A stretch of 64,000 bases of DNA from Prevotella sp. (GTDB lineage: Bacteria > Bacteroidota > Bacteroidia > Bacteroidales > Bacteroidaceae), in NCBI GenBank assembly GCA_017651265.1, contig JAGCDO010000067.1:26446-90445 (forward strand), read 5' to 3'. This document shows, piece after piece, positions 1 through 64,000 of this stretch (positions within the stretch are counted from its first letter, which is position 1; each line of letters starts with the position of its first letter). Below the pieces are notes generated by a model. That model searched no databases. It was given only the letters and a program-made list of their open reading frames with translations, and was not told where the DNA came from. The position numbers and the translations under genes were made by a program.

Positions 1-28
1 AAGTCATTGTAGATTAGAAGAAAAGTAG

Positions 29-36
29 TAATTTTG
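29..36 (+). promoter_or_regulatory. -7 promoter box (distal) of the MFS operon
   Basis: TAATTTTG matches the Bacteroidota -7 consensus TAnnTTTG, with TTG at 7-9 about 19 nt upstream as a possible -33 box. It is a second, more distal candidate for the first operon. Confidence 0.45.
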
Positions 37-142
37 CACTGTGTTTTTCATGGTATTAGATTATTAAGGTTAATAAAGATTGATTGTCGTGAGACAATCA
101 ATTTTTTTTTGCTATATATTTGCTGTTATAAAGAATTTGCGT

Positions 143-150
143 TATCTTTG
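143..150 (+). promoter_or_regulatory. -7 promoter box of the MFS-rsmE operon
   Basis: TATCTTTG fits the TAnnTTTG -7 consensus, with TTTG at 119-122 at 20-nt spacing. It lies 24 nt upstream of the ATG at 175. This rules out the longer upstream reading frame that begins at 34 and fixes the start of the transporter. Confidence 0.7.
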
Positions 151-174
151 CGGTCAAATATTAACAAAAAGCGT

Positions 175-1488
175 ATGAATCTGAAATTCCGTTTGTCGCT
201 GATGAACTTCCTGGAGTTCGCAGTATGGGGCGCCTACCTCACATGTATGGGCAATTACCTGGGAGTAGCAGGTCTGGGTGATAAGATCTCCTGGTTCTAT
301 GCCATCCAAGGTATTGTTAGCATCTTTATGCCCACCCTGATGGGTATCGTAGCAGATAAGTATATCCAGCCACAGCGGTTGCTGGGATTGTGCCATCTGC
401 TGGCAGGAGCCTTCATGCTGGGCTGCTGGTGGATGGGCATGCAGGCAGGGTTCGGCAACGAACTGCCCAATAAGTCGGCCTTTATCGCCGTCTATACGCT
501 GAGTGTGGCCTTCTTTATGCCGACGATTGCCCTGGCAAACACCACGGCCTTTACGATTCTGAAGAACAACGGACTGGATACAGTGAAGGATTTCCCGCCC
601 ATCCGTGTGTTAGGAACGGTGGGCTTCATCGCAACGATGTGGTTCGTGAACTGTGCTGTATGGCAGGATGGATCGTTCTCCATGACCTTGGCCGACAGTG
701 CACATAAATTCCAATATACCTACATGCAGTTCTTTGTATCAGGCATTTTAAGTCTGGTACTCTTTGCCTATTGTTTCACTTTACCGGAGTGCAAGGTGGA
801 GAAGAAGGCAGAGAAGAAATCGCTGGCAGAGAGTCTGGGCCTCAACGCCTTCAAACTGTTCAAGCGCAGACAGATGGCTCTGTTCTTCATCTTCTCAGCG
901 CTGCTCGGTATGTGTCTGCAGGTGACCAATGGCTATGCGGGTCCGTTCATCACCAGCTTCAAGGGTAGCGCCGATGCTGCCGTGGCTACATCATTTGCAG
1001 CCAATAATGCTACGCTGCTCACCTCAATCTCACAGATCAGTGAGGCCTTGTGTATCCTGATGATTCCTTTCTTCCTCAAGCGATACGGTATCAAGGTGGT
1101 AATGCTCATGTCAATGTTTGCATGGGTGTTCCGCTTTGGCTTCTTCGGTGTGGGTAATCCCGCCATGCCCGGGGTGATATTCTTTATCCTCTCTTGTATC
1201 GTCTATGGCGTTGCCTTCGACTTCTTCAATGTTTCTGGTGGTATCTTTGTCGATCAGGAGTGCGAACCTTCCATCAAGGCTTCTGCGCAGGGATTGTTCA
1301 TGATGATGACCAATGGTATCGGTGCTACAGTGGGAACGCTGGCTGCTGGCGAGATTGTCAATAACTATTGTACATGGAAAGACGGCTTCCTGATGGGTGA
1401 CTGGCAGGCTTGCTGGTTTATCTTCGCTGCCTTTGCATTGGTTGTTGGTATTGCGTTCGCTTTGGTTTTCAAGCCCGAGAAGAAATAG
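175..1488 (+). CDS. Nucleoside-type MFS transporter (NupG-like)
   Basis: Predicted inner-membrane major facilitator, 437 aa, about 12 hydrophobic segments. The N-terminus (LMNFLEFAVWGAYLTCMGNY) is typical of the nucleoside:proton symporter group common in Bacteroidota, which imports nucleosides. The frame is open from 34, but the promoter at 143-150 and the start of hydrophobic MFS sequence favour the ATG at 175. It is first in an apparent five-gene operon; rsmE follows after 6 nt. Substrate is inferred from family resemblance only. A sugar or other solute MFS is the alternative. Confidence 0.8.
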   Translation: MNLKFRLSLMNFLEFAVWGAYLTCMGNYLGVAGLGDKISWFYAIQGIVSIFMPTLMGIVADKYIQPQRLLGLCHLLAGAFMLGCWWMGMQAGFGNELPNKSAFIAVYTLSVAFFMPTIALANTTAFTILKNNGLDTVKDFPPIRVLGTVGFIATMWFVNCAVWQDGSFSMTLADSAHKFQYTYMQFFVSGILSLVLFAYCFTLPECKVEKKAEKKSLAESLGLNAFKLFKRRQMALFFIFSALLGMCLQVTNGYAGPFITSFKGSADAAVATSFAANNATLLTSISQISEALCILMIPFFLKRYGIKVVMLMSMFAWVFRFGFFGVGNPAMPGVIFFILSCIVYGVAFDFFNVSGGIFVDQECEPSIKASAQGLFMMMTNGIGATVGTLAAGEIVNNYCTWKDGFLMGDWQACWFIFAAFALVVGIAFALVFKPEKK

Positions 1489-1494
1489 TAGCGG

Positions 1495-2232
1495 ATGAAG
1501 GAAGAACGTTATTTCTACGTCCCTGACGCTTCTTCGCGAACGGAACTACCCGAAGAAGAAGCCTTGCATGCGGTGAGAGTGCTCCGCATGAAGGGAGGCG
1601 ATGAGATGTTCCTCATGGATGGCGAGGGAGTGTTCTATCGTGCTGTCGTAACGATAGCGGCCACCCGCCGCTGTTTCTATGATATCGTGGAAGCAATTCC
1701 GCAACAGCGCGATTGGCGCGGACGCATACATATTGCCATGGCTCCTACCAAGATGATGGAAAGGGTGGAGTGGTTTGTAGAGAAGGCCACGGAGATCGGC
1801 ATTGATGAGTTCAGCTTCCTGTGCTGCAGTTTCTCAGAAAGACGGATACTTCGAGTACAACGTCTGGAGAAGATCGTGGTCTCTGCCGTAAAGCAGAGCA
1901 GAAAACCATGGAAACCTGTTGTCAACGCAATGGTTGATTTCCATGACTTTATCCGTCAACCGCGTGAAGGACGGAAGTTCATTGCACATTGTTATCAGGA
2001 GTTTGCTCGAGAGGATTTGTACCAGATCCTGCAACAGCCGGAGGTGGCACAGGCAGAAGATGAGATCACGGTGCTCATAGGACCAGAAGGTGATTTCTCT
2101 GTCGAGGAGGTAAAGGAGGCCATGGCTCAAGGCTACCGCAGCGTTTCTCTGGGAAAGGAACGGTTGCGTACGGAGACGGCTGCCCTGTCGGCAGCGATGA
2201 TGGGACATCTATCCCGAAGAATCATAGAATAG
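1495..2232 (+). CDS. rsmE: 16S rRNA m3U1498 methyltransferase RsmE
   Basis: SPOUT-class methyltransferase that methylates N3 of U1498 in 16S rRNA, using S-adenosylmethionine; acts on the 30S subunit in the cytoplasm. 245 aa, the usual length. The C-terminal knot motif is present: GPEGDFSVEEV around residues 190-200, then LGKERLRTETAALSA. The N-terminal PUA-like part contains the HAVRVLRMKGGD segment usual for the family. It sits 6 nt after the transporter and 4 nt before the DUF4836 gene, so it is probably cotranscribed with unrelated envelope genes. Confidence 0.93.
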   Translation: MKEERYFYVPDASSRTELPEEEALHAVRVLRMKGGDEMFLMDGEGVFYRAVVTIAATRRCFYDIVEAIPQQRDWRGRIHIAMAPTKMMERVEWFVEKATEIGIDEFSFLCCSFSERRILRVQRLEKIVVSAVKQSRKPWKPVVNAMVDFHDFIRQPREGRKFIAHCYQEFAREDLYQILQQPEVAQAEDEITVLIGPEGDFSVEEVKEAMAQGYRSVSLGKERLRTETAALSAAMMGHLSRRIIE

Positions 2233-2236
2233 ACAA

Positions 2237-3448
2237 ATGATGAAGAAAACACTTCTTTTGATAGGGGCAGCATTCGTTATGCTGCTCTCATCATGTTCAG
2301 AAAAAGAATATACCGATGTGATTCCACGTGGAAGCACAGCACTGATGAGTATGGATCTGCAGCAGACCGGTACGGATGTGTTGCAGTCGTTGATCGGATT
2401 ATCTGATACGCAAGACTGTGGTATTGACATTTCCGCTAAGCTTTATCTCTTTGAATCACCCGATGGGAACATGGGATTGGTAGCGAAGGTCAGTGATGCT
2501 GACAAGTTGGAAGGAATAGTGAACGATTTATCAGAAACAGGTGTTTGTCAGAAGGTTACCCAACGAAAAGATGTTCGTTTTACCTTGGTGAAGGAGGCAT
2601 GGGTGATGGGCTTTGACGACCATGCCGTGATGCTGATGGGACCGATTGCTTCTGCTCAGCAAACGCAGATACAACAGCAGATTACCCGCTATCTGAAACA
2701 AGATGAAAGACAGGGAGTCACTGAGTCGAAGATGTTTCAGAAACTCGATTCCATCCGTTCAGCCATGGCTCTTGTGACACAGGTGGCAGCCTTACCAGAG
2801 CAGTTCACTGCTCCCTTTATGTTAGGAGCACCCAAGACAGCCGACGCTTCGCAGGTTTTACTTGAGGCAGAACTGCAAGTGCAGGACCAGATGCTGGTGA
2901 TTCAAGGTCAGACCTTCTCGTTCAACCAGCAGATAGATAAGGATTTGCAGGAGACAGCCACCCTGTTCCGTCCGATGGAAGGAGCCTTCCTGAACCGTCT
3001 TGGAACCAATACACCCTTGTCGTTCCTCACCAATGTGGAAGGTAAACGTTTCCTACCTGTCCTGCAGCAGAACAAAGGACTGCAGTCGTTACTGACAGGT
3101 GCGAAGTTCACCATAGACATCAATGAGGTAATTAACTCTGTGGAAGGTGATATGCTCCTTTCCTTCTCGTCGTTCGGTGACGGGAATGGTAGAATGGCGA
3201 TGCATGCACAGAGAGGGGAGAAGCCAGACTACTATTACAGCAACGGAGAAGAAACGACGCCAGAACAGTCATCACAGGTACTCACCGAATTGTTAGGTGG
3301 TCAGCGTTTAGCGATGGTTCTTCAACTGAATGCGCTGGGTGATGAGTTTGCCACCACTGTTAGTGGATTCCTGAAGCCGTTGTTCGGTGATCTCTCCACC
3401 ATTGTATATGTGATGTGTGTTCCTGAGAAAGGAAACCAACAAGAATAG
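2237..3448 (+). CDS. DUF4836 family lipoprotein
   Basis: 403-aa exported protein with a signal peptide ending in a lipobox (LLSSC, Cys about residue 20), followed by YTDVIPRGSTALMSMDL, which matches the start of DUF4836 proteins of Bacteroidota. Function of the family is not known. It is probably anchored in the envelope. It lies between rsmE (4 nt) and an ABC ATPase (8 nt); the three genes from here to the permease form a plausible unit, which suggests, as inference, that this lipoprotein works with the ABC transporter. An ATG ATG pair opens the gene; the first was taken. Confidence 0.75.
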   Translation: MMKKTLLLIGAAFVMLLSSCSEKEYTDVIPRGSTALMSMDLQQTGTDVLQSLIGLSDTQDCGIDISAKLYLFESPDGNMGLVAKVSDADKLEGIVNDLSETGVCQKVTQRKDVRFTLVKEAWVMGFDDHAVMLMGPIASAQQTQIQQQITRYLKQDERQGVTESKMFQKLDSIRSAMALVTQVAALPEQFTAPFMLGAPKTADASQVLLEAELQVQDQMLVIQGQTFSFNQQIDKDLQETATLFRPMEGAFLNRLGTNTPLSFLTNVEGKRFLPVLQQNKGLQSLLTGAKFTIDINEVINSVEGDMLLSFSSFGDGNGRMAMHAQRGEKPDYYYSNGEETTPEQSSQVLTELLGGQRLAMVLQLNALGDEFATTVSGFLKPLFGDLSTIVYVMCVPEKGNQQE

Positions 3449-3456
3449 TACTGATT

Positions 3457-4101
3457 ATGAATACGATACAATTTAAATATGTCATTCCGCAGGTCTTTGC
3501 TTCCCGTGAAGAGCAGAACAGTGATGTGTGGCAGCAGGATATAACCTTCGAGAAAGAGAAGGTCTATCTGATAGAGGCCGAGAGCGGAAAGGGCAAGAGC
3601 ACGTTTTGCAGTTATCTGATAGGCTATAGGCACGACTACTCCGGTCAGGTGTTGTTCGATGATATCGACGCAAAGGGACTGAAGGTGGCCGACTGGACCA
3701 ACATCCGTCAGCAGCACATCAGTATGTTGTTCCAGGAACTCCGTCTGTTCCCCGAGCTGACTGCCATGGAGAATGTGCTCATCAAGAACAACCTCACGGG
3801 ATATAAGACGCGTGAGGAGATTATCAGCTGGTTCGAGATGTTAGGCATACCCGACAAACAAGACGTGAAGATCGGTCGTATGTCATTCGGTCAGCAGCAG
3901 CGTGTGGCCCTGATGCGCAGTCTGGTGCAGCCTTTCGACTTCCTCGTTGCTGATGAGCCAGTGAGTCATCTCGACGACCAGAACGCCAGTATCATGGGCG
4001 ATATCATGATGCAGGAAGTGCGCCGACAGGGTGCCGGACTGATTGTTACCAGTATCGGCAAGCACATGGACCTCAACTACGACAAGGTCGTACAATTGTA
4101 A
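3457..4101 (+). CDS. ABC transporter ATP-binding protein (LolD/MacB-like)
   Basis: 214-aa single ABC domain. Walker A is an atypical ESGKGKST, the Q-loop lies near LFQELRLFPE, the signature is MSFGQQQRV in place of LSGGQ, and Walker B is FLVADEPVSHLD. The domain resembles LolD/FtsE-type ATPases that pair with FtsX-like permeases, and such a permease follows 19 nt downstream. It probably powers a mechanotransmission or lipoprotein-handling complex in the inner membrane with the next gene. The signature MSFGQ is a minor variant that other LolD-like proteins also show. Confidence 0.85.
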   Translation: MNTIQFKYVIPQVFASREEQNSDVWQQDITFEKEKVYLIEAESGKGKSTFCSYLIGYRHDYSGQVLFDDIDAKGLKVADWTNIRQQHISMLFQELRLFPELTAMENVLIKNNLTGYKTREEIISWFEMLGIPDKQDVKIGRMSFGQQQRVALMRSLVQPFDFLVADEPVSHLDDQNASIMGDIMMQEVRRQGAGLIVTSIGKHMDLNYDKVVQL

Positions 4102-4120
4102 TTAAGTTATCTTGCAGATT

Positions 4121-5323
4121 ATGAATTTAGTTTGGAAACTTCTCCGACAGCATATCAGTATCCCGCAGCTGGCCGGCTTCTTCTTAGCCAACCTGGTGGG
4201 TATGTTCATCGTGATGTTAGGCGTGCAGTTTTACCGTGACATCCTGCCCGTTTTCACCTCTGAAGACTCCTTTATGAAATCCGACTTCCTGATCATCAAC
4301 AAGAAAGTAGGTATGGGTAATGCACTCTCAGGACATAGTCATGTGTTCAGCGGTGCCGAGATGGGAGAGTTGGAGAACCAGTTGTTTGTCGAGAAAACAG
4401 GCAAGTTCACACGGGCCCAGTACCAGATACAAGCTTCGTTAGGCATCAACGGACAGAGCATGATGAGTACGGAACTGTTCTTCGAGAGCGTTCCCGATGA
4501 GTTCGTGGATGTATCCACCAAAGACTGGCAGTATGTTCCGGGTGAGAGCAAGACCGTTCCTATTATCCTTCCGCGTTCGTACGTGAACATGTATAACTTC
4601 GGCTTTGCCCGCAGTCATCATCTCCCGGCCATCAACGAGGGGGTGCTGAACATGGTGGATGTGGTGATCCGTATTCGCGGTAATGGTAAGGACGCCGACA
4701 TGAAGGGTAGGGTGATCGGTTTCTCCAACCGTCTGAATACCATTCTTGTACCTGAAAGCTTCATTGAATGGAGTAATGGCGAGTATGCACCGACAGAAGA
4801 ACCGGAGACCACCCGTTTGATTGTTCAGGTGTCTAATCCTACCGATCCTGCCGTGGCACAATACCTGGACGATCATGGCTATGAACTGGAAGAAGACCGT
4901 TCACAAACGGAGAAGATGGTTTATTTCCTGAAGATGATTGTGGCCATCGTGCTGATTATCGGTCTGGTTATTTCCATCTTGAGTTTCTATATCCTCATGC
5001 TCAGCATATATCTTCTTTTGCAGAAGAATGCCGAGAAGCTGGAGAACCTCTTGCTGGTGGGTTATTCGCCGTCAAGGACAGCCCGTCCCTACCAGTTGCT
5101 CACTTTAGGTTTGAACATCCTGGTGTTCATCCTTGCCTTGGGTGTGCTCTGGCTGGTAAGATGCTACTATATGGAGATTGTCGAAACGGTCTATCCCGAG
5201 GTTGATGGCGGTACGATGTTGCCCGCCGTCCTCGTGGGTCTGCTGCTTCTGTTGCTTGTCTCCATTTTCAATCTCTTTGCTATCCGCAGGAAGGTAATGC
5301 GTATCTGGAAACGGGAAGAATAA
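4121..5323 (+). CDS. FtsX/MacB-like ABC transporter permease
   Basis: 400-aa membrane protein: one TM segment near residues 15-38, a periplasmic domain of about 230 residues, then three C-terminal TM segments (about 270-300, 325-350, 365-390). This is the topology of MacB/FtsX-type permeases, which drive periplasmic work rather than classical transport. The in-frame TTG at 4112 is rejected in favour of the ATG at 4121. Partner ATPase lies directly upstream, and it ends the operon that began at 175; a fresh promoter precedes the next gene. Confidence 0.8.
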   Translation: MNLVWKLLRQHISIPQLAGFFLANLVGMFIVMLGVQFYRDILPVFTSEDSFMKSDFLIINKKVGMGNALSGHSHVFSGAEMGELENQLFVEKTGKFTRAQYQIQASLGINGQSMMSTELFFESVPDEFVDVSTKDWQYVPGESKTVPIILPRSYVNMYNFGFARSHHLPAINEGVLNMVDVVIRIRGNGKDADMKGRVIGFSNRLNTILVPESFIEWSNGEYAPTEEPETTRLIVQVSNPTDPAVAQYLDDHGYELEEDRSQTEKMVYFLKMIVAIVLIIGLVISILSFYILMLSIYLLLQKNAEKLENLLLVGYSPSRTARPYQLLTLGLNILVFILALGVLWLVRCYYMEIVETVYPEVDGGTMLPAVLVGLLLLLLVSIFNLFAIRRKVMRIWKREE

Positions 5324-5408
5324 GTGATATAAATCATTTTTCCGTTGTTTTTCCCCTTCCAGATGCAGATTATTCCCGATTGTGTTTGGTGGAATGTATT
5401 ATTTTATA

Positions 5409-5416
5409 TACCTTTG
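5409..5416 (+). promoter_or_regulatory. -7 promoter box of the first TonB-dependent receptor
   Basis: TACCTTTG matches TAnnTTTG, with TTTG at 5385-5388 at 20-nt spacing. The start codon is 63 nt downstream. Confidence 0.75.
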
Positions 5417-5479
5417 CATCGTCATTTTTAATGGCGAGTAATTATTATTATTTATTTCAACTTCAACTCTATTAAAAAC

Positions 5480-8400
5480 ATGCAGAAAAGATTGTTCTTT
5501 CTGATGGCTATGATGCTGATGATTGTTTCATCGGCCATGGCACAGGTGACCACTTCCAGCATGTCCGGTAAGGTGACTATCGGATCAGCTGCAGGTGAAG
5601 AAGTAATTGGTGCGACCGTACAGGCGGTTCATGAACCCTCAGGTACGCGCTACACAGCTGTCACGAATGTTGACGGTCGTTTTAACATCCAGGGTATGCG
5701 TACCGGTGGTCCGTATTCAGTAACGGTAAGCTACATCGGTTTCCAGACAAAGACCCTGAAAGGTATCACACTCGAGCTCGGTGAGACTTACAATCTCCAG
5801 GTGTGGCTGTCTGAAGACGCCAACGAGTTGGCCGAGGTGGTAATTACTGGTAAGGCCTCTAAGTTTACGGCCGAGAAGACGGGTGCAACCACCAACATCT
5901 CTAACAAGATGATGAATGAGCTGCCCACCGTTAACCGCTCTATCAGCGATATCGCCCGTATCTCTCCCTATGCCAATGGCATGAGCTTCGCAGGTGGTGA
6001 CGGTCGTAGCACGAACTTCACCCTGGACGGTGCTAATTTCAACAACAACTTCGGTCTGAGCCCTAATCTCCCCGGTGGTGGTAACCCCATCTCTATGGAT
6101 GCTATCGATGAGGTTCAGGTAGTTGTTGCTCCCTTTGATGTTCGTCAGACCAACTTTATTGGTGGTGGTATCAATGCCGTTACCAAGTCGGGTACAAACA
6201 CCTTCCGTGGTACAGCATACGTTTATCACAACAATGAGAATATGCACGGTAACCGTGTAGACAATATGTATATGACCGATCCGGGTAAGGATCGTCTTAC
6301 TACCTATGGCTTCACCCTCGGTGGTCCGATTATCAAGAACAAGCTGTTCTTCTTCGTAAACTACGAGCACTCTACTGTTCCTACTGTTGCTACCCGCTGG
6401 CGTGCTTCTGACGACGGTAAGTATGACAAGGAGAACTATATCTCTCGCACCACCAATTCCGATATGCAGAAGGTGAGCGAGCACATGAAGAGCAAGTACG
6501 GTTATGATACCGGTTCTTGGACCAACTTCCCCGCTGACGAGAGCAACGATAAGATCCTGGCTCGTCTCGACTGGAACATCACCGACAACCACCATCTGGC
6601 TCTGCGTTACAACAACACGAAGAACACAGCATGGAACTCTGTAAACGGTAACTCCACACAGGCCAGCTACCGTATCCGTCTCGACCGTATGTCAATCTAC
6701 TCCATGGCCTTCGCCAACACCATGTACTCTATGGATAACAAGGTGCAGTCATGGTCAGCCGACCTGAACAGTCGTTTCGGTGATAAGATGGCAAACCAGT
6801 TGCTCTTCACCTATTCGAACATCGAGGATATGCGTGGCAGTGGCTCCAGTCTGTTCCCCTTCGTTGACATCCTGAACGGTTACACCGAGGCTGATGGTGT
6901 GGTTACCCAGACTCTCGAACCTTACATGTCATTGGGTTATGAGCTGTTCTCTTACCTGAACGGTGTGACCAACAAGATCACGAACCTGACAGATAACTTC
7001 ACGTATTATCTTCCCAAGCACAAGATCACTGCTGGATTCAGCTTCGAGCACCAGACAGCCGACAACAGTTATCTGCGTGGTGGTACCGGTTACTACCGTT
7101 ATCGTTCAGTCGATGACTTCCTGACTGGTGCTGCTCCTGAGACTGTTGCTATCGACTACGGTTACAACGGTCGTCAGGCTACCTCTAACGTAACCTTCAA
7201 CCAGATTGGTCTCTATCTGCAGGATGAGTGGAATATCCGCGACAACTTCAAGTTGACCGCCGGTATCCGTTTCGACGACCTGCTGTTCAACGAGGATGAT
7301 ATCATCACGAATAATGCTATCCGCGACATCGACTTCGGTGGTCGTCACATCGACACTGGTAAGTGGCCGAACAGCAATATTCAGATTTCTCCGCGTTTGG
7401 GCTTCACATGGGATGTATTTGGTGACAAGTCATTGAAGGTACGTGGCGGTACCGGTCTCTTCGCCGGTCGCCTGCCGTTGGTATTCTTCACCAACATGCC
7501 TTCTGCTTCTGCCATGATTCAGAACCGTCCGGTATTCAGCACCACCTACAACTCAGATGGTACTGTGAAGAGTCGTGACGCTGGTCTTGACAAGTTCGTA
7601 GGCGGTCTGGTAACTGATGTAGAGAAGATTCGTCAGCTGATGGGCGAGAGCGTTGCTCCTGCTAACATCACTCCTGAGCAGGGTCTCTTCCAGAAGAGTA
7701 TCGCCGGTGTGGATCCCGAGTTCAAGATGCCGCAGGTATGGAAGTCAAGCATCGCTGTTGACTACCAGCTGCCCGTGAACTTCCCGTTCACAGCAACAGC
7801 AGAGTTCACCTACACCAAGAAGATCAACGATGTTCGTCTGGTGAACTGGAACGTGAAGGAAGACACCAGCGGTTGGGAGCGTTTGAAGGGCGCAGACAAC
7901 CGTCTGCTCTATCCTGCCGACTTCGTGTACAACAGCAAGGTGAGCGATGCTTGTATGCTCGTGAACACCAGTCGTGGTTACGGTTGGACTGCCAACCTCA
8001 CCTTGAATGCTGAGCCTGTTGAGAACTTAAACATCATGGCTGCCTATACGCACACTGTGATGAAGGAGGTTTCCGGTATGCCTGGTTCTAACGCTACCTC
8101 TGCATGGAACGGTCTTTATACCATCGATGGTCCTAACTTCGGTAAGGTACAGAACTCACAGTACGTGATTCCTGACCGTATCATCGCCAATATCTCTTAC
8201 AAGTATGGCAAGGAGCACTTCTCTCTGTTCTACACAGGCTATAGTCCTGCTGGCTACAGCTTCTTCTACAACGGTGATGTCAATGGTGACGGTGTTGCTA
8301 CCGACCTGATGTATATCCCCGCTAACGACAGCGAGATCAAGTTCACCGACGAGAGCGATCGTCAGCTCTTCTGGGACTTCGTTAATCAGGATAGCTACCT

Positions 8401-8764
8401 GAAGAATCACAAGGGTGAGTATGCTGAGGCTTATTCTGCCCGCGCTCCCTTCGTTCATCGCTTCGACTTCCGTTGGGCACACGACTTCGACCTGAAGGTA
8501 GGCAACACCTTGCACAAGCTGCAGCTGTCAGCCGACTTCATGAATATCGGCAACCTGTTCAGTTCACGCTGGGGTGTTGAGAAGGATATGGTTGGCTCGT
8601 TCAGCGGTCAGTTCCTGAAGGTTGACAAGGTAGAGAACGGTGTTCCTTACTTCTCTATGCGTAAGGATTCTGATGGGAATACTCCTAAAGAGACCTGGAG
8701 CCACATCCATGAATACAACCAGTGCTGGAAACTGCAGATTGGTGTGAAGTATTATTTCAACTAA
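5480..8764 (+). CDS. Oar-like TonB-dependent receptor 1
   Basis: 1094-aa outer-membrane receptor. Signal peptide 1-21 (ending SAMAQ), a carboxypeptidase-regulatory-like beta domain about 25-105 (VIGATVQAVHEPSGT, FNIQGM), a plug domain about 125-240 with IDEVQVVVAPFDVRQ and GGGINAVTKSGTN, and a long beta-barrel ending in an aromatic-rich LQIGVKYYFN, as expected for barrel insertion. Family members (Oar/OmpA-related TBDRs) import substrates or have roles in adhesion. No SusD partner follows, so a glycan-utilisation pair is not indicated. The adjacent gene is a paralogue, which implies tandem duplication. A terminator follows at 8791-8829. Confidence 0.9.
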   Translation: MQKRLFFLMAMMLMIVSSAMAQVTTSSMSGKVTIGSAAGEEVIGATVQAVHEPSGTRYTAVTNVDGRFNIQGMRTGGPYSVTVSYIGFQTKTLKGITLELGETYNLQVWLSEDANELAEVVITGKASKFTAEKTGATTNISNKMMNELPTVNRSISDIARISPYANGMSFAGGDGRSTNFTLDGANFNNNFGLSPNLPGGGNPISMDAIDEVQVVVAPFDVRQTNFIGGGINAVTKSGTNTFRGTAYVYHNNENMHGNRVDNMYMTDPGKDRLTTYGFTLGGPIIKNKLFFFVNYEHSTVPTVATRWRASDDGKYDKENYISRTTNSDMQKVSEHMKSKYGYDTGSWTNFPADESNDKILARLDWNITDNHHLALRYNNTKNTAWNSVNGNSTQASYRIRLDRMSIYSMAFANTMYSMDNKVQSWSADLNSRFGDKMANQLLFTYSNIEDMRGSGSSLFPFVDILNGYTEADGVVTQTLEPYMSLGYELFSYLNGVTNKITNLTDNFTYYLPKHKITAGFSFEHQTADNSYLRGGTGYYRYRSVDDFLTGAAPETVAIDYGYNGRQATSNVTFNQIGLYLQDEWNIRDNFKLTAGIRFDDLLFNEDDIITNNAIRDIDFGGRHIDTGKWPNSNIQISPRLGFTWDVFGDKSLKVRGGTGLFAGRLPLVFFTNMPSASAMIQNRPVFSTTYNSDGTVKSRDAGLDKFVGGLVTDVEKIRQLMGESVAPANITPEQGLFQKSIAGVDPEFKMPQVWKSSIAVDYQLPVNFPFTATAEFTYTKKINDVRLVNWNVKEDTSGWERLKGADNRLLYPADFVYNSKVSDACMLVNTSRGYGWTANLTLNAEPVENLNIMAAYTHTVMKEVSGMPGSNATSAWNGLYTIDGPNFGKVQNSQYVIPDRIIANISYKYGKEHFSLFYTGYSPAGYSFFYNGDVNGDGVATDLMYIPANDSEIKFTDESDRQLFWDFVNQDSYLKNHKGEYAEAYSARAPFVHRFDFRWAHDFDLKVGNTLHKLQLSADFMNIGNLFSSRWGVEKDMVGSFSGQFLKVDKVENGVPYFSMRKDSDGNTPKETWSHIHEYNQCWKLQIGVKYYFN

Positions 8765-8790
8765 TTCCTCATTCCACATCCAACTATAAT

Positions 8791-8829
8791 AAAAAATCGG
8801 GTATCGCTTGGCGGTATCCGATTTTTTTT
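8791..8829 (+). terminator. Rho-independent terminator after receptor 1
   Basis: Arms 8795-8807 (AATCGGGTATCGC) and 8811-8823 region pair over about 12 bp with two G-U pairs, followed by eight T residues. A-runs on the other side make it partly bidirectional. Confidence 0.75.
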
Positions 8830-8830
8830 C

Positions 8831-8838
8831 TATCTTTG
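8831..8838 (+). promoter_or_regulatory. -7 promoter box of the second TonB-dependent receptor
   Basis: TATCTTTG immediately follows the T-run of the terminator for the previous gene, and TTG at 8808-8810 in the terminator loop could serve as -33. The paralogues are therefore transcribed separately. Confidence 0.7.
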
Positions 8839-8866
8839 TCCCAAATAATTCAACAAACTAATACCT

Positions 8867-11800
8867 ATGCAGAAGAGATTGCTTTTATTCATGGCGTTGC
8901 TGCTGACATGTTCGTTGGCTGTAATGGCGCAGGTAACCACATCGAGTATGAGTGGTAAAGTAGTGATGCAGGGCTCTGATGAGGAAGTCATCGGTGCTAC
9001 GGTGCAGGCTGTTCATGAACCTTCTGGAACGCGTTACCAAGCCGTAACGAACGTTGAAGGACGTTTTAACATCCAAGGTATGCGTACTGGTGGTCCTTAT
9101 TCAGTAACGGTAAGCTACATCGGTTTCCAAACAAAGACCTACAAGGGAATCAACCTTCAGCTGGGTGAAACCTACAACCTTTCTGTGGTGATCTCTGAGG
9201 ATGCCAATGAGTTGGCCGAAGTGGTGGTTACAGGAAGGGCTTCGAAGTTCGCTGGTGAGAAGACAGGTGCTTCGATGAACATCAACAACGACCAGATGAT
9301 GTCTATGCCGAGCATCGGCAGAAGTCTGACCGATGTGGCTAAGCTTTCTCCTTATTCCGGTGGCGGAACCAATCTGGCTGGTGCAGACCCCCGTTCCACG
9401 AACTTCACCGTTGACGGTGCTAATTTCAACAACAGTTTCGGTCTTACCTCCAACCTCCCTGGTGGCGGTACACCTATTTCCATCGATGCCATTGAGGAGA
9501 TGCAGGTGGTGATTGCACCGTTCGATGTTCGTCAGACCAACTTCATTGGTGGTGGTATCAATGCCATTACCAAGTCGGGTACGAACGAGTTCAAGGGCTC
9601 TGCCTATGGCTACTATCGTAACGAGGATATGCGTGGTAATAAGATCAGGGGCATTGACTTAGGAGAAAGGGCTACCGATGAGGTTAAGACCTACGGCTTC
9701 ACCCTGGGCGGTCCGATCATCAAGAACAAACTCTTCTTCTTCGTCAACTACGAGAAGGAGCTTACCGCCAAGCAGGTGGTACAGTATCGTGCCCGAGAGG
9801 ATAACGAAACGCCAGGCGCTTATATTTCGAGAACCAAAGCTTCCGACATGCAGCTTGTATCAGATTATCTGAAGAACAAGTTCGGCTACAACACCGGATC
9901 ATGGACCGACTATCCCGCATCCGACTCAAACGAGAAGTTCATGGTGCGTCTCGACTGGAATATCACCGATGCTCATCATCTGGCCTTGCGTTATAACAAG
10001 ACGAAGGTGGTTGACTGGCGTACATGTAATGCCAGCTCACACGATGTGGTGGCCAAGGCAACCAAGTTCAACGACAGTCGTATCGGTCCTAAGTCAATGG
10101 CGTTCGCCAATAGTCTTTACTATTTCCACAACGATGTGGAGTCGTTCTCTGCTGATCTGAACAGTCGTTTCGGTGAGAAGGCTTCTAACCAGTTGCTGTT
10201 TACCTACTCAGATCTCAACGACATGCGCGATACCAACTCCGATAACTTCCCGTTCATTGATATCTTGTACGGTAAGGACTCTTCCGGCAAACAGGTTTAC
10301 GAGCCCTATATCAGTGCTGGTTACGAGCTGTTCAGTTATAACAACGTGGTGGATACGAAGACCACCAACCTGACTGATAACTTCACTTATTATGCAGGTG
10401 CCCATAAGCTCACAGCAGGTTTCCGTTTCGAGCATGTTGCCGCTAAGAACAACTATATGCGTAATGGTACGGGCTACTACCGCTTCAATAGCTTGGACGA
10501 GTTCTTGAACGGCGCAGCTCCTAATGCCATTGCCTTTACCTATGGCTTCAACGACGATCCGAGTCCTTCGAGCATGGTACGCTACAACCAGCTGGGAATC
10601 TATCTGCAGGACGAATGGGATATCCTTAAGAACCTGAAGCTTACCTATGGTGTACGTGCTGAGAACATCGCCTTTAACGAGGATGATATTGAGCGGAACA
10701 CTGCTATCTACGACCTTGACTTCAATGGTGTTCGCATCGATACCGGTAAGTGGCCCGACACGTTCTGGCAGTTCTCACCCCGCGTGGGCTTCACTTGGGA
10801 TGTATTTGGTGACAAGAGTCTGAAGATCCGTGGCGGATCAGGTCTGTTCCAAGGTCATTTCCCGTTGGTATATTTCACCAATATGCCTGGTAATGCTAAC
10901 GTGTTCCAGCTGAACTACGTAGCAGGTTATAGCGATGGCAATAAGGCTTATGCCGATGGTCTGGGACGTGATCCTGTGTATGTGGAGAACAAGATCCAAG
11001 GACTGGCTGGTCGTCTGCTGGGTATGGAGGAGCTACGTGAGTACTTCGAGGTGCCCAAGACCAACGAGCGCCATGTAGCCGATCAGAATATTACGGGTGT
11101 GTCATCCGACTTCAAGATGCCGATGGTATGGAAGTCGAGCATTGCCGTAGATTATCAGTTGCCCGTATCTTTCCCCTTTACGGTAACGGGTGAGTTCATC
11201 TACAACCAGATGATCAATGCCGTGTATATGGATAATATCAACGTCAAGGATGATCATCCTGAGAATATGGCGCATTTCAATGGTGCTGACGACCGTGTGA
11301 AGTTTAGCAACAGCGATCTTTATTATACGGGAAAATACGCCGTCATGCTGAAGAATATCCATAAGGGCTATGGTTATACCGCCAGCATCCAGATGAACGC
11401 TGAACCCATCAAGAACCTGAAGCTGATGGCTGCCTACACCAAGACCGAGAGCAAAGAGGTGTCGGGTCTGCCGGGACAGAATGCTGTCTCTACTTGGACC
11501 AGTACAATCACCGTGGACGGACCTAACAGTACCCGTATGCACCGTTCCAACTATGTGACACCCGATCAGGTGATTGCCTCGCTCGACTATTTCATCCCCT
11601 ATAGGGTGTTTGGTACAGACTGGGGTACTCGCATCAACGTGTTCTACAAGGCTTATTCCGCAAGTAATGGTAGTTACCTTTACACCTCCGATTTCAATGG
11701 TGATGGTGTGAATAACGACTTGATCTACATTCCTGCCAACGATGGCGAGATCCAGTTCAAGACTGAGGCTGACCGCATCGCTTTCTGGCGCTTCGTAGAA

Positions 11801-12178
11801 CAGGATGACTATCTGAACAGTCATCGTGGAGAGTATGCAGAGGCTTATGCCGCCCGTGCTCCCTGGCTGCATCGATTCGATATCCGTATCGCTCAGGACT
11901 TCCAGGTAAAGGTGGGCGCTACAAAGCACAAGCTGCAGCTCACTGCCGACATCATCAACTTCGGTAATATGCTGAACTCCAAGTGGGGCATCCCCCAGAA
12001 CGCTCAGATTTCCAACTATGGTAAAATCCTGAAGTACGAAGGTGTGGATGATTCCAACAAACCGGTCTTCTCGATGTATAAGGTAAATGGTGAGTATCCT
12101 ACCAAGTCGTACGACACGAATATGAGCTACTCCAACTGTTGGAAGCTTCAGCTGGGTATAAAGTATTTCTTCAATTAA
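8867..12178 (+). CDS. Oar-like TonB-dependent receptor 2
   Basis: 1103-aa paralogue of the preceding receptor with the same architecture: signal peptide (ending AVMAQ), regulatory-like beta domain, plug (IDAIEEMQVVIAPFDVRQ) and barrel ending LQLGIKYFFN. The first about 330 residues are much closer to receptor 1 than the barrel, whose loops differ in length and sequence (for example the segment around residues 690-740). This suggests the two keep a common plug and TonB interaction but bind different ligands. It has its own promoter. A small cupin gene follows after 14 nt and may be cotranscribed. Confidence 0.9.
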   Translation: MQKRLLLFMALLLTCSLAVMAQVTTSSMSGKVVMQGSDEEVIGATVQAVHEPSGTRYQAVTNVEGRFNIQGMRTGGPYSVTVSYIGFQTKTYKGINLQLGETYNLSVVISEDANELAEVVVTGRASKFAGEKTGASMNINNDQMMSMPSIGRSLTDVAKLSPYSGGGTNLAGADPRSTNFTVDGANFNNSFGLTSNLPGGGTPISIDAIEEMQVVIAPFDVRQTNFIGGGINAITKSGTNEFKGSAYGYYRNEDMRGNKIRGIDLGERATDEVKTYGFTLGGPIIKNKLFFFVNYEKELTAKQVVQYRAREDNETPGAYISRTKASDMQLVSDYLKNKFGYNTGSWTDYPASDSNEKFMVRLDWNITDAHHLALRYNKTKVVDWRTCNASSHDVVAKATKFNDSRIGPKSMAFANSLYYFHNDVESFSADLNSRFGEKASNQLLFTYSDLNDMRDTNSDNFPFIDILYGKDSSGKQVYEPYISAGYELFSYNNVVDTKTTNLTDNFTYYAGAHKLTAGFRFEHVAAKNNYMRNGTGYYRFNSLDEFLNGAAPNAIAFTYGFNDDPSPSSMVRYNQLGIYLQDEWDILKNLKLTYGVRAENIAFNEDDIERNTAIYDLDFNGVRIDTGKWPDTFWQFSPRVGFTWDVFGDKSLKIRGGSGLFQGHFPLVYFTNMPGNANVFQLNYVAGYSDGNKAYADGLGRDPVYVENKIQGLAGRLLGMEELREYFEVPKTNERHVADQNITGVSSDFKMPMVWKSSIAVDYQLPVSFPFTVTGEFIYNQMINAVYMDNINVKDDHPENMAHFNGADDRVKFSNSDLYYTGKYAVMLKNIHKGYGYTASIQMNAEPIKNLKLMAAYTKTESKEVSGLPGQNAVSTWTSTITVDGPNSTRMHRSNYVTPDQVIASLDYFIPYRVFGTDWGTRINVFYKAYSASNGSYLYTSDFNGDGVNNDLIYIPANDGEIQFKTEADRIAFWRFVEQDDYLNSHRGEYAEAYAARAPWLHRFDIRIAQDFQVKVGATKHKLQLTADIINFGNMLNSKWGIPQNAQISNYGKILKYEGVDDSNKPVFSMYKVNGEYPTKSYDTNMSYSNCWKLQLGIKYFFN

Positions 12179-12192
12179 TATAATGTGGAAGT

Positions 12193-12537
12193 ATGATTAT
12201 CGACTTTAAGAAACTGGAAGAGAATATCGTTCCTCACTTCAAGGGAGGTGAGGGACGGTATATCATGAAGCACTATACCGATGAGCATGTGAAGATCATG
12301 TATGGAAGATTGGAACCAGGCAGCTCCATCGGTCTGCACCGTCATGAACTGAATTCAGAGATTATGTACATCCTCTCGGGCGTGGCAACCTATGTGTACG
12401 AAGGTAAGGAAGAAGTGGTTCTGCCTGGTCAGGTACACTACAATCCCATGGGTAAGGAGCATACGCTGATGAACAAGGGCACCGAAGACCTGACATTCTT
12501 TGCAGTGGTTCCTGAGCATACCTCAGGTAATAAATAA
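12193..12537 (+). CDS. Small cupin-domain protein
   Basis: 114-aa single cupin. The metal-site motif is visible as GLHRHELNSEIMYILSG (His-x-His and Glu), and the second motif as LPGQVHYNPMGKEHTLMN. Family members bind a divalent metal and include isomerases, dioxygenases and sensor proteins; the substrate cannot be told from sequence. It begins 14 nt after the second TonB receptor and may share its transcript, so a role linked to the imported ligand is possible but unproven. Confidence 0.8.
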   Translation: MIIDFKKLEENIVPHFKGGEGRYIMKHYTDEHVKIMYGRLEPGSSIGLHRHELNSEIMYILSGVATYVYEGKEEVVLPGQVHYNPMGKEHTLMNKGTEDLTFFAVVPEHTSGNK

Positions 12538-12636
12538 TCTTAAAATCTGTAGTTTGGATTAAACGAAAAGTTCATACAAAAGTCAAATGATTAAACTTCG
12601 GTTTTACAGATTATTATTAACTAAAAATTATATTTT

Positions 12637-13107
12637 ATGAAGAGAGTTTTATTTATGCTGGCTGGTGTTCTGATGTTCACTGCAGTTTCAGCGCAAGAGA
12701 ATGGTCAGAGAAGAGAACGTCGTCAGCGTGTAGACCGTACAGAACAGATGGTAAAGGACTTCAAACTGGATGCCCAGCAGGCTGAAAAGCTGAAGGCACT
12801 GAACGAGAAGTACAACGATTTGTTCGGCATGCGCGGCTTTGGTCGTGGTCAAGGCGGTCAGGGTGGTCAGATGCAGATGCCCAGTCGTGAGGAGATGGAG
12901 AAGATGATGAAGGAGCGTCAGGAGAAGATGGAAGTTTACAACACTGAGCTGAAGGAGATCCTGACAGCTGAGCAGTTCGAGGCTTACCAGAAGCAGCAGG
13001 AAGAAAGACGTAGAAATCGTCCGCAGTTTGGTGGCGGTGCTCCTGGTGGTGGCTTCCCAGGTGGTGGTGGCTTCCCCGGTGGCGGAGCTCCTGGCGGTGG
13101 CTTCTAA
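12637..13107 (+). CDS. DUF4890-like exported protein with Gly-rich tail
   Basis: 156-aa periplasmic protein. Signal peptide about 1-19 (VSAQ), then a charged helical region with KDFKLDAQQAEKLKALNEKY and LTAEQFEAYQKQQEER, a repeat pair reminiscent of LTXXQ/Spy-CpxP folding sensors and of DUF4890. The last 30 residues are Gly/Pro/Phe repeats (GGGFPGGG type), a low-complexity tail. Role unknown; Spy-like chaperone activity in the periplasm is an inference. The 99-nt upstream region contains an inverted repeat (12544-12551 with 12605-12612), and a strong terminator follows. Confidence 0.75.
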   Translation: MKRVLFMLAGVLMFTAVSAQENGQRRERRQRVDRTEQMVKDFKLDAQQAEKLKALNEKYNDLFGMRGFGRGQGGQGGQMQMPSREEMEKMMKERQEKMEVYNTELKEILTAEQFEAYQKQQEERRRNRPQFGGGAPGGGFPGGGGFPGGGAPGGGF

Positions 13108-13132
13108 TCGTAATAGGTAAAGATTGTATGAA

Positions 13133-13159
13133 AAAGGGATGGGCGAACCCCATCCCTTT
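13133..13159. terminator. Bidirectional terminator between DUF4890-like gene and clpC
   Basis: Stem AAAGGGATGGG / CCCATCCCTTT with a 5-nt loop at 13144-13148. A-rich on one side and T-rich on the other, so it can end both convergent transcripts. Confidence 0.8.
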
Positions 13160-13182
13160 GTTATTTTATTGGGAGTTAACTA

Positions 13183-15720
13183 CTATGCAAAGACAAGTTC
13201 CTCCTTCTCCGGATGCTTACTGATATGAATGGTGCTGCCTTCTTGCAGGTCACCACCCAACAGCTTTTCGCACACCCCGTCTTCGATATAGTTCTGGATG
13301 GCTCGCTTCAGCGGTCGTGCACCAAACTGCACATCATAGCCCTTGGTAGCCACGAACTCCTTGGCCTCGTCGGTGATGTCGAGGTGGTAGCCGAGATCCT
13401 CCACACGTTTATACAGATCCTTCAGTTCCACTTCGATAATCCGCTTGATGGCTGTCAGATCGAGTTGGTCGAAGGTGATGATCTCATCCAATCGGTTCAG
13501 GAACTCAGGTGAGAACTGCTTGCTCAGACTCTTTTGGATGATGCTACGGGCGTATGCCTTGTCCTTTTCATCGATGGCCAGTCCTGTACCACCAGCATTG
13601 AAGCCCACACCACGTCCGAACTCCTTTAGCTGACGTGTTCCACTATTCGATGTCATGATAATCACCGTGTTGCGGAAATCAATCAACCGTCCGTTACCAT
13701 CGGTCAGTCGTCCTTCATCCAGCACCTGCAGCAACATGTTGAACACGTTTCCGTGCGCCTTCTCAATCTCGTCGAGCAGTACGATGGAGTAGGGGTGACG
13801 ACGAACACGCTCCGTGAGCTGACCACCTTCTTCATAGCCTACATATCCCGGAGGGGCACCAATCAGGCGAGAGGTGTTGAAACTCTCTGAGTACTCACTC
13901 ATATCGATGCGGATCAGTGCCTCAGCACTGCCGAACATCTGCTCAGCCAACTTCTTCGCTAAGTAGGTTTTACCCACACCCGTAGGACCTAAGAACATAA
14001 ACGCGCCGATGGGATGATTAGGCTCTTTCAAGCCAACGCGGTTGCGCTGGATGGCCTTCACCATCTTCTCGATGGCCGCATCCTGTGCGATCACAGCCGC
14101 TTTCAGCTCCTGCTCCAGGTTCTTTAGGCGAATACCCTCCGACTGCTCCATGCGCTGTACGGGAACACCTGTCATCATCGATACAACCTCGGCCACCTCT
14201 TTCTCGGTTATCACCTTGCGCTCTTCGCTATCGCCGTTTGTCCATTTCTCCTGCAGTACCAGCAAATTCTGCTCTAACTGCAGTTGTTTGTCGCGATAGC
14301 CAGCAGCCAATTCAAAGTCTTGTCCACGCACGGCCAGCTGTTTCTTCTCCTTGGTCTCAGCAATCTGCTTCTCCATTTCCGTAATCTCTGGTGGTACCGT
14401 AGCATGCTGCAGGTGGGTCCTTGAGCCCACCTCATCGAGTGCGTCGATAGCCTTATCAGGGAAGAATCGGTCGGTGATATATCTATCTGTCAGTTTGACA
14501 CATGCCAAAATGGCATCGTCGGTATAGCTCACATGGTGATGCTGTTCGTATCTCTCCTTGATGTTATGCAGGATATGAATCGTTTCCTCAACGGTAGTCG
14601 GTTCCACGATAATCTTCTGGAAACGGCGCTCCAAGGCTCCGTCCTTCTCGATGGAGTTACGGTATTCATCCAACGTGGTAGCACCGATGCACTGTATCGT
14701 TCCACGCGCCAAGGCTGGCTTCAGGATATTCGCAGCATCCATGCTTCCAGGAGTTGATCCCGCACCAATCAGCGTATGTATCTCATCGATGAAGACAATG
14801 ATATCCGGGTTGGCCTCAATCTCTTTGATCAAGGCACGGATACGCTCCTCAAACTGTCCACGGTATTTCGTACCCGCTACCACAGCCGTCATATCCAGGT
14901 TCACCACCCGTTTGTTGAACAGCATAGGTGAAGTGTGGCGCTGGGCGATCATCTGCGCCAGTCCTTCCACGATAGCACTCTTACCTACACCCGGCTCACC
15001 AATCAGGATCGGGTTGTTCTTCTTGCGACGACCTAAGATCTCAATCACGCGTTGGAGTTCACGTTCACGACCCACCACGGGATCGAGTTTTCCCTCGAGT
15101 GCCGCTTTGGTCAGATCCGTACTGAAGTTATCCAGCACAGGCGTTTTTCCATCGCCCTTACGAGTCTTCGTGGCAGTCTTGTTCTGCTGTCTGTTATCAT
15201 TACTATTTCCATCAACGGGAGCATCGCCTTCCTCTTCATCTTCTTCTGGCAGTCCGATTCCGTTCATGGGGTGTATTGGCTCCTTCTTTTCTGAGAAGAA
15301 AGCCAGGGCATCATCATAGTCCATATTATTGAATTCTAAAACTACTTTTGCGCCATTGTCCACCTGGTCGTGCAGGATGGCCAACAGCAAATGGTGTACA
15401 TCTACAGTTGTCAGGGCTTGAATGCGCGCCTCAAGCACAGCAAGCTTTAGTACATTGCTTGCTTTCTCGTTGAGAATCAGTTCCTGGGTGTTGATAGGAT
15501 GGGTGTATTCCTCCTCGCGCACTTTCTGTTCGAGTTCCGTCTTCACCGACTGGAGGTTTATGTCTCGTGTGATGAAGTATTCCCTTACAGGTCCATGCTT
15601 GTCGCGCAGAATACCCAACAAGAGATGTTCCGGTCCTACAGATCTGCTGGCCAGACGTACTGCCTCCTCACGACTGAACGCGAGGATCTGAGAAACCTTT
15701 GGTGAAAACTGACTGGTCAT
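13183..15720 (-). CDS. clpC: ATP-dependent Clp protease ATPase ClpC
   Basis: 845-aa HSP100 unfoldase. Two Clp-N repeats (residues 1-150), a charged linker, AAA-1 with Walker A GEPGVGKS and Walker B VFIDEIHTL, a UVR/M region (ELAAGYRDKQLQLE), then AAA-2 with GPTGVGKT and VLLDEIEKAH, and a ClpB_D2-small C-terminal domain. It unfolds proteins for ClpP or refolds aggregates in the cytoplasm. A promoter is visible upstream on the minus strand. It is convergent with the DUF4890-like gene, with a shared terminator. Confidence 0.95.
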   Translation of the reverse strand: MTSQFSPKVSQILAFSREEAVRLASRSVGPEHLLLGILRDKHGPVREYFITRDINLQSVKTELEQKVREEEYTHPINTQELILNEKASNVLKLAVLEARIQALTTVDVHHLLLAILHDQVDNGAKVVLEFNNMDYDDALAFFSEKKEPIHPMNGIGLPEEDEEEGDAPVDGNSNDNRQQNKTATKTRKGDGKTPVLDNFSTDLTKAALEGKLDPVVGRERELQRVIEILGRRKKNNPILIGEPGVGKSAIVEGLAQMIAQRHTSPMLFNKRVVNLDMTAVVAGTKYRGQFEERIRALIKEIEANPDIIVFIDEIHTLIGAGSTPGSMDAANILKPALARGTIQCIGATTLDEYRNSIEKDGALERRFQKIIVEPTTVEETIHILHNIKERYEQHHHVSYTDDAILACVKLTDRYITDRFFPDKAIDALDEVGSRTHLQHATVPPEITEMEKQIAETKEKKQLAVRGQDFELAAGYRDKQLQLEQNLLVLQEKWTNGDSEERKVITEKEVAEVVSMMTGVPVQRMEQSEGIRLKNLEQELKAAVIAQDAAIEKMVKAIQRNRVGLKEPNHPIGAFMFLGPTGVGKTYLAKKLAEQMFGSAEALIRIDMSEYSESFNTSRLIGAPPGYVGYEEGGQLTERVRRHPYSIVLLDEIEKAHGNVFNMLLQVLDEGRLTDGNGRLIDFRNTVIIMTSNSGTRQLKEFGRGVGFNAGGTGLAIDEKDKAYARSIIQKSLSKQFSPEFLNRLDEIITFDQLDLTAIKRIIEVELKDLYKRVEDLGYHLDITDEAKEFVATKGYDVQFGARPLKRAIQNYIEDGVCEKLLGGDLQEGSTIHISKHPEKEELVFA

Positions 15721-15759
15721 GATCGTATTTCCTTATTAATTATATATGATATTCTGTTG

Positions 15760-15767
15760 CAAAATTA
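15760..15767 (-). promoter_or_regulatory. -7 promoter box of clpC
   Basis: Reading the minus strand, TAATTTTG matches TAnnTTTG; TTTG (CAAA at 15787-15790 on plus) lies 19 nt upstream. No CIRCE-like inverted repeat is seen here. Confidence 0.7.
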
Positions 15768-15809
15768 ATGTTTTTATTCAAACGAACAAAAATTATGCCA
15801 AAAACTTTG

Positions 15810-16556
15810 TCATTCTGAAAACAGTTCTTTGATAACAAGGTCTTTATTGTTGACGAATGCCAACATGTCACGATAGATATAGCAATCATTGTAAGTGGTG
15901 GGTTGCAGTGTGCCATCTTCAACCACATAGATTGTTGCATCGGGGTAGGCAAGGATGACTGGCGAGTGGGTGGAGATGATAATCTGCGACCCTGCGCTGA
16001 CTGCTTCTTTCATCCATACAAGAAAACGGAGCTGGTTAATGTAGGAGAGGGCAGCTTCAGGTTCGTCGAAGATATAGAGGCCCTTGTTCTTGAGTCGGTT
16101 GGTGAACAATGCCATGAAACTCTCGCCATGCGATTGCTCGTGCAGACTCACCCCGCCATAGCTATTCAGCATTCTGGTATCGTCTTCTGCAATCCTGTCC
16201 ACTTCGGAGGCGACATTGTAAAAGCTTTCTGCACGGAAGAAGAAAGCGTTCCTGTAGCTCAAATCGACTCTCACGGCGCGTAGTTCCTCATAGAGGGAAG
16301 AGTGGGTTTCTTTTGTTCTGAAATTGAAATTCTTACTACCACCTTCAGCATTCAGTCCGAGAAGATTGGCAATGGCTTCCAACAAGGTTGACTTACCCGA
16401 ACCGTTTTCCCCGACGATGTAAGTGACGCTTTTCGAAAACTCCAAGGTCTTGAGGTTGCGTACAATGGGGAGGTTGAACGGGTATCTGTCGGCTGCTGAT
16501 GGAACATGCTCATTCCGTATAGCCTTCAGAAATATGTTTTGACCGTTGTTGTTCAT
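15810..16556 (-). CDS. AAA family ATPase (RecF/SMC-like, stand-alone)
   Basis: 248-aa P-loop ATPase: Walker A GENGSGKST about residues 49-57, a long insertion, Walker B LYIFDEPEAAL about 170, and an H-loop/switch STHSP about 197. The pattern fits the small SMC-like AAA ATPases (AAA_21/AAA_23) related to RecF and OLD ATPases. Some act with a nuclease partner in defence, but no nuclease or effector gene is adjacent, so this looks like a solitary housekeeping or unknown ATPase. It ends 89 nt before the clpC start, same strand. Confidence 0.75.
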   Translation of the reverse strand: MNNNGQNIFLKAIRNEHVPSAADRYPFNLPIVRNLKTLEFSKSVTYIVGENGSGKSTLLEAIANLLGLNAEGGSKNFNFRTKETHSSLYEELRAVRVDLSYRNAFFFRAESFYNVASEVDRIAEDDTRMLNSYGGVSLHEQSHGESFMALFTNRLKNKGLYIFDEPEAALSYINQLRFLVWMKEAVSAGSQIIISTHSPVILAYPDATIYVVEDGTLQPTTYNDCYIYRDMLAFVNNKDLVIKELFSE

Positions 16557-16669
16557 TTGTTCTTTCTATTAGACGTCTCAATGTGGAGAAAAGTTATATC
16601 TTTAACTTTGTTTAAGGTACTCTAGTTCGGAAAATTGCAAATAAATTTGCATTTTCACTCACTTAATCG

Positions 16670-16677
16670 TACCTTTG
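16670..16677 (+). promoter_or_regulatory. -7 promoter box of the XRE-cupin/acyl-CoA synthetase operon
   Basis: TACCTTTG with TTTG at 16646-16649 at 20-nt spacing, followed by a 51-nt leader to the ATG at 16729. Confidence 0.8.
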
Positions 16678-16728
16678 CAGCCGATTTAATTAAATATTGT
16701 AAGTAAAAGGCTAGTTTTTATATCGATT

Positions 16729-17313
16729 ATGTCAGATAATCAATCAATCGTAGGACACAAGATCAAAGGGATCAGAGAGTCTAAGAACCTCTCCATTGAG
16801 GAGATTTCAGAACGTAGTGGCTTGTCAGCCGAGCAGATTTTGTCTATTGAGAATGACGAGAACCTGCCATCGTTAGGTCCGCTGATCAAGATTGCCAGAG
16901 CATTGGGTGTTCGTTTAGGAACCTTCATGGATGATAATGATGCGTTAGGACCGGTGGTATGTCGTGCTGCCGATCGGGAGCGAAACAGTAGCATTAGCTT
17001 CTCTAACGGTGCTACCGATGCCCGTAAACATATGGAGTATCATCCTTTGGCACAGCAGAAAGCCGGTCGTCACATGGAACCGTTCGTTATTGACATCAAT
17101 CCCGAGGACACCCCTAACTTCCAACTCTCTGAACACGAAGGTGAGGAGTTTATCTACGTGATGAATGGTGAGGTGGAGATTGTGTATGGAAAGGATACCT
17201 ACACCCTGAAAGAGGGTGACAGCATCTTCTACGACTCCATCGTGAAGCACCATGTACATGGCGCACCTGGCAAGAGTGCGAAGATTCTCGCCGTTGTATA
17301 TATACCCTTTTAA
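16729..17313 (+). CDS. XRE-family regulator with C-terminal cupin
   Basis: 194-aa DNA-binding protein. An HTH_3 domain spans about residues 8-62 (IRESKNLSIEEISERSG, LIKIARALGVRLGTFMD). A cupin_2 domain spans about 120-190 (EGEEFIYVMNGEVEI, LKEGDSIFYDS, HVHG). Such proteins sense a small metabolite with the cupin and control nearby genes. The acyl-CoA synthetase starts 37 nt downstream, so it probably regulates acyl-CoA metabolism and its own operon. The gap to the next gene is filled exactly by a 7-nt tandem repeat array. Confidence 0.88.
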   Translation: MSDNQSIVGHKIKGIRESKNLSIEEISERSGLSAEQILSIENDENLPSLGPLIKIARALGVRLGTFMDDNDALGPVVCRAADRERNSSISFSNGATDARKHMEYHPLAQQKAGRHMEPFVIDINPEDTPNFQLSEHEGEEFIYVMNGEVEIVYGKDTYTLKEGDSIFYDSIVKHHVHGAPGKSAKILAVVYIPF

Positions 17314-17315
17314 TC

Positions 17316-17349
17316 GTTGACAGTTGATCGTTGACAGTTTATAGTTAAG
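17316..17349 (+). repeat. Solo heptanucleotide array between XRE-cupin and acyl-CoA synthetase genes
   Basis: Four 7-nt units (GTTGACA, GTTGATC, GTTGACA, GTTTATA) and a partial fifth fill the space between the stop codon and the next ATG. The period and placement match the arrays at 24472, 37357 and the paired elements at 55.9-62.1 kb. No complementary arm was seen. Confidence 0.75.
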
Positions 17350-19080
17350 ATGGGAAATAATGTAAGATTAGATATGGCTGGCAGACCATTGCCAGATAGA
17401 ACATACCCTGCAGAGACTGGTTCTGCTGGTTATACGCTTCATGAGAAGACCTTGGGTCAGTGGCTCGAGCATTGGGCAGAAACTACGCCCGATAAGGAAT
17501 ACATTGTGTATTCCGACCGTGACCTCCGCTTTACCTGGAGTAAGTTCAACGAGCGTGTGGACAATCTGGCCAAGGGTCTTATTGCCATTGGTGTAAAGCG
17601 TGGTTCCAACGTGGGTATATGGGCCACAAACGTGCCCGACTGGCTCACCTTCCTCTATGCCACCGCCAAGATTGGTGCCGTACTGGTAACGGTGAACACC
17701 AACTACAAGCAGAACGAGCTGGAGTATTTGTGTAAGGACTCCGATATGCATACCCTATGTATCACTGATGGTACATGGGACTGTAACTATGTGGACATGA
17801 CCTACACGATGCTGCCGGAACTGAAGACCTGCGAACGCGGTCATCTGAACAGCGAACGCTTCCCTTATCTGAAGAACGTCGTATATATAGGTATGGAGAA
17901 GTACCGCGGTATGTTCAATACGGCCGAGCTCTTGCTGCTTGGTCAGAACGTCGAGGATGAGACACTGCTCGAGATGAAGAGTAAGGTGAGCTGTCATGAT
18001 GTGTGTAACATGCAGTACACCAGTGGTACAACAGGCTTCCCTAAAGGTGTGATGCTCACACACTACGGTATTGCTAACGACGGCTACTTCACAGGTGAGA
18101 ACATGGGCTTTACGGCCGATGACAAGCTATGTGTCTGCGTACCGCTGTTCCACTGCTTCGGTGTAGTGCTGGCCACCATGAACTGTCTGACACATGGCTG
18201 TACAGAGGTGATGGTGGAGAAGTTCGATCCTTTGGTGGTATTGGCCTCTATTCATAAAGAAAGGTGTACGGCGGTGTATGGCGTACCCACGATGTTCATT
18301 GCCGAGCTGAACCACCCGATGTTCGACATGTTCGACCTGACTTGTCTGCGCACAGGTATCATGGCCGGATCGCTCTGTCCTGTGGAACTGATGAAGCAGG
18401 TGAGCGAAAAGATGTATATGACCATTACGTCGGTATATGGTCTCACCGAGAGTTCTCCGGGTATGACGCAGACTTGTTTGAACGATACCTTCGAGCAGCG
18501 TTGTACCACCGTTGGTCGCGACTTCCCCTTCGTGGAGGTGAAAGTGCTGGATCCGGAAACAGGAAAGGAATGTCCTGTGGGTGTTCAGGGTGAGATGTGC
18601 TGTAAGGGCTTCAACGTGATGAAGGGCTATTATAAGAACCCTGAGGCAACGGCTGAGGTGATCGATGAGAACGGGTTCCTGCACTCAGGCGACTTAGGTA
18701 TCAAGGACGAGCAGGGCTTCTATAAGATTACGGGACGTATCAAGGATATGATCATCCGTGGTGGTGAGAACATTTATCCGCGCGAGATCGAGGAATTCCT
18801 TTACCACATGCCAGGCATCCGTGACGTACAGGTGGCTGCCGTTCCTTCGAAGAAGTACGGTGAGGCCGTTGGGGCCTTCATCATTCTGGAAGAAGGTGTG
18901 AAGATGGAGCCCGAGGACGTACAGGAGTTCTGCCGCGGTAAGATTGCCCGTTATAAGATTCCCAAGTATGTGTTCTTTATTGATCAGTTCCCGCTGACGG
19001 GCTCAGGTAAGATCCAGAAGTTCAAGCTCAAGGAGATGAGTCTGCAGCTCTGTGAGAAACTGGGAATTGAAGTAATCTGA
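17350..19080 (+). CDS. AMP-binding fatty acyl-CoA synthetase
   Basis: 576-aa ANL-superfamily ligase that activates a carboxylic acid as acyl-AMP and then acyl-CoA in the cytoplasm. Motifs: P-loop [11 protein letters not shown] about 222-232, YGLTESSPG about 360, the hinge [17 protein letters not shown] and [15 protein letters not shown], and the catalytic lysine in [10 protein letters not shown] near residue 560. Length and motifs fit medium/long-chain fatty acyl-CoA synthetases; exact chain length is unknown. It is cotranscribed with a cupin regulator. A perfect inverted repeat follows before gyrA and may end this transcript. Confidence 0.88.
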
Positions 19081-19112
19081 TTCCATTCAATTAAAATATC
19101 AAAAAATACGTG

Positions 19113-19149
19113 TTTTTTGTGACAGCTTATTTGTGTATGTCACAAAAAA
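19113..19149. promoter_or_regulatory. Perfect 12-bp inverted repeat over the gyrA -33 region
   Basis: TTTTTTGTGACA (19113-19124) and TGTCACAAAAAA (19138-19149) are exact reverse complements separated by 13 nt. The gyrA -33 TTTG (19130-19133) is inside the loop. It could be the terminator of the upstream gene or an operator that covers the gyrA promoter. Confidence 0.7.
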
Positions 19150-19153
19150 TGCG

Positions 19154-19161
19154 TACTTTTG
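19154..19161 (+). promoter_or_regulatory. -7 promoter box of gyrA
   Basis: TACTTTTG matches TAnnTTTG, with TTTG at 19130-19133 at 20-nt spacing. A 127-nt leader follows, which holds a GCCGTT/AACGGC stem (19182-19187 with 19210-19215) ending in five T residues, an attenuator-like feature. Confidence 0.75.
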
Positions 19162-19287
19162 CTTTGTTTTAGAGGTCAAAAGCCGTTAGAGGGGCTTTAA
19201 ATGGCCTTAAACGGCATTTTTAATCTTTTTAAGATTGATCAATGACAGGTTGAACCGATAAGAACAAAGAAAAGACTATAAAAAGAA

Positions 19288-21924
19288 ATGGACGAGAATC
19301 AGACATTTGATGGTGGACAGACCATCGACAATGACAGAATTATCAAGATCAACATTGAGGAGGAAATGAAATCCTCCTATATCGACTATTCTATGTCGGT
19401 AATCGTTGCCCGTGCCCTTCCTGATGTAAGAGACGGATTCAAACCCGTACACCGCCGTATCCTCTATGGTATGGCCGGAATCGGTAACACGAGCGACAAA
19501 CCCTATAAGAAATGTGCCCGCGTGGTAGGTGAGGTGCTGGGTAAGTACCACCCCCACGGCGACAGCTCAGTGTATGGCGCATTGGTACGTATGGCGCAAG
19601 ACTGGAATATGCGCTACACGTTGGTTGACGGACAGGGAAACTTCGGTAGTGTTGACGGCGACTCTGCCGCTGCTATGCGATATACCGAGTGCCGTCTCTC
19701 CAAGATGGGTGAGCATATCATGGACGACTTGGAGAAGGACACTGTTGACATGGTGAACAACTTCGACGATTCACTGACAGAGCCGAGCGTAATGCCGACG
19801 AAGATTCCTAATCTGCTGGTGAACGGTGGTAACGGTATTGCTGTAGGTATGGCTACCAATATCCCGACTCATAACCTGGGCGAGGTGATTGATGGCTGCT
19901 GTGCCTATATCGACAATCCCGAGATTGATACCGAAGGCCTGATGCAGTATATCCAGGCTCCCGACTTCCCCACAGGTGCATATATCTACGGTCTGCAGGG
20001 CGTGAAAGATGCCTATGAGACGGGTAGGGGAAGAATCGTGATGCGCGCCAAGGCCGAAATCGAGAGTCATGAGGCACATGACAAGATCGTCATTACTGAG
20101 ATTCCTTATGGTGTGAACAAAGCTCAGCTCATTGAGTATATAGCCGATTTGGTAAAGGAAGGTAAGCTCGAGGGTATCTCATATGCCAACGACGAGTCTG
20201 GTCGTCAGGGTATGCGTATCGTCATCGATGTGAAGAAGGATGCTAACGCCAACGTGATTCTGAATAAGCTGTTCAAAATGACGGCCTTGCAGAGTGCCTT
20301 CTCCGTGAACTGCATTGCTCTGGTGAAGGGACGTCCCCGTCTGCTTTCCCTGAAGGAATGCGTGAAATACTTCGTGGAGCACCGTCATGACGTGACCATC
20401 CGTCGTACCAAGTACGACCTGAAGAAAGCTCAGGAGCGTGCCCATATCCTCGAAGGACTGATTGTTGCAGTGAACAACATCGACGAGGTGGTGCATATCA
20501 TCCGTAACTCATCCACACCGAGCGATGCCCAGCGTAACTTGGAGAAGCGTTTCGACCTGGATGAACTGCAGTCGAAAGCCATCGTGGACATGCGTCTGTC
20601 ACAGCTCACTGGTCTGCGTGTAGATCAGCTCCACCAGGAGTTCGATGACTTGCAGAAGCTGATTGCCGACTTGCAGGAGATTCTTGACAATCCCGAGCGT
20701 TGCAAGCAGGTGATGAAGGATGAGCTGCAGGAAGTGAAAGAGAAATATGGTGATCCGCGCCGTACACAGATTGTACCTGACGAGCATGAGTTCAATGCAG
20801 AGGACTTCTACCCGAACGATCCAGTGGTGATCACGGTAAGTCATCTGGGCTACATCAAGCGTACTCCGCTGTCGGAGTTCCGCGAGCAGGCTCGTGGCGG
20901 TGTAGGTGCCAAGGGTGCCCGTACCCGTGATAATGACTTCACGGAGTATATCTACCCGGCTACCATGCACCAGACGATGCTCTTCTTCACCAAGAAGGGT
21001 CGTTGCTACTGGCTGAAGTGCTACGAGATTCCTGAAGGCGACCGCAATTCAAAGGGTCGCGCTATCCAGAATCTGCTGAATATCGACAGCGATGATTCTG
21101 TAAACAACTTCTTGAGGCTTCGCGGTAAAGGTCTTGAAGATCAAGAGTTTGTTAATAGTCATTATATTGTCTTCGCAACCAAGAACGGTATTGTGAAGAA
21201 GACCTGTCTGGAAGCTTATTCCCGTCCTCGTGCAAACGGTGTGAACGCCATCAATATCTTAGAGAATGACGAGGTGGTTGATGTTCGTCTCACCAACGGT
21301 AAGAACGAACTGATCATTGCCAACCGCAATGGTCGTGCCGTCCGCTTCAATGAGAATGCCGTCAGAACAATGGGTCGTGTGGCCACTGGTGTTCGTGGCA
21401 TGCGCATCGACGAAGGCGATGATGCTGTGGTAGGCATGGTTGTGGTGAACAATCCTGAACTGGAGACCATCATGGTGGTGAGTGAAGAAGGCTACGGTAA
21501 GCGTTCACAGGTAGAAGACTACCGTGTGACGAACCGCGGTACCAAGGGTGTAAAGACCTTGAACATCACCGATAAGACCGGTCGTCTGGTGGCCATCAAG
21601 AATGTTACCGACGAGAACGATCTGATGATCATTAACAAGAGCGGTATCGTGATTCGTCTGGCCGTGGCCGACTGCCGCGTCATGGGACGTGCTACGCAGG
21701 GTGTACGACTGATCAACCTGACCAAGAAGAATGATGTCATTGCCAGTGTATGTAAGGTAATGAGTTCTGAGTTGGAAGCAGTGGTTGAACAGAAGAGTCG
21801 TGAGGAGTGGGCTCAGACATCAGAGGCCATCCGAAAGGATGTAACAGCTGAGTCGTCTACTGAGAATGAGAGTACTACTCCGATTGTCGATTTCGTTGAT
21901 GATGAGACAGTTGAGGAACCCTAA
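19288..21924 (+). CDS. gyrA: DNA gyrase subunit A
   Basis: 878-aa topoisomerase II subunit that cuts and rejoins DNA with the catalytic tyrosine Tyr132 ([10 protein letters not shown]). The quinolone-resistance region reads [17 protein letters not shown]: Ser93 is the equivalent of E. coli Ser83, and the position equivalent to E. coli Asp87 is Gly97. The C-terminal beta-pinwheel is present, with a GyrA-box-like [10 protein letters not shown], and ends in an acidic tail. It works with GyrB (not in the window) to supercoil DNA. A structured promoter region precedes it. Confidence 0.95.
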
Positions 21925-22024
21925 TCAGTAGATGACAGACGACGAATTAAACTTTTTTGAATTGTGTTAGTCAAAACAAGCGAATGAAATAGATTATTTA
22001 ATTACCTTTTTAATAAACAAGCTT

Positions 22025-23230
22025 ATGAAGAAAATGATCATGATGGCTGTTGCTTCCCTGGTGGTTGTTTCAGCCGGTGCACAGAACAAGGATTTCCAGA
22101 AGCAGATGAAAGCAGCAAGTGCTTATCAGGAAGCATTGGGAGTCTTGAACTCTAACTTGAGTGGCCTGTCTGCTGAGGACAAGGCGCTGGGCTATAACAG
22201 ATTGGTTGATCTGGCTATGGACAAGTTCAACAAAGAGAACAACATCAAACTGACCAACCAGGTGACTCAAAAGAATGATCCCTTCGACAACGATGGTATG
22301 ATTGAGGCTGCTGAGAATGCACTCAAGGCTGGTATCGAGTGTGATAAGTTCGACCAGATGCCCAATTCTAAGGGTAAGGTGGCTCCGAAGTTCCGCAAGA
22401 AGAATGCAGAGCGTCTGCTTGCAGCACGTAACCTGCTGCTCTCTGCTGGACAGGACCTGTATAACGAAAAGAAGTTTGATGCAGCACAGACAGCCTTCGG
22501 TCTGTTCGTTGACAGCCGTCAGGATCCGTTGTTCTCTGAGTCTGACTTCTCTGCCGAGACTTTTTACACGCAGATTGCTTACTTCGCAGCACTCGCTGCC
22601 TACAACAACCATGACTTCCCCGCAGCCAGCAACTATGCTGACCTCTGCAAGAACGATGCTGAATATGGCAACGAGGCTATGGACATCAAGGTGCTGAGTA
22701 TGAAGGCACAGCTGAAGACCAAGGAAGACTCAGTGAAGTACATGAACGACCTGAAGGCTCTGCATGCACAGGAGCCGGAGAACGAGCGTTACTTCTCTCT
22801 GCTTACTGAGTACTACCAGAATACGCAGGACAATGCTGCTAAGAAGGCTCTGATTGAAGAGCAGGTGGCTAAGTATCCGAGCAAGATGTCATGGGCACTG
22901 AAGGGTGAGAGCGACATGAACGAATCAAAATGGAAGGAAGCTATTGATTCTTACAAGAAGGCTCTGGAACTTGACAACGACTTCCTCCAGGTGCGTTACA
23001 ACCTCGCTCTTTGCGAGAACCAGCAGGCTATTTCCTTGCGAGAGGCAGCTGGTGGTAACATGACTCCCGAGGTGAAGCAGTATCTGCAGAACTCCATTGA
23101 TAACCTGCTCATCATCAAGGAGAAGGATCCTAACCGTGAGATGGTGAACTGGGCCTACACGCTGTATCAGGCTTACTACCTGATCGGCGATGAGGCTAAG
23201 GCAAAGGAATTGGAATCACTTGTACAGTAA
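22025..23230 (+). CDS. Exported tetratricopeptide-repeat protein
   Basis: 401 aa; signal peptide about 1-19 (VVSAGAQ). Helical repeats are visible, clearest in the C-terminal part (PSKMSWALKGESDMNESKWKEAIDSYKKALELDNDFLQVRYNLALCE), which reads as TPR units. It is predicted to be periplasmic or surface-associated and to act in protein-protein contacts. The next gene, 51 nt downstream, is a diverged paralogue with the same length and layout. It lies 100 nt after gyrA, a neighbourhood with no obvious functional link. Confidence 0.8.
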   Translation: MKKMIMMAVASLVVVSAGAQNKDFQKQMKAASAYQEALGVLNSNLSGLSAEDKALGYNRLVDLAMDKFNKENNIKLTNQVTQKNDPFDNDGMIEAAENALKAGIECDKFDQMPNSKGKVAPKFRKKNAERLLAARNLLLSAGQDLYNEKKFDAAQTAFGLFVDSRQDPLFSESDFSAETFYTQIAYFAALAAYNNHDFPAASNYADLCKNDAEYGNEAMDIKVLSMKAQLKTKEDSVKYMNDLKALHAQEPENERYFSLLTEYYQNTQDNAAKKALIEEQVAKYPSKMSWALKGESDMNESKWKEAIDSYKKALELDNDFLQVRYNLALCENQQAISLREAAGGNMTPEVKQYLQNSIDNLLIIKEKDPNREMVNWAYTLYQAYYLIGDEAKAKELESLVQ

Positions 23231-23238
23231 TAAACCTT

Positions 23239-23270
23239 ACAGGGGATCATATACCATGGTCCCCTGTTTT
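23239..23270 (+). terminator. Terminator-like hairpin between the two TPR genes
   Basis: ACAGGGGA (23239-23246) pairs with TCCCCTGT (23260-23267), 13-nt loop, then a short T-run. It suggests partial uncoupling of the two paralogues. Confidence 0.65.
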
Positions 23271-23281
23271 ACTTGAATAGA

Positions 23282-24466
23282 ATGAAGCGTATCGTTATCT
23301 TATCGCTTCTCTTGATAATACTGGTACCGTGCTTGAACGCTCAACGAAAGGAGATCGGTCAGGCACGTACTTTTATGAAGAGTGGTAAGAACTTTGACCG
23401 GGCGGAGAAGCTCATGCGCGACTTGCTGAAGGACAGTGCGAATCAGGAGAATGTGAAGATTCATAGCATTCTCTGTGATGCGCTCCGTAAACAGTATGAG
23501 GCAGGGAACATGAAGATGTACCTGAAGCAGAAAGTGGATACGGCGCAGCTGTTCCATCTGACAAGGACGATGTTCATGGACTTCGAGACGCTGGATTCAT
23601 TGGATGCGCGACCCAACAAGAAAGGGGAGGTGAAGCCCCGGTATCGTGACAAGAACGCACAGTTTCTGAACACCTACCGCATGAACCTGTTTAACGGTGG
23701 AGTGTTCTTCATCAGGAAACAGGATTATCTTACAGCGTATAAGATGTTCGACATGTACATCGACTGTGCCCGACAACCGTTGTTTACCTCATATAGTTAT
23801 CCTAACAGTCCTGAGGCAGCCTACTGGACGGTTTTCTGCGGTTATAAGATGCAAGATGCCGACTTGGCTTTGAAGTATGCCGACATGGCGCTGGAAGATA
23901 CAGCCCATCTGGAGTTCACGTATGAGTATCTGGCAGAGATATACAAAAAGCAAGATGACAGAGAACGGTATGTGCAGGCGTTACGCGATGGATTCTTCCG
24001 CTATAAGGATAACAAGTATTTCTTCACATACCTGATAGACCATTACAATGCCGTTCAGCAGTCTGACTCTGCCATGCACATCGTCGATGCTGCGCTCGAA
24101 CATGATGCCAACAGCGAATTGTTCCTCTTTGCCAAGAGTAATCTGCTGTTGAACACAGGTAAGTATGACGAGTGTATAGCGTTGTGCGACACGATGATTG
24201 CGCGTAATGACTCACTGGCCGATTTCTATTACAATGCCGGTGTGGCTTACATGAACCAGGCTTTCATTATCCAGCGCGATCAGAAGATGAACGCCAAGAC
24301 GCGCAAGAAGGTGAGTGAGAAATACAACAAGGCAAAGAACTATATAGAACGCTACCGATTATTGGCGCCCGACCAGAAAGACAAGTGGGCGGCAGCGTTG
24401 TATAATATCTATCTGCAGCTGAACATGGGTAAGCAGTTTGAGGAGATTGACAAACTGCTGCGCTAA
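23282..24466 (+). CDS. Second exported TPR protein (paralogue)
   Basis: 394 aa from ATG 23282; an in-frame TTG at 23273 was not used. Signal peptide about 1-20 (LVPCLNAQ). The layout parallels the upstream TPR protein (shared features: RARPNKKGEVKPRYRDKNA against SKGKVAPKFRKKNA), which implies tandem duplication. The protein is charged and helical throughout, with TPR-like units in the middle. A role as a periplasmic scaffold is an inference. The 3' end runs directly into a 7-nt repeat array shared with the convergent gene. Confidence 0.75.
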   Translation: MKRIVILSLLLIILVPCLNAQRKEIGQARTFMKSGKNFDRAEKLMRDLLKDSANQENVKIHSILCDALRKQYEAGNMKMYLKQKVDTAQLFHLTRTMFMDFETLDSLDARPNKKGEVKPRYRDKNAQFLNTYRMNLFNGGVFFIRKQDYLTAYKMFDMYIDCARQPLFTSYSYPNSPEAAYWTVFCGYKMQDADLALKYADMALEDTAHLEFTYEYLAEIYKKQDDRERYVQALRDGFFRYKDNKYFFTYLIDHYNAVQQSDSAMHIVDAALEHDANSELFLFAKSNLLLNTGKYDECIALCDTMIARNDSLADFYYNAGVAYMNQAFIIQRDQKMNAKTRKKVSEKYNKAKNYIERYRLLAPDQKDKWAAALYNIYLQLNMGKQFEEIDKLLR

Positions 24467-24471
24467 TCTTC

Positions 24472-24513
24472 TTACCTCTCACTTCTCACCTCTCACCTCT
24501 CACTTCTCACCTC
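24472..24513. repeat. Solo heptanucleotide array at the TPR / T9SS-plug junction
   Basis: Six 7-nt units of TCACYTC type (TTACCTC, TCACTTC, TCACCTC, TCACCTC, TCACTTC, TCACCTC). The array overlaps the 3' end of the minus-strand plug gene, so its last residues (SER and neighbours) are encoded by the repeat. No complementary arm is present. Confidence 0.75.
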
Positions 24514-25737
24514 TTGATATCCTACCAGCTTGTCGGTACGGTCGCCCTGTCCCTTGAAATACACCAACATCTGGTAGCTATTTTCCGTCTGGTAGAAATC
24601 ACCCTCAGTGGGCATGGTTCTCAACGTTCCATCAGGGCGCATCAGCAGGTACTGGTACGAGTAGTATCCCAATTTCTGCATCAGTACCGCCTCATAGCAT
24701 TTCGTTTCCTCATTATACGACATCTTGTATTCGGGCAGGAAACGGTCGTTTGTCCAAGCATTGTTGATATATACATCCCCTGCAACAGGTGTTGGACACG
24801 CAAGGGTGTAGTGCACCATGACATAGTCGGATAGGGTATGGATATCCACGTTGTCGCTGTTGCGGATCAGGAACGCACCGTTAGCATCCTCATCATACAC
24901 ATAGTTGTTCCGTGGCTCGTCCAGGAAAGGATACGCATGGAAATGCTGTCCGTCCCATTCTATACGGTCGATACCCATCGTGGGATGGTCCACATCAAGA
25001 ACCTCGAATTTACGGTATTCATTACCGGCGGGAAAGATCAGATCGCGACAGTGCAGCCATTGCAATCCGTTGTTCATGACATACTGCGGCTGCGCATTGA
25101 TCTTGGCATTGTCCCACCGTCTGTTCTGCATCACCACCGTCTTGATCTGTTCCTGCGGCACCACCACGGTCTGGTTACTGTAGTTCAACGTGGCTGCCAC
25201 CTGTTGGTGGGCGTTATTGATATCTATGTCGGTGTTGGAACTCACCGTCATCTGCACGCCCATCAGAGGTTCCAATACCATGAAGCAGGCAGTGAACATC
25301 GGCTCATTGTCGTTGTTCTCGTCCATCACCGTCAGCTTATAGTTCCCGCTCATCTTGATGCGACAGCGGTCGTTGGGAATACGTAATGCGTAGTGGGTGT
25401 AGAGGATATTGGTGTTCAGCGACTCCTGATAATCGTCTATCGTGTTCCCCTCCGTAAACCCACTGATATAGTCGTTGGGAAACAGTTCCTCCGATACGGT
25501 CCAGTCGGCCTCGCAGTGCTCAATCTTATAGGTATATCGGTGGTACTCATGAGTAAGATCGTCAAAGTCAATGCATATCGGCTCACTACCGTTCAGCTGA
25601 ACGATAGGCAGCGCCATCCAGCGGTCGCCTGCCATTACCTGCAGCGAGGCGATCCTGTTACTGAGTATCTCGTTGCGCTGACCGCTCACGGTTGTTACGA
25701 GGATGAGCAGCAAGCATCCTAATGCGAGTCTCTTCAT
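24493..25737 (-). CDS. Type IX secretion plug-like protein (DUF5103)
   Basis: 414-aa exported protein; the start at 25737 gives a good signal peptide (MKRLALGCLLLILVTTVSGQ), while the longer open frame upstream does not. The mature part (LQVMAGDRWMALPIVQLNGSEPICIDFDDL, and PVAGDVYINNAWTNDRF) matches the DUF5103 family, one member of which was found as a plug of the SprA outer-membrane translocon in Bacteroidota. It is likely periplasmic and linked to type IX secretion. The C-terminal residues come from a repeat array. Other T9SS genes are not in the window. Confidence 0.8.
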   Translation of the reverse strand: MKRLALGCLLLILVTTVSGQRNEILSNRIASLQVMAGDRWMALPIVQLNGSEPICIDFDDLTHEYHRYTYKIEHCEADWTVSEELFPNDYISGFTEGNTIDDYQESLNTNILYTHYALRIPNDRCRIKMSGNYKLTVMDENNDNEPMFTACFMVLEPLMGVQMTVSSNTDIDINNAHQQVAATLNYSNQTVVVPQEQIKTVVMQNRRWDNAKINAQPQYVMNNGLQWLHCRDLIFPAGNEYRKFEVLDVDHPTMGIDRIEWDGQHFHAYPFLDEPRNNYVYDEDANGAFLIRNSDNVDIHTLSDYVMVHYTLACPTPVAGDVYINNAWTNDRFLPEYKMSYNEETKCYEAVLMQKLGYYSYQYLLMRPDGTLRTMPTEGDFYQTENSYQMLVYFKGQGDRTDKLVGYQEVRSER

Positions 25738-25867
25738 GTATTCCTCCAGATATGCTTTATCGATTGTTATTACCATTTGAGCGCAAAGATATGAATATAA
25801 AATGATGTTCGCAAATTTACAACACTTTTTTTCTTTCGTGTGCCTAAATCTGCTAAACTGTATGTCT

Positions 25868-26240
25868 AAAAACTGAACACGGATCTTTCGAATCACACGG
25901 ATTTATTCTGCTCAATAGCATATTATCCGTTGTATCTGCGTTAAAGTGTTCGTTATCTTCCTGGATTGTCCGCGGTGATCTCTAAGTATAAGAAAATCAA
26001 CAACTTAGAATGCTGTCTCTAATACCTGTGGTTTTGCCTTCTAAAACCTATGTTTTTGGAGCCTAAAACCATAGGTATTGGAGCCTAAAACCATAGGTTT
26101 TGGAAAATGCTTCCAAAACTCATTGTTCCAGAACAATAAAAACGAAAGAATTCATAGCCTTTTTTCTGCGAAATTAGCGAGATCTGCATGAATAAAAACT
26201 GAACACGGATCTTGCGGATCTTACGGATTTTTAGTTTAGA
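25868..26240. repeat. Scattered degenerate intergenic repeats
   Basis: AAAAACTGAACACGGATCTT occurs at 25868-25887 and 26194-26213. ATCCGTTGTATCTG near 25926 recurs at 27751, and CTGAACACGG recurs inverted near 27771-27780. No coding signal was seen in 25738-26350. Confidence 0.6.
26014..26103 (-). repeat. 22-nt tandem repeats, copy set 1
   Basis: At least two perfect-length units (26058-26079 and 26080-26101) plus two degenerate ones. On the minus strand the unit reads AATACCTATGGTTTTAGGCT plus CC. The same 22-nt unit recurs in tandem at 44483-44570 on the plus strand, 18 kb away. Confidence 0.75.
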
Positions 26241-26349
26241 CATAAGAACGTTTTTAGACATAATAACATAAGAACACAAAGGCTATTTCAGTTCCCCACC
26301 CCTCGTAGGGGCGAGGTCCTGGCAAGGGGGGCAGGGTGGAGTAGAAAAC

Positions 26350-26468
26350 CAACACCCATTCTAAGGAATTCAGGAATCAAGGATAGAGCATAAGCGGTCA
26401 TTTCATGCCATTCCCCATGAAAATCCTTCCAGATTTCTTGCTAATTCCATAATCAATTTGTATCTTTG
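26350..26468 (+). repeat. Long direct repeat, left copy (upstream of rpn)
   Basis: About 119 nt that closely matches 27832-27949 (identical blocks include CTAAGGAATTCAGGAATCAA, GGTCATTTCATGCC and CTTGCTAATTCCATAA). It ends in a TATCTTTG promoter box. The pair brackets the Rpn-type nuclease gene. Confidence 0.8.
26461..26468 (+). promoter_or_regulatory. -7 promoter box upstream of rpn-like gene
   Basis: TATCTTTG with CTTG at 26437-26440 at 20-nt spacing. A 115-nt leader follows with a long-range GATGTTGC/GCAACAT inverted repeat. Confidence 0.65.
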
Positions 26469-26583
26469 CACACAGAAGCGTGCGATGTTGCTTACGCTCG
26501 GCATTGATACTAGCATCATTGCCCTCGCTTAACCGCAACATTGTCATCGACTAATTTATTGTTAAACTATTATTTCTCATGCT

Positions 26584-27456
26584 ATGAGTAAATACATCAA
26601 TCCGTTTACTGATGTCGGATTCAAAAAAATCTTTGGGCAGGAGATCAACAAGGACCTGCTGATAGACTTCCTGAACAGCTTGCTGAAAGGGGAGAGAGTG
26701 ATTAACAAGGTGACGTTCCTGGATAAGGAGCAGTTAGGTGAGTTCAAGGACGACCGCTCGCTGATATACGACGTGTACTGCGAGACTGACAGTGGCGAGA
26801 AGATCATCGTGGAGATGCAGAACAAGTCGCAGCCCTACTTCAAGAGCCGTTCGATCTACTACGCAGCGCAGTCGGTTGCAAGACAGGGTGAGAGGGGCAG
26901 TTTGTGGAACTTCGACGTGAAGGCGGTGTACTGTATCTCGTTCCTGAGTTTTCAGCAGGAGGGTATATCTGAGAAGTTCAGAACGGATATTGCGCTATTG
27001 GACATGCAGACGAAACAGCCGTTTAGTGACAAGATACGTCTGATCTACCTTCAGTTGCCGCTGTTCACAAAGGAGGTGTCGGAATGTGAGAATCAGTTTG
27101 AACGCTGGATATACGTACTTAAGAATATGGAGAAGCTGAACAGATATCCTTTTGAGATCAAGGACAAGGTCTTCAAGAAGCTGATTGAGACCTGTGATGT
27201 TGCCTCATGGACCCGTGAGGAGCGCATCAAGTATGACCGTGCCCTGAAGCATTTCCGCGATACCATTGCTGTGATGGAAGGCCAGAAGCAGGAAGGAATC
27301 AAGGAAGGACGTGCAGAAGGAATCAAGGAAGGAAAGGAGCAAGGTCGTAAAGAGGAGCGGATGGCCATAGCTCAAAACATGAAAGCGAAGGGAATAGATG
27401 CCAGTCTAATTTCAGAAACTACAGGCTTATCCACGGAAGAGATTAACAACCTATAA
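26584..27456 (+). CDS. Rpn-family recombination-promoting nuclease / PD-(D/E)XK transposase-like protein
   Basis: 290 aa. Starts YINPFTDVGFKKIFGQE, the hallmark of the Rpn/PDDEXK_2 family abundant in Bacteroidota. The nuclease core is visible: Asp in SLIYDVYCETDSGEKIIVEMQ with the VEMQ strand. The C-terminal part has repeated EGIKEG/GRKE motifs (KQEGIKEGRAEGIKEGKEQG), length-variable in this family, then a helical end with STEEINNL. Rpn nucleases cut DNA and may promote recombination or defend against phage. The gene lies between 119-nt direct repeats, so the cassette may be mobile or amplified. Confidence 0.85.
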   Translation: MSKYINPFTDVGFKKIFGQEINKDLLIDFLNSLLKGERVINKVTFLDKEQLGEFKDDRSLIYDVYCETDSGEKIIVEMQNKSQPYFKSRSIYYAAQSVARQGERGSLWNFDVKAVYCISFLSFQQEGISEKFRTDIALLDMQTKQPFSDKIRLIYLQLPLFTKEVSECENQFERWIYVLKNMEKLNRYPFEIKDKVFKKLIETCDVASWTREERIKYDRALKHFRDTIAVMEGQKQEGIKEGRAEGIKEGKEQGRKEERMAIAQNMKAKGIDASLISETTGLSTEEINNL

Positions 27457-27458
27457 AT

Positions 27459-27489
27459 GAGAGAGAGGAGCAATCCTCTCTCTTTGTTT
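27459..27489 (+). terminator. Terminator of the rpn-like gene
   Basis: AGAGAGAGGA (27460-27469) and TCCTCTCTCT (27474-27483) form a perfect 10-bp stem with a GCAA loop, followed by T-rich sequence, just after the stop codon. Confidence 0.85.
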
Positions 27490-27563
27490 ATTATAGGGAA
27501 GTCTACAATTCATTATCTATTTATTGTTTGATTTTGGTTAGATTCTGTTTAATTTGCCTTTCC

Positions 27564-27646
27564 CCATGGCGGCGACCGTTGGTTCTGCCCGCTTGCGGGC
27601 ATCCATACTTCGGTCGCCTGCGGAGAACTAACGGTCGGCGCCATGG
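27564..27646. repeat. GC-rich imperfect inverted repeat
   Basis: Arms 27564-27586 and 27624-27646 are reverse complements at 21 of 23 positions. A second stem GCCCGC/GCGGGC sits inside (27587-27600). It is strikingly GC-rich in an AT-rich intergenic region. No gene is seen here. Confidence 0.75.
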
Positions 27647-27831
27647 CGGAAGCCAAATAAATGTTACCTTGTGGTTTTTCCTGAAATCCCAGGTTCCTTA
27701 GACTTTATAAACCACATGGACGAGACAGTTGAACCCGTTTCGTTCTTTTTATCCGTTGTATCTGAGTTATCCGTGTTCAGAATTCCTTTAGTCACCTTCG
27801 GCGAGAAATCCCACAAAATCGATTTAGAATC

Positions 27832-27949
27832 CAACATCTGTTCTAAGGAATTCAGGAATCAAGGATAGGGCATAAGTGGTCATTTCATGCCCTTCTAATG
27901 AAATTCCGTTTGTTTTTCTTGCTAATTCCATAAATAATCTTTATCTTTG
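27832..27949 (+). repeat. Long direct repeat, right copy (downstream of rpn)
   Basis: Matches 26350-26468 in order and orientation and also ends in TATCTTTG. The spacing of the two copies is about 1.48 kb and the unit contains only the Rpn-type gene. Confidence 0.8.
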
Positions 27950-28022
27950 ACTTCGTCGAAGATACTTTCGCTCTGAAACAAAAATAAATCCATATTTATT
28001 TTGTATTTCCCTCGCTTAATCG

Positions 28023-28030
28023 TATCTTTG
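28023..28030 (+). promoter_or_regulatory. -7 promoter box of structured RNA
   Basis: TATCTTTG with TTTG at 28000-28003 at 19-nt spacing, directly upstream of the folded RNA described next. Confidence 0.75.
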
Positions 28031-28035
28031 CACTT

Positions 28036-28260
28036 GCATTGCCATAATGCTTTGGTGAAAGCGGCAGTGCGACTTTTGTGGGTAAATAATCATAGCGTTA
28101 GTGCTATATTCGGTAATGTTCCTGAACCTTGCAACTTCAATAGACATTTACGAAACGAATAAGTGCCAGCGTCTACGCGATAGCGTGGACTGGTCTTATC
28201 TTCGTAAATGGGTTTTGCAAGGACCTTGGAACATTGATAAGCGCCAATCTGCGCTTTTTT
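28036..28260 (+). ncRNA. Structured non-coding RNA with 6S-like rod
   Basis: About 225 nt between a clear promoter and a clear terminator. Hairpin 1 spans 28036-28070 (stems 28036-28043/28063-28070 and 28049-28053/28058-28062, loop GGTG). A long rod spans 28115-28235: 28115-28122/28228-28235, 28127-28134/28215-28222, an asymmetric internal loop (28135-28144 against 28211-28214), 28145-28154/28201-28210, 28159-28163/28195-28199, and a terminal stem 28171-28178/28183-28190 with a GATA loop. A rod with a central asymmetric bubble is the architecture of 6S RNA, the RNA polymerase regulator. That identity is an inference; another Bacteroidales structured RNA is possible. Open frames across it are not credible. 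Confidence 0.6.
28239..28260 (+). terminator. Terminator of the structured RNA
   Basis: AAGCGC (28239-28244) pairs with GCGCTT (28251-28256), 6-nt loop, followed by T residues to 28260. Confidence 0.85.
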
Positions 28261-28338
28261 ATGTCCTGAGGTCCTATTTTTATGAACCCATTGCAGATCC
28301 GAATTAGATAGACCTTTCGCTCCTAATATTGCGTAGAT

Positions 28339-31300
28339 ATGGTAGATATACCTATTTCTTCCCATTTCTTCACTAATAGGGATGGAAATACACTGATGAA
28401 AGAGTTTGAGGGGATTCTGACATATAACCCTCAAGTGAAGAACCTAGATGCCGTTGTAGGATTCCTTCGTGCATCGGGCTATTTTGCCCTTCGCCCTTTC
28501 CTTGATAATATCGACAAAGTGCGTGTTCTTATTGGAATCGATGTGGACAAGTACATCGCAAGAGCTAACCAAAAAGGCGAACTGTTCTTTGGCGCAGAAA
28601 ATGAAGTGAAAGAAGACTGTCTACGTATGCTTAAGGCAGATATCGAGCAGTCACACTACACCAAACAGGTGGAGGACGGCATGCTACAAATGGTAGAAGA
28701 CCTTATTGACGGAAAACTTGAACTGCGTGCCCATCCATCAAAGAAGATACATGCAAAGCTTTATATTCTCTATCCAGACAATTATAACCCACACACATTC
28801 GGTGCAGCAATCACAGGAAGCAGCAACCTGAGTGGAAACGGTCTGGGTATTGGCGAAGATCGACAATATGAATTCAATGTAAAACTGACGCAACCCGATG
28901 ATGTGGCCTTTGCCAAACATGAATTTGAACTGCTTTGGGAAGAGGCCAAGGGTGTTCCTATTAGTGCAGAAGACTATAAGGAAACACTCGACAAGACTTA
29001 TCTGAAAGGTGATGTTACGCCCTATGAACTCTACATCAAAATGCTCATGGAGTATTTCAGCGAGCGAGTGCTGGCTGTTGATAATGACGACCCCTTCGAC
29101 ATGCCTGAAGGTTATACTAAGTTTGACTATCAGGCAGACGCCGTAGTGGAAGGTTATCAGAAACTGATACGTTATGATGGATTCTTCTTGGCAGATGTGG
29201 TAGGTCTTGGAAAAACGGTTGTCGCAACGATGATAGCCAAGAAGTTCTTGATTGAGAACGGTCCTGAGCATACTAAGATTCTGGTGGTTTATCCTCCAGC
29301 CGTAGAACAGAACTGGAAGACTACATTCCACGATTTCGGCATCGATAAATATGCCTGTTTCGTGAGCAACGGCAGTCTGAGCAAAGTGCTTGACGAAGAC
29401 GACTATAACTATTGGAATGCCGAGGAATACGATTTGGTACTGGTAGACGAAGCCCACAAATTCCGCAGCCACACCACAGGCGCTTTCCAACAGTTGCAGG
29501 AAATCTGTAAGATGCCGCGACTAGAAACGGGCTATATCCCCGGTTATAAAAAGAAAGTTATGCTTATCTCGGCAACGCCGATGAACAATACGCCTGTTGA
29601 CATCTACAATCAGATTCTGATGTTTCAGGATCCCCGCCATTGCACCATCGACGGAGTGCCTAACCTGACGGCGTTCTTCTCGCCATTGAATGTTGAATTC
29701 AAGAAACTCCGAAAGCAGGAGATCTTTGATGCCAAGGAATTCAAGAAACTGGCAGAGCGAGTGCGTGACAGAGTGATAAAGCCCATCACTGTGCGTCGTA
29801 CCCGTACTGACATCGAGAGCATCCCCCGCTACAATAAAGATGTGAAAGGTTTCCCGAAGGTGGCAAAACCCATTAAGAAGGAATATGAGTTGAACGACCA
29901 TCTGGCCGACCTCTTTGAACAGGCTATGCACGTTCTCGATGAACGTCTCACTTATGCACGCTATCAGGCCATTGCCTATCTGAAACCCGAGGTCTCAAAT
30001 GGACTCTACGACAATGCCGAAGTTATTAGCCGCAGTTTGGCAGGTATTCGCAAGAACGGACTGGTGAAGCGACTGGAGAGCAGTTTCTATGCTTTCAAGA
30101 TTTCTGTGGATAATTTCCGTCAGGCCAATCAGAATATGCTATCCATGTGGGATAACGACCGCATCTTTATTACTCCCGACATGGATATCAATCTGCTCTA
30201 TGCTCAGGGGTATACTGATGATGAGATTGAAGAGAAAATGAACGAGAAGGCCGAAATCAATCCCAAGAACGCCGTTTTCAAGCGTGATGATTTCAAGCCT
30301 GAATACCATGAGATGTTGCTTCAAGACCAGAAGCAACTCGATGAGATGTGGTTACAGTGGGAATACATCAGCGATGATGACGACTCAAAATTCGCCAAGT
30401 TTGAAGATCTGTTGAAACATGAACTTTTCAAGAAAGACCGTAACCCTGGCGGAAAGATTGTTGTTTTCTCTGAGGCGGTAGATACTGTTGAATATCTGGC
30501 CAAGCGTATTGGCAGGGATGATGTGCTTGTGATTTCTGCCAAGAATCGCAGCAAACTTTTCAAGACCATCCGTGAGAACTTTGATGCCAACTGGAAACAG
30601 CAGAAAAACGACTACAACATCATCCTCACATCTGATGTGTTGGCTGAAGGTGTGAACCTTCATCGCTCTAATATCATCATCAACTACGACACACCGTGGA
30701 ACTCTACCCGTCTGATGCAGCGTATAGGACGTGTAAATCGTATCGGTTCCACTTCTGACACCATATACAACTATGTGTTCTATCCTTCTCGCCAGGGAAA
30801 CAAGCAAATCAAGCTCAACCAAATCGCGTTGAGTAAGATTCAAACATTCCATACTACATTTGGTGAGGATAACCAAATTTATTCTACACAGGAAATTGTT
30901 GACCGCGATCTCGACAAGCTCTTCCATGAAGGAATAAAGCAGGAGCAGGAAGATCGCAACCTAGAATTGCCGTTCTACGAAGAACTGCGTTCGCTCTATC
31001 AGCAGAACCGTAAGGAATACAAACGCATTGAACGTCTTTCCTTGCGTAGTAGAACAGGTAGGGAATCGAGAAGCGTTGATGGTGTCACCCTTTCAGGAGA
31101 TAGCTTAGTTTTCCTTAAGACCAATTTCCGCAAGATGTTTTATATGGTGAACGACGAGCAGACACGTGAGATATCGGTGCTCGATGCCCTCAACTATTTC
31201 AAAGCATCTCCTGAAGAGCAGCGTGTGAAACGTTTAGAGCAACACCACGAGCATGTGGAGAAGGCACTAAAGACATTCAGAAAGACAAAAGAAGAAGAAA

Positions 31301-31659
31301 TCCATGACGAAGAGTCAAATCAAAACCAACGCAGCAATTTGGGTGCTCAGGTCACTACAGCTGTCAGTCTGCTAAACTCCATGCTCCCTCATATTGACGA
31401 TGGCGACACCCGTCTGAAGGTAATACAACTGAAGGAACTGGCCGAACGAGGTACCATAACCAACATAGCCAAGCGACTACAGCGCATCCAGAAAGATTTA
31501 CAGCGACAAGGTGGCAGCAAGGCCAAGATGACTTTCGACGATGCTCTTAAGGAAGTGCTTGACATGGCCAACAAATACAACGCCTATTACCGCGAAACCC
31601 AGAAAGCCGAGGAAGAAACTGATGCTACCATCATTCTTTCAGAGAGTTTTCAAAAATAA
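28339..31659 (+). CDS. PLD-domain SNF2/DEAD-type helicase (defence)
   Basis: 1106 aa. N-terminal phospholipase D-like nuclease domain (about 20-190) with IHAKLYI at 137-143 (His138, Lys140) and TGSSNLSGNG near 158-168; the Asp of the usual HxK-x4-D is not at its expected place. Helicase core: motif I VVGLGKT about 288-294, motif II VDEAHKF about 369-375, motif III SATPMNN about 409, motif V LAEGVNLHR and motif VI QRIGRVNRIG about 794-803. A charged C-terminal helical region follows. Such PLD-helicases translocate on DNA and sit with methylases in restriction-type defence (compare DrmD of DISARM and the ATPases of ISP/type I-like systems). A methylase follows 29 nt downstream, so a restriction role is likely. 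Confidence 0.85.
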   Translation: MVDIPISSHFFTNRDGNTLMKEFEGILTYNPQVKNLDAVVGFLRASGYFALRPFLDNIDKVRVLIGIDVDKYIARANQKGELFFGAENEVKEDCLRMLKADIEQSHYTKQVEDGMLQMVEDLIDGKLELRAHPSKKIHAKLYILYPDNYNPHTFGAAITGSSNLSGNGLGIGEDRQYEFNVKLTQPDDVAFAKHEFELLWEEAKGVPISAEDYKETLDKTYLKGDVTPYELYIKMLMEYFSERVLAVDNDDPFDMPEGYTKFDYQADAVVEGYQKLIRYDGFFLADVVGLGKTVVATMIAKKFLIENGPEHTKILVVYPPAVEQNWKTTFHDFGIDKYACFVSNGSLSKVLDEDDYNYWNAEEYDLVLVDEAHKFRSHTTGAFQQLQEICKMPRLETGYIPGYKKKVMLISATPMNNTPVDIYNQILMFQDPRHCTIDGVPNLTAFFSPLNVEFKKLRKQEIFDAKEFKKLAERVRDRVIKPITVRRTRTDIESIPRYNKDVKGFPKVAKPIKKEYELNDHLADLFEQAMHVLDERLTYARYQAIAYLKPEVSNGLYDNAEVISRSLAGIRKNGLVKRLESSFYAFKISVDNFRQANQNMLSMWDNDRIFITPDMDINLLYAQGYTDDEIEEKMNEKAEINPKNAVFKRDDFKPEYHEMLLQDQKQLDEMWLQWEYISDDDDSKFAKFEDLLKHELFKKDRNPGGKIVVFSEAVDTVEYLAKRIGRDDVLVISAKNRSKLFKTIRENFDANWKQQKNDYNIILTSDVLAEGVNLHRSNIIINYDTPWNSTRLMQRIGRVNRIGSTSDTIYNYVFYPSRQGNKQIKLNQIALSKIQTFHTTFGEDNQIYSTQEIVDRDLDKLFHEGIKQEQEDRNLELPFYEELRSLYQQNRKEYKRIERLSLRSRTGRESRSVDGVTLSGDSLVFLKTNFRKMFYMVNDEQTREISVLDALNYFKASPEEQRVKRLEQHHEHVEKALKTFRKTKEEEIHDEESNQNQRSNLGAQVTTAVSLLNSMLPHIDDGDTRLKVIQLKELAERGTITNIAKRLQRIQKDLQRQGGSKAKMTFDDALKEVLDMANKYNAYYRETQKAEEETDATIILSESFQK

Positions 31660-31688
31660 ACTAATAGAATCGTCAAACCGTATATATC

Positions 31689-34600
31689 ATGGTGAACTAT
31701 AAGGAAATCATCGAGTCACGTTACAACCGCCAGAACTGGCAACTGTTACTTCACGATATCTTTGGCAACAAAGTTAAGTTCTGGGTAACTCCGTCGGAAG
31801 TTTCAACGAGCAGTCCTTTTGCCCACAAGGCGTTGTGGTTGGGTACAATCACGCTCAGTGACAACCAGACCATAGCCGTCTATGAAGTGGAATTGGCCGA
31901 GAGTGTTGACATCGAGCGTAACCGCCGTGGCATCCGCGACATGCTACTCACCGCATGGCGTAATAATGGCAACGCAGGAGCCTTCATGTTCTGCTATCGC
32001 AAGAATGAGAGTGTGCTACGTTTCTCATATGTCAGCGAGGCTTGGACGTTTACCGATGATGGAACTTATCAGAAAGAGTCTACCGATACCAAACGCTTCA
32101 CCTATCTGTTGGGCGAAGGACATCGCAGCCGTACAGCCATTCAGCAGTTCGAGAAACTCCGCGATAGCGACCTCTCCCTGAAAGACCTTACCAAAGCCTT
32201 CTCAGTGGAGGCAGTGAGTGATATGTTCTTCCGTGGCTATAAGCAGCAGTACGAAGACATTATTTTCTACGTCACAGGCAAGCGTATGGTGAAAGTCAGC
32301 AACAAATGGGAGGAACGTCAGGAAGGTTCCCCCAATACCTTCATCATGCAACAGTTCTCCATATTCGATAATCCCGAGAAAGCCATCCGCGACTATGTGA
32401 AAAAACTAATGGGTCGTCTTGTCTTCCTGCAATATCTTCAGAAAAAGGGATGGCTGGGTGTTCCTGTCAACGCGGAATGGGGTGCGGGTGATGCAGAATT
32501 TGTTCAGCATCTTTTCGAGAACTCTACCGACAAAGATCACTTCGTTGACAATGTGCTTGAAGCGCTCTTTGATGACCTTAACTCCGAACGTGCCAATGAT
32601 CTAGTATCTTCTGCTGTTGGTCGCAACATCAGAGTACCGTATCTTAATGGAGGTCTTTTTGAGAGAGAGGCAACAGACGAGACGGAGTTTCCGCTTCCTG
32701 GCAATTATATGAAGAGTCTGCTCGATTTCTTCAGTAGCTATAACTTCACCATCGACGAGAACGATCCCGATGATGCAGAGGTGGGCGTAGACCCTGAAAT
32801 GCTCGGTCGTATCTTTGAGAATCTTCTGGAAGACAATAAGGACAAAGGTGCATTCTATACACCGAAAGAAATCGTTACCTACATGTGTCGCGAAAGCCTT
32901 ATTGCCTATCTTCAAACCGATGTTGAAGACGAGGCTACAAAAGAGGCAATCCGTCAATTTGTAACAACACATGATAGTAGCGTTTTAGGCAATATAACAG
33001 ATGATATCGACCAAAGGTTGAAAGACGTTAAGATATGCGATCCAGCCATTGGCTCAGGTGCATTCCCCATGGGCTTGCTCAAAGAACTCTTCCTTTGCCG
33101 GACCGCTATTGAAGGATTCGAGCAGAGCAAGTCTGCAGAAATCAAGAAGCACATTATCCAGAACAACATCTATGGTGTGGATATTGAGCGTGGTGCTGTG
33201 GACATTGCACGCCTTCGCTTCTGGCTCTCACTCATTGTTGATGAGGAAACGCCTCATGCTTTGCCAAACCTTGACTTCAAGATTATGCAAGGCAACTCTC
33301 TAATAGAACAATATAAAGGTGTTGACCTATCTACGATGACGGAGAAAAAAGCCGATTCTTCAGGCATGCTCTCTATCTTCGATGATATGCTTGACGTTTA
33401 TCGAAAGCAATTGCGCGACAAGTTGGAAGAGTATTATGAATGTGCCGACCATCGCCAAAAACCAAGATTGCGTACAGAAATCTCTAAGATTGTTAAACAG
33501 GAACTTGCAGAACAAAGCATCAATGTTGATTTCTCAGGCATAGACCTTGCCGGAAACAACCAATTCTTCCTTTGGCATACATGGTTCAATGATGTATTCT
33601 CCAAAGGAGGATTTGATATTGTAATTGGAAATCCGCCTTATATAAGTACAGCTACACAGATTGCAAATCCAATTCTTTCGGATCAACGTAATAAAATAAC
33701 TGCATCGAAGAGTTATAAGACGCTCTATTCAAAATGGGATATATACGTTCCCTTTATGGAACGAAGTATGTGTTTATTAGCGAACAATGGAGTATTCACG
33801 ATGATTGTTCCTTATCCATTGACAAATCAAATATACGCAAAGAAGATTCGTGAATATATAGTAAATGAATACAATTTGTTTGAATTCGTTGACTTAAATG
33901 GTACAAAGATTTTTGACAATGCAACTGTAAGTTCATGTATACCATTTGTAAGAAGAGCTAATATGACAGAGATTACAATTATTTCACATATATATGATAA
34001 TAGGATTATAAATAAAGATTTTAAGAAAAGAAAGAAAGAATTAGTACCAGATCAAAAATCTTTTATATGGTATGTGGATAAAGAATCCAGAAATACCAAC
34101 AGATTTGCTAATATGCATGTACTAGGTGATTATTGTTATGTGAGCAAAGGTATGGTTTTGTATTCAGAGGAAGGACTCTTCACAAACAAAGATTTAATAA
34201 GTGAAACACCAGACATCATACATTGTAGAAAATACATTGAAGCTAAGGATATTGAGAGCTACGAAATACAAAGAATAAGATATATAGAATATGATACCGA
34301 TAGGGTTCCTGAGAAGGTGAGTAGACCGACATTCCGTGAATTGTACAATGTTCCAAAATTAATAACAAACTGTCTTGGAGAATTAAAGGTAACTGTAGAT
34401 ATTGAAGACCATTATATCTGTCAACAAGGATTAAGAATAGCTGTTCTTTGGAAAGACATAAAGAACGTCGATAACAAAAGTATAACCACAAGTATAAAAA
34501 AGTATTCTTCACTCAGTAGGACAGAAATGGAAGAATTGTCTTCATCGATTAATCTCAAATATATCTTGGGTATTATGGCATCTAAATTAGGGAGAGAGTT

Positions 34601-34883
34601 ACTAACTCTTCAAAGGGCAGGTGATTATCATATTGTACCTGAACATATTCGTAACATCCCAATAGCTCAAGCTACAAAAGAAGAACAAAAAGCAATTATT
34701 CAATTGGTTGATGTTGTGCTTGCAAAGAAAAGAGAAACGCCATTAGCTGATACATCTGCTTTGGAATCCGAAATCGATCGCCTCGTGTATCAACTGTATG
34801 GTTTGACATACGATGAAGTGTTGATCATAGACCCCAATCCACCATTCTCTCAAGAAGAGTACGATAATGCAGAAAAAGAATAG
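31689..34883 (+). CDS. Eco57I/PglX-like adenine-specific DNA methyltransferase
   Basis: 1064 aa. The N-terminal 380 residues include YEVELAESVDIERNRRGIRD, common to long Eco57I-type methylases. Then MLGRIFENLLED, GAFYTPKEIVTYM, SAM motif I CDPAIGSGAFPMGLL (about 457-471) and catalytic motif IV IGNPPYIS (about 645-652). The rest is a target-recognition domain plus a TaqI-C-like end. It is predicted to methylate adenine in a specific sequence and mark self DNA. The recognition half is far more AT-rich than the rest (11/60 GC at 33961-34020 against 33/60 at 32101-32160). It overlaps the AbiGi-like gene by 17 nt. Confidence 0.9.
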   Translation: MVNYKEIIESRYNRQNWQLLLHDIFGNKVKFWVTPSEVSTSSPFAHKALWLGTITLSDNQTIAVYEVELAESVDIERNRRGIRDMLLTAWRNNGNAGAFMFCYRKNESVLRFSYVSEAWTFTDDGTYQKESTDTKRFTYLLGEGHRSRTAIQQFEKLRDSDLSLKDLTKAFSVEAVSDMFFRGYKQQYEDIIFYVTGKRMVKVSNKWEERQEGSPNTFIMQQFSIFDNPEKAIRDYVKKLMGRLVFLQYLQKKGWLGVPVNAEWGAGDAEFVQHLFENSTDKDHFVDNVLEALFDDLNSERANDLVSSAVGRNIRVPYLNGGLFEREATDETEFPLPGNYMKSLLDFFSSYNFTIDENDPDDAEVGVDPEMLGRIFENLLEDNKDKGAFYTPKEIVTYMCRESLIAYLQTDVEDEATKEAIRQFVTTHDSSVLGNITDDIDQRLKDVKICDPAIGSGAFPMGLLKELFLCRTAIEGFEQSKSAEIKKHIIQNNIYGVDIERGAVDIARLRFWLSLIVDEETPHALPNLDFKIMQGNSLIEQYKGVDLSTMTEKKADSSGMLSIFDDMLDVYRKQLRDKLEEYYECADHRQKPRLRTEISKIVKQELAEQSINVDFSGIDLAGNNQFFLWHTWFNDVFSKGGFDIVIGNPPYISTATQIANPILSDQRNKITASKSYKTLYSKWDIYVPFMERSMCLLANNGVFTMIVPYPLTNQIYAKKIREYIVNEYNLFEFVDLNGTKIFDNATVSSCIPFVRRANMTEITIISHIYDNRIINKDFKKRKKELVPDQKSFIWYVDKESRNTNRFANMHVLGDYCYVSKGMVLYSEEGLFTNKDLISETPDIIHCRKYIEAKDIESYEIQRIRYIEYDTDRVPEKVSRPTFRELYNVPKLITNCLGELKVTVDIEDHYICQQGLRIAVLWKDIKNVDNKSITTSIKKYSSLSRTEMEELSSSINLKYILGIMASKLGRELLTLQRAGDYHIVPEHIRNIPIAQATKEEQKAIIQLVDVVLAKKRETPLADTSALESEIDRLVYQLYGLTYDEVLIIDPNPPFSQEEYDNAEKE

Positions 34884-35736
34884 TCATACCTCTACTTTGT
34901 TTCATTATACGAATAAGCAAAGTGTTATACTCTCTATACTAAAAGAGGGTATTAAGTTTGGCTTTTGCAAGGAGATTCTGTCTGACAAACATTGTGTGGG
35001 GATACCCATGATTTCTTTTTGTGATATTCCGATAGGTAATAGTGCCGAACACTCCCACAAATATGGAAGATACGCCATAGGTCTATCAAAAGAATACATT
35101 CTAAACAATTATTCAGAAGGAATAGGACCAGTTAACTACTACACGTCAGAACATTTTATTGATGCAGCTTTCAAACTTTTAGAAGAAGAAAAGGCATATA
35201 GAGATGTTTTAGAAAAAATGTCAGAAGGGAAAAAGAAGGATTCCTCGATGACTATCAATGGTATGTATTACGAAGGTTTTCCTCTGAGTAAATCAGAAAT
35301 ACCATTTGCACTCAATGCGTTTCTCAAAAGTGATAATTATCACCGCGCAGCAACACGTGCAATAGGTTTGATGAAACGTTACCAGTCAGAATATAAGGGA
35401 AAAATGCAAGTCAATTACGACGAATGCGAATGGAGGATGGTTATCCCTGAATATGCAGATATTGCGGAAAACAAAAAGTGCCGTTGGTTCTGGACAGAAG
35501 AGGAGTATGATAGATGGAGAAAAACCTCACCAAACAAGTTTCTTGATAATATGACATTATCCTTTACTCCGTCTGATATAAACTATCTTATTGTTCCAAC
35601 TAACAAACAAATTCCAAGTATAATAAAAGCTCTCTCTCATTTGAAAGAAGTATGCGGTAATCCTATTTCAACGGAAGAACGCTCTCAACTCTATTCAAGG
35701 GTGATTAGTTTTGAACAAATTAAGAGTGATTTTTAA
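34867..35736 (+). CDS. AbiGi-like abortive-infection protein
   Basis: 289 aa. N-terminus LFHYTNKQSVILSILKEGIKFGFCKE and IPMISFCDIPIG resembles the AbiGi (abortive infection antitoxin) family. The gene overlaps the methylase by 17 nt and shares its AT-rich composition, so it belongs to the same operon. In lactococcal AbiG a second gene, AbiGii, follows; here no such gene is seen. It may thus act as an accessory sensor or effector of the restriction-like system rather than as an antitoxin. Family assignment is from a few motifs and is moderately sure. Confidence 0.65.
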   Translation: MQKKNSHTSTLFHYTNKQSVILSILKEGIKFGFCKEILSDKHCVGIPMISFCDIPIGNSAEHSHKYGRYAIGLSKEYILNNYSEGIGPVNYYTSEHFIDAAFKLLEEEKAYRDVLEKMSEGKKKDSSMTINGMYYEGFPLSKSEIPFALNAFLKSDNYHRAATRAIGLMKRYQSEYKGKMQVNYDECEWRMVIPEYADIAENKKCRWFWTEEEYDRWRKTSPNKFLDNMTLSFTPSDINYLIVPTNKQIPSIIKALSHLKEVCGNPISTEERSQLYSRVISFEQIKSDF

Positions 35737-35814
35737 GATAGAATATCATCATCCCCCTAAAGCATAGAAATGACAAAAATAATCAAACCTCATTGTGGAT
35801 TCAAAAAGATTCCA

Positions 35815-35822
35815 TATATTTG
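35815..35822 (+). promoter_or_regulatory. -7 promoter box of the acidic coiled-coil gene
   Basis: TATATTTG with TTG at 35793-35795 at 19-nt spacing. The transcript would start just before an unusual strong Shine-Dalgarno (AGGAGG, 35840-35845), 8 nt from the ATG. Confidence 0.7.
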
Positions 35823-35852
35823 CAGCAGATAACTAAATGAGGAGGATTCTGT

Positions 35853-36377
35853 ATGTATGACGATTATGATGATATAGATGACTATCTGGATGATCTGGAT
35901 GATGATCTAGAAGATGATTATATGGATGATGACTTCGACTTCGAAGAGGAGACGATCGAAGATAATTATCAGATGCAGGTGGATGAGATCGATGAGTACT
36001 GGGATCGTGAGAATGAGTATATCATCAATAGTGGCATCTATACAGAGGAGGAGGTTCAGCAGATCCTGGAGGACCATAACAGCACCCGCGAGGAAAAGAA
36101 GGCGGAGGCGAGGGAAATATATGAGATGGAGAAAGAACGTTTGGCTTGGGACAAGGAGGAGGCTGAGAATGAACGTAGGATGAGACGGGAAGAGCGGGAA
36201 TATGAGCGTGAGCAGGAACGGGAGGAAAGAGCGTACGAGCAAAGACTAAGAATACAGGCTGAGGATGATGCTTCGAACGATTATATCTCCAATCAACTTC
36301 GAAGAAAGCCTAGCTTTGTCCGCCGTGCCTTCACCTGGGCTGCCGCCTATCATTTCTTGAAGAAACTAATACGATAA
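35853..36377 (+). CDS. Acidic/charged coiled-coil protein, unknown function
   Basis: 174 aa, not recognised. The first 45 residues are almost all Asp/Glu/Tyr (DDYDDIDDYLDDLDDDLEDD). A helical region of alternating Glu/Arg follows (about 75-140), with the look of a single alpha-helix or coiled coil. The C-terminal 30 residues are basic and hydrophobic (RRKPSFVRRAFTWAAAYHFLKKLIR), possibly amphipathic. It has its own promoter and a canonical Shine-Dalgarno, which is rare in this phylum, so it may be strongly translated. It could be an accessory of the defence island (DNA mimic) or an unrelated gene. Confidence 0.6.
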   Translation: MYDDYDDIDDYLDDLDDDLEDDYMDDDFDFEEETIEDNYQMQVDEIDEYWDRENEYIINSGIYTEEEVQQILEDHNSTREEKKAEAREIYEMEKERLAWDKEEAENERRMRREEREYEREQEREERAYEQRLRIQAEDDASNDYISNQLRRKPSFVRRAFTWAAAYHFLKKLIR

Positions 36378-36435
36378 TTTGACAAAAGAACAGGTTTTAG
36401 ACATAAGAACATAAGAAGAGACATGATACACTCTT

Positions 36436-36601
36436 ATTCCTCCGCTATATCAGTGTAATTATATGATTTCCAGTCAAATCGGGGCGGAGGAATTTAATGG
36501 TGTTATGAGTGGAACATAGATTATCTTTGATTTCGGAGGGTCGTGAATTGCTCCGCCAACAACCTGTTGATCATAAGTCAATTAGGCGTATTAGCGGAGC
36601 A
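36436..36601. repeat. Alternating CTCCGC / GCGGAG inverted repeats
   Basis: ATTCCTCCGC (36436-36445) pairs with GCGGAGGAAT (36484-36493), and TGCTCCGC (36549-36556) pairs with GCGGAGCA (36594-36601), which is followed by TTCTTTTATTT. A TATCTTTG box lies between them at 36522-36529. No gene is seen in 36378-36850; nearby 36676-36755 has short AACTAGGCTTG repeats. Confidence 0.6.
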
Positions 36602-36835
36602 TTCTTTTATTTACATCTTTCACACCTTTACAACGTCTGTTTACTTCGAAAACTTATAAGCCTTATAACGCCTCTCAACTAGGCTAGTTACGATAGGTTA
36701 GAAGGCTGATAAGTAGGTCTAACTAGGCTTGTTGGGAACTCTAACTAGGCTTGTAGGAGTTATTACGAAGACAAGTGGGGGATAATTAGAAATGATTATT
36801 TTATTTGTTTCCTTCTCACTTAATCAGATTTTTTG

Positions 36836-36843
36836 TACCTTTG
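36836..36843 (+). promoter_or_regulatory. -7 promoter box of rnpB
   Basis: TACCTTTG, 8 nt before the 5' end of RNase P RNA. The -33 box is weak. Confidence 0.7.
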
Positions 36844-36850
36844 TAGCACA

Positions 36851-37227
36851 AAATCCAGTGCTCCGGTCTGCCGCTGGTGCCTCCATGGCACGAGAGGAAA
36901 GTCCGGGCAGCACAGGGCGCCCCACTTCTGAAAGTAGAAGCTATTGGTGACAGTAGGTGTAGGCAGAAGAAAATAACCGCCGTAAGGTAAGGGTGAGAAG
37001 GTGGTGTAAGAGACCACCAGCCGTTGGGTGATCAGCGGGCTGTGCCAGCTGGGGGCTGCAAGTTCATGTAAACCGTTGACTGAGGGTTGCCCGCCCGAGT
37101 TCAGCGCTTCGGTGACTGATGCAACGGAGGGTAGAATGCTAGAGACGCATGGTGACGTGCGTAGTAGATAAATGGCAGACACAGACGTTCGTCTGGACAG
37201 AACCCGGCTTATAGGGGCACTGGATTT
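36851..37227 (+). rRNA. rnpB: RNase P RNA (rnpB; ribozyme, listed here as structural RNA)
   Basis: Catalytic RNA of ribonuclease P, which matures tRNA 5' ends; not ribosomal RNA despite the type label chosen for structural RNA. P1 is perfect: AAATCCAGTGC (36851-36861) with GCACTGGATTT (37217-37227). The conserved GAGGAAAGTCCGGGC core is at about 36893-36908, and the 3' core ACAGAACCCGGCTTA at about 37197-37211. Bacterial type A layout with UUCG-capped stems. A promoter sits directly upstream. Open frames on the opposite strand in this interval are not credible. Confidence 0.93.
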
Positions 37228-37259
37228 TTAATTCCAAAAGTCGCTTTTGGAATTAAAAA
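37225..37259. terminator. Perfect palindrome after rnpB (terminator candidate)
   Basis: TTTTTAATTCCAAAAG (37225-37240) and CTTTTGGAATTAAAAA (37244-37259) pair perfectly over 16 bp with a TCG loop. It overlaps the rnpB 3' end. Smaller hairpins follow: GCGAC/GTCGC at about 37268-37280, and CGTGC/GCACG at about 37324-37335. Confidence 0.65.
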
Positions 37260-37356
37260 GTTCAAAAGCGACTACGTCGCGTTCAAAGTTGACTTCGTCG
37301 ACTTTCGTCACGACTCGGCCAAACGTGCAAGCACGATGGCGCTCGCTGTTCCAATA

Positions 37357-37384
37357 GTTCATAGTTCATAGTTCAAAGTTGTTT
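37357..37384 (+). repeat. Solo heptanucleotide array at the start of the BrkB-like gene
   Basis: Units GTTCATA, GTTCATA, GTTCAAA and GTTGTTT, 7-nt period. The TTG start codon of the next gene (37379) lies inside the array. Confidence 0.7.
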
Positions 37385-38710
37385 AAGAGGCTGTATCAAT
37401 TCCTGAAGGTGGATATCTGGCAGGTGCAACGCGAGGATATCTCACCGGTAAGATACCTTTTTTATGAAGTCATCAAGAAGGTATTGCTGGCGGTGGAGTA
37501 TTTCACCACCAAGAGGATGGTGGATTCAGCGGCCGCACTTACTTATTCTACACTGCTGGCCATCGTTCCCATCATGGCGGTGGTGTTTGCCATTGCCCGC
37601 GGCTTCGGCTATAACAAATATATCGAGACCTGGTTCCGTGAGGCCCTTTCCTCGCAACCGCAGGTGGCTGAAGCCATCATCGGCTTTGTCAATTCCTACC
37701 TGGTACACACCAAGAGCGGTATCTTCTTGGGAATCGGTCTGCTGTTCATGCTATGGACGGTCATCATGCTGATCAGTAACATCGAGAAGGCATTCAATGA
37801 TATCTGGCAGGTGAGTACGCCCCGCAGCATCTTCCGTACCATAACCGACTATATGGCGATGTTCCTGTTGGCGCCGATCATCATCGTGGTAACTTCAGGT
37901 ATTTCCATCATGATGGCCACCTTTGCCAACGGTATTGGCGAAACACTCATCGTAGGTCCTACCTTACGCTTCTTCCTTCGCTTATTACCTTATATTATTA
38001 TGTCGGGCGTGTTCATTGCACTGTATGTGTTCATGCCCAATACGAAGGTGAACATCAAGAGTGCGATTATTCCAGGAATCCTGGCCGGTGTGGCTATGCA
38101 AGGACTGCAGCTGGTGTATATCCATTCGCAGATCTGGGTGACGGGCTACAACGCCATCTACGGTTCGTTTGCCGCCTTACCCTTGTTCATGCTCTGGGTA
38201 CAGATATCCTGGACCATCTGTCTGTTTGGTGCCGAACTGGCCTATACCAACCAGAACCTGGAGAAGTTCGCCTTCAGAGCCAGTACCGATGATCTGAGTC
38301 ATCGTTACCGCTTGCTGCTCAGTGCCTACCTGATGACACTGATCTGTCGTAGGTTCGAAGAAGGGAAGAAACCCTATACGGCCTTGGAACTGAAGCTGGA
38401 AACGAATATCCCCATCCGTATTACCCATGATTTGCTGGAGAACCTTACTCGTGTTCATCTGTTATCGGAAATGACGAACGACGAGAAGGGAACCGAGGCG
38501 GTGTATCAGCCCGCAGAGTCAACAGCCCGTTTAAGTGTGGGTATGATGATCGACCGTCTGGAGGCTGATGGGAAATGGAAGCTCATGCCCGACCTTCAGT
38601 TGTTTAAGTCGGAAGAGCTCATGAAGGCTATCCGTCAGCGTAAGGATTATCTGCAAAAACAAAGGGATATCCTGTTCAAGGATATCCCCAGCGTAAACGA
38701 CTTACTGTAA
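37379..38710 (+). CDS. YihY/BrkB-family membrane protein
   Basis: 443 aa. About six TM segments in residues 40-300 and a soluble C-terminal domain of about 130 residues. Family motifs: KRMVDSAAALTYSTLLAIVPIMAVVF, SNIEKAFNDIWQV, YIHSQIWVTGYNAIYGSFAALPLFMLWVQ. The family was once called ribonuclease BN in error; its function is unclear (envelope or transport). The start at 37379 is a TTG embedded in a 7-nt repeat array; no ATG exists before residue 46, where the TM region has already begun, so TTG is preferred. It is convergent with maeB, only 4 nt apart. Confidence 0.82.
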   Translation: MFKRLYQFLKVDIWQVQREDISPVRYLFYEVIKKVLLAVEYFTTKRMVDSAAALTYSTLLAIVPIMAVVFAIARGFGYNKYIETWFREALSSQPQVAEAIIGFVNSYLVHTKSGIFLGIGLLFMLWTVIMLISNIEKAFNDIWQVSTPRSIFRTITDYMAMFLLAPIIIVVTSGISIMMATFANGIGETLIVGPTLRFFLRLLPYIIMSGVFIALYVFMPNTKVNIKSAIIPGILAGVAMQGLQLVYIHSQIWVTGYNAIYGSFAALPLFMLWVQISWTICLFGAELAYTNQNLEKFAFRASTDDLSHRYRLLLSAYLMTLICRRFEEGKKPYTALELKLETNIPIRITHDLLENLTRVHLLSEMTNDEKGTEAVYQPAESTARLSVGMMIDRLEADGKWKLMPDLQLFKSEELMKAIRQRKDYLQKQRDILFKDIPSVNDLL

Positions 38711-38714
38711 TCGT

Positions 38715-41015
38715 TTATAGTTTCCCATTCAATCTGTTCTTGATCTTATCCACATAAGCATCGATCACGGCTACGGCGGTGATGTTCACCACGTCACGTA
38801 CCGAAGAACCGAAGTCGGTGAAGTGAATAGGCTTGTTCAGTCCCATCTGGATCGGACCGATAATCTCCACGTCAGCATCCAAGGCCTGGAGCATCTTGTA
38901 GGATGAACGGGCACTGGTGAGGTTCGGGAAGATCAAGGTATTCACATCCATGCCCTTCAGACGGGTGAACGGATAGAGGTTGTCGCGCAGCTCCTTATCG
39001 AGTGCGAAGCCCAGCTGAATCTCACCGTCGATGATCAGCTCAGGATAATCCTCCTGCATCTTCTCCACAGCTAAGCGTACCTTACGTGAACCCTCACTGC
39101 CGTCGCTACCGAAGTTCGAATGACTCACCATGGCGATGCGTGGCTTCTCGTTGAAGAAACGTACGGTGGTTGCTGAGAGCTTGGCAATGTCGATGAGCAT
39201 CTCGGTGGTGGGGTTGGCATTCACCAGTGTATCGGCGATGTAGAGTGTTCCCTTGGGAGAGTTGATGATATGCATCGTTCCGAAGTTCTTGTATTCAGGA
39301 CGGATACCGATCACCTCCTTGGCCACCTTGATGGTATTGGAATATTTCGTGTACAGACCGGTGATGAAAGCATCGGCCTCGCCAGTCTCGACCATCATCA
39401 TACCGAAGTAGTTACGTTCGAACATCTTGTCGTTAGCCTCCTGGAACGTGTAACCGTCACGCTGACGCTTCTCGGTGAGGATGCGGGCATAGCGCTCACG
39501 GCGTTCCTGCTCGCGGGGATGACGGAGGTTCACAATGTCAATACCCTCCAGGTTCAGGTCGAGCGAGTTAGCCAGTTTCTCGATGGTCTCCTCATTACCC
39601 AGCAGGATAGGCTGACAGATTCCCTCAGCCTTGGCCTGTACGGCAGCCTTCAGCATGGTGGGGTGGACAGCCTCGGCAAATACCACACGCTGCGGATGAG
39701 CAGCGGCAGTGGCATAGAGCTTCTGGGTGAGCTTGGTTTCCTGACCTAACAACACAGAGAGCGAGTTCTTGTATTCATCCCAGTTCTCGATGTTCTTTCT
39801 GGCCACACCACTGTCGATAGCGGCCTTGGCCACAGCTGCCGACACCTCAGTAATCAAACGGGGATCCACAGGTTTGGGAATGAAGTACTCCCGTCCGAAG
39901 GTGAGGTTGTTTACATGATACACATCGTTCACTACATCAGGAACAGGCTGCTTGGCCAGATCGGCGATAGCATGAACGGCAGCCATCTTCATCTCCTCGT
40001 TGATGGCCGTAGCATGAACGTCGAGGGCTCCACGGAAGATATAGGGGAAACCAATCACGTTGTTGATCTGGTTGGGATAGTCGGTACGACCTGTAGCCAT
40101 CAGTGTGTCAGGACGAGCCTCCATGGCATCCTCGTAGGAAATCTCGGGAACAGGATTAGCCAGTGCGAAGATCACCGGATCCTTGGCCATGGTCTTCACC
40201 ATCTCCTGGGTCAGCACATTACCCTTCGACAGTCCTACGAACACATCAGCCCCGTTCACGGCTTCTGCCAATGTATGCACATCACGACGATCCGTTGCAA
40301 AGAACAGCTTCTGTTCGTTCAGTCCCGGACGATCGCTCGTAATCACACCCTTCGAGTCGAGCATCAGGATATTCTCCTTCTGTGCTCCCAAGGCCATATA
40401 CAGCTTGGTACAAGAGATGGCGGCGGCACCAGCACCGTTCACCACGATCTTCACCTTCTTGATATCCTTCCCGTTCACTTCCAGCGCGTTCTTCAGTCCG
40501 GCAGCCGAGATAATGGCCGTTCCGTGCTGGTCATCATGCATCACGGGGATATCCAACGATTTCTTCAGTCGTTCCTCAATATAGAAGCACTCTGGAGCCT
40601 TGATATCTTCCAGGTTAATACCGCCGAAGGTGGGGGCGATCTTCTCTACAGCTTCGCAGAATTTCTCGGGGTCTTTCTCATCTACCTCAATATCGAAGAC
40701 GTCGATACCGCCGTAGATCTTGAAAAGCAAACCTTTTCCTTCCATCACGGGCTTACCGCTCATGGCACCTATATCTCCCAATCCGAGAACGGCGGTACCA
40801 TTACTGATAACGGCCACCAGATTCCCTTTATCGGTATATTTGTAAGCGTCGTCGGGTTTCTCTTGTATCTCAAGACAAGGGAAGGCAACTCCTGGCGAAT
40901 ATGCCAGACTCAGATCTGTTTGTGTTCTGTACGATTTGGTGGGTTTTACCTCAATCTTACCTGGTCTGCCGTTCTCATGATAGGCGAGGGCGGCTTCTTT
41001 TGAAATCTTAACCAT
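38715..41015 (-). CDS. maeB: NADP-type malic enzyme fused to phosphotransacetylase-like domain
   Basis: 766 aa. The N-terminal malic enzyme part (about 1-430) includes [35 protein letters not shown] and the NAD(P) site [15 protein letters not shown]; the C-terminal part (about 440-766) is related to phosphate acetyltransferase ([23 protein letters not shown]-like segment). It oxidatively decarboxylates malate to pyruvate and CO2 with NADP; the PTA-like part is regulatory in known homologues. Its start is preceded by a minus-strand -7 box at 41077-41084, divergent from the TetR gene. Confidence 0.93.
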
Positions 41016-41076
41016 AGCTGTATATTATTATAACAATCTTCTCACCAATAATAAGTGTGTAACGAATAATTGGGTG

Positions 41077-41084
41077 CAAAGGTA
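41077..41084 (-). promoter_or_regulatory. -7 promoter box of maeB
   Basis: CAAAGGTA on plus, TACCTTTG on minus, 61 nt upstream of the maeB start. The region is shared with the divergent TetR promoter. Confidence 0.65.
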
Positions 41085-41146
41085 CTAAAAAACTAGGTAA
41101 GAGTGAAGAAAAACCCAAAAGATTTTTGGGTTATTGAAAAAAAACT

Positions 41147-41154
41147 TATCTTTG
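41147..41154 (+). promoter_or_regulatory. -7 promoter box of the TetR-family gene
   Basis: TATCTTTG with TTTG at 41125-41128. It lies downstream of the first in-frame start at 41134, so the true start must be the later ATG at 41197. Confidence 0.7.
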
Positions 41155-41196
41155 CAATCGAAAACTTACATATATCATTACACGACACGACGCCAG

Positions 41197-41814
41197 ATGG
41201 TTAAGTTTAAGAATATCACACCTACCACCTACCGACAGGAATTGAAAGGAAAGATTCTTGTCACAGCCATGAGTTTGTTCAAGCGTGAAGGAATCAAGCG
41301 GGTAAAGATGGATGATATTGCGCAAGCCTTATCCATCTCCAAGCGCACGCTTTATGAGATCTACGAGAACAAAGAGCAGCTGCTTTGTGAAGGTGTGGTC
41401 TATGAGTATCAGCTTCGTCTGGAGCAACATCGCCAATTCACCGAGCAGGCAGAGAACGAGATAGAGGTCGTCATGGAAGTCATCCGTCAGGATATTGTAC
41501 GTTTGGGTGGTATCAATCCGTTGTTTTTCAGCGAGTTGGCTAAATACGAACGTGTTGTTGAACTCCTCAACAAGGAGCACGAAGAAAAACGTCTTCGCTC
41601 CATGGAATTCGTGCAGAAAGGTATTGAAAACGGCTATTTCCGCAGTGATCTCAACTACGACATCATTTCAAAGATGAGCGATGCGGTGGTTCAACATGTC
41701 ATGATGTCGAAGATGTACGAGGAGTATCCCTTAAGCGAGATCTTCAGAAACCATGTGGATATCCTGTTCAGGGGCATCTGCACCGACAAAGGAATAGCGG
41801 CGCTTCACCTGTAA
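41197..41814 (+). CDS. TetR/AcrR-family transcriptional regulator
   Basis: 205 aa. The N-terminal HTH is clear: ILVTAMSLFKREGIKRVKMDDIAQALSISKRTLYEIYENKEQLL (about residues 16-60). The C-terminal helical ligand domain is specific and not recognised. The start at 41197 is set by the promoter at 41147-41154. It is divergent from maeB across a 181-nt region, which suggests it may control itself and possibly the malic enzyme. It is convergent with relA, 13 nt apart. Confidence 0.87.
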   Translation: MVKFKNITPTTYRQELKGKILVTAMSLFKREGIKRVKMDDIAQALSISKRTLYEIYENKEQLLCEGVVYEYQLRLEQHRQFTEQAENEIEVVMEVIRQDIVRLGGINPLFFSELAKYERVVELLNKEHEEKRLRSMEFVQKGIENGYFRSDLNYDIISKMSDAVVQHVMMSKMYEEYPLSEIFRNHVDILFRGICTDKGIAALHL

Positions 41815-41827
41815 TCAGCTCATCCCT

Positions 41828-44059
41828 TTATAATCTTTCCACTTGTTTCACACCCTTCACCGTCCTGAGCTTCTTGATCAGGGCATCCAGCTTACTTGTA
41901 TCTTCAATATTCACCACGAGGTTACCGCTGAACAGTCCGTCATGACTGTCAATATTGATGCTTCTCATCACGATCTTCTCTTCTTTCGAGATGATGCTGG
42001 TAATGTTGTTCACAATACCGATATCATCATTACCGATGATGCGTAGGGTGGTGGAATACTGTACCTGTCCTTTACCGCTCCATTTAGCCCTGACGATGCG
42101 GTAGCCGAAACGTTTGCGCAGCTCAGGTGCGTTCGGACAGTCGATGCGGTGAATCTTGATACCACCGTTGATGGTGACAAACCCGAACACATTATCCCCA
42201 TAGATGGGATGGCAGCACTTGGCCAACTGGAAGTCAACACCCTTCAGGTTCTTGTCGATAATAATCACATCATCGCTACCGTAGGTCATCTCCTCGTCAG
42301 GGTGCTCATACACAAACTCATCAGCACTTTGAACATGCATGGAAGGCGTTATGCCGTTGTCATGCTGCTGCACTTCCACGTACCGCTCAATCACACTATT
42401 CATGTCGAGCGTACCTTCAGCCAATTGTTTATAGAATTCGCGTGTCTCCTTGATTCCCAGTTTCTTAATCAAGTGGTTAATCACGCTCTCCTCAATCTCA
42501 ATCTTCCTGTTCTTCAGTCGGCGTTCCAGCATTTCTTTCGCCATGGCGCCCTGTTTCACCTGGATATCCTTCAAGGCTAATCTGATCTTCGATTTCGCCC
42601 TGCTGGTCTTCACCACATTGATCCAGTCCTGCTTCGGCGTCTGGTTGCTGGAAGTCATCACCTCCACCTGGTCGCCCGACTGCAGTTGGTGGCGGAACGT
42701 CACCACCTTATTATTTATACGAGCACCTGTACACTGGTTACCCAACCGCGAATGTATATGGTAGGCGAAGTCGAGCACCGTGGCTCCCTTGGGGAACTTC
42801 AGTAAGTCGCCCTTCGGTGTGAACACATACACCTCGTCCTCATACAGATCCATCTTGAACTCGTCAATCACCTGCATCGAGTTCACGTTGTTCTCCAGTG
42901 CTGAACGAATACTGTTCAGCCAGTCGTCCAATCCACCTTCTCCGCTCTTCACACCCTTATAGCGCCAGTGGGCAGCCAAACCCCGTTCGGCCACCTCGTC
43001 CATGCGCTGGGTACGTATCTGCACCTCCACCCATTTGTTCTCCGGTCCGAGCACGGTGATATGCAGACTCTCATACCCGTTGCTCTTCGGCACCGTGAGC
43101 CAGTCGCGTAACCGCTTGGGATTACCCTGATACATATTGGTGATGATGGCAAACACCTGCCAGCACATCGACACCTCCTGCGTTCGCGTGGGATTATCGG
43201 TAGTGGGTTCCAGGATGATTCTGATGGCAAACAAGTCGTATATACCCTCGAAGCTGCATTTCTGCTTCTTCATCTTCTGCCAGATGCTATGGATGCTCTT
43301 GGTGCGCCCTTTCATGTGGTACGAAAAGCCAGCCTCGCGCAGTTTCTCGTCGATAGGCTTGATGAACTTCTCGATGTAGGCGTCACGACTCTTCTTCGTG
43401 GCATTCAGTTTCTCCTTGATCAGATAATAAGCATCATGTTCCAAGTATTTCAGCGAGAGGTCCTCCAGCTCACTCTTCAGTTTATACAGACCCAGTTTGT
43501 GGGCGAGGGGAGCGTAGAGATAGCTGGCCTCTTCGCTCACCTGTCGTTTGGCTTCCTCATTCTCCGTGTCGCGGATCTGTCGCAGCAGATTCACACGGTC
43601 GGCAATCATGATCAGGATGACCCGCATGTCCTCGGCAAACGACAAGAGGAGATTACGGAAGTTCTCGCTCTCAATCACCGGATTCTTCTTGTAGAGTTCC
43701 TGGATTCTTACCAATCCGTGGATGATGGTTCCTACCGATTCACCGAACTGTTCTTGAATCAGCGACAGGTCGTCCAACCCGTTAATCACACTATTGTAGA
43801 GCAGAATAGCCAAAGCACCGTCGCGCTTCAGTCCTTCTTCCTCAACTGCGATGATAGCGGTATGCAGACTCTGCAGGATGGGGTTCAAGCCGAACACATC
43901 TCTTTGAATGCAATCACTGTTCAAAGATTTCAGCAGTTCGCCCCGAATCTTTTCCTCATCCCCCTCGTGAAGGGATGAACCCAGCAGAGCACACAACTCC
44001 TTCAGCAGTGTGAATATCTGCGTCTTTTCCTCGTCGGTGAATATCAGTTTCTCGTCCAT
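41828..44059 (-). CDS. relA: RelA-type (p)ppGpp synthetase with degenerate hydrolase domain
   Basis: 743 aa from ATG 44059. The HD domain has lost its metal-binding HD: the site reads ILLYNSVINGLDD where hydrolases have LLHDVVEDT, so hydrolysis is probably dead. Synthetase domain: MKGRTKSIHSIWQKM, YDLFAIRIILE, PKSNGYESLHITVLGP, VEVQIRTQRMDEVAERGLAAHWRYK. Then TGS (VYVFTPKGDLLKFPKGATVLDFAY), a Cys-rich LAKCCHPIYGD zinc-finger region, and a C-terminal ACT domain. It makes the stringent alarmone on ribosomes. The -7 box is only 8 nt upstream of the start, so the mRNA may be nearly leaderless. Confidence 0.88.
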   Translation of the reverse strand: MDEKLIFTDEEKTQIFTLLKELCALLGSSLHEGDEEKIRGELLKSLNSDCIQRDVFGLNPILQSLHTAIIAVEEEGLKRDGALAILLYNSVINGLDDLSLIQEQFGESVGTIIHGLVRIQELYKKNPVIESENFRNLLLSFAEDMRVILIMIADRVNLLRQIRDTENEEAKRQVSEEASYLYAPLAHKLGLYKLKSELEDLSLKYLEHDAYYLIKEKLNATKKSRDAYIEKFIKPIDEKLREAGFSYHMKGRTKSIHSIWQKMKKQKCSFEGIYDLFAIRIILEPTTDNPTRTQEVSMCWQVFAIITNMYQGNPKRLRDWLTVPKSNGYESLHITVLGPENKWVEVQIRTQRMDEVAERGLAAHWRYKGVKSGEGGLDDWLNSIRSALENNVNSMQVIDEFKMDLYEDEVYVFTPKGDLLKFPKGATVLDFAYHIHSRLGNQCTGARINNKVVTFRHQLQSGDQVEVMTSSNQTPKQDWINVVKTSRAKSKIRLALKDIQVKQGAMAKEMLERRLKNRKIEIEESVINHLIKKLGIKETREFYKQLAEGTLDMNSVIERYVEVQQHDNGITPSMHVQSADEFVYEHPDEEMTYGSDDVIIIDKNLKGVDFQLAKCCHPIYGDNVFGFVTINGGIKIHRIDCPNAPELRKRFGYRIVRAKWSGKGQVQYSTTLRIIGNDDIGIVNNITSIISKEEKIVMRSINIDSHDGLFSGNLVVNIEDTSKLDALIKKLRTVKGVKQVERL

Positions 44060-44066
44060 ACAAATG

Positions 44067-44074
44067 CAAAGGTA
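44067..44074 (-). promoter_or_regulatory. -7 promoter box of relA
   Basis: CAAAGGTA on plus, TACCTTTG on minus. It ends 7 nt upstream of the ATG, which excludes the longer frame starting at 44077. Confidence 0.7.
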
Positions 44075-44140
44075 CACAAAAAATCGCGGGAATCCCTATA
44101 AATAAATGAAAATCCATTAAATTTAACATACACTAAGGGT

Positions 44141-44362
44141 ACACCAACATACACTATAAGGGCTTCAACATACACGCAACATACACGCGAGATTCACAAA
44201 CGAGTTATTGTTCCCAACGTGGGAATAAATTGTTCCCAACGTGGGAATGTCGAGTAAGAAGCCTAGTTGCTATAAGAAAGTGCCATAGTTTCTATGCGCA
44301 AGTAGCCTACTTAGTAGTGTATGTTGCGTGTATGTTGAAGCCCATATAGTGTATGTTTGTGT
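44141..44362. repeat. 46-bp near-perfect inverted repeat element
   Basis: Arm 44141-44186 and the reverse complement of 44317-44362 match at 44 of 46 positions. The 130-nt centre holds two copies of the palindrome TTCCCAACGTGGGAA (44211-44225 and 44233-44247, 22 nt apart). Part of the arm repeats again at 44361-44380. No open frame of note. It could be a miniature inverted-repeat element or a hairpin-forming RNA. Confidence 0.8.
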
Positions 44363-44482
44363 ATGTTGCGTGTATGTTGAAAATACCCATTTCCCCTGTA
44401 TTTAAAGTCGTTTTCAGCGAAATCCGTGTATGTTGCGCCAGTTTTGTATATTAAAAAAATGGATTGTTAGGTTTTGCATCGC

Positions 44483-44587
44483 AATACCTATGGTTTTAGA
44501 CTCCAATACCTATGGTTTTAGACTCCAATACCTATGCTTTCAGGCTCCAATACCTATGATATTGTACCTCGATACCATAGGTTTCAG
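44483..44587 (+). repeat. 22-nt tandem repeats, copy set 2
   Basis: Units 44483-44504, 44505-44526, 44527-44548 and 44549-44570, progressively diverged, plus a partial inverted unit to 44587. The first units read AATACCTATGGTTTTAGACT plus CC. Same unit as at 26014-26103. There are no unique spacers, so this is not CRISPR. Confidence 0.8.
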
Positions 44588-44608
44588 AAACGGATCCAAT
44601 TTTATCTA

Positions 44609-44637
44609 GAAATAAGCGCAAATCAGACAAATAAGAG
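44609..44637 (+). repeat. Direct repeat upstream of the TA-like operon
   Basis: 29 nt that matches 45785-45813 at 27 of 29 positions (GAAATAAGYGYAAATCAGAC and following). The pair brackets the three-gene DUF3791/DUF3990 operon. Confidence 0.7.
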
Positions 44638-44754
44638 AAAAAATGAAGACGAAATGAAAGAAAAAGTGATGTGAAGTGGTTAACTTCAAGAAAAATAACT
44701 ATATTTGCAAATAAATAATACGGCTCATAAGAATGCCGTTTGCTAAATAATTCT

Positions 44755-44762
44755 TATATTTG
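44755..44762 (+). promoter_or_regulatory. -7 promoter box of the DUF3791/DUF3990 operon
   Basis: TATATTTG, 25 nt before the ATG. A second TATATTTG is at 44700-44707, so tandem promoters are possible. Confidence 0.65.
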
Positions 44763-44787
44763 CACTCAAATGATAAAATGAAAACGA

Positions 44788-45012
44788 ATGAGTAAGGAAC
44801 AAAGAGATAAACTATCTTATTTCATAACGTGTATTGCTGTGTTTGCTGAGCATTTCGACTTACAGCCCAAACAAGCATTTGCATATTTGAAACGATTTGG
44901 CGGCTTAGCATTTCTTGATGAATGTTATGCAGCAGAACATACACTATCTCTTGATAATGCTGTAGAAGATCTGTTAGTGATTTGCAAACGTAATGGAGGA
45001 GGGCTGGAATGA
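44788..45012 (+). CDS. DUF3791 domain protein (putative antitoxin)
   Basis: 74 aa, helical, with LSYFITCIAVFAEHFDLQPKQAFAYLKRFGGLAFLDECYAAEHT, typical of DUF3791. The family occurs next to DUF3990 proteins in Bacteroidota and Firmicutes. It overlaps the next gene by 4 nt (ATGA), so translation is coupled. The order small protein then enzyme-like protein is that of an antitoxin-toxin pair; that role is inferred. Confidence 0.75.
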   Translation: MSKEQRDKLSYFITCIAVFAEHFDLQPKQAFAYLKRFGGLAFLDECYAAEHTLSLDNAVEDLLVICKRNGGGLE

Positions 45013-45485
45013 TACTGTATCATGGTTCAAACGTTGCTATAGAAAAGATAGACCTTTCGCTTTGTAAACCATATAAGGATTTTGGTAAAGGGTTTTATCT
45101 GACGGATATAGAATCTCAAGCAAATGATATGGCTTCACGTCGTGTCAGACTTAGTTGTTATGGAAGTCCTATTGTGACTCGATATGAGTTTGATGAGTCT
45201 TTTCTTTGTGACCCCGCCATAAAAGCTCTTGTATTTCCGAAGGTTTCTGTTGAGTGGGCTCAGTTCATTCTTGATAATCGTGATTTGAATCATAAGTGTT
45301 TTTCCCATAGTTATGATATAGTTGTAGGACCTGTTGCTGACGATACTGTAGCCTTTCAACTTCGCCGATATCTTCTTGGAGGAATCTCTTTGGAAAAACT
45401 GGTTACAGAACTGGAGTATAAGGGACTTAACAAGCAATTTTTCTTCGGAACAGAACTCGCCATTTCTAAATTGAAGAAACTATGA
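45009..45485 (+). CDS. DUF3990 protein, ADP-ribosyltransferase-like (putative toxin)
   Basis: 158 aa. Begins ILYHGSN (His5) and continues DFGKGFYLTD (Tyr30), the pattern of ART-fold proteins (H-Y-x arrangement), and matches DUF3990. A possible acidic partner lies in RYEFDE or further on. It may modify a cellular target such as NAD-dependent ADP-ribosylation; this is an inference from fold-type motifs. It overlaps both neighbours by 4 nt, so the three genes are tightly coupled. Confidence 0.75.
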   Translation: MILYHGSNVAIEKIDLSLCKPYKDFGKGFYLTDIESQANDMASRRVRLSCYGSPIVTRYEFDESFLCDPAIKALVFPKVSVEWAQFILDNRDLNHKCFSHSYDIVVGPVADDTVAFQLRRYLLGGISLEKLVTELEYKGLNKQFFFGTELAISKLKKL

Positions 45486-45703
45486 CTAAAGAACAGAAAT
45501 TCCTGATAGAACTGATCATCGATGATGTTGCAAGATATCTGATAGAGGATACTGGTGCTTCTGTAATAGAAGCTCTTGACACTGTCTATCATTCACAGTT
45601 CTATGATAAGTTGATGGATACGGAAACAGGGCTTTATTATCAGAGTCCTGCCTATTGTTATGAGTATTTAAAACACGAGCTCAAATACGGTAAAGCTGTA
45701 TAG
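45482..45703 (+). CDS. Small protein of the DUF3791/DUF3990 operon
   Basis: 73 aa: KFLIELIIDDVARYLIEDTGASVIEALDTVYHSQFYDKLMDTETG. It has the helical pattern and size of the small proteins that accompany DUF3990 genes, and may be a further DUF3791-like member. It starts in the stop codon of the DUF3990 gene (4-nt overlap). Together the set could be a toxin with two partner proteins. A terminator follows at 45730-45768. Confidence 0.7.
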   Translation: MTKEQKFLIELIIDDVARYLIEDTGASVIEALDTVYHSQFYDKLMDTETGLYYQSPAYCYEYLKHELKYGKAV

Positions 45704-45729
45704 ATCATTCTATACTCTGAATAATTACT

Positions 45730-45768
45730 AAATGGAAGAAGCGGTGCAAACCATTTCTTCCATTTTTT
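45730..45768 (+). terminator. Terminator of the DUF3791/DUF3990 operon
   Basis: AAATGGAAGAA (45730-45740) pairs with TTCTTCCATTT (45755-45765), 14-nt loop, then a T-run. Confidence 0.85.
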
Positions 45769-45784
45769 ATGTTGGCTCTCCCTC

Positions 45785-45813
45785 GAAATAAGTGTAAATC
45801 AGACAAATAAGAG
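45785..45813 (+). repeat. Direct repeat downstream of the TA-like operon
   Basis: Second copy of 44609-44637 (27/29). Weaker similarity continues for some tens of nt on both sides. Confidence 0.7.
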
Positions 45814-45928
45814 GGAAAAAGAAGTGGAAAATAAAGAAAATACGATGTAAGATGGGCTTTATGTGGTAAAAAGTAGTTGCTTTTACAATAATTAAGAAAA
45901 AACACTTGCATTTATCTTATAAAAAACA

Positions 45929-45936
45929 TATCTTTG
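45929..45936 (+). promoter_or_regulatory. -7 promoter box of the FtsK/WNDxV operon
   Basis: TATCTTTG with TTG at 45906-45908 at 20-nt spacing. A 174-nt leader follows, which holds a 21-codon frame (45968-46033). Confidence 0.75.
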
Positions 45937-45967
45937 ACATCGTGGCGGAAAGTCCGTCATAGACACA

Positions 45968-46033
45968 ATGAAGAAGCGTTCTGTTATTACTAACTTGAGA
46001 ATTCGACATTTTAGAGTCTTACTCAAAAGATGA
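45968..46033 (+). CDS. Possible 21-aa basic leader peptide
   Basis: The leader of the FtsK-type operon contains ATG ... TGA coding MKKRSVITNLRIRHFRVLLK plus a final R. It is rich in Arg/Lys. Whether it is translated is unknown. Confidence 0.25.
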   Translation: MKKRSVITNLRIRHFRVLLKR

Positions 46034-46110
46034 GTATATTCCCTTGAATTTAAGACAGATTCACATTTCATTTGTTGTGTTTATAATCCGATAACTAACG
46101 AAACATAATT

Positions 46111-46338
46111 ATGGAAGAGATCAAAAAAGTAGAAGAACTTTTGCTTAATTGGAAACGGGCGGGAGAATCAAATTCTGTTTATAAAAAAGAAGGGACAATT
46201 GATTTAGAAAAATCAAATATCTTCTTAACTATCACTTCAAAGAATAATCCTGTTGGATTGTTTATTGAATGCGCCATTGATGATAAGGCTGTTGAGAGAG
46301 CAATTGATCTTTTAGAACAGGAGAAAGAAAAACTCTAA
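46111..46338 (+). CDS. Small hypothetical protein, first gene of the FtsK operon
   Basis: 75 aa, not recognised. An N-terminal helix (EEIKKVEELLLNWKRAGE), a central beta-like stretch (NIFLTITSKNNPVGLFIECAI) and a C-terminal helix (AVERAIDLLEQEKEK). It is 11 nt before a gene that encodes a nuclease-like protein; as a small partner before a possible toxin it could be an immunity or chaperone protein, but nothing in its sequence proves this. Confidence 0.55.
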   Translation: MEEIKKVEELLLNWKRAGESNSVYKKEGTIDLEKSNIFLTITSKNNPVGLFIECAIDDKAVERAIDLLEQEKEKL

Positions 46339-46349
46339 TCATTTCTCTT

Positions 46350-47174
46350 ATGAATGTGTATAATTATTCTGGCAATTTTAAAGTAGATAAGTCAGACGAC
46401 GGCTTTTCTGAAGGAATAAAAAGCTGCAAGATTGTAAAACGCCATTTAAAGAAGTTCTTAGACGCAGTTGTATCTGTCCCAAGGGATTATTATATATACG
46501 AAATAAATGAAAGTACAATTAAGTCCAACCCCAATACGCCTACAACGGTAGATAAATATGGTCTATTCTCGCATGTTGAGCGTGTTTTTGCATATGAGTT
46601 GTATCATAGGTGGTCTTGTCGACTATTTGGAAACAAAGAAGGCTGGGTTATTAATGGTGAAGTTGGTAAATATTTGAAGTGGTTTTATAACAACAAATAT
46701 GATGATAATGGAAAGCAAAAATATCCTGATTTAGTACTACACAAGGGACAAGATAATAATGATGGGCACATGATTGTGTGCGAAATTAAACGTAAAGATA
46801 AGGTTGGTCAAGGTATCGCAGAAGATTTGAATAAATTATGTAGATTTACGTGCGAACAAGATAATAAACATGGCTGGTCTTTTACACCATATTATTGTGG
46901 AATTTATCTTATTATTTATGCCGATAATGATACCACTCAAAATATGGAAGATAAGGATTCTGTTTCTGATATTATTATCAAAAATCTCATTTTTAAGAAA
47001 AAGTATCTAAAATATCATTTTGTAAGCATAAGTGATGAAGCAAAGAAAATCTTATGCATTTATAGTCATTGGGATTCAGATGGTAATTATTCTTTGTCTT
47101 ATCAGTCACTTTATAATATCCTTTCTTCATCTAACATCTTTAGGAAAAATGTAGCTGATGGAAGGGGGATATAA
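46350..47174 (+). CDS. PD-(D/E)XK nuclease-like protein
   Basis: 274 aa, AT-rich. A helical N-terminus is followed by FSHVERVFAYELYHRW (a conserved Glu in an early helix, as in PDDEXK folds) and KYPDLVLHKGQDNNDG then MIVCEIKRKDKVGQG: Asp127 and Glu145-x-Lys147 form a plausible nuclease site. Similar proteins are annotated as restriction endonuclease-like or hypothetical. It may be an effector or processing nuclease of the operon. Its composition differs from the downstream ATPase core. It lies 11 nt after the first gene and 41 nt before the zinc-ribbon gene. Confidence 0.6.
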   Translation: MNVYNYSGNFKVDKSDDGFSEGIKSCKIVKRHLKKFLDAVVSVPRDYYIYEINESTIKSNPNTPTTVDKYGLFSHVERVFAYELYHRWSCRLFGNKEGWVINGEVGKYLKWFYNNKYDDNGKQKYPDLVLHKGQDNNDGHMIVCEIKRKDKVGQGIAEDLNKLCRFTCEQDNKHGWSFTPYYCGIYLIIYADNDTTQNMEDKDSVSDIIIKNLIFKKKYLKYHFVSISDEAKKILCIYSHWDSDGNYSLSYQSLYNILSSSNIFRKNVADGRGI

Positions 47175-47215
47175 TTAGAACAGAAATTGTTGATGCAGAT
47201 AATATGATGTAAGTT

Positions 47216-47635
47216 ATGTTTTGTACTAAGTGCGGAAATCAGATAAAGGATGGATTTAAGTTCTGTCCGAAGTGTGGAACTCCTGTCTATGTTGAGAAGG
47301 AGAAAGAAGAGAATGAAGTTAAGCCACAAGCTAAGGAAGTGAAAAAGGAGGCTTCTGCATCCCCATCCATTATTCAAGGTATTATCCCCAATCCTTTGAT
47401 TGCTGAGGAGTTGGATATTGATGGTGTGAAGAAGAAGGCGGAACAGGGAGACAAGGCCGCTATGCTCCGTCAAGCCTTTAGATATGAGATGGGTATTGGA
47501 CTTGATAAGGATATAGAAAAGGCAAAAGAACTCTATACTAAAGCTGGAGAGGATAATGAAATAATAACTTCCGTTGCGTCTATGTACGTTTTTATTATTG
47601 AGTTAAAGAATAATCTATGTAAAACAGCTAAATAG
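47216..47635 (+). CDS. Zinc-ribbon protein with Sel1-like repeat
   Basis: 139 aa. The N-terminal zinc ribbon MFCTKCGNQIKDGFKFCPKCG has two CxxC pairs. A charged linker precedes one or two Sel1-type repeats (KKKAEQGDKAAMLRQAFRYEMGIGLDKDIEKAKELYTKAGE). Both are protein-interaction modules. A related zinc ribbon opens the TonB-C protein at the other end of the operon, so the two may belong to one complex. The C-terminus is short for a Sel1 protein, so a truncated member is possible. Confidence 0.65.
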   Translation: MFCTKCGNQIKDGFKFCPKCGTPVYVEKEKEENEVKPQAKEVKKEASASPSIIQGIIPNPLIAEELDIDGVKKKAEQGDKAAMLRQAFRYEMGIGLDKDIEKAKELYTKAGEDNEIITSVASMYVFIIELKNNLCKTAK

Positions 47636-47641
47636 AAGGTT

Positions 47642-50600
47642 ATGGAGATATTATCACAGGTAAAAGATTTGTTGTTGGACTATGCCAACAAAAAGGTGTT
47701 ATTGAAAAGCAAGAGCGATTCTAAGGAGAAACAAGAGGCTTTAGATAAGAATCTTGTAGCAAACATGATGGTGCTACGAGATAGGTTTCCTGAATATCTC
47801 TATATTAGCTATAATCAAGATATAATGGAAGCAGATGCTAAAGAGGTCTTTGAAAAAATTAAATCAAGAGCCTTAAAACACTATCTATTTCATATCCCAT
47901 TGCCGCAATATGCGCCAATTACTATTGACGGGATTAAACTTGAAATACCAATTATATCCGCATGGACGACTCCAAGTAAAGAGACCTCTAAGGGACTATT
48001 CGTTCTTGATTATGACACGAACGAGAACAAAATAGCCAGTTTAAATCAAACTCTGATTCAAATTATAATGACCTTGCCTATCAAGAAAATATTACTGAAT
48101 CTAGTAGATTTGAAAGCGAAATATGAAGATGATTTCTTGTTGCAGAATCTGCCACCTCTGATATATAATGAAGCACCAATTACAACTGAGGATCATTTTA
48201 TTAGACTGCTTGACAGGCTCGAAAGAAGAAAGCAGGAAGTTATAACCAAATACGATGTGTTTTGGAAATATTGTAATCAACACAAGACCTATCCTTTGCC
48301 TTACGAAATAGTTGTATTGTACGACGAAGTCTATGACGAGAGTATTCGGAAAAGGCTAAACGCACTCATTGATGACTCTGCCCGTGTTGGTATATATTTC
48401 ATTCTACCAAGAAAAGCAACAAAAAAAATTGATGGAATCTCTGAGCCTTATGTGTTTAGCCCTGATGGCAGGGAGATTTACACGTCAGATATTCCATTAC
48501 TTATCAAAGATGGTGGTGATGCGTTCTATACAGGACTACGCTACATCTATTATAATCGAGATGATGCAGATGTAGATATGTTGGCAGATTTACAGAATAG
48601 ACCAAATGATAGAAAAATTGTTGTTGGTACAGGTGAGTACATCTATGAAGTATGGTTAGATAAAGAAAAACAAATGGATGATAGGCTTTTGGACCGCATC
48701 GAAAGTTCAACTATAAAAGAAATGATAGTAAATACACCTTCTCACGTACTTTTAGGTTGCTTTCCTACTGAAGAACAAACATGTTCTTTTATTGATTGTT
48801 TTTGTAATAAACACAATCTTCCCTCTTTTGTTGGGCAAACGCCATTTATGTATTTATATACGAGTAGGGCTAGGAGACTGAGTTATTATGATGACATAAA
48901 TCAAATATCCCATTTTGAAATACTTGATAGATGCTACGATATTGTGCTTCTCATATTCGCTAGAGATTTCTTTAATTACAAAGAGGAATTTGAGTTCTAT
49001 TTCCTTCATTTTGGCTTTCCAAAAGAATCCATTAATCGAGTCTGTGAATTGTTTAGAGGAGGTTGTAACAAAAATCCAGAGAAAGAAGAAGTTTGTTCGG
49101 ATTATATTGAATTAAGGTATTGGAACGATTTTAGTTCAAAGGAAGATGCAGATAATTATATAGACCATCTCATACAGACAGCCCATGAAGAAGCAAAGCA
49201 AAAATGGGGCAATTATTTCTCTTATTCTCATCTCAGTGTAAATCCGGAAAAAGCAAGTTGGGCATTTACTAGGAAACAATTTGATTCAATTTTGTGGGAA
49301 TACCAAGGAAGACAATATTTTGAAATTAAGATAAAGATAAATAGAAAAAAGGGGGAAATAATTCCGATAGAACATTATGATATACCCGAGAATATTGGAC
49401 TTATCAACTTTACACCAATAACGAGAAACCCTACACTGCTTAAGGCATGCTTTGATTATATTAGAACTGAGGCAGAGGCGAAGAATGAAATGAAAGTACA
49501 TACTTTGGACTTTGGCTCTGCTGCTGAGAACGAGTACGAGACAGACCTGTCAACGATGGTAATTCCTGTGGGCAAGGCAGAAGCGAAGGATGCAGACTTC
49601 CGCATGGATTTGGTTAGCCATGTTCATTCCTTCATCATTGGACAGTCAGGTTCTGGTAAGTCTGTGTTCCTACATAATGTAATAGGTGGGGCTATGCTGA
49701 AGTATGCGCCAGAGGATTTGCAACTTTATCTGCTTGACTTTAAGTTGGGTGGTGTGGAGTTTAATCGCTATCAAGGAGCCAAGCATGTGAAGGCGCTTTT
49801 GGTGGATAATTCAGACCCACAGGTAACGTTGGAGATTCTGAGGGAGCTCCGTAATAGCATGACTGAACGAGGGAAACTGTTGCGTGGTGCTGGCGTAAAC
49901 AATATCGGAGAATATAACAAACTGCATCAGCAGGACAGAATGCCTCATGTGTTGGTAGTGGCTGATGAGTGCCATGAGATGTTCAAGGCTGATGATTCTA
50001 TCCCTCGACAGGTAAGGAATGAAATATCTGATATTGTTATTAAGATAGCCAAGGAAGGTCGTAGTCAGGGCGTTCATCTGGTATTTGCTACGCAAACTTT
50101 GTCCGGCACGGAGATATCGAGTGAGATCATCAACAATGTGAGCGACTTCTATCTGCTGAAGTGTGCCCAGACGGATTCTGAGCGATTGGTTCCAAACAGT
50201 TCTACGATTACATCGGAGCTGTCAACTGGACAGATTTACTATCACCATGTAGATGAACAGGTGAAGTTCCAGGCATATTATACAGATAAGGAAGCAGCTG
50301 AGAAACTGATGGCTGCCATTGTGGAGAAGGCCAAAGACCACAAGAGTAACGGCGAGTTCTATTTCAATGGCGCCCAGATGTTCTATCTGGATGAGTCTGT
50401 GAAAGAGCAGATACAGAATGTAAAGGGCAAATCACCAGTTGCATTCCTTGGTAAGGCAATAGACATCAGCCAGAAGGACTTGTATATCAAGCTGAATGAG
50501 GACTTCAGCGAGAACGTACTGTTGTTGGGCCTGAACGATCAGGAACAGGTGACTCGTACGACGATGAATCTGTTCGTGTCATTGATGATGTCAGCCAAGT

Positions 50601-51274
50601 TGAAGCACAAGGATATCGCCTTTAAGGTGATAGACTGCTTGAACAATGAAGAGGGCGAGGTACATGAATTGATATTCGACTTGGAGAATGAGGGCTATTG
50701 TGAGATCATCGAGCGCAGACAGCGCAGCAAGTTCTTCATGGATCTGGCAAAAGGTGTACAGGATGGAACTGCTGAAGAAACCATCCTGCTGATATTGGGC
50801 CAAGACCGCTTCCGTGAGTTGAAAATGGATATGGAGTTGGAGGATGGCAATAGCAGTAAGGGTTCAGATGATGGCATGATGAGCATATCGGATGATTTCT
50901 TTGGAGATAGCGGCAGTTCTTCATTGAATGTAAAGACATATAAGGATGCGCTGAAAGTAATTCTTGACAAGGGTCCTGACTATGGCGTGCATACTTTGCT
51001 GCAGATAGAGAAGGCATCCAATCTGCTTTTTGAGGACTACATTACTCCAAAGGTAGTCTTCCAGAAGTTCAAGCATCTGGTAATGCTGAGGTCTGACGAG
51101 ACGGCAGGTGTGACATTGCATCTGAATGATGACATCCGTTTGGAGAAGCTGAGTAGTGATTGGGAGCGACTTCGTGCATACTACTATGCAGAGGAAAGCG
51201 ACTCCTATACGCTTTTCACACCGTATATGCCTTCAGATGCAAAGACAATAATTAATCTATTAAAAATGATATAA
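47642..51274 (+). CDS. Tandem FtsK/SpoIIIE-type ATPase (EssC/EccC-like)
   Basis: 1210 aa. Residues 1-620 are a large unrecognised region, AT-rich (18-20 GC per 60 nt in sampled lines). ATPase 1 has Walker A GQSGSGKS (667-674), YLLDFKLGGVEFNRY, Walker B HVLVVADECHEMF (about 765-777) and an arginine-finger-type region FATQTLSGTEIS. A second FtsK-like domain (about 935-1200) has a degenerate P-loop (LLLGLNDQEQVTRTT). An active first and inactive later ATPase in one chain is the layout of type VII secretion EccC/EssC and related FtsK proteins. No TM segment is evident. Three small helical proteins with a WNDxV motif follow. Confidence 0.8.
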   Translation: MEILSQVKDLLLDYANKKVLLKSKSDSKEKQEALDKNLVANMMVLRDRFPEYLYISYNQDIMEADAKEVFEKIKSRALKHYLFHIPLPQYAPITIDGIKLEIPIISAWTTPSKETSKGLFVLDYDTNENKIASLNQTLIQIIMTLPIKKILLNLVDLKAKYEDDFLLQNLPPLIYNEAPITTEDHFIRLLDRLERRKQEVITKYDVFWKYCNQHKTYPLPYEIVVLYDEVYDESIRKRLNALIDDSARVGIYFILPRKATKKIDGISEPYVFSPDGREIYTSDIPLLIKDGGDAFYTGLRYIYYNRDDADVDMLADLQNRPNDRKIVVGTGEYIYEVWLDKEKQMDDRLLDRIESSTIKEMIVNTPSHVLLGCFPTEEQTCSFIDCFCNKHNLPSFVGQTPFMYLYTSRARRLSYYDDINQISHFEILDRCYDIVLLIFARDFFNYKEEFEFYFLHFGFPKESINRVCELFRGGCNKNPEKEEVCSDYIELRYWNDFSSKEDADNYIDHLIQTAHEEAKQKWGNYFSYSHLSVNPEKASWAFTRKQFDSILWEYQGRQYFEIKIKINRKKGEIIPIEHYDIPENIGLINFTPITRNPTLLKACFDYIRTEAEAKNEMKVHTLDFGSAAENEYETDLSTMVIPVGKAEAKDADFRMDLVSHVHSFIIGQSGSGKSVFLHNVIGGAMLKYAPEDLQLYLLDFKLGGVEFNRYQGAKHVKALLVDNSDPQVTLEILRELRNSMTERGKLLRGAGVNNIGEYNKLHQQDRMPHVLVVADECHEMFKADDSIPRQVRNEISDIVIKIAKEGRSQGVHLVFATQTLSGTEISSEIINNVSDFYLLKCAQTDSERLVPNSSTITSELSTGQIYYHHVDEQVKFQAYYTDKEAAEKLMAAIVEKAKDHKSNGEFYFNGAQMFYLDESVKEQIQNVKGKSPVAFLGKAIDISQKDLYIKLNEDFSENVLLLGLNDQEQVTRTTMNLFVSLMMSAKLKHKDIAFKVIDCLNNEEGEVHELIFDLENEGYCEIIERRQRSKFFMDLAKGVQDGTAEETILLILGQDRFRELKMDMELEDGNSSKGSDDGMMSISDDFFGDSGSSSLNVKTYKDALKVILDKGPDYGVHTLLQIEKASNLLFEDYITPKVVFQKFKHLVMLRSDETAGVTLHLNDDIRLEKLSSDWERLRAYYYAEESDSYTLFTPYMPSDAKTIINLLKMI

Positions 51275-51277
51275 GAG

Positions 51278-51559
51278 ATGGCACAGGAAGTAGGTGTAAG
51301 AAACGTGCAGGAACTGAAGCAGTTCGGCAACGACTTAAAGCGGTTGAGTGAGCAATTATCTGCGGCTTTCCATGCAGCGGAAAAGAAGATGAACCGTGTG
51401 TGTGAAGGATGGAACGACAACGTAAATCAGAAGTTTATGACGGAGTTTCAGAAGGATGCCAAGCAGATAGACGATATTTCTAACCGTATGGTAGAGTATG
51501 CAAAGTTTATTGGCAAGAGTGCAGAAATTCTGGAAATGTATCGCAGTAATAGGTTCTAA
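51278..51559 (+). CDS. WXG100-like small helical protein
   Basis: 93 aa. Predicted helical hairpin: a helix, a break at GWNDN (Trp45) and a second helix with Phe53, matching the WxG...F plan of WXG100 proteins with Asp in place of Gly (WND). The canonical C-terminal YxxxD/E export signal is not seen. It lies 3 nt after the FtsK-like gene and 3 nt before the next gene, so it is probably translated with them. Expected role: secreted or translocase-associated substrate. Confidence 0.6.
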   Translation: MAQEVGVRNVQELKQFGNDLKRLSEQLSAAFHAAEKKMNRVCEGWNDNVNQKFMTEFQKDAKQIDDISNRMVEYAKFIGKSAEILEMYRSNRF

Positions 51560-51562
51560 GGT

Positions 51563-52039
51563 ATGGCAGTTGACGCAAAGGTTTCACAAATAGATGAGCT
51601 GACAGCCTATTCTGGTAAGATGCAGGGATTCATGGAGTCTGTATCTGATAACTGTACGGCTCTGAATAACCTTATGGTTCAGAAGTTGGATGGACTTCGA
51701 AAGAAGTTGAAGAAAGCTGAACAACTAGAGGTAGAGGCTGTGGCAGAGTATAATGAATTGATTAAAGCCATGGCCTATACAGCCAATGACGATGTTGAGG
51801 GAAGGCGGGTCTTACTTGCGCAAAAATCTTTTTTGGAGAATCGGAAGAACAAAGCTAAGCTGATGCGTGAGAGGGTTGCATCTCAGGTGCTTTCTGCTCA
51901 AGGGGCCACTAGTGCCATCATTGATGCAACCAAGGCGTTTCAGAATAAAGTAAGGAATAATGTTGATAAAGGTCGTCAAGTTATCAAGAAGTCTGTTGGA
52001 CAGTTGGAACAGTATAACGAATCAAGGAAGAAGGTATGA
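51563..52039 (+). CDS. Helical coiled-coil protein of the FtsK operon
   Basis: 158 aa, almost wholly helical (SQIDELTAYSGKMQGFMESVSDNCTALNNLMVQKLDGLRKK, then AQGATSAIIDATKAFQNKVRN). Length and heptad pattern recall LXG or WXG-related partners of type VII systems, but no diagnostic motif is present. Genes on both sides encode WNDxV proteins. It overlaps the next gene by 4 nt. Confidence 0.55.
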   Translation: MAVDAKVSQIDELTAYSGKMQGFMESVSDNCTALNNLMVQKLDGLRKKLKKAEQLEVEAVAEYNELIKAMAYTANDDVEGRRVLLAQKSFLENRKNKAKLMRERVASQVLSAQGATSAIIDATKAFQNKVRNNVDKGRQVIKKSVGQLEQYNESRKKV

Positions 52040-52278
52040 ATCCAATTAATATATTGAATAATGATATGTCCACCTTTATGATGGCTACTAAAAAAGTCTT
52101 TGAGGCATGGAATGATAAAGTGGCTGAAGGCTTTAGAAATCATTGCGTGAATCAGATCCAGAGTGATTGGAATGCATATCTGCAGGAGATGAACACAAGA
52201 ATGAACATCTTTATGCGAGCAGAGAGAACCATTGATGATGAGATAACCAAGTACGAAAGAGAGTATAAAAGGAGGTAA
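52036..52278 (+). CDS. Second WXG100-like small helical protein
   Basis: 80 aa. Trp25-Asn-Asp ... Phe33 repeats the spacing of the first WNDxVxxxF protein (AWNDKVAEGF against GWNDNVNQKF), with helices on both sides and a basic C-terminus. The two may form a heterodimer like EsxA/EsxB, an inference. It starts within the stop of the coiled-coil gene and ends 4 nt before the zinc-ribbon/TonB-C gene. Confidence 0.6.
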   Translation: MNPINILNNDMSTFMMATKKVFEAWNDKVAEGFRNHCVNQIQSDWNAYLQEMNTRMNIFMRAERTIDDEITKYEREYKRR

Positions 52279-52282
52279 CAAT

Positions 52283-53635
52283 ATGAAAAAGTGTCCCAAT
52301 TGTAATGCAATGATGGAAGATGACGCTTTGTTTTGCGGCGAGTGCGGAACAAAGTTTGAGGTAGAAGATGTTTCTGATCAAGTAGAAGAAACAGCAATTC
52401 CATTGGAAAAGAAGTGTATCCATTGTGGTGAGAGTATTGAGGAGGATAGCGCGTTTTGTCCTTTCTGCGGTAAACCTCAGACTGTAGAAGAAGTCATGCC
52501 TGTAGAAGAAGTTAAAAAAGCCCCCAAAAAAGAAACTATTCGTAATGAAGTCCAAAAGCCTAAACCTCTCCATGAGGAACCTATTGAAAATGGACGTGTT
52601 ATTGAAGTCCCAGACTTTACAAATGAGGTTATCGAGAATAATACAAGTAGAACTAACAGGTGGATTTGGGCTATTCTTTTACTAATAGGGTTAATAGGAG
52701 GTGCATGGTATTATTACAGTCAACAGAACCGTGGATATTCTTCCTCTGGTGAAGCGACGGCTATAGATACAACACTTGTTGATACAACACTTGTTGATGA
52801 CAATATGTCCAATTATTCTAATGCTCGGGATTTTCTCGAACAGTTTTATAAAGGGGAAAATGGAGATGAAGGATATATTGAGCAGTACGTGACTGCCAAT
52901 GTGCTCAACAAGCTGAAGCGCGATTATGAATATGATAATTGTAATGACTGTTTGGCAACATGGGTGTTCACAGCCTATCCAGCTGGTGCAGATTACGACC
53001 TTGAAGGGGGACCATACATCTCGGAGACAGAAGTGAAAGGAAGGTACAAGGTTGACTTCAAGTATTCTGTCCGTGATGGAAATCGAAAAGAATATAGAAC
53101 AAGAACAGTATATTTGACTGTAACGGAGAAAGATGGGAAGTATTTGATTTCGGATTATGAGACAATAGAACCAGAAAGAGACATGGAGGCCTATGAAGAT
53201 GTTCAGGAAGAGGGTAAAGAAATAGATACACCATCTGAGGATGTCGTTTCTCAGGAGAGAAGTGCTATGGATTCAAGACAAGAGATGATGGAAAAACATG
53301 AGTCTCCAAAGAACGAAGATATGAATATATATGATAATGTCGATCAGATGCCTTCGTTCCCTAGTGGTCAGGCTGCACTTATGCAGTGGCTCAGCAGCAA
53401 CATGAAGTATCCCACCATCGCAGCAGAGAATGGTATTCAGGGTCGCGTTAACGTCCAGTTCGTGGTTGAGAAGGATGGGTCTTTGTCCAATGTACATGTG
53501 GTAAGTCCTGTTGACCCGTCATTAGACAAGGAGGCCTTGCGTGTTGTGAAATCCTTGCCAAGGATGATTCCTGGTAAGAAGAATGGTTCTCCTGTACGAG
53601 TGAAATACACTGTTCCTGTAACATTCAAACTGTGA
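52283..53635 (+). CDS. Zinc-ribbon / single-TM / TonB C-terminal domain protein
   Basis: 450 aa. Two N-terminal zinc ribbons (CPNCNAMMEDDALFCGECG and CIHCGESIEEDSAFCPFCG), a Lys/Pro/Glu linker, one TM segment about residues 126-146, a periplasmic domain with a DFLEQFYKG.. motif (about 175-290) and a TonB-C-like domain at the end (about 359-450: FPSGQAALMQWLSSNMKYPTIAAENGIQGRV, FVVEKDGS, VRVKYTVPVTFKL). A cytoplasmic zinc ribbon with a periplasmic TonB-C end could link the FtsK-like ATPase to the outer membrane. No exbB/exbD gene is nearby. Confidence 0.75.
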   Translation: MKKCPNCNAMMEDDALFCGECGTKFEVEDVSDQVEETAIPLEKKCIHCGESIEEDSAFCPFCGKPQTVEEVMPVEEVKKAPKKETIRNEVQKPKPLHEEPIENGRVIEVPDFTNEVIENNTSRTNRWIWAILLLIGLIGGAWYYYSQQNRGYSSSGEATAIDTTLVDTTLVDDNMSNYSNARDFLEQFYKGENGDEGYIEQYVTANVLNKLKRDYEYDNCNDCLATWVFTAYPAGADYDLEGGPYISETEVKGRYKVDFKYSVRDGNRKEYRTRTVYLTVTEKDGKYLISDYETIEPERDMEAYEDVQEEGKEIDTPSEDVVSQERSAMDSRQEMMEKHESPKNEDMNIYDNVDQMPSFPSGQAALMQWLSSNMKYPTIAAENGIQGRVNVQFVVEKDGSLSNVHVVSPVDPSLDKEALRVVKSLPRMIPGKKNGSPVRVKYTVPVTFKL

Positions 53636-53641
53636 TAAAAC

Positions 53642-54193
53642 GTGAATATAAAGAATGAATTAGAGAAAGATGAGTATGGGGGCATCTATTCTGCAGACAA
53701 CAAAAGACTGCTGAAATGCCCTGACATGAAGCGGTATCGGATTGCTGAAGGGTGTGAGGAGGTGGATGAGAAGGCGTTTGTGGGCTGTAGCTTGTTGGAG
53801 AGTTTGTATGTGCCTTACACCTTTTCAGAAGATGCATTCAATGCCCTGATAGCATCCGATACAACAAATAATGACATTGGAAACATTTGTCATTGGGATA
53901 GACCATACGTGGAGGAAGTTTATGATGTTAATGAGTTTTGGTACGATGAAGATGAGACCATGATGGATGCGTGTGGGGTGATGTATGCTAATGAAGGCAA
54001 ACGACTGATCATGTCCCAAAAGCCTGATTTGATTGGCAAGGAGTATTTCGTGCCTGATGGTGTGCTGACTATCTGCAATGGTGCTTTCGGTTTTTGCAGT
54101 GACTACTTGGTGCTATCATTACCAAGGAGCATCAAGATTATTGGTGACTATATATTTGGACAAGAAGGTGGGAGAATAGAGATTAGGAGATAA
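53642..54193 (+). CDS. BspA-like leucine-rich repeat protein (short)
   Basis: 183 aa, GTG start at 53642 (6 nt after the previous gene). LRR_5-type units: YRIAEGCEEVDEKAFVGCSLLESLYVPYTFSEDAF and YFVPDGVLTICNGAFGFCSDYLVLSLPRSIKIIGDYIF. No signal peptide, so a cytoplasmic adaptor is more likely than a surface adhesin. It is the last gene of the operon and may act as an accessory protein or a substrate. Confidence 0.6.
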   Translation: MNIKNELEKDEYGGIYSADNKRLLKCPDMKRYRIAEGCEEVDEKAFVGCSLLESLYVPYTFSEDAFNALIASDTTNNDIGNICHWDRPYVEEVYDVNEFWYDEDETMMDACGVMYANEGKRLIMSQKPDLIGKEYFVPDGVLTICNGAFGFCSDYLVLSLPRSIKIIGDYIFGQEGGRIEIRR

Positions 54194-54364
54194 TTTATAT
54201 TATGCAGGGTGTGCCACGGGGACAGGATAATGACATGAGTAGCCTAAATCAATAGGCATGCTCATGCACCCCTTTGACGATACGGTCGCTGGAATGTTTG
54301 TGATGCCGAGTGTGAATGAGGAAGGAAAAGCAATAAAAAATTTGGATTATTGCGCACTTATTTG

Positions 54365-54372
54365 TATTTTTG
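54365..54372 (+). promoter_or_regulatory. -7 promoter box of the DUF4301 gene
   Basis: TATTTTTG with TTTG at 54341-54344 at 20-nt spacing. It overlaps the first in-frame start at 54370, so the ATG at 54400 is used. Confidence 0.75.
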
Positions 54373-54399
54373 CAGAAAATCATTAAAACTACTATAATT

Positions 54400-55917
54400 A
54401 TGCTAACAAAAAAAGATTTAGATCAATTAGCTCTGAAGGGAATTTCTGAAGAACAGATCAATACACAGTTGGAGGAGTTCAAGACTGGTTTCCCGTTCTT
54501 GAAGTTGGAAGCCGCCGCCAGCATCGGACATGGTATCATCGCGCCAGATAGTGAGGAGCGCCAGCGCATGGTTGACGCCTGGAACGCCTATAAGGCAGAA
54601 GGGAAGAAGATCGTGAAGTTCGTTCCTGCCAGTGGTGCGGCCAGTAGGATGTTCAAGGATATGTTCGCCTTTGTTGACGCGCCCTATGATGTGCCTACCA
54701 CCGATTTCGAGAAGAAGTATTTTGACAATCTGGAGAAGTTCGCCTTCTATGATGCGCTGGATGCAGCCTGTTTGAAGAACGAGGGCAAGGGTGTGAAGGC
54801 CCTGATGGCCGATGGGAAGTACAAGACCGTTGCAGCCACGATGCTGAAGGCAGAAGGCTTGAACTACGGTCAGCTGCCCAAGGGTATGCTCCTGTTCCAC
54901 AAGTATCCCGAGGGTCCGCGTACCCCTATGGAAGAGCATTTGGTGGAAGGTGCGCTCTATGCAGCCAGTAACGGTGAAGCCAATGTGCACTTCACGGTGA
55001 GTCATGAGCACATCGGTTTCTTCGAGAAGAAGGTAGCCGAGAAGAAAGACGGCTTAGCACGTAAGTACGGCATCAAGTACAACATCTCCTTCTCTGAGCA
55101 GAAGCCGAGTACCGATACCGTGGCTGCCAATGCCGACAATACACCGTTCAGGAACGATGACGGCTCCCTGCTGTTCCGTCCTGGCGGTCATGGTGCCTTG
55201 ATCGAGAACCTCAACGAGATTGATGCTGATGTCATCTTCATCAAGAACATTGATAATGTAGTGCCCGACCGTTTGAAGAGCGATACGGTAGAGTACAAGC
55301 AGGTCATTGCCGGAGTATTGGTTACCTTACAGCAGAAAGCCTTTGCTTATCTGCGCCTACTTGACAGCGGTGTGTATAACCACGAGAAACTCGAGGAGAT
55401 CATCCGTTTCGTGCAGCGCGACCTCTGCTGCAGGAAGGCAGATATCAAGGATTTGGAAGATGCTGATCTGGTGATCTATCTGCGTGAGAAGCTGAACCGA
55501 CCCATGCGTGTGTGCGGTGTGGTTAAGAACGTGGGTGAGCCAGGTGGCGGACCGTTCCTGACGTACAACCAGGATGGAACGGTATCATTGCAGATTCTCG
55601 AGAGCAGTCAGATTGACAAGACCAACGAGGCCTACATGAAGATGTTCACCGAGGGTACGCACTTCAATCCCGTTGATCTGGTATGTGCCGTGAAGAACTA
55701 CAAGGGTGAGCCGTTCAACCTGCCTGCCTTTGTTGACAAGACCACTGGTTTCATCAGCAGTAAGAGTAAGGGAGGAAAAGAACTGAAGGCATTGGAGCTT
55801 CCCGGTTTGTGGAACGGAGCCATGAGTAACTGGAGTACGGTGTTCGTGGAAGTACCCCTTTCCACCTTCAATCCCGTGAAGACCGTCAATGACCTGTTGC
55901 GCGAGCAACATCAATGA
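54400..55917 (+). CDS. DUF4301 family protein
   Basis: 505 aa, cytoplasmic, no TM. Starts MLTKKDLDQLALKGISEEQI, and has KIVKFVPASGAASRMFKDMF and LLFRPGGHGALIENLNEIDADVIFIKNIDNVVPDRLK. These are typical of DUF4301, a Bacteroidota family with a look of nucleotidyltransferases (HGALIENL-type and FIKNIDNVV resemble UTP-sugar pyrophosphorylase motifs), so a sugar-nucleotide role is possible. The shorter start is set by the promoter. A paired heptad-repeat element follows. Confidence 0.85.
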   Translation: MLTKKDLDQLALKGISEEQINTQLEEFKTGFPFLKLEAAASIGHGIIAPDSEERQRMVDAWNAYKAEGKKIVKFVPASGAASRMFKDMFAFVDAPYDVPTTDFEKKYFDNLEKFAFYDALDAACLKNEGKGVKALMADGKYKTVAATMLKAEGLNYGQLPKGMLLFHKYPEGPRTPMEEHLVEGALYAASNGEANVHFTVSHEHIGFFEKKVAEKKDGLARKYGIKYNISFSEQKPSTDTVAANADNTPFRNDDGSLLFRPGGHGALIENLNEIDADVIFIKNIDNVVPDRLKSDTVEYKQVIAGVLVTLQQKAFAYLRLLDSGVYNHEKLEEIIRFVQRDLCCRKADIKDLEDADLVIYLREKLNRPMRVCGVVKNVGEPGGGPFLTYNQDGTVSLQILESSQIDKTNEAYMKMFTEGTHFNPVDLVCAVKNYKGEPFNLPAFVDKTTGFISSKSKGGKELKALELPGLWNGAMSNWSTVFVEVPLSTFNPVKTVNDLLREQHQ

Positions 55918-55923
55918 TATTTT

Positions 55924-56040
55924 AGAAGCAAGAGGCAAGAAGCAAGAAGCAAGAGAATAGTACTATTATATAGGCACTGGATGTGTTCACTTGTATCTCA
56001 TTACATATCTCTTGCTTCTTGCTTCTTGCCTCTTGCTTCT
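55924..56040. repeat. Paired heptad element A (51-nt core)
   Basis: Left arm 55924-55956: 7-nt units of GAAGCAA type then GAGA. Core 55957-56007 (51 nt, begins ATAGTACT). Right arm 56008-56040 is the exact reverse complement of the left arm (33/33). Extra right-side units continue to about 56068. It lies between convergent genes and could end both transcripts. Confidence 0.85.
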
Positions 56041-56066
56041 TGCCCCTTGCCTCTTGCTTCTTGCCT

Positions 56067-57860
56067 CTAAATTAATTCATCTAATTCCAACCAGCGCATG
56101 CTCTTCTCGTCAATCTCATCTTTGAGCGACGAGAGGAGCTTGCTTTTTTCTGTCAGCTCATCCACCGACAGCTTACCGCTGCAGAGGGCTTCCTCAATGC
56201 TTTTCTGCTTCTCTTCCAAGGCCGCAATGTCTTTCTCCAGCTGCGCCATTTCCAGTCGTTCCTTATAAGTAAGCTTACGCTTGGCAGGCTCTCCCGACGG
56301 TTCGTCTGTACGTTCATTCTTACCTTTGTTGCGCTCGTTCTTGTCGGTTGGTTTCTCGTTATTCGATTTCTCCTCCTTATCCGCAAACATCCTGTATTGC
56401 GTGTAGTTTCCGGGGAAGTCCTTGATCACCCCATTCCCTTTGAACACCAGCAGATGATCCACCACCTTATCCATAAAATAGCGGTCGTGACTCACCACAA
56501 TCACGCAGCCGGGGAAGTCGGCTAAATACTCCTCCAGAATCTGCAGCGTCTGGATATCCAGGTCGTTCGTGGGCTCATCCAGCACCAGGAAGTTCGGATT
56601 CTTCATCAGTACCGTGCACAGGTAGAGCTTACGTTTCTCACCGCCAGAGAGCTTATACACATAGTTGTGCTGTTGCTCAGGGGTGAACAGGAAATGCTGT
56701 AGGAACTGCGAGGCAGAGAGGTGCTTACCGCCACCCATGTCGATATACTCGGCAATGTCGGTAATCACGTCAATCACCTTTTGCTGTTCGTTGAACTTGA
56801 GTCCTTCCTGCGAGAAATAGCCGAAGCGCACCGTATCACCAATGTCGAACTTCCCACTGTCGATGGGCTCCAGTCCGAGCAGCATCTTGATGAACGTGCT
56901 CTTGCCCGTTCCGTTACTGCCCACGATTCCCATCTTCTCGAAGCGTGCGAAGTTGTAGTAGAAGTCTTTGAGAATAACTAATTGATCAAAAGCTTTAGAA
57001 ACATACTGGCACTCGAAGATCTTCGAGCCGATATATACGTTGCGCGATTTCAGTCTGATCTGTCGTTCCTCGATGCGCTGCTTGGCAATCTTCTCCAGCT
57101 CATAGAAAGCCTCCTCGCGGTAGCGGGCCTTATGACCTCTGGCCTGCGGCATTCTGCGCATCCACTCCAGTTCCCGTCTATACAAGTTATTGGCCCGCAT
57201 GATCTCAGCACGGGTGTTGTCGATACGTTCCTGCCGTTTCTCCAGATAATACGCATAGTTGCCGCGGTAAGTATAGATGGTACGGTTGTCCAGCTCAAGA
57301 ATCAGGTTACACACCTTGTCCAGGAAATAACGGTCGTGCGTCACCATCAGCAGGGTTTTGTTCCCTCGTGCCAGATAGCCCTCCAGCCATTCAATCATCT
57401 CCAGGTCGAGGTGGTTCGTGGGCTCGTCGAGAATCAGCAGATCAGGTTCCGTAATCAGAACATTGGCCAGAGCCACCCGTTTCTGCTGACCGCCACTGAG
57501 CTGTCCCATGGGCTGCTGCAGGTCGCGTATCTTCAGCTGTGTCAATATCTGCTTGGCCCGCAGCACCTTTTCCTCCTCGCCCTGATGGTGAAAGCAGGCA
57601 TCAATCACCTTTTCTTCGGGATCGAATACAGGCGACTGCTCCAGCATGGCCACTTTCAGGTCGCGACGGAAGATGATCTTCCCGTCGTCGTACCCCTCCT
57701 TACCCGTAATCACCGAGAGCAAGGTGGATTTTCCAGTACCGTTCTGTGCAATCAATCCCACCTTCTGTCCTTCGGCAATGCTGAACGAGATATGCTCGAA
57801 CAGCACCTGTGCGCCGAACGATTTCGTGAGATCCTGTACGTCGAGAAAAGGAACAGCCAT
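56067..57860 (-). CDS. ABC-F ATPase (Uup/EttA-like)
   Basis: 597 aa with two ABC domains and no TM segments. Domain 1: GLIAQNGTGKST, LSGGQQKRVALA, LILDEPTNHLD. Domain 2: GIVGSNGTGKST, LSGGEKRKLYLC, LVLDEPTNDLD. A linker with charged helices lies between, and the C-terminal 80 residues are a coiled coil (ERLEMAQLEKDIAALEEKQ), as in Uup. ABC-F proteins act on ribosomes or in DNA repair-like roles; which applies here is not certain. It ends 6 nt after the engB gene on the same strand. Confidence 0.9.
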   Translation of the reverse strand: MAVPFLDVQDLTKSFGAQVLFEHISFSIAEGQKVGLIAQNGTGKSTLLSVITGKEGYDDGKIIFRRDLKVAMLEQSPVFDPEEKVIDACFHHQGEEEKVLRAKQILTQLKIRDLQQPMGQLSGGQQKRVALANVLITEPDLLILDEPTNHLDLEMIEWLEGYLARGNKTLLMVTHDRYFLDKVCNLILELDNRTIYTYRGNYAYYLEKRQERIDNTRAEIMRANNLYRRELEWMRRMPQARGHKARYREEAFYELEKIAKQRIEERQIRLKSRNVYIGSKIFECQYVSKAFDQLVILKDFYYNFARFEKMGIVGSNGTGKSTFIKMLLGLEPIDSGKFDIGDTVRFGYFSQEGLKFNEQQKVIDVITDIAEYIDMGGGKHLSASQFLQHFLFTPEQQHNYVYKLSGGEKRKLYLCTVLMKNPNFLVLDEPTNDLDIQTLQILEEYLADFPGCVIVVSHDRYFMDKVVDHLLVFKGNGVIKDFPGNYTQYRMFADKEEKSNNEKPTDKNERNKGKNERTDEPSGEPAKRKLTYKERLEMAQLEKDIAALEEKQKSIEEALCSGKLSVDELTEKSKLLSSLKDEIDEKSMRWLELDELI

Positions 57861-57866
57861 GATGTG

Positions 57867-58478
57867 TTATTCCGTGGGGTTCTTCAACTCTTTGTTGATA
57901 CGGTCGATATAGTCGAGCACCTCATCACGTCCTAATTTCTTCTCTGCCGAAGTGATGAAGTAAGGCGGCAGAATCTCCCAGGTGTCTTCCAGCTTCGACA
58001 TATACGCCTCAGCATTCATCTTCGCCTTTACCGGTCCTAACTTATCAGCCTTGGTGAAGATGATGGAGAAGGGGATATTACTCTGTCCTAACCAGTCGAT
58101 GAATTCCCGGTCGATCACCTGCGGGTCGTGACGGATATCAATCAACACAAACACGTTGATGAGCTGTTCACGTTGCAGGATATACGAGGAGATCATCTGC
58201 TCCAGCTTCTGACGGGTTGTCTTGCTCTGCTTAGCATAGCCGTAGCCGGGAAGGTCAACCAAGTACCACTCGTTGTTCACGATGAAGTGGTTGATGAGCA
58301 GTGTCTTACCGGGTGTGGAGGAAGTCTTGGCAAGGTTCTTCCTGGCACAGAGCATGTTGATCAGACTCGACTTACCGACATTACTTCTGCCGATGAAGGC
58401 ATACTCCGGCTTCGTATCTTTCGGACAGGTGCGTACGGTGGGGTTACTCACCACGAATTCTGCTTTTGTTATTTCCAT
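57867..58478 (-). CDS. engB: Ribosome biogenesis GTPase EngB (YsxC/YihA)
   Basis: 203-aa TRAFAC GTPase needed for 50S subunit assembly. G1 [10 protein letters not shown] (about 30-39), G2 TSSTPGKT, G3 DLPGYGYA, G4 TKADK and G5 TSAEKK are all present. Standard length. It is first in a two-gene unit with the ABC-F gene, which also acts on translation. The promoter region is shared with the divergent recR gene and carries an unusual direct repeat. Confidence 0.95.
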
Positions 58479-58495
58479 ATGATAAAATATTTCTG

Positions 58496-58503
58496 CAAAG
58501 TTA
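58496..58503 (-). promoter_or_regulatory. -7 promoter box of engB
   Basis: CAAAGTTA on plus, TAACTTTG on minus, 17 nt before the engB start. A second minus-strand box, TACCTTTG, is at 58579-58586. Confidence 0.65.
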
Positions 58504-58558
58504 CGGAAAGTCGAGTGCAGAACAAAAGATTTTAATCTTTTTTATGCCGAGACGGAGT

Positions 58559-58606
58559 AAGTTCGCGATTTTTTATCGCAAAGGTACGAAAAAGTTCGCG
58601 ATTTTT
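58559..58606 (+). promoter_or_regulatory. Direct repeat in the engB-recR promoter region
   Basis: AAGTTCGCGATTTTT occurs at about 58559-58573 and again at about 58592-58606, 33 nt apart (three helical turns). The repeats flank the minus-strand box at 58579 and abut the recR -7 box, so they could be regulator sites. Confidence 0.5.
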
Positions 58607-58609
58607 CAT

Positions 58610-58617
58610 TACCTTTG
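58610..58617 (+). promoter_or_regulatory. -7 promoter box of recR
   Basis: TACCTTTG, 19 nt before the ATG at 58636. It excludes the earlier in-frame start at 58615. Confidence 0.7.
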
Positions 58618-58635
58618 CAATCAAAATTGCATTCT

Positions 58636-59268
58636 ATGTCTCAATCCCTTGCCCGCGAAGGCACACCTTATCCTTCCCAATTACTGGAGAACGCCGTGGA
58701 GGAGTTCGCCAAGCTGCCGGGAATCGGTCGTAAGACAGCCTTACGACTGGTACTCTTCCTGCTCCGTCAGGAACCGGATGAGGTAGAGGCATTTACCCAG
58801 GCCGTGAGCAGGATGCGCAAGGAAGTGAAGTACTGTAGGGTGTGTCATAACATCAGCGATACCGACCTCTGTCCGATCTGCTCTGATCAGCGTCGTGACA
58901 GTTCCGTGATCTGCGTGGTGGAGAACATCCGCGACGTGATGGCCATCGAGAACACCCAGCAATACCACGGACTGTATCATGTCTTGGGTGGTATTATCTC
59001 TCCCATGGAAGGAATCGGTCCGTCAGACATCGAGATCGACTCGTTGATCAAGCGCGTTGAGGAAGGCGGTGTTGAAGAGGTGATCTTCGCCTTGAGCAGT
59101 ACGATGGAGGGCGACACCACGAATTTCTATATCTCACGCAAGCTTGCTTCCTATCCCGTCAAGCTCAGCGTCATTGCCCGAGGCATTTCCGTGGGCGACG
59201 AACTGGAATACACTGATGAAGTAACATTAGGACGTTCAATATTAAACCGTACACCATTCAATGGATAA
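58636..59268 (+). CDS. recR: Recombination mediator RecR
   Basis: 210 aa. Helix-hairpin-helix [17 protein letters not shown] (about 25-45), a C4 zinc finger [16 protein letters not shown] (about 70-85), and a Toprim domain ([28 protein letters not shown]). RecR loads RecA on gapped DNA with RecF/RecO. The start at 58636 is fixed by the promoter. It overlaps the next gene by 8 nt. Confidence 0.95.
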
Positions 59269-59716
59269 AGTAGTAAAGACCTTAAAGGTCTGTTTCTTTG
59301 CTCCGATCGTGATCGCCCTGATCCTGGTCGTATTGTATGAAACCGAAATAATGATTCCTGGATTCAATGGCTTCAGTACCCAGGCATGGTTCATCATTCT
59401 CACCGTCATGGAACTGCTCACCATAGCCGTTATTCCTGCAGCCCTTTATCTGTTCAAGAACAAGAAGGTGAAGGAAGCCTTGAAAGCTGAGCCTGTGGCG
59501 GCCATGAAGAAGTATGGTGTTATGCGACTGCTGATGCTGGGTATCCCGCTGGTGGCGAATACCGATTTTTATTATATGTCGATGAATGTCGCCTTCGGCT
59601 ATATGGCCATCATCCTATTGCTCGTCCTGCCCTTCGTCTATCCTAGTAAGGCGAGGTGTGAGGAGGAAACAAATCTTCTGGAGGAAGGAGGAAGGAGGAG
59701 GGAGGAAGGAGATTAG
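59261..59716 (+). CDS. Small integral membrane protein with repeat-encoded tail
   Basis: 151 aa, four predicted TM segments (about 10-30, 40-62, 87-105, 112-130). Not recognised. The last 20 residues, [18 protein letters not shown], are encoded in part by the left arm of heptad element B, so this tail differs in origin from the core. It begins inside the recR coding region (8-nt overlap) and is likely cotranscribed with it. Confidence 0.7.
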
Positions 59717-59801
59717 TATTATGCGCCAGTGGTTCTATCCTATATATAATGCCTGTATCTCAGTAGTTCTCTCCTTCCTCCCTCCTCCCTCCTCCTTCCT
59801 C
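59681..59801. repeat. Paired heptad element B (57-nt core)
   Basis: Left arm 59681-59712 (GAGGAAG units, then GAGA), core 59713-59769 (57 nt), right arm 59770-59801. Arms pair with one mismatch in 32. The core matches that of element D at 48 of 57 positions. The left arm codes the end of the upstream membrane protein. Confidence 0.85.
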
Positions 59802-59827
59802 GATAAAAAATAATAAAAAAATCAAAG

Positions 59828-61024
59828 TTGAAAAAGCTTACTGTCGTTATCGTCAATTACAACGTGAAGCACTACGTGGAGCAGTGTCTTCACAGTGTGG
59901 AGAGAGCCATCGAGGGTCTCGATGCTGAGGTGGTGGTGGTGGATAACCACTCCCACGATGACTCCGTGACGTATCTTCAGGAACGATTCCCTTGGGTGAA
60001 CATCATTGCCAATAACCATAACTCGGGGTTCTCAAGGGCAAACAACATGGCCATACGACAGACACAGGGCGAGTATGTGCTCCTGCTGAATCCTGATACC
60101 ATCGTTGGCGAGAATACCCTCCAAGAGTGTATCGCATTCATGGACCAGCATCCTGATGCGGGAGCCCTGGGCGTGCAGATGCTGAAGAGCAATGGCGAGA
60201 AAGCGAGGGAGAGTAGGAGAGGACTGCCCACGCCAATGACTGCTTTCTATAAGGTATGCGGACTCTGCGACTGCTTCCCTCAAAGTAAGCGCTATGGGAA
60301 ATACTACATGGGCTATCTGCCTTGGGATGAGGCTGCAGAGATAGAGATTGTGAGCGGCGCCTATTGCATGGTAAGAAGAGCTGCCCTTGATCAGGTAGGA
60401 CTGCTCGACGAGGATTTCTTTATGTATGGTGAGGATATCGACCTGTCGTACCGTATCCTTAAAGGCAACTACCACAACTGGTATCTTCCCGTTCGCATCC
60501 TGCACTATAAAGGAGAGAGCACGCAGAAGTCGAGCTTTCGCTATGTCCATGTGTTCTACGATGCGATGCTCATCTTCTTCAGGAAGCACTTCGGACAGAT
60601 GACCTTCCTGCTCAGCATTCCCATCAAGGCGGCTATCTATTTCAAGGCCCTTATCGCCTTGTTGCAGATGAGCTCGCAGCGCATACGTAAGATGCTGGGA
60701 TTCACGGAGCGGAAACGTGGCGAGAAACCCTATTACCTGTTCATCGGACAGGAGTCTCACTTAGAGAAATGCCGACAGCTGAGTATGGTAAAAGGTCTTC
60801 ATGCTGATTTCGTTGTTGGTGATGAGACAACCTTGCCCCAAGGTCATCTCAACCATTTGGACGAGCTCAAGAAGAAAGATTGTGTGTATGTGGTCTATGA
60901 CACCGATGCGTATCGTTACCAAACCATGCTCAACATCATGGAAGCACAGAACGTAGAACACATCTCCCTTGGCACTTATTCGCCGCAGACAGGATTGCTG
61001 ATTACGGAGACTGAAGTAATGTGA
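59828..61024 (+). CDS. Family 2 glycosyltransferase
   Basis: 398 aa. TTG start at 59828 gives MKKLTVVIVNYN, the usual start of the family. Motifs: VDNHSHDDSV, LLLNPDT (about 87-93, DxD-like), SGAYCMVRRAALDQVGLLDEDFFMYGEDIDLSYRI. A C-terminal helical region with a membrane-like segment (about 235-280) and an extra domain of about 120 residues follow. It probably transfers a sugar (rhamnosyltransferase-like) to a lipid or polysaccharide in the envelope. The donor is unknown. Heptad elements flank it on both sides. Confidence 0.87.
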   Translation: MKKLTVVIVNYNVKHYVEQCLHSVERAIEGLDAEVVVVDNHSHDDSVTYLQERFPWVNIIANNHNSGFSRANNMAIRQTQGEYVLLLNPDTIVGENTLQECIAFMDQHPDAGALGVQMLKSNGEKARESRRGLPTPMTAFYKVCGLCDCFPQSKRYGKYYMGYLPWDEAAEIEIVSGAYCMVRRAALDQVGLLDEDFFMYGEDIDLSYRILKGNYHNWYLPVRILHYKGESTQKSSFRYVHVFYDAMLIFFRKHFGQMTFLLSIPIKAAIYFKALIALLQMSSQRIRKMLGFTERKRGEKPYYLFIGQESHLEKCRQLSMVKGLHADFVVGDETTLPQGHLNHLDELKKKDCVYVVYDTDAYRYQTMLNIMEAQNVEHISLGTYSPQTGLLITETEVM

Positions 61025-61029
61025 GTTTT

Positions 61030-61144
61030 GTGGAATGTGGAGTGTGGAGTGTAGAGTGAGAATAGTACTGAGATACTGTATTCATTATAAAGCCACCTGT
61101 ACTTGAATCATATCTCATTCCACATTCCACATTCCACATTCCAC
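61030..61144. repeat. Paired heptad element C (51-nt core)
   Basis: Left arm 61030-61061 (GTGGAAT-type units, then GAGA), core 61062-61112 (51 nt, begins ATAGTACT as in A), right arm 61113-61144. Of 32 positions, 28 are Watson-Crick, three are G-U compatible in RNA and one is a mismatch. Confidence 0.85.
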
Positions 61145-61147
61145 AAT

Positions 61148-61177
61148 AAAAAAAAGGAGCCCTCAGGCTCCTTTTTT
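61148..61177. terminator. Bidirectional terminator between GT2 and tRNA genes
   Basis: GGAGCC (61156-61161) / GGCTCC (61166-61171) stem with CTCA loop, A-run before and T-run after. It ends the tRNA transcript on the minus strand and can also stop the plus strand. Confidence 0.85.
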
Positions 61178-61179
61178 GC

Positions 61180-61253
61180 GGTGCGTACGGGACTCGAACC
61201 CGTGACCTCCTGCGTGACAGGCAGGCATTCTAACCAGGCTGAACTAACGCACC
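61180..61253 (-). tRNA. tRNA-Asp (GUC), copy 1
   Basis: 74 nt. On the minus strand it begins GGTGCGTTAGTTCAGCCTGG, anticodon stem-loop CCTGC-CTGTCAC-GCAGG with anticodon GTC, T-arm GTTCGAGTC, acceptor end ACGCACC. CCA is not encoded. Identical to the second copy, 33 nt apart. Confidence 0.95.
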
Positions 61254-61286
61254 TTGGTTAAGTGCTTTGCGAAACGGATGGTTGGC

Positions 61287-61360
61287 GGTGCGTACGGGAC
61301 TCGAACCCGTGACCTCCTGCGTGACAGGCAGGCATTCTAACCAGGCTGAACTAACGCACC
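61287..61360 (-). tRNA. tRNA-Asp (GUC), copy 2
   Basis: 74 nt, identical in sequence to the neighbouring tRNA and promoter-proximal. Both are probably cut from one transcript that begins at the box at 61390-61397. Confidence 0.95.
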
Positions 61361-61389
61361 TTTAACCGCATTGTTCCGATTAGCGGGTG

Positions 61390-61397
61390 CAAAGGTA
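61390..61397 (-). promoter_or_regulatory. -7 promoter box of the tRNA-Asp pair
   Basis: CAAAGGTA on plus, TACCTTTG on minus, 30 nt upstream of the first tRNA. Confidence 0.75.
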
Positions 61398-61437
61398 GGT
61401 AATTTTTTCCTTTCCACCAAAAGAAAAGAGGGATTTT

Positions 61438-61944
61438 TTAGAAAAAAAGTTGCATCAGGCACACAGGATGATAATCGTGCCCATCGAAAAGCCAGTCGTT
61501 CAAGATGGCAGTGCGCTGAAAGCCTGCTTTTTGGAACAATCTGAGCGATTCTTCGTTAGTTGTGTCAACATACGCAAACAACTGGTGGATATGGATGATT
61601 TCTCGCGCATATTGCTTCAGTTGCTCCAATGCCGCCGTACCCATACCTTGATGACGATAAGGTTCACGAATCACAATACCCACCTCTGCGCGGTGATGCT
61701 GCGGCTCATAGTTCATCATGTCGATAAGACCAATAGCCACCCCTTCCTCGTTCTCCACCACCAACCTTACCTGGCGGTCGGTGTAGATATCACCTGTGGC
61801 ACGAGCCAGGTAGTCGCGTAGCTGGTAACGGGAATACGGCACATTTGTCACCCCCACCTTCCACAAGGCAGGGTTATTCTCTATCTGGTACAACAACTCC
61901 AGATCCTCAGGCTCCATCGCCCTTAGTAGTATTTTGTTTTTCAT
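61438..61944 (-). CDS. GNAT-family N-acetyltransferase (SpeG-like)
   Basis: 168 aa. The acetyl-CoA-binding motif is visible: VGIVIREPYRHQGMGTAALEQLKQYA (about 93-118), with the earlier strand IGLIDMMNYEPQHHRAEVG. The C-terminal region YVDTTNEESLRLFQKAGFQRTA is also typical. SpeG-type members acetylate polyamines; RimJ/RimL-type modify proteins. The substrate is not known. Heptad element D lies 22 nt upstream. Confidence 0.85.
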   Translation of the reverse strand: MKNKILLRAMEPEDLELLYQIENNPALWKVGVTNVPYSRYQLRDYLARATGDIYTDRQVRLVVENEEGVAIGLIDMMNYEPQHHRAEVGIVIREPYRHQGMGTAALEQLKQYAREIIHIHQLFAYVDTTNEESLRLFQKAGFQRTAILNDWLFDGHDYHPVCLMQLFF

Positions 61945-61965
61945 TGGGTTTTATGATTTTTATTT

Positions 61966-62088
61966 CGAGGAAGGAGGAAGGACGAAGGAGGAAGGAGAAT
62001 AGCACTAAGCGCCTGTGGTTATATCCTGTATATATTGCCTGTATCTCAGTAGTTTTCTCCTTCCTCCTTCGTCCTTCGTCCTTCCTCG
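61966..62088. repeat. Paired heptad element D (57-nt core)
   Basis: Left arm 61966-61998 (GAGGAAG/GACGAAG units then GAGA), core 61999-62055 (57 nt), right arm 62056-62088. Arms pair with one mismatch in 33. It lies between two minus-strand genes, downstream of kdsB and upstream of the acetyltransferase. Confidence 0.85.
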
Positions 62089-62094
62089 GGATAG

Positions 62095-62136
62095 CTCCTT
62101 ACTCCTTCGTCCTTCCTCCTTCCTCCTTCCTCCTAT
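62095..62136. repeat. Extra heptad array beside element D
   Basis: Six CTCCTTC-type 7-nt units follow the right arm of element D after a 6-nt gap and run into the stop codon of kdsB. Confidence 0.75.
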
Positions 62137-62879
62137 TTCTTAAGCCACGCCTCGGCCCTCTCCAAATCCTCCGGCGTATCAATCCCCACGGTCTCAATCT
62201 CCGTGGTGCCCACCTTGATCTTATAGCCGTTCTGCAGCCAGCGGAGCTGCTCTAAGCTCTCAGCCAGCTCCAGTGAAGATTGCGGCAGTTGGGTGATTTC
62301 ATGCAGCACCTCTGTGCGGTAAGCATAGAGTCCGATGTGCTTCATAAACGGGAACTTTCCCATCCATTGCTCTCGGTCTATTCCTCGTAAGAACGGGATG
62401 ATGCTGCGCGAGAAATACAGGGCGTAGCCACGGTTGTCAACCACCAGCTTAGGCGAGTTGGGGTTCTCCAGGGCGCTCAATGGCTGCTCAGCCGTGAACG
62501 GTTTTCCCAACGTGGCAATCTGCGTGTCAGCATCCTCAAAGCAACGGCACACCGTCTCAATCTGCGACTGCTGGATAAAGGGCTCATCACCTTGAATGTT
62601 CACCACCACGTCATAGTCGCCCCCGATTTTCTGCACCGCCTCCTCAATACGGTCCGTTCCGCTCTTGTGGTTCGTGGAGGTCATCACGGCCTTACCACCA
62701 AAAGCCTCTACCGTCTCAAAGATACGCTGGTCGTCTGTGGCTACATAGGCATCGTTCAATACCTTCGACACCTGTTCGTATACTCTCTGTATCACTGTCT
62801 TTCCGCCCAGCATCGCCAACGGCTTACCTGGGAAGCGTGTAGAGGCGTAGCGGGCAGGGATCACTCCAATAAATTTCAT
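62133..62879 (-). CDS. kdsB: 3-deoxy-manno-octulosonate cytidylyltransferase
   Basis: 248 aa. Makes CMP-Kdo from Kdo and CTP for lipid A-core synthesis, in the cytoplasm. PARYASTRFPGKPLAML (about 8-24) and VNIQGDEPFI (about 92-101) are the nucleotide and metal motifs; GTDRIEEA is also present. Typical length. Marks an organism with Kdo-containing LPS. The stop codon overlaps the extra heptad array. Same strand as the HigA-like gene upstream. Confidence 0.95.
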   Translation of the reverse strand: MKFIGVIPARYASTRFPGKPLAMLGGKTVIQRVYEQVSKVLNDAYVATDDQRIFETVEAFGGKAVMTSTNHKSGTDRIEEAVQKIGGDYDVVVNIQGDEPFIQQSQIETVCRCFEDADTQIATLGKPFTAEQPLSALENPNSPKLVVDNRGYALYFSRSIIPFLRGIDREQWMGKFPFMKHIGLYAYRTEVLHEITQLPQSSLELAESLEQLRWLQNGYKIKVGTTEIETVGIDTPEDLERAEAWLKK

Positions 62880-62902
62880 ATCACTTCGTTACGATTAACT
62901 TT

Positions 62903-63202
62903 TCAAAATACAGCGGCACATGCCTTTCTGATGTCTGACAGTTTTGCAAGCAATGTCTTTTTCTGTTTAGCAATCGACATATTATAACGCGACTGCATAT
63001 TAATCAGCAATTCCGGATTGATGCCGAGGGCAGCTTCCATCATTAGCGCAAAGTCTGTTGTTACAGGACGTTTCCCGTTAAGAATCTCATTCAGCTGCGT
63101 ATAAGGCACATGAAGTATTTCTGAGAATTTTTTCTGGGTAATACCTCTTGCTTCCAGTTCTTCTTTCAGTATATCACCAGGATGCGTTGTTGTTCTGTTC
63201 AT
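62903..63202 (-). CDS. HigA-type antitoxin
   Basis: 99-aa XRE-type DNA-binding protein: HPGDILKEELEARGITQKKFSEILHVPYTQLNEILNGKRPVTTDFALMMEAALG, the VapI/HigA pattern. It binds its own promoter and neutralises the toxin encoded 13 nt upstream. Toxin-before-antitoxin order is characteristic of HigBA. The C-terminal part ends with a Lys-rich helix. Confidence 0.88.
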   Translation of the reverse strand: MNRTTTHPGDILKEELEARGITQKKFSEILHVPYTQLNEILNGKRPVTTDFALMMEAALGINPELLINMQSRYNMSIAKQKKTLLAKLSDIRKACAAVF

Positions 63203-63215
63203 CGTTGTTCCTCCT

Positions 63216-63524
63216 TTATTTATAATGGTTTGTAATATCAGTTACTGTACAGATTGTAATTACTTTCTCGTTTCCTTCATTTCGAACCCTGAATTCTAAC
63301 CGATAATGATAGTCTATTCTTATTGAATAATATCCGTTGTCAAGAGCTTCAAAATTAAGAGAATTGAACACAAATAGATCTTCAATACGAGTTGCTGCCA
63401 TCAGTGTATCAATACGCTTCTGATATTTTGATATGATGGATTTCTGAAATCTATATTTCTTGTTCTTACATTTTCCATCAATGTATAGTTCTTCAAGATA
63501 CTCTTTTTCGTACTCAATTACCAT
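63216..63524 (-). CDS. HigB/RelE-type toxin
   Basis: 102 aa. YLEELYIDGKCKNKKYRFQKSIISKYQKRIDTLMAA and YYSIRIDYHYRLEFRVRNEG match HigB-type plasmid-maintenance toxins (RelE fold), which cut mRNA on the ribosome. It is the first gene of a two-gene operon with HigA and has its own promoter. Confidence 0.87.
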   Translation of the reverse strand: MVIEYEKEYLEELYIDGKCKNKKYRFQKSIISKYQKRIDTLMAATRIEDLFVFNSLNFEALDNGYYSIRIDYHYRLEFRVRNEGNEKVITICTVTDITNHYK

Positions 63525-63542
63525 AAATGTTCAATTTTAGTG

Positions 63543-63550
63543 CAAAGATA
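63543..63550 (-). promoter_or_regulatory. -7 promoter box of the HigBA operon
   Basis: CAAAGATA on plus, TATCTTTG on minus, with TTTG (CAAA at 63571-63574) at 20-nt spacing. Confidence 0.8.
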
Positions 63551-63765
63551 ATGATAATAAATGATATTCACAAATTTAGTGAAGAAAAAGTGAGCAACAA
63601 CGTTAATAACCATTCTACACACTTTTATTAATTTTGTTTGGTTTTGTTCAGATTCTGTCGGATTTCTGCCCTTAGGGCATACAACTCTTTCCTATTTGAT
63701 TCGAGCTCCCTATCTATATCATGCAGATTTTTAGGGAGTTTCTTGGAAGTTTTAAAATATTATTG

Positions 63766-63773
63766 TATATTTG
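63766..63773 (+). promoter_or_regulatory. -7 promoter box of a short transcript
   Basis: TATATTTG with CTTG at 63742-63745 at 20-nt spacing, 20 nt before a 31-codon frame. Confidence 0.6.
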
Positions 63774-63793
63774 CACACAGGAAAAGACGATCT

Positions 63794-63889
63794 ATGCACA
63801 ACCGGAAACTAATAGACCCATTGCCTGATCCGTTCAGGCCATTTACTGACCATCAACATGGTCAGCGGGTAATAACGGTTTCCTCTTAA
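63794..63889 (+). CDS. Possible 31-aa protein or small RNA
   Basis: A frame of 31 codons starts MHNRKLIDPLPDPFRPFTDH. It sits in a transcript with a good promoter, and RNA pairing is visible (GACCAT/ATGGTC at about 63846-63861; GGAAAC/GTTTCC flanks). It could be a small RNA with or without translation. The longer frame from 63638 was rejected. Confidence 0.3.
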   Translation: MHNRKLIDPLPDPFRPFTDHQHGQRVITVSS

Positions 63890-63908
63890 TACCTGGGAAT
63901 TCTTTTTG

Positions 63909-64000
63909 TTGCATGTTGCATGTTGCATGTTGCATTAAGGTCGTTCAAATAGGTAAAGATGATGAGAATAGTTATATATTATAAGTATATATAATTTATA
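63909..64000 (+). repeat. Probable heptad element E, cut by the window end
   Basis: Four exact copies of the 7-mer GTTGCAT (63909-63936), then about 30 nt, then GAGAATAGT, which is the GAGA + ATAG junction of the paired elements, then AT-rich sequence to the window end. The right arm, if present, is outside. Confidence 0.5.

Follow-up and report, generated by a model that had tools for sequence, protein, structure and literature searches.

Closest described systems

Canonical type VII secretion systems (T7SSa-T7SSj) are described by Garrett et al. 2024 (PMC11217815) from Actinomycetota and Bacillota as membrane-bound machines with four NTPase domains in the motor, further membrane subunits and, usually, the ubiquitin-like TsxB. 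In the account given there, an FtsK-family ATPase and a WXG100 protein are components that these systems share with the window (the whole stretch of 64,000 nucleotides analysed here), where an EccC/EssC-family ATPase has a WXG100 protein beside it.

Under the name 'mobile versions of T7SS', footnote 6 of Table 1 in Biol Direct 2012 (PMC3482391) pairs solo WXG proteins with a YueA-like ATPase of a distinct kind and lists bacteroidetes among the holders. That ATPase has three HerA/FtsK domains, of which the middle one alone is active; a lone intact middle domain is seen in the window too. The footnote itself gives no locus, gene order, second or third hairpin, cargo or anchoring proteins. The CoCoNuT paper (2024) reports a similar unit. 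Its ATPase has three domains, with activity in the central one alone, and lacks transmembrane domains; two WXG100-type proteins accompany it, as does a coiled-coil protein bearing a D-ExK nuclease-like domain. That version sits in a restriction operon and its ATPase carries an N-terminal coiled coil, whereas the window version stands alone, has zinc-ribbon/TonB_C and LRR proteins, and keeps its nuclease-like gene separate from the coiled-coil gene. The 'WXG100 secretion system' of Helicobacter pylori (HP0062, HP0066) is described as a WXG100-like hairpin with a WRD bend whose cluster also encodes an HNH/ENDO VII nuclease and an FtsK/SpoIIIE protein, but its host belongs to the Campylobacterota (PMC4978471, PMC3397514).

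In the literature searched, no functional work on the motor-plus-hairpins unit was found, the unit being known in print from the footnote and from the restriction-operon add-on. Zhang is said to be an author of the 2012 paper and Bell of the 2024 one. Judged by its domain make-up, the window system belongs to this mobile EssC-like/WXG class without transmembrane segments. We found no published description of its three-hairpin core, of a D/ExK nuclease-like gene in such an operon, of an AT-rich, fast-diverging N-terminal motor half, of a zinc-ribbon/TonB_C partner, or of an insertion between genes that are neighbours in congeners.

Operon layout

An ORF check of the window recovered all nine tightly spaced genes of the initial annotation, on the + strand at 46111-54193, with intergenic gaps of 3 to 41 nt and a single ATGA overlap:

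46111-46338, + strand: gene 1, 75 aa, no family match (Pfam, NCBIfam)
46350-47174, + strand: gene 2, 274 aa, putative PD-(D/E)XK nuclease-like protein (E83, E104, D127, E145-x-K147)
47216-47635, + strand: gene 3, 139 aa, zinc ribbon (PF13240, 3.8e-10) and weak Sel1 repeat, the latter below its cut-off
47642-51274, + strand: gene 4, 1210-aa EccC/EssC-like ATPase without predicted transmembrane segment (TIGR03924, 8.6e-31)
51278-51559, + strand: gene 5 (A), 93 aa, WXG100 superfamily, bend motif W-x-D (PF06013, NF035934)
51563-52039, + strand: gene 6 (CC), 158 aa, coiled-coil-like, distant relative of A (profile comparison, P 4.8e-7)
52036-52278, + strand: gene 7 (B), 80 aa, second protein with a W-x-D motif, coupled to gene 6 by the ATGA overlap
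52283-53635, + strand: gene 8, 450 aa, double zinc ribbon, hydrophobic stretch and TonB_C (PF03544, 5e-23)
53642-54193, + strand: gene 9, 183 aa, BspA-type LRR protein with GTG start (PF13306, LRR_5, 5.2e-7)

The zinc ribbon/Sel1, FtsK-type, zinc-ribbon/TonB-C and LRR proteins first recognised from the letters were borne out by profile searches, and the two WNDxV motifs by W45-N-D47 of gene 5 (51410-51418) and W25-N-D27 of gene 7 (52108-52116). The single promoter proposed along with the nine genes was not recovered: the sequence upstream of 46111 has no exact match to TTTG-N17-22-TANNTTTG (exact consensus only), and the whole window holds 13 such sites against 1.02 expected.

Motor ATPase

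The motor had been read as one intact and one degenerate ATPase domain. The intact domain stood, and alignment and profile comparison placed a degenerate one on either side of it:

47642-48481, + strand: N-terminal degenerate FtsK-type domain, aa 1-280, without Walker A (alignment, profile comparison)
48482-49441, + strand: variable insertion, aa 281-600, AT-rich, 30% identity to the nearest relative
49526-50104, + strand: middle intact FtsK domain, aa 629-821 (PF01580, FtsK_SpoIIIE, 8e-28)
49640-49663, + strand: Walker A of the middle domain, GQSGSGKS
49964-49969, + strand: Walker B of the middle domain, D775-E776
50429-51241, + strand: C-terminal degenerate FtsK-type domain, aa 930-1200 (profile comparison)

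Profile comparison (hhalign) matched aa 86-280 to the middle domain with P 5.5e-5 (controls 0.028-0.59), and the C-terminal domain to it with P 8e-5. The motor has three FtsK-type domains, the middle one alone intact, in contrast to the four NTPase domains of canonical T7SS. Middle-domain residues G667, G672-K673-S674 and D775-E776 were unchanged in 22 of 22 family motors. The N-terminal half is AT-rich and diverges fastest, as do the genes upstream.

The best NCBIfam match of the motor, TIGR03924, fell far under the curated cut-off (107 of 509 bits), and comparison with EccC5 gave 4.9e-21. Against the PDB, the family profile matched EccC (4nh0) best (1.5e-34), followed by YukB (1.9e-25) and DNA-translocase chains (4.3e-21, 2e-20); no credible PDB match came from the profile of the N-terminal or of the C-terminal domain by itself. 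By these scores, type VII motors (EccC/EssC) are nearer to the window protein than DNA translocases are.

Transmembrane segments were called by hydropathy cut-offs, not by a dedicated predictor. At a cut-off of 1.8, the window motor had none, nor had 33 of 34 family motors; with the same cut-off, a canonical Streptomyces EccC showed one segment and five full-length chromosomal FtsK rows three or four each (ten chromosomal loci were tried, three giving no ORF and two short or wrong ORFs). Lowering the cut-off to 1.6 added one internal segment each to two motors (L060, L065). Neither an FtsK gamma domain nor an N-terminal transmembrane domain was found in the motor (Pfam, hydropathy).

Hairpin-type proteins

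Profile and structure matches place A in the WXG100 superfamily, of which it is a 93-aa member. The window protein matched PF06013 (20.0 bits, E 8.5e-4, under the Pfam cut-off of 27.3) and NF035934 (E 3.8e-7, also sub-cut-off), and across its family PF06013 matched 31 of 35 and TIGR03930 26 of 35 proteins at E <=0.01. The A profile also matched solved WXG100 protein structures, HP0062 only weakly (E 0.023). The best-scoring PDB entry with the hairpin profile was a designed TIM barrel (1.3e-7), which was discounted, since its score is the sum of four sub-threshold helices.

The bend motif is W-x-D, instead of W-x-G, in 35/35 A and 19/19 B proteins (W45 and D47 in A), and the C-terminal Tyr of CC is constant in 22/22. 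The protein between the WNDxV pair, originally described as a coiled coil, was indeed coiled-coil-like and also proved by profile comparison to be distantly related to A; B matched A with P 1.1e-5 over 33 columns. The last 25 residues of A, CC and B in the window contain no C-terminal YxxxD/E export signal; family-wide, it occurred in 3/19 B, 0/35 A and 0/22 CC proteins.

Iterated A, CC and B profiles drifted, each picking up the other two, and were used for gene finding only; homology therefore rests on the Pfam, NCBIfam, PDB and hhalign comparisons. Un-iterated, the three profiles gave 9, 5 and 11 matches at E 0.01 in a set of 3,839 ORFs taken from related loci that lie outside Bacteroidota, and 0, 0 and 0 among shuffled copies. 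Automatic labels had put three A proteins (L071, L074, L076) under CC; reassignment by length, place and score gave 35 A and 23 CC. The B alignment holds 19 rows, two candidates that overlap other genes (L054, L077) being omitted. No second, unlinked hairpin-bearing gene or cargo was found elsewhere in the genome with the A profile, and the only matches of the CC profile there were weak, at 0.014 to an 844-aa frame and at 0.87 to one of 403 aa.

Nuclease-like gene and other partners

PD-(D/E)XK nucleases carry catalytic residues in the order E ... D ... E-x-K. The product of gene 2 fits this motif and is a putative nuclease-like protein of that kind; E83, E104, D127, E145 and K147 were unchanged in 3/3 sequences, the homologues being those of the L048 (2.6e-20) and L049 (2.7e-11) operons, and no Pfam family matched above cut-off. 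The gene was found in three of the four loci of the window's subclade, and in those three alone.

Homologues of gene 3 were found in L048, L049 and L050, and one of gene 9 in L048 (65% identical). The gene 8 zinc ribbon recurred in the operons of L048, L049, L050 and L067, the TonB_C end being common to L067 alone of these four; its hydrophobic stretch falls under the hydropathy cut-off used, and a role as envelope link would be plausible. A partner with a predicted transmembrane segment was encoded in 22 of 35 operons (a raw count, without background control); the other 13, window included, had no partner passing the cut-off, and several of these contigs are cut. Among the nine products, no toxin domain and no relaxase domain passed the Pfam cut-offs, and no Pfam or NCBIfam match to EccB/D/E, EssA/B, EsaA or YukD appeared at E up to 1.

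Distribution and neighbourhood

The gene-neighbourhood survey suggested by the initial annotation showed the motor accompanied by a WXG100-type gene in 34 of the 35 other loci (35/36 with the window), an association beyond chance; a CC relative of about 158 aa was also encoded in 23 of the 36. With L078 (a motor fragment without A) excluded, A lay directly 3' of the motor in 34/35 loci and within the operon in 35/35. The A profile matched three times in 395 phylum genomes: in the own genome, in a true locus with the same gene order retrieved by this profile alone (L168), and inside an unrelated 560-aa ORF, rejected as false. A clade of 12 loci lacks both CC and B and, if functional, must work without them.

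The system was distributed patchily across 399 family genomes and 12 congeners. At least 8 of the 399 were matched by the N-terminal motor query (own genome included, one match, G139, false), a lower bound since G112 holds the system and was not matched. Six of the 12 congeners examined had an empty insertion site, and the insertion, of about 10 kb, falls between two genes that are adjacent in congeners. It also holds a separate unit upstream of the operon, in which the PADLOC candidate-defence model PDC-M13B matched at 2.1e-46:

44788-45012, + strand: DUF3791 (PF12668, 2e-21)
45009-45485, + strand: DUF3990 (PF13151, 7.1e-46)
45482-45703, + strand: third ORF of the unit, 73 aa, no family match
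45730-45765: inverted repeat after the DUF3791/DUF3990 unit

Neither a mobility gene or boundary repeat for the window's copy nor shared flanking sequence marking the insertion borders was found. A phage or plasmid origin of this copy was rejected: the search of viral contigs gave 146 pattern matches and no confirmed relative, and no phage or plasmid record had one place that covers 80% of the motor.

In a tree, a 53-row group included the window family, a Helicobacter plasmid relative (L152), a Caballeronia plasmid member and a Chloroflexota MAG (L088) whose motor has two transmembrane segments. The tree is unrooted, with two canonical type VII rows, many long branches and other rows chosen by similarity to the window motor, so it shows grouping, not ancestry. 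The L152 cluster encodes a motor, a WXG100-like protein, a nuclease-ended protein and a SUKH immunity-type protein. Its nuclease is fused behind a helical part, whereas gene 2 is separate, and none of its 11 annotated genes has a zinc-ribbon/TonB_C product name, unlike the window.

Proposed function and alternatives

The type VII reading stood in part: the motor is type VII-like by its matches, and it is accompanied from locus to locus by small proteins related to WXG100. A canonical T7SS was rejected on the motor without predicted transmembrane segment, three domains instead of four, the absence of recognised membrane subunits among the nine products, and W-x-D instead of W-x-G.

The best explanation, to which we would give even chances, is a mobile offshoot of the EccC/EssC motor family, lacking a membrane anchor of its own, with its own WXG100-superfamily set. 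The motor would assemble as a hexamer; A and B may pair together or with CC and use their C-terminal tails to dock on it. The middle domain, by hydrolysing ATP, would thread or remodel the hairpin complex plus cargo; the likeliest cargo would be a nuclease (gene 2 here, the domain fused behind a helical part in the Helicobacter relative). The zinc-ribbon/TonB_C protein may tie the complex to inner membrane and periplasm, and the N-terminal motor half, diverging fastest along with the upstream genes, could be the cargo-reading part. The purpose would be antagonism against other bacteria or mobile elements. Contact-dependent toxin delivery, named as an alternative in the initial annotation, appears to gain weight because nuclease-ended and immunity-type proteins share the L152 cluster.

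Counting against this explanation are the motor without predicted anchor, the operon without toxin domain at the Pfam cut-off, a nuclease-like gene found in three loci only, the lack of an unlinked hairpin gene with the A profile, the 13 loci without transmembrane partner at the cut-off, and the 12-locus clade that lacks CC and B. A more specific version is doubtful. In it, the EssC-like ATPase would be a soluble hexamer that the zinc-ribbon/TonB_C protein brings to the inner membrane, and it would drive export of A-CC-B and nuclease in LPS-diderm Bacteroidota; an exchangeable N-terminal half, swapped together with upstream cargo genes, would choose the cargo.

Possible, short of probable, is a cytoplasmic conflict or defence machine, whose soluble motor and hairpins would assemble, unfold or load a nuclease in the cell upon attack, with no export. 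The lack of transmembrane segments in the motor agrees with this, as do EssC-like/WXG100 relatives reported in CoCoNuT restriction operons with a coiled coil fused to a D-ExK nuclease-like domain, the CARF, VWA and PP2C genes adjoining the Caballeronia motor, and the candidate-defence gene in the same island. However, EsxA-type WXG100 proteins are described as secreted (in the account of PMC11217815), the transmembrane partners in 22 loci (uncontrolled count) fit it poorly, and the immunity-type gene next to the Helicobacter nuclease hints at a toxin directed against kin.

That the locus is a true membrane-embedded T7SS with unrecognised subunits is very unlikely: motor and WXG100 homology, envelope-type partners and the two segments of L088 speak for it, but the anchor-free three-domain motor, the missing subunit matches and W-x-D in every A protein speak against it. 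Least likely is an FtsK/HerA-kind DNA translocase (conjugation, packaging or DNA defence) with the small proteins as DNA-binding helpers. FtsK, DNA-coupling protein and HerA models match too, more weakly, and a nuclease-like gene lies in the operon, but the best scores go to type VII motors, the small proteins are related to WXG100, and no FtsK gamma or relaxase domain was matched among the nine products bar a sub-cut-off Relaxase_C match of gene 5 (14.6 bits).

Type VII secretion has been described for Actinomycetota and Bacillota with a membrane-bound motor; the mobile offshoot favoured here is an anchor-free unit that recurs, patchily, in diderm gut bacteria. This raises the question whether motor and hairpins are a portable core re-used by other envelopes, or whether export evolved from an intracellular machine of this kind. 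One relative (L062) lies in the record of Segatella copri iAQ1173, which may make the question accessible to culture work.

Operon content and genomic setting

All nine ORFs of the operon were confirmed on the + strand with 3 to 41 nt between genes apart from a single ATGA overlap, in agreement with the tightly spaced genes of the initial annotation. Features and family matches (Pfam, NCBIfam) were as follows:

44788-45703: DUF3791-DUF3990 pair and one further small ORF, within the insert that holds the operon
46111-54193, + strand: nine-gene operon, including
gene 3: zinc ribbon; Sel1 match below cut-off
gene 4 (motor, 1210 aa): FtsK_SpoIIIE at residues 629-821 (Pfam)
gene 5 (A, 93 aa): WXG100 and ESAT6_2 matches, both below cut-off
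gene 8: zinc ribbons and TonB_C
gene 9: BspA-type LRR

Genes 1, 2, 6 (CC, a coiled coil) and 7 (B, 80 aa) had no match over the curated cut-off in any Pfam or NCBIfam family. NCBIfam models ranked for gene 4 as EccCa (TIGR03924, 8.6e-31), EssC (2.1e-21), EccCb (1e-16) and FtsK (3.8e-12), every one far under its curated cut-off. The single promoter proposed initially was not recovered: no exact Bacteroidota-type site preceded 46111, despite 13 exact sites in the window against 1.02 expected.

Among 99 relatives searched (59 congeneric), no motor match was found outside the general FtsK domain (residues 628-896), and the N-terminal motor half was matched in 8 of 399 family genomes, own genome included, one of the eight being false. 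Genes flanking the locus, named RelA/SpoT-like and DUF4301-like by eye, were compared in 12 congeners chosen for long contigs. In six congeners they lay side by side and divergent, the matches 135 to 218 nt apart, and in two they adjoined in other orientations, while the RelA/SpoT-like gene was not found within the stretch examined in four. In the window they lie 10.3 kb apart, and no insertion borders were definable at this locus. The DUF3990 product matched the PADLOC candidate-defence model PDC-M13B. The region before the DUF3791-DUF3990 pair (44096-44588) is repeat-rich, with a pair of inverted 91-nt arms (78% complementary) separated by 130 nt, 3.5 tandem copies of a 22-nt repeat and a 20-nt unit in two copies. 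Two tandem tRNA-Asp genes occupy 61178-61360 on the - strand.

A type VII-like motor with no predicted membrane anchor

Against solved structures, the single motor sequence matched EccC5 best (4.9e-21). A 22-sequence motor profile matched EccC (4nh0, 1.5e-34), EccC5 (4.1e-30) and YukB (1.9e-25), with DNA-translocase chains behind these type VII motors (4.3e-21 and 2e-20). The family alignment spans three consecutive FtsK-type domains, of which only the middle one carries Walker A and B motifs (key residues invariant in 22/22). In profile comparison the middle domain was linked to the N-terminal (P 5.5e-5, 66%) and C-terminal (P 8e-5, 61%) domains, and these two to each other at P 0.0022 (probability 13%); hairpin profiles used as controls gave P 0.028 to 0.59. 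The probabilities are modest, and are backed by a common motif order seen by eye. The initial annotation of one intact and one degenerate ATPase domain was thus right for the intact domain, but two degenerate domains flank it.

By sliding hydropathy alone (mean above 1.8 over 19 residues), no transmembrane segment was called in 33 of 34 family motors, including that of the window. The same test gave one segment in a canonical Streptomyces EccC and three or four in five full-length chromosomal FtsK rows. At a laxer 1.6, two motors among the loci printed (L060 and L065) each gained one internal segment. On these sequence comparisons the motor is type VII-like but with no predicted membrane anchor.

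Small proteins related to WXG100

PF06013 (WXG100) was matched by 31 of 35 A proteins and TIGR03930 by 26 of 35 (E of 0.01 or better), as anticipated by the initial annotation. The A profile matched the solved WXG100 structures SAG1039 (3.3e-7), EsxA (2vs0, 4.2e-6) and EsxB (4j41, 2.6e-4), and HP0062 (2gts) at 0.023. The bend of A is W-x-D in 35/35 proteins and W-x-G in none (0/35); that of B is also W-x-D (19/19). HP0062 of Helicobacter pylori is described with a similar bend, WRD (PMC3397514). Profile comparison linked A to the ~158-aa CC over 72 columns (P 4.8e-7) and to B over 33 columns (P 1.1e-5), with no link between CC and B (P 0.012). Judged from these profiles, the small proteins are WXG100 relatives, and a hairpin fold is predicted for them by homology.

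CC ends in a hydrophobic residue followed by Tyr, the Tyr being invariant in 22/22 aligned sequences. The same tail was found on A in 22 of 23 loci with CC versus 1 of 12 without; because the 12 CC-less loci form a single clade, this correlation amounts to about one event. Among B proteins, 10 of 19 fit this permissive tail pattern as well. One CC (L079:4365-5285) has an additional ~150-aa C-terminal part, possibly a cargo domain.

Co-occurrence of motor and A across Bacteroidales

A motor-alignment scan of 84,980 genomes returned 269 relatives, of which the best 80 were kept; 35 of these 80 were Bacteroidales (one, L068, placed only as Bacteroidia) and, with the window, formed a set of 36 loci. 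The proposed association of motor and hairpin gene was borne out by this survey: A was present in 35/36 loci, the exception (L078) being a motor fragment only, and lay immediately 3' of the motor in 34 of 35 (L070 has a 504-aa gene between). After three A proteins were relabelled from CC to A, CC was counted in 23/36 loci and B in up to 21/36. The 12 loci with neither CC nor B (L060, L062-L064, L066, L069, L071-L076) formed one clade (support 100/100), and in several of them other proteins flank the motor. In L062 (Segatella copri), Pfam identified SPFH (Band_7_1), GYF_2 and Lcl_C proteins upstream of the motor; similar neighbours in other loci of the clade were judged by eye, and the one neighbour protein tested from L073 had no Pfam match. 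L068, from a different clade, has SPFH and zinc-ribbon proteins (Pfam).

Out of sample, the A profile alone was run against 395 genomes of the phylum, own genome included, and matched the own genome, G112 (true) and one false positive. The G112 locus (L168, G112:C23) has the order motor, A, CC, B, as in the window. Upstream of it is a 751-aa protein for which two transmembrane segments are predicted, and downstream an ORF judged by eye to be integrase-like.

Variable genes and a mosaic motor

Homologues of gene 2 were found in the related operons L048 (2.6e-20) and L049 (2.7e-11), and none in that of L050. Residues E83, E104, D127 and E145-x-K147 are invariant in all three sequences (window, L048, L049), a pattern characteristic of PD-(D/E)XK nucleases. 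The zinc ribbons of gene 8 are common to proteins of L048, L049, L050 and L067; among these four, its TonB_C end recurs only in L067 (2.6e-19), and the L048 counterpart ends in YARHG. The hydrophobic stretch of gene 8 is below the transmembrane cut-off in the window, while the L048, L050 and L067 counterparts pass. A 15-nt tandem repeat (2.5 copies) lies within this gene at 52766-52803.

Identity between the window and L048 motors was 46% over residues 1-280, 30% over 281-600, 93% over 640-900 and 81% over 930-1200; the same regions gave 40, 21, 87 and 80% between L049 and L050. In the window, third-codon-position GC stepped from 0.31 to 0.54; the steps in L048, L049 and L050 were 0.17 to 0.20. 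Across all 34 loci the step averaged 0.043 and was positive in 22; for the 30 loci other than these four the mean, derived arithmetically, is about 0.02. These patterns fit a mosaic motor, in which the N-terminal half and upstream genes would be fast-changing or exchanged and the core conserved. Staphylococcus aureus EssC variants are described as differing in the C-terminal region; the parallel is an analogy only.

Relatives outside Bacteroidota

In an unrooted tree of the middle domain (63 rows, with sampling biased towards the window motor), 34 Bacteroidales motors grouped together (99/96), nested in a 53-row group (99/97). This group also takes in rows from Actinomycetota, Bacillota, Armatimonadota and Chloroflexota, plasmid rows from Caballeronia and Helicobacter, and a contig of a faecal phage record; chromosomal FtsK and two canonical type VII rows fall outside it. 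One member, L088 (Chloroflexota), has two transmembrane segments.

In the Helicobacter sp. NHP19-012 plasmid cluster (L152, 1134-5536), an 89-aa WXG100-like protein (PF06013 4.6e-5, bend WGD) comes before a protein of 340 aa whose N-terminal part looks helical and whose end is a WHH nuclease (1.1e-11). A SUKH protein (1.6e-6) and a 77-aa product follow, and then the 823-aa motor, with no predicted transmembrane segment. The cluster resembles a toxin-immunity form of the system in a Gram-negative bacterium. Brevibacterium L095 encodes a motor, an 88-aa WND protein, a 351-aa protein and a 62-aa WND protein; the last three match the profiles of A (2.4e-5), CC (0.0081) and B (2.8e-5), so that the A-CC-B order recurs with a longer CC. 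The CC slot can thus bear an extra end, which the window CC lacks. Elsewhere in the group, a motor of the Caballeronia sp. SBC2 plasmid (L156, 1816-7014) is clustered with CARF (DUF1887), VWA and PP2C genes, and those of a Bacilli MAG (L108) and Olsenella (L124) occur with W-x-D proteins and neighbours resembling JAB/MPN proteases (by eye only).

Relation to type VII secretion

T7SSa-j are described in Actinomycetota and Bacillota (Garrett et al. 2024, PMC11217815), and WXG100 proteins were reported as nearly confined to Actinobacteria and Firmicutes in a 2014 survey (PMC3935865). Motors of this kind, lacking transmembrane domains, are described in CoCoNuT operons, where WXG100 proteins and a coiled-coil nuclease accompany them (PMC11090510, 2024), and that paper cites an earlier remark that the operon is also found stand-alone. 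A Helicobacter pylori pan-genome paper uses the term 'WXG100 secretion system' (PMC4978471). Because of these two papers and a 2012 footnote on 'mobile versions of T7SS' (PMC3482391), the kind is known by name. No paper was recognised as treating these Bacteroidales loci in the literature searched, which mostly excluded subscription papers, and the anatomy (three hairpins, a separate nuclease-like gene, a zinc-ribbon/TonB_C partner and a variable N-terminal half) appears undescribed there.

The initial type VII reading held in part: motor and hairpin families are common with type VII, but several defining tests failed. We infer export for the system, to which a cytoplasmic conflict machine is the main rival. 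With its shared motor and hairpin families, the system may work like type VII secretion.
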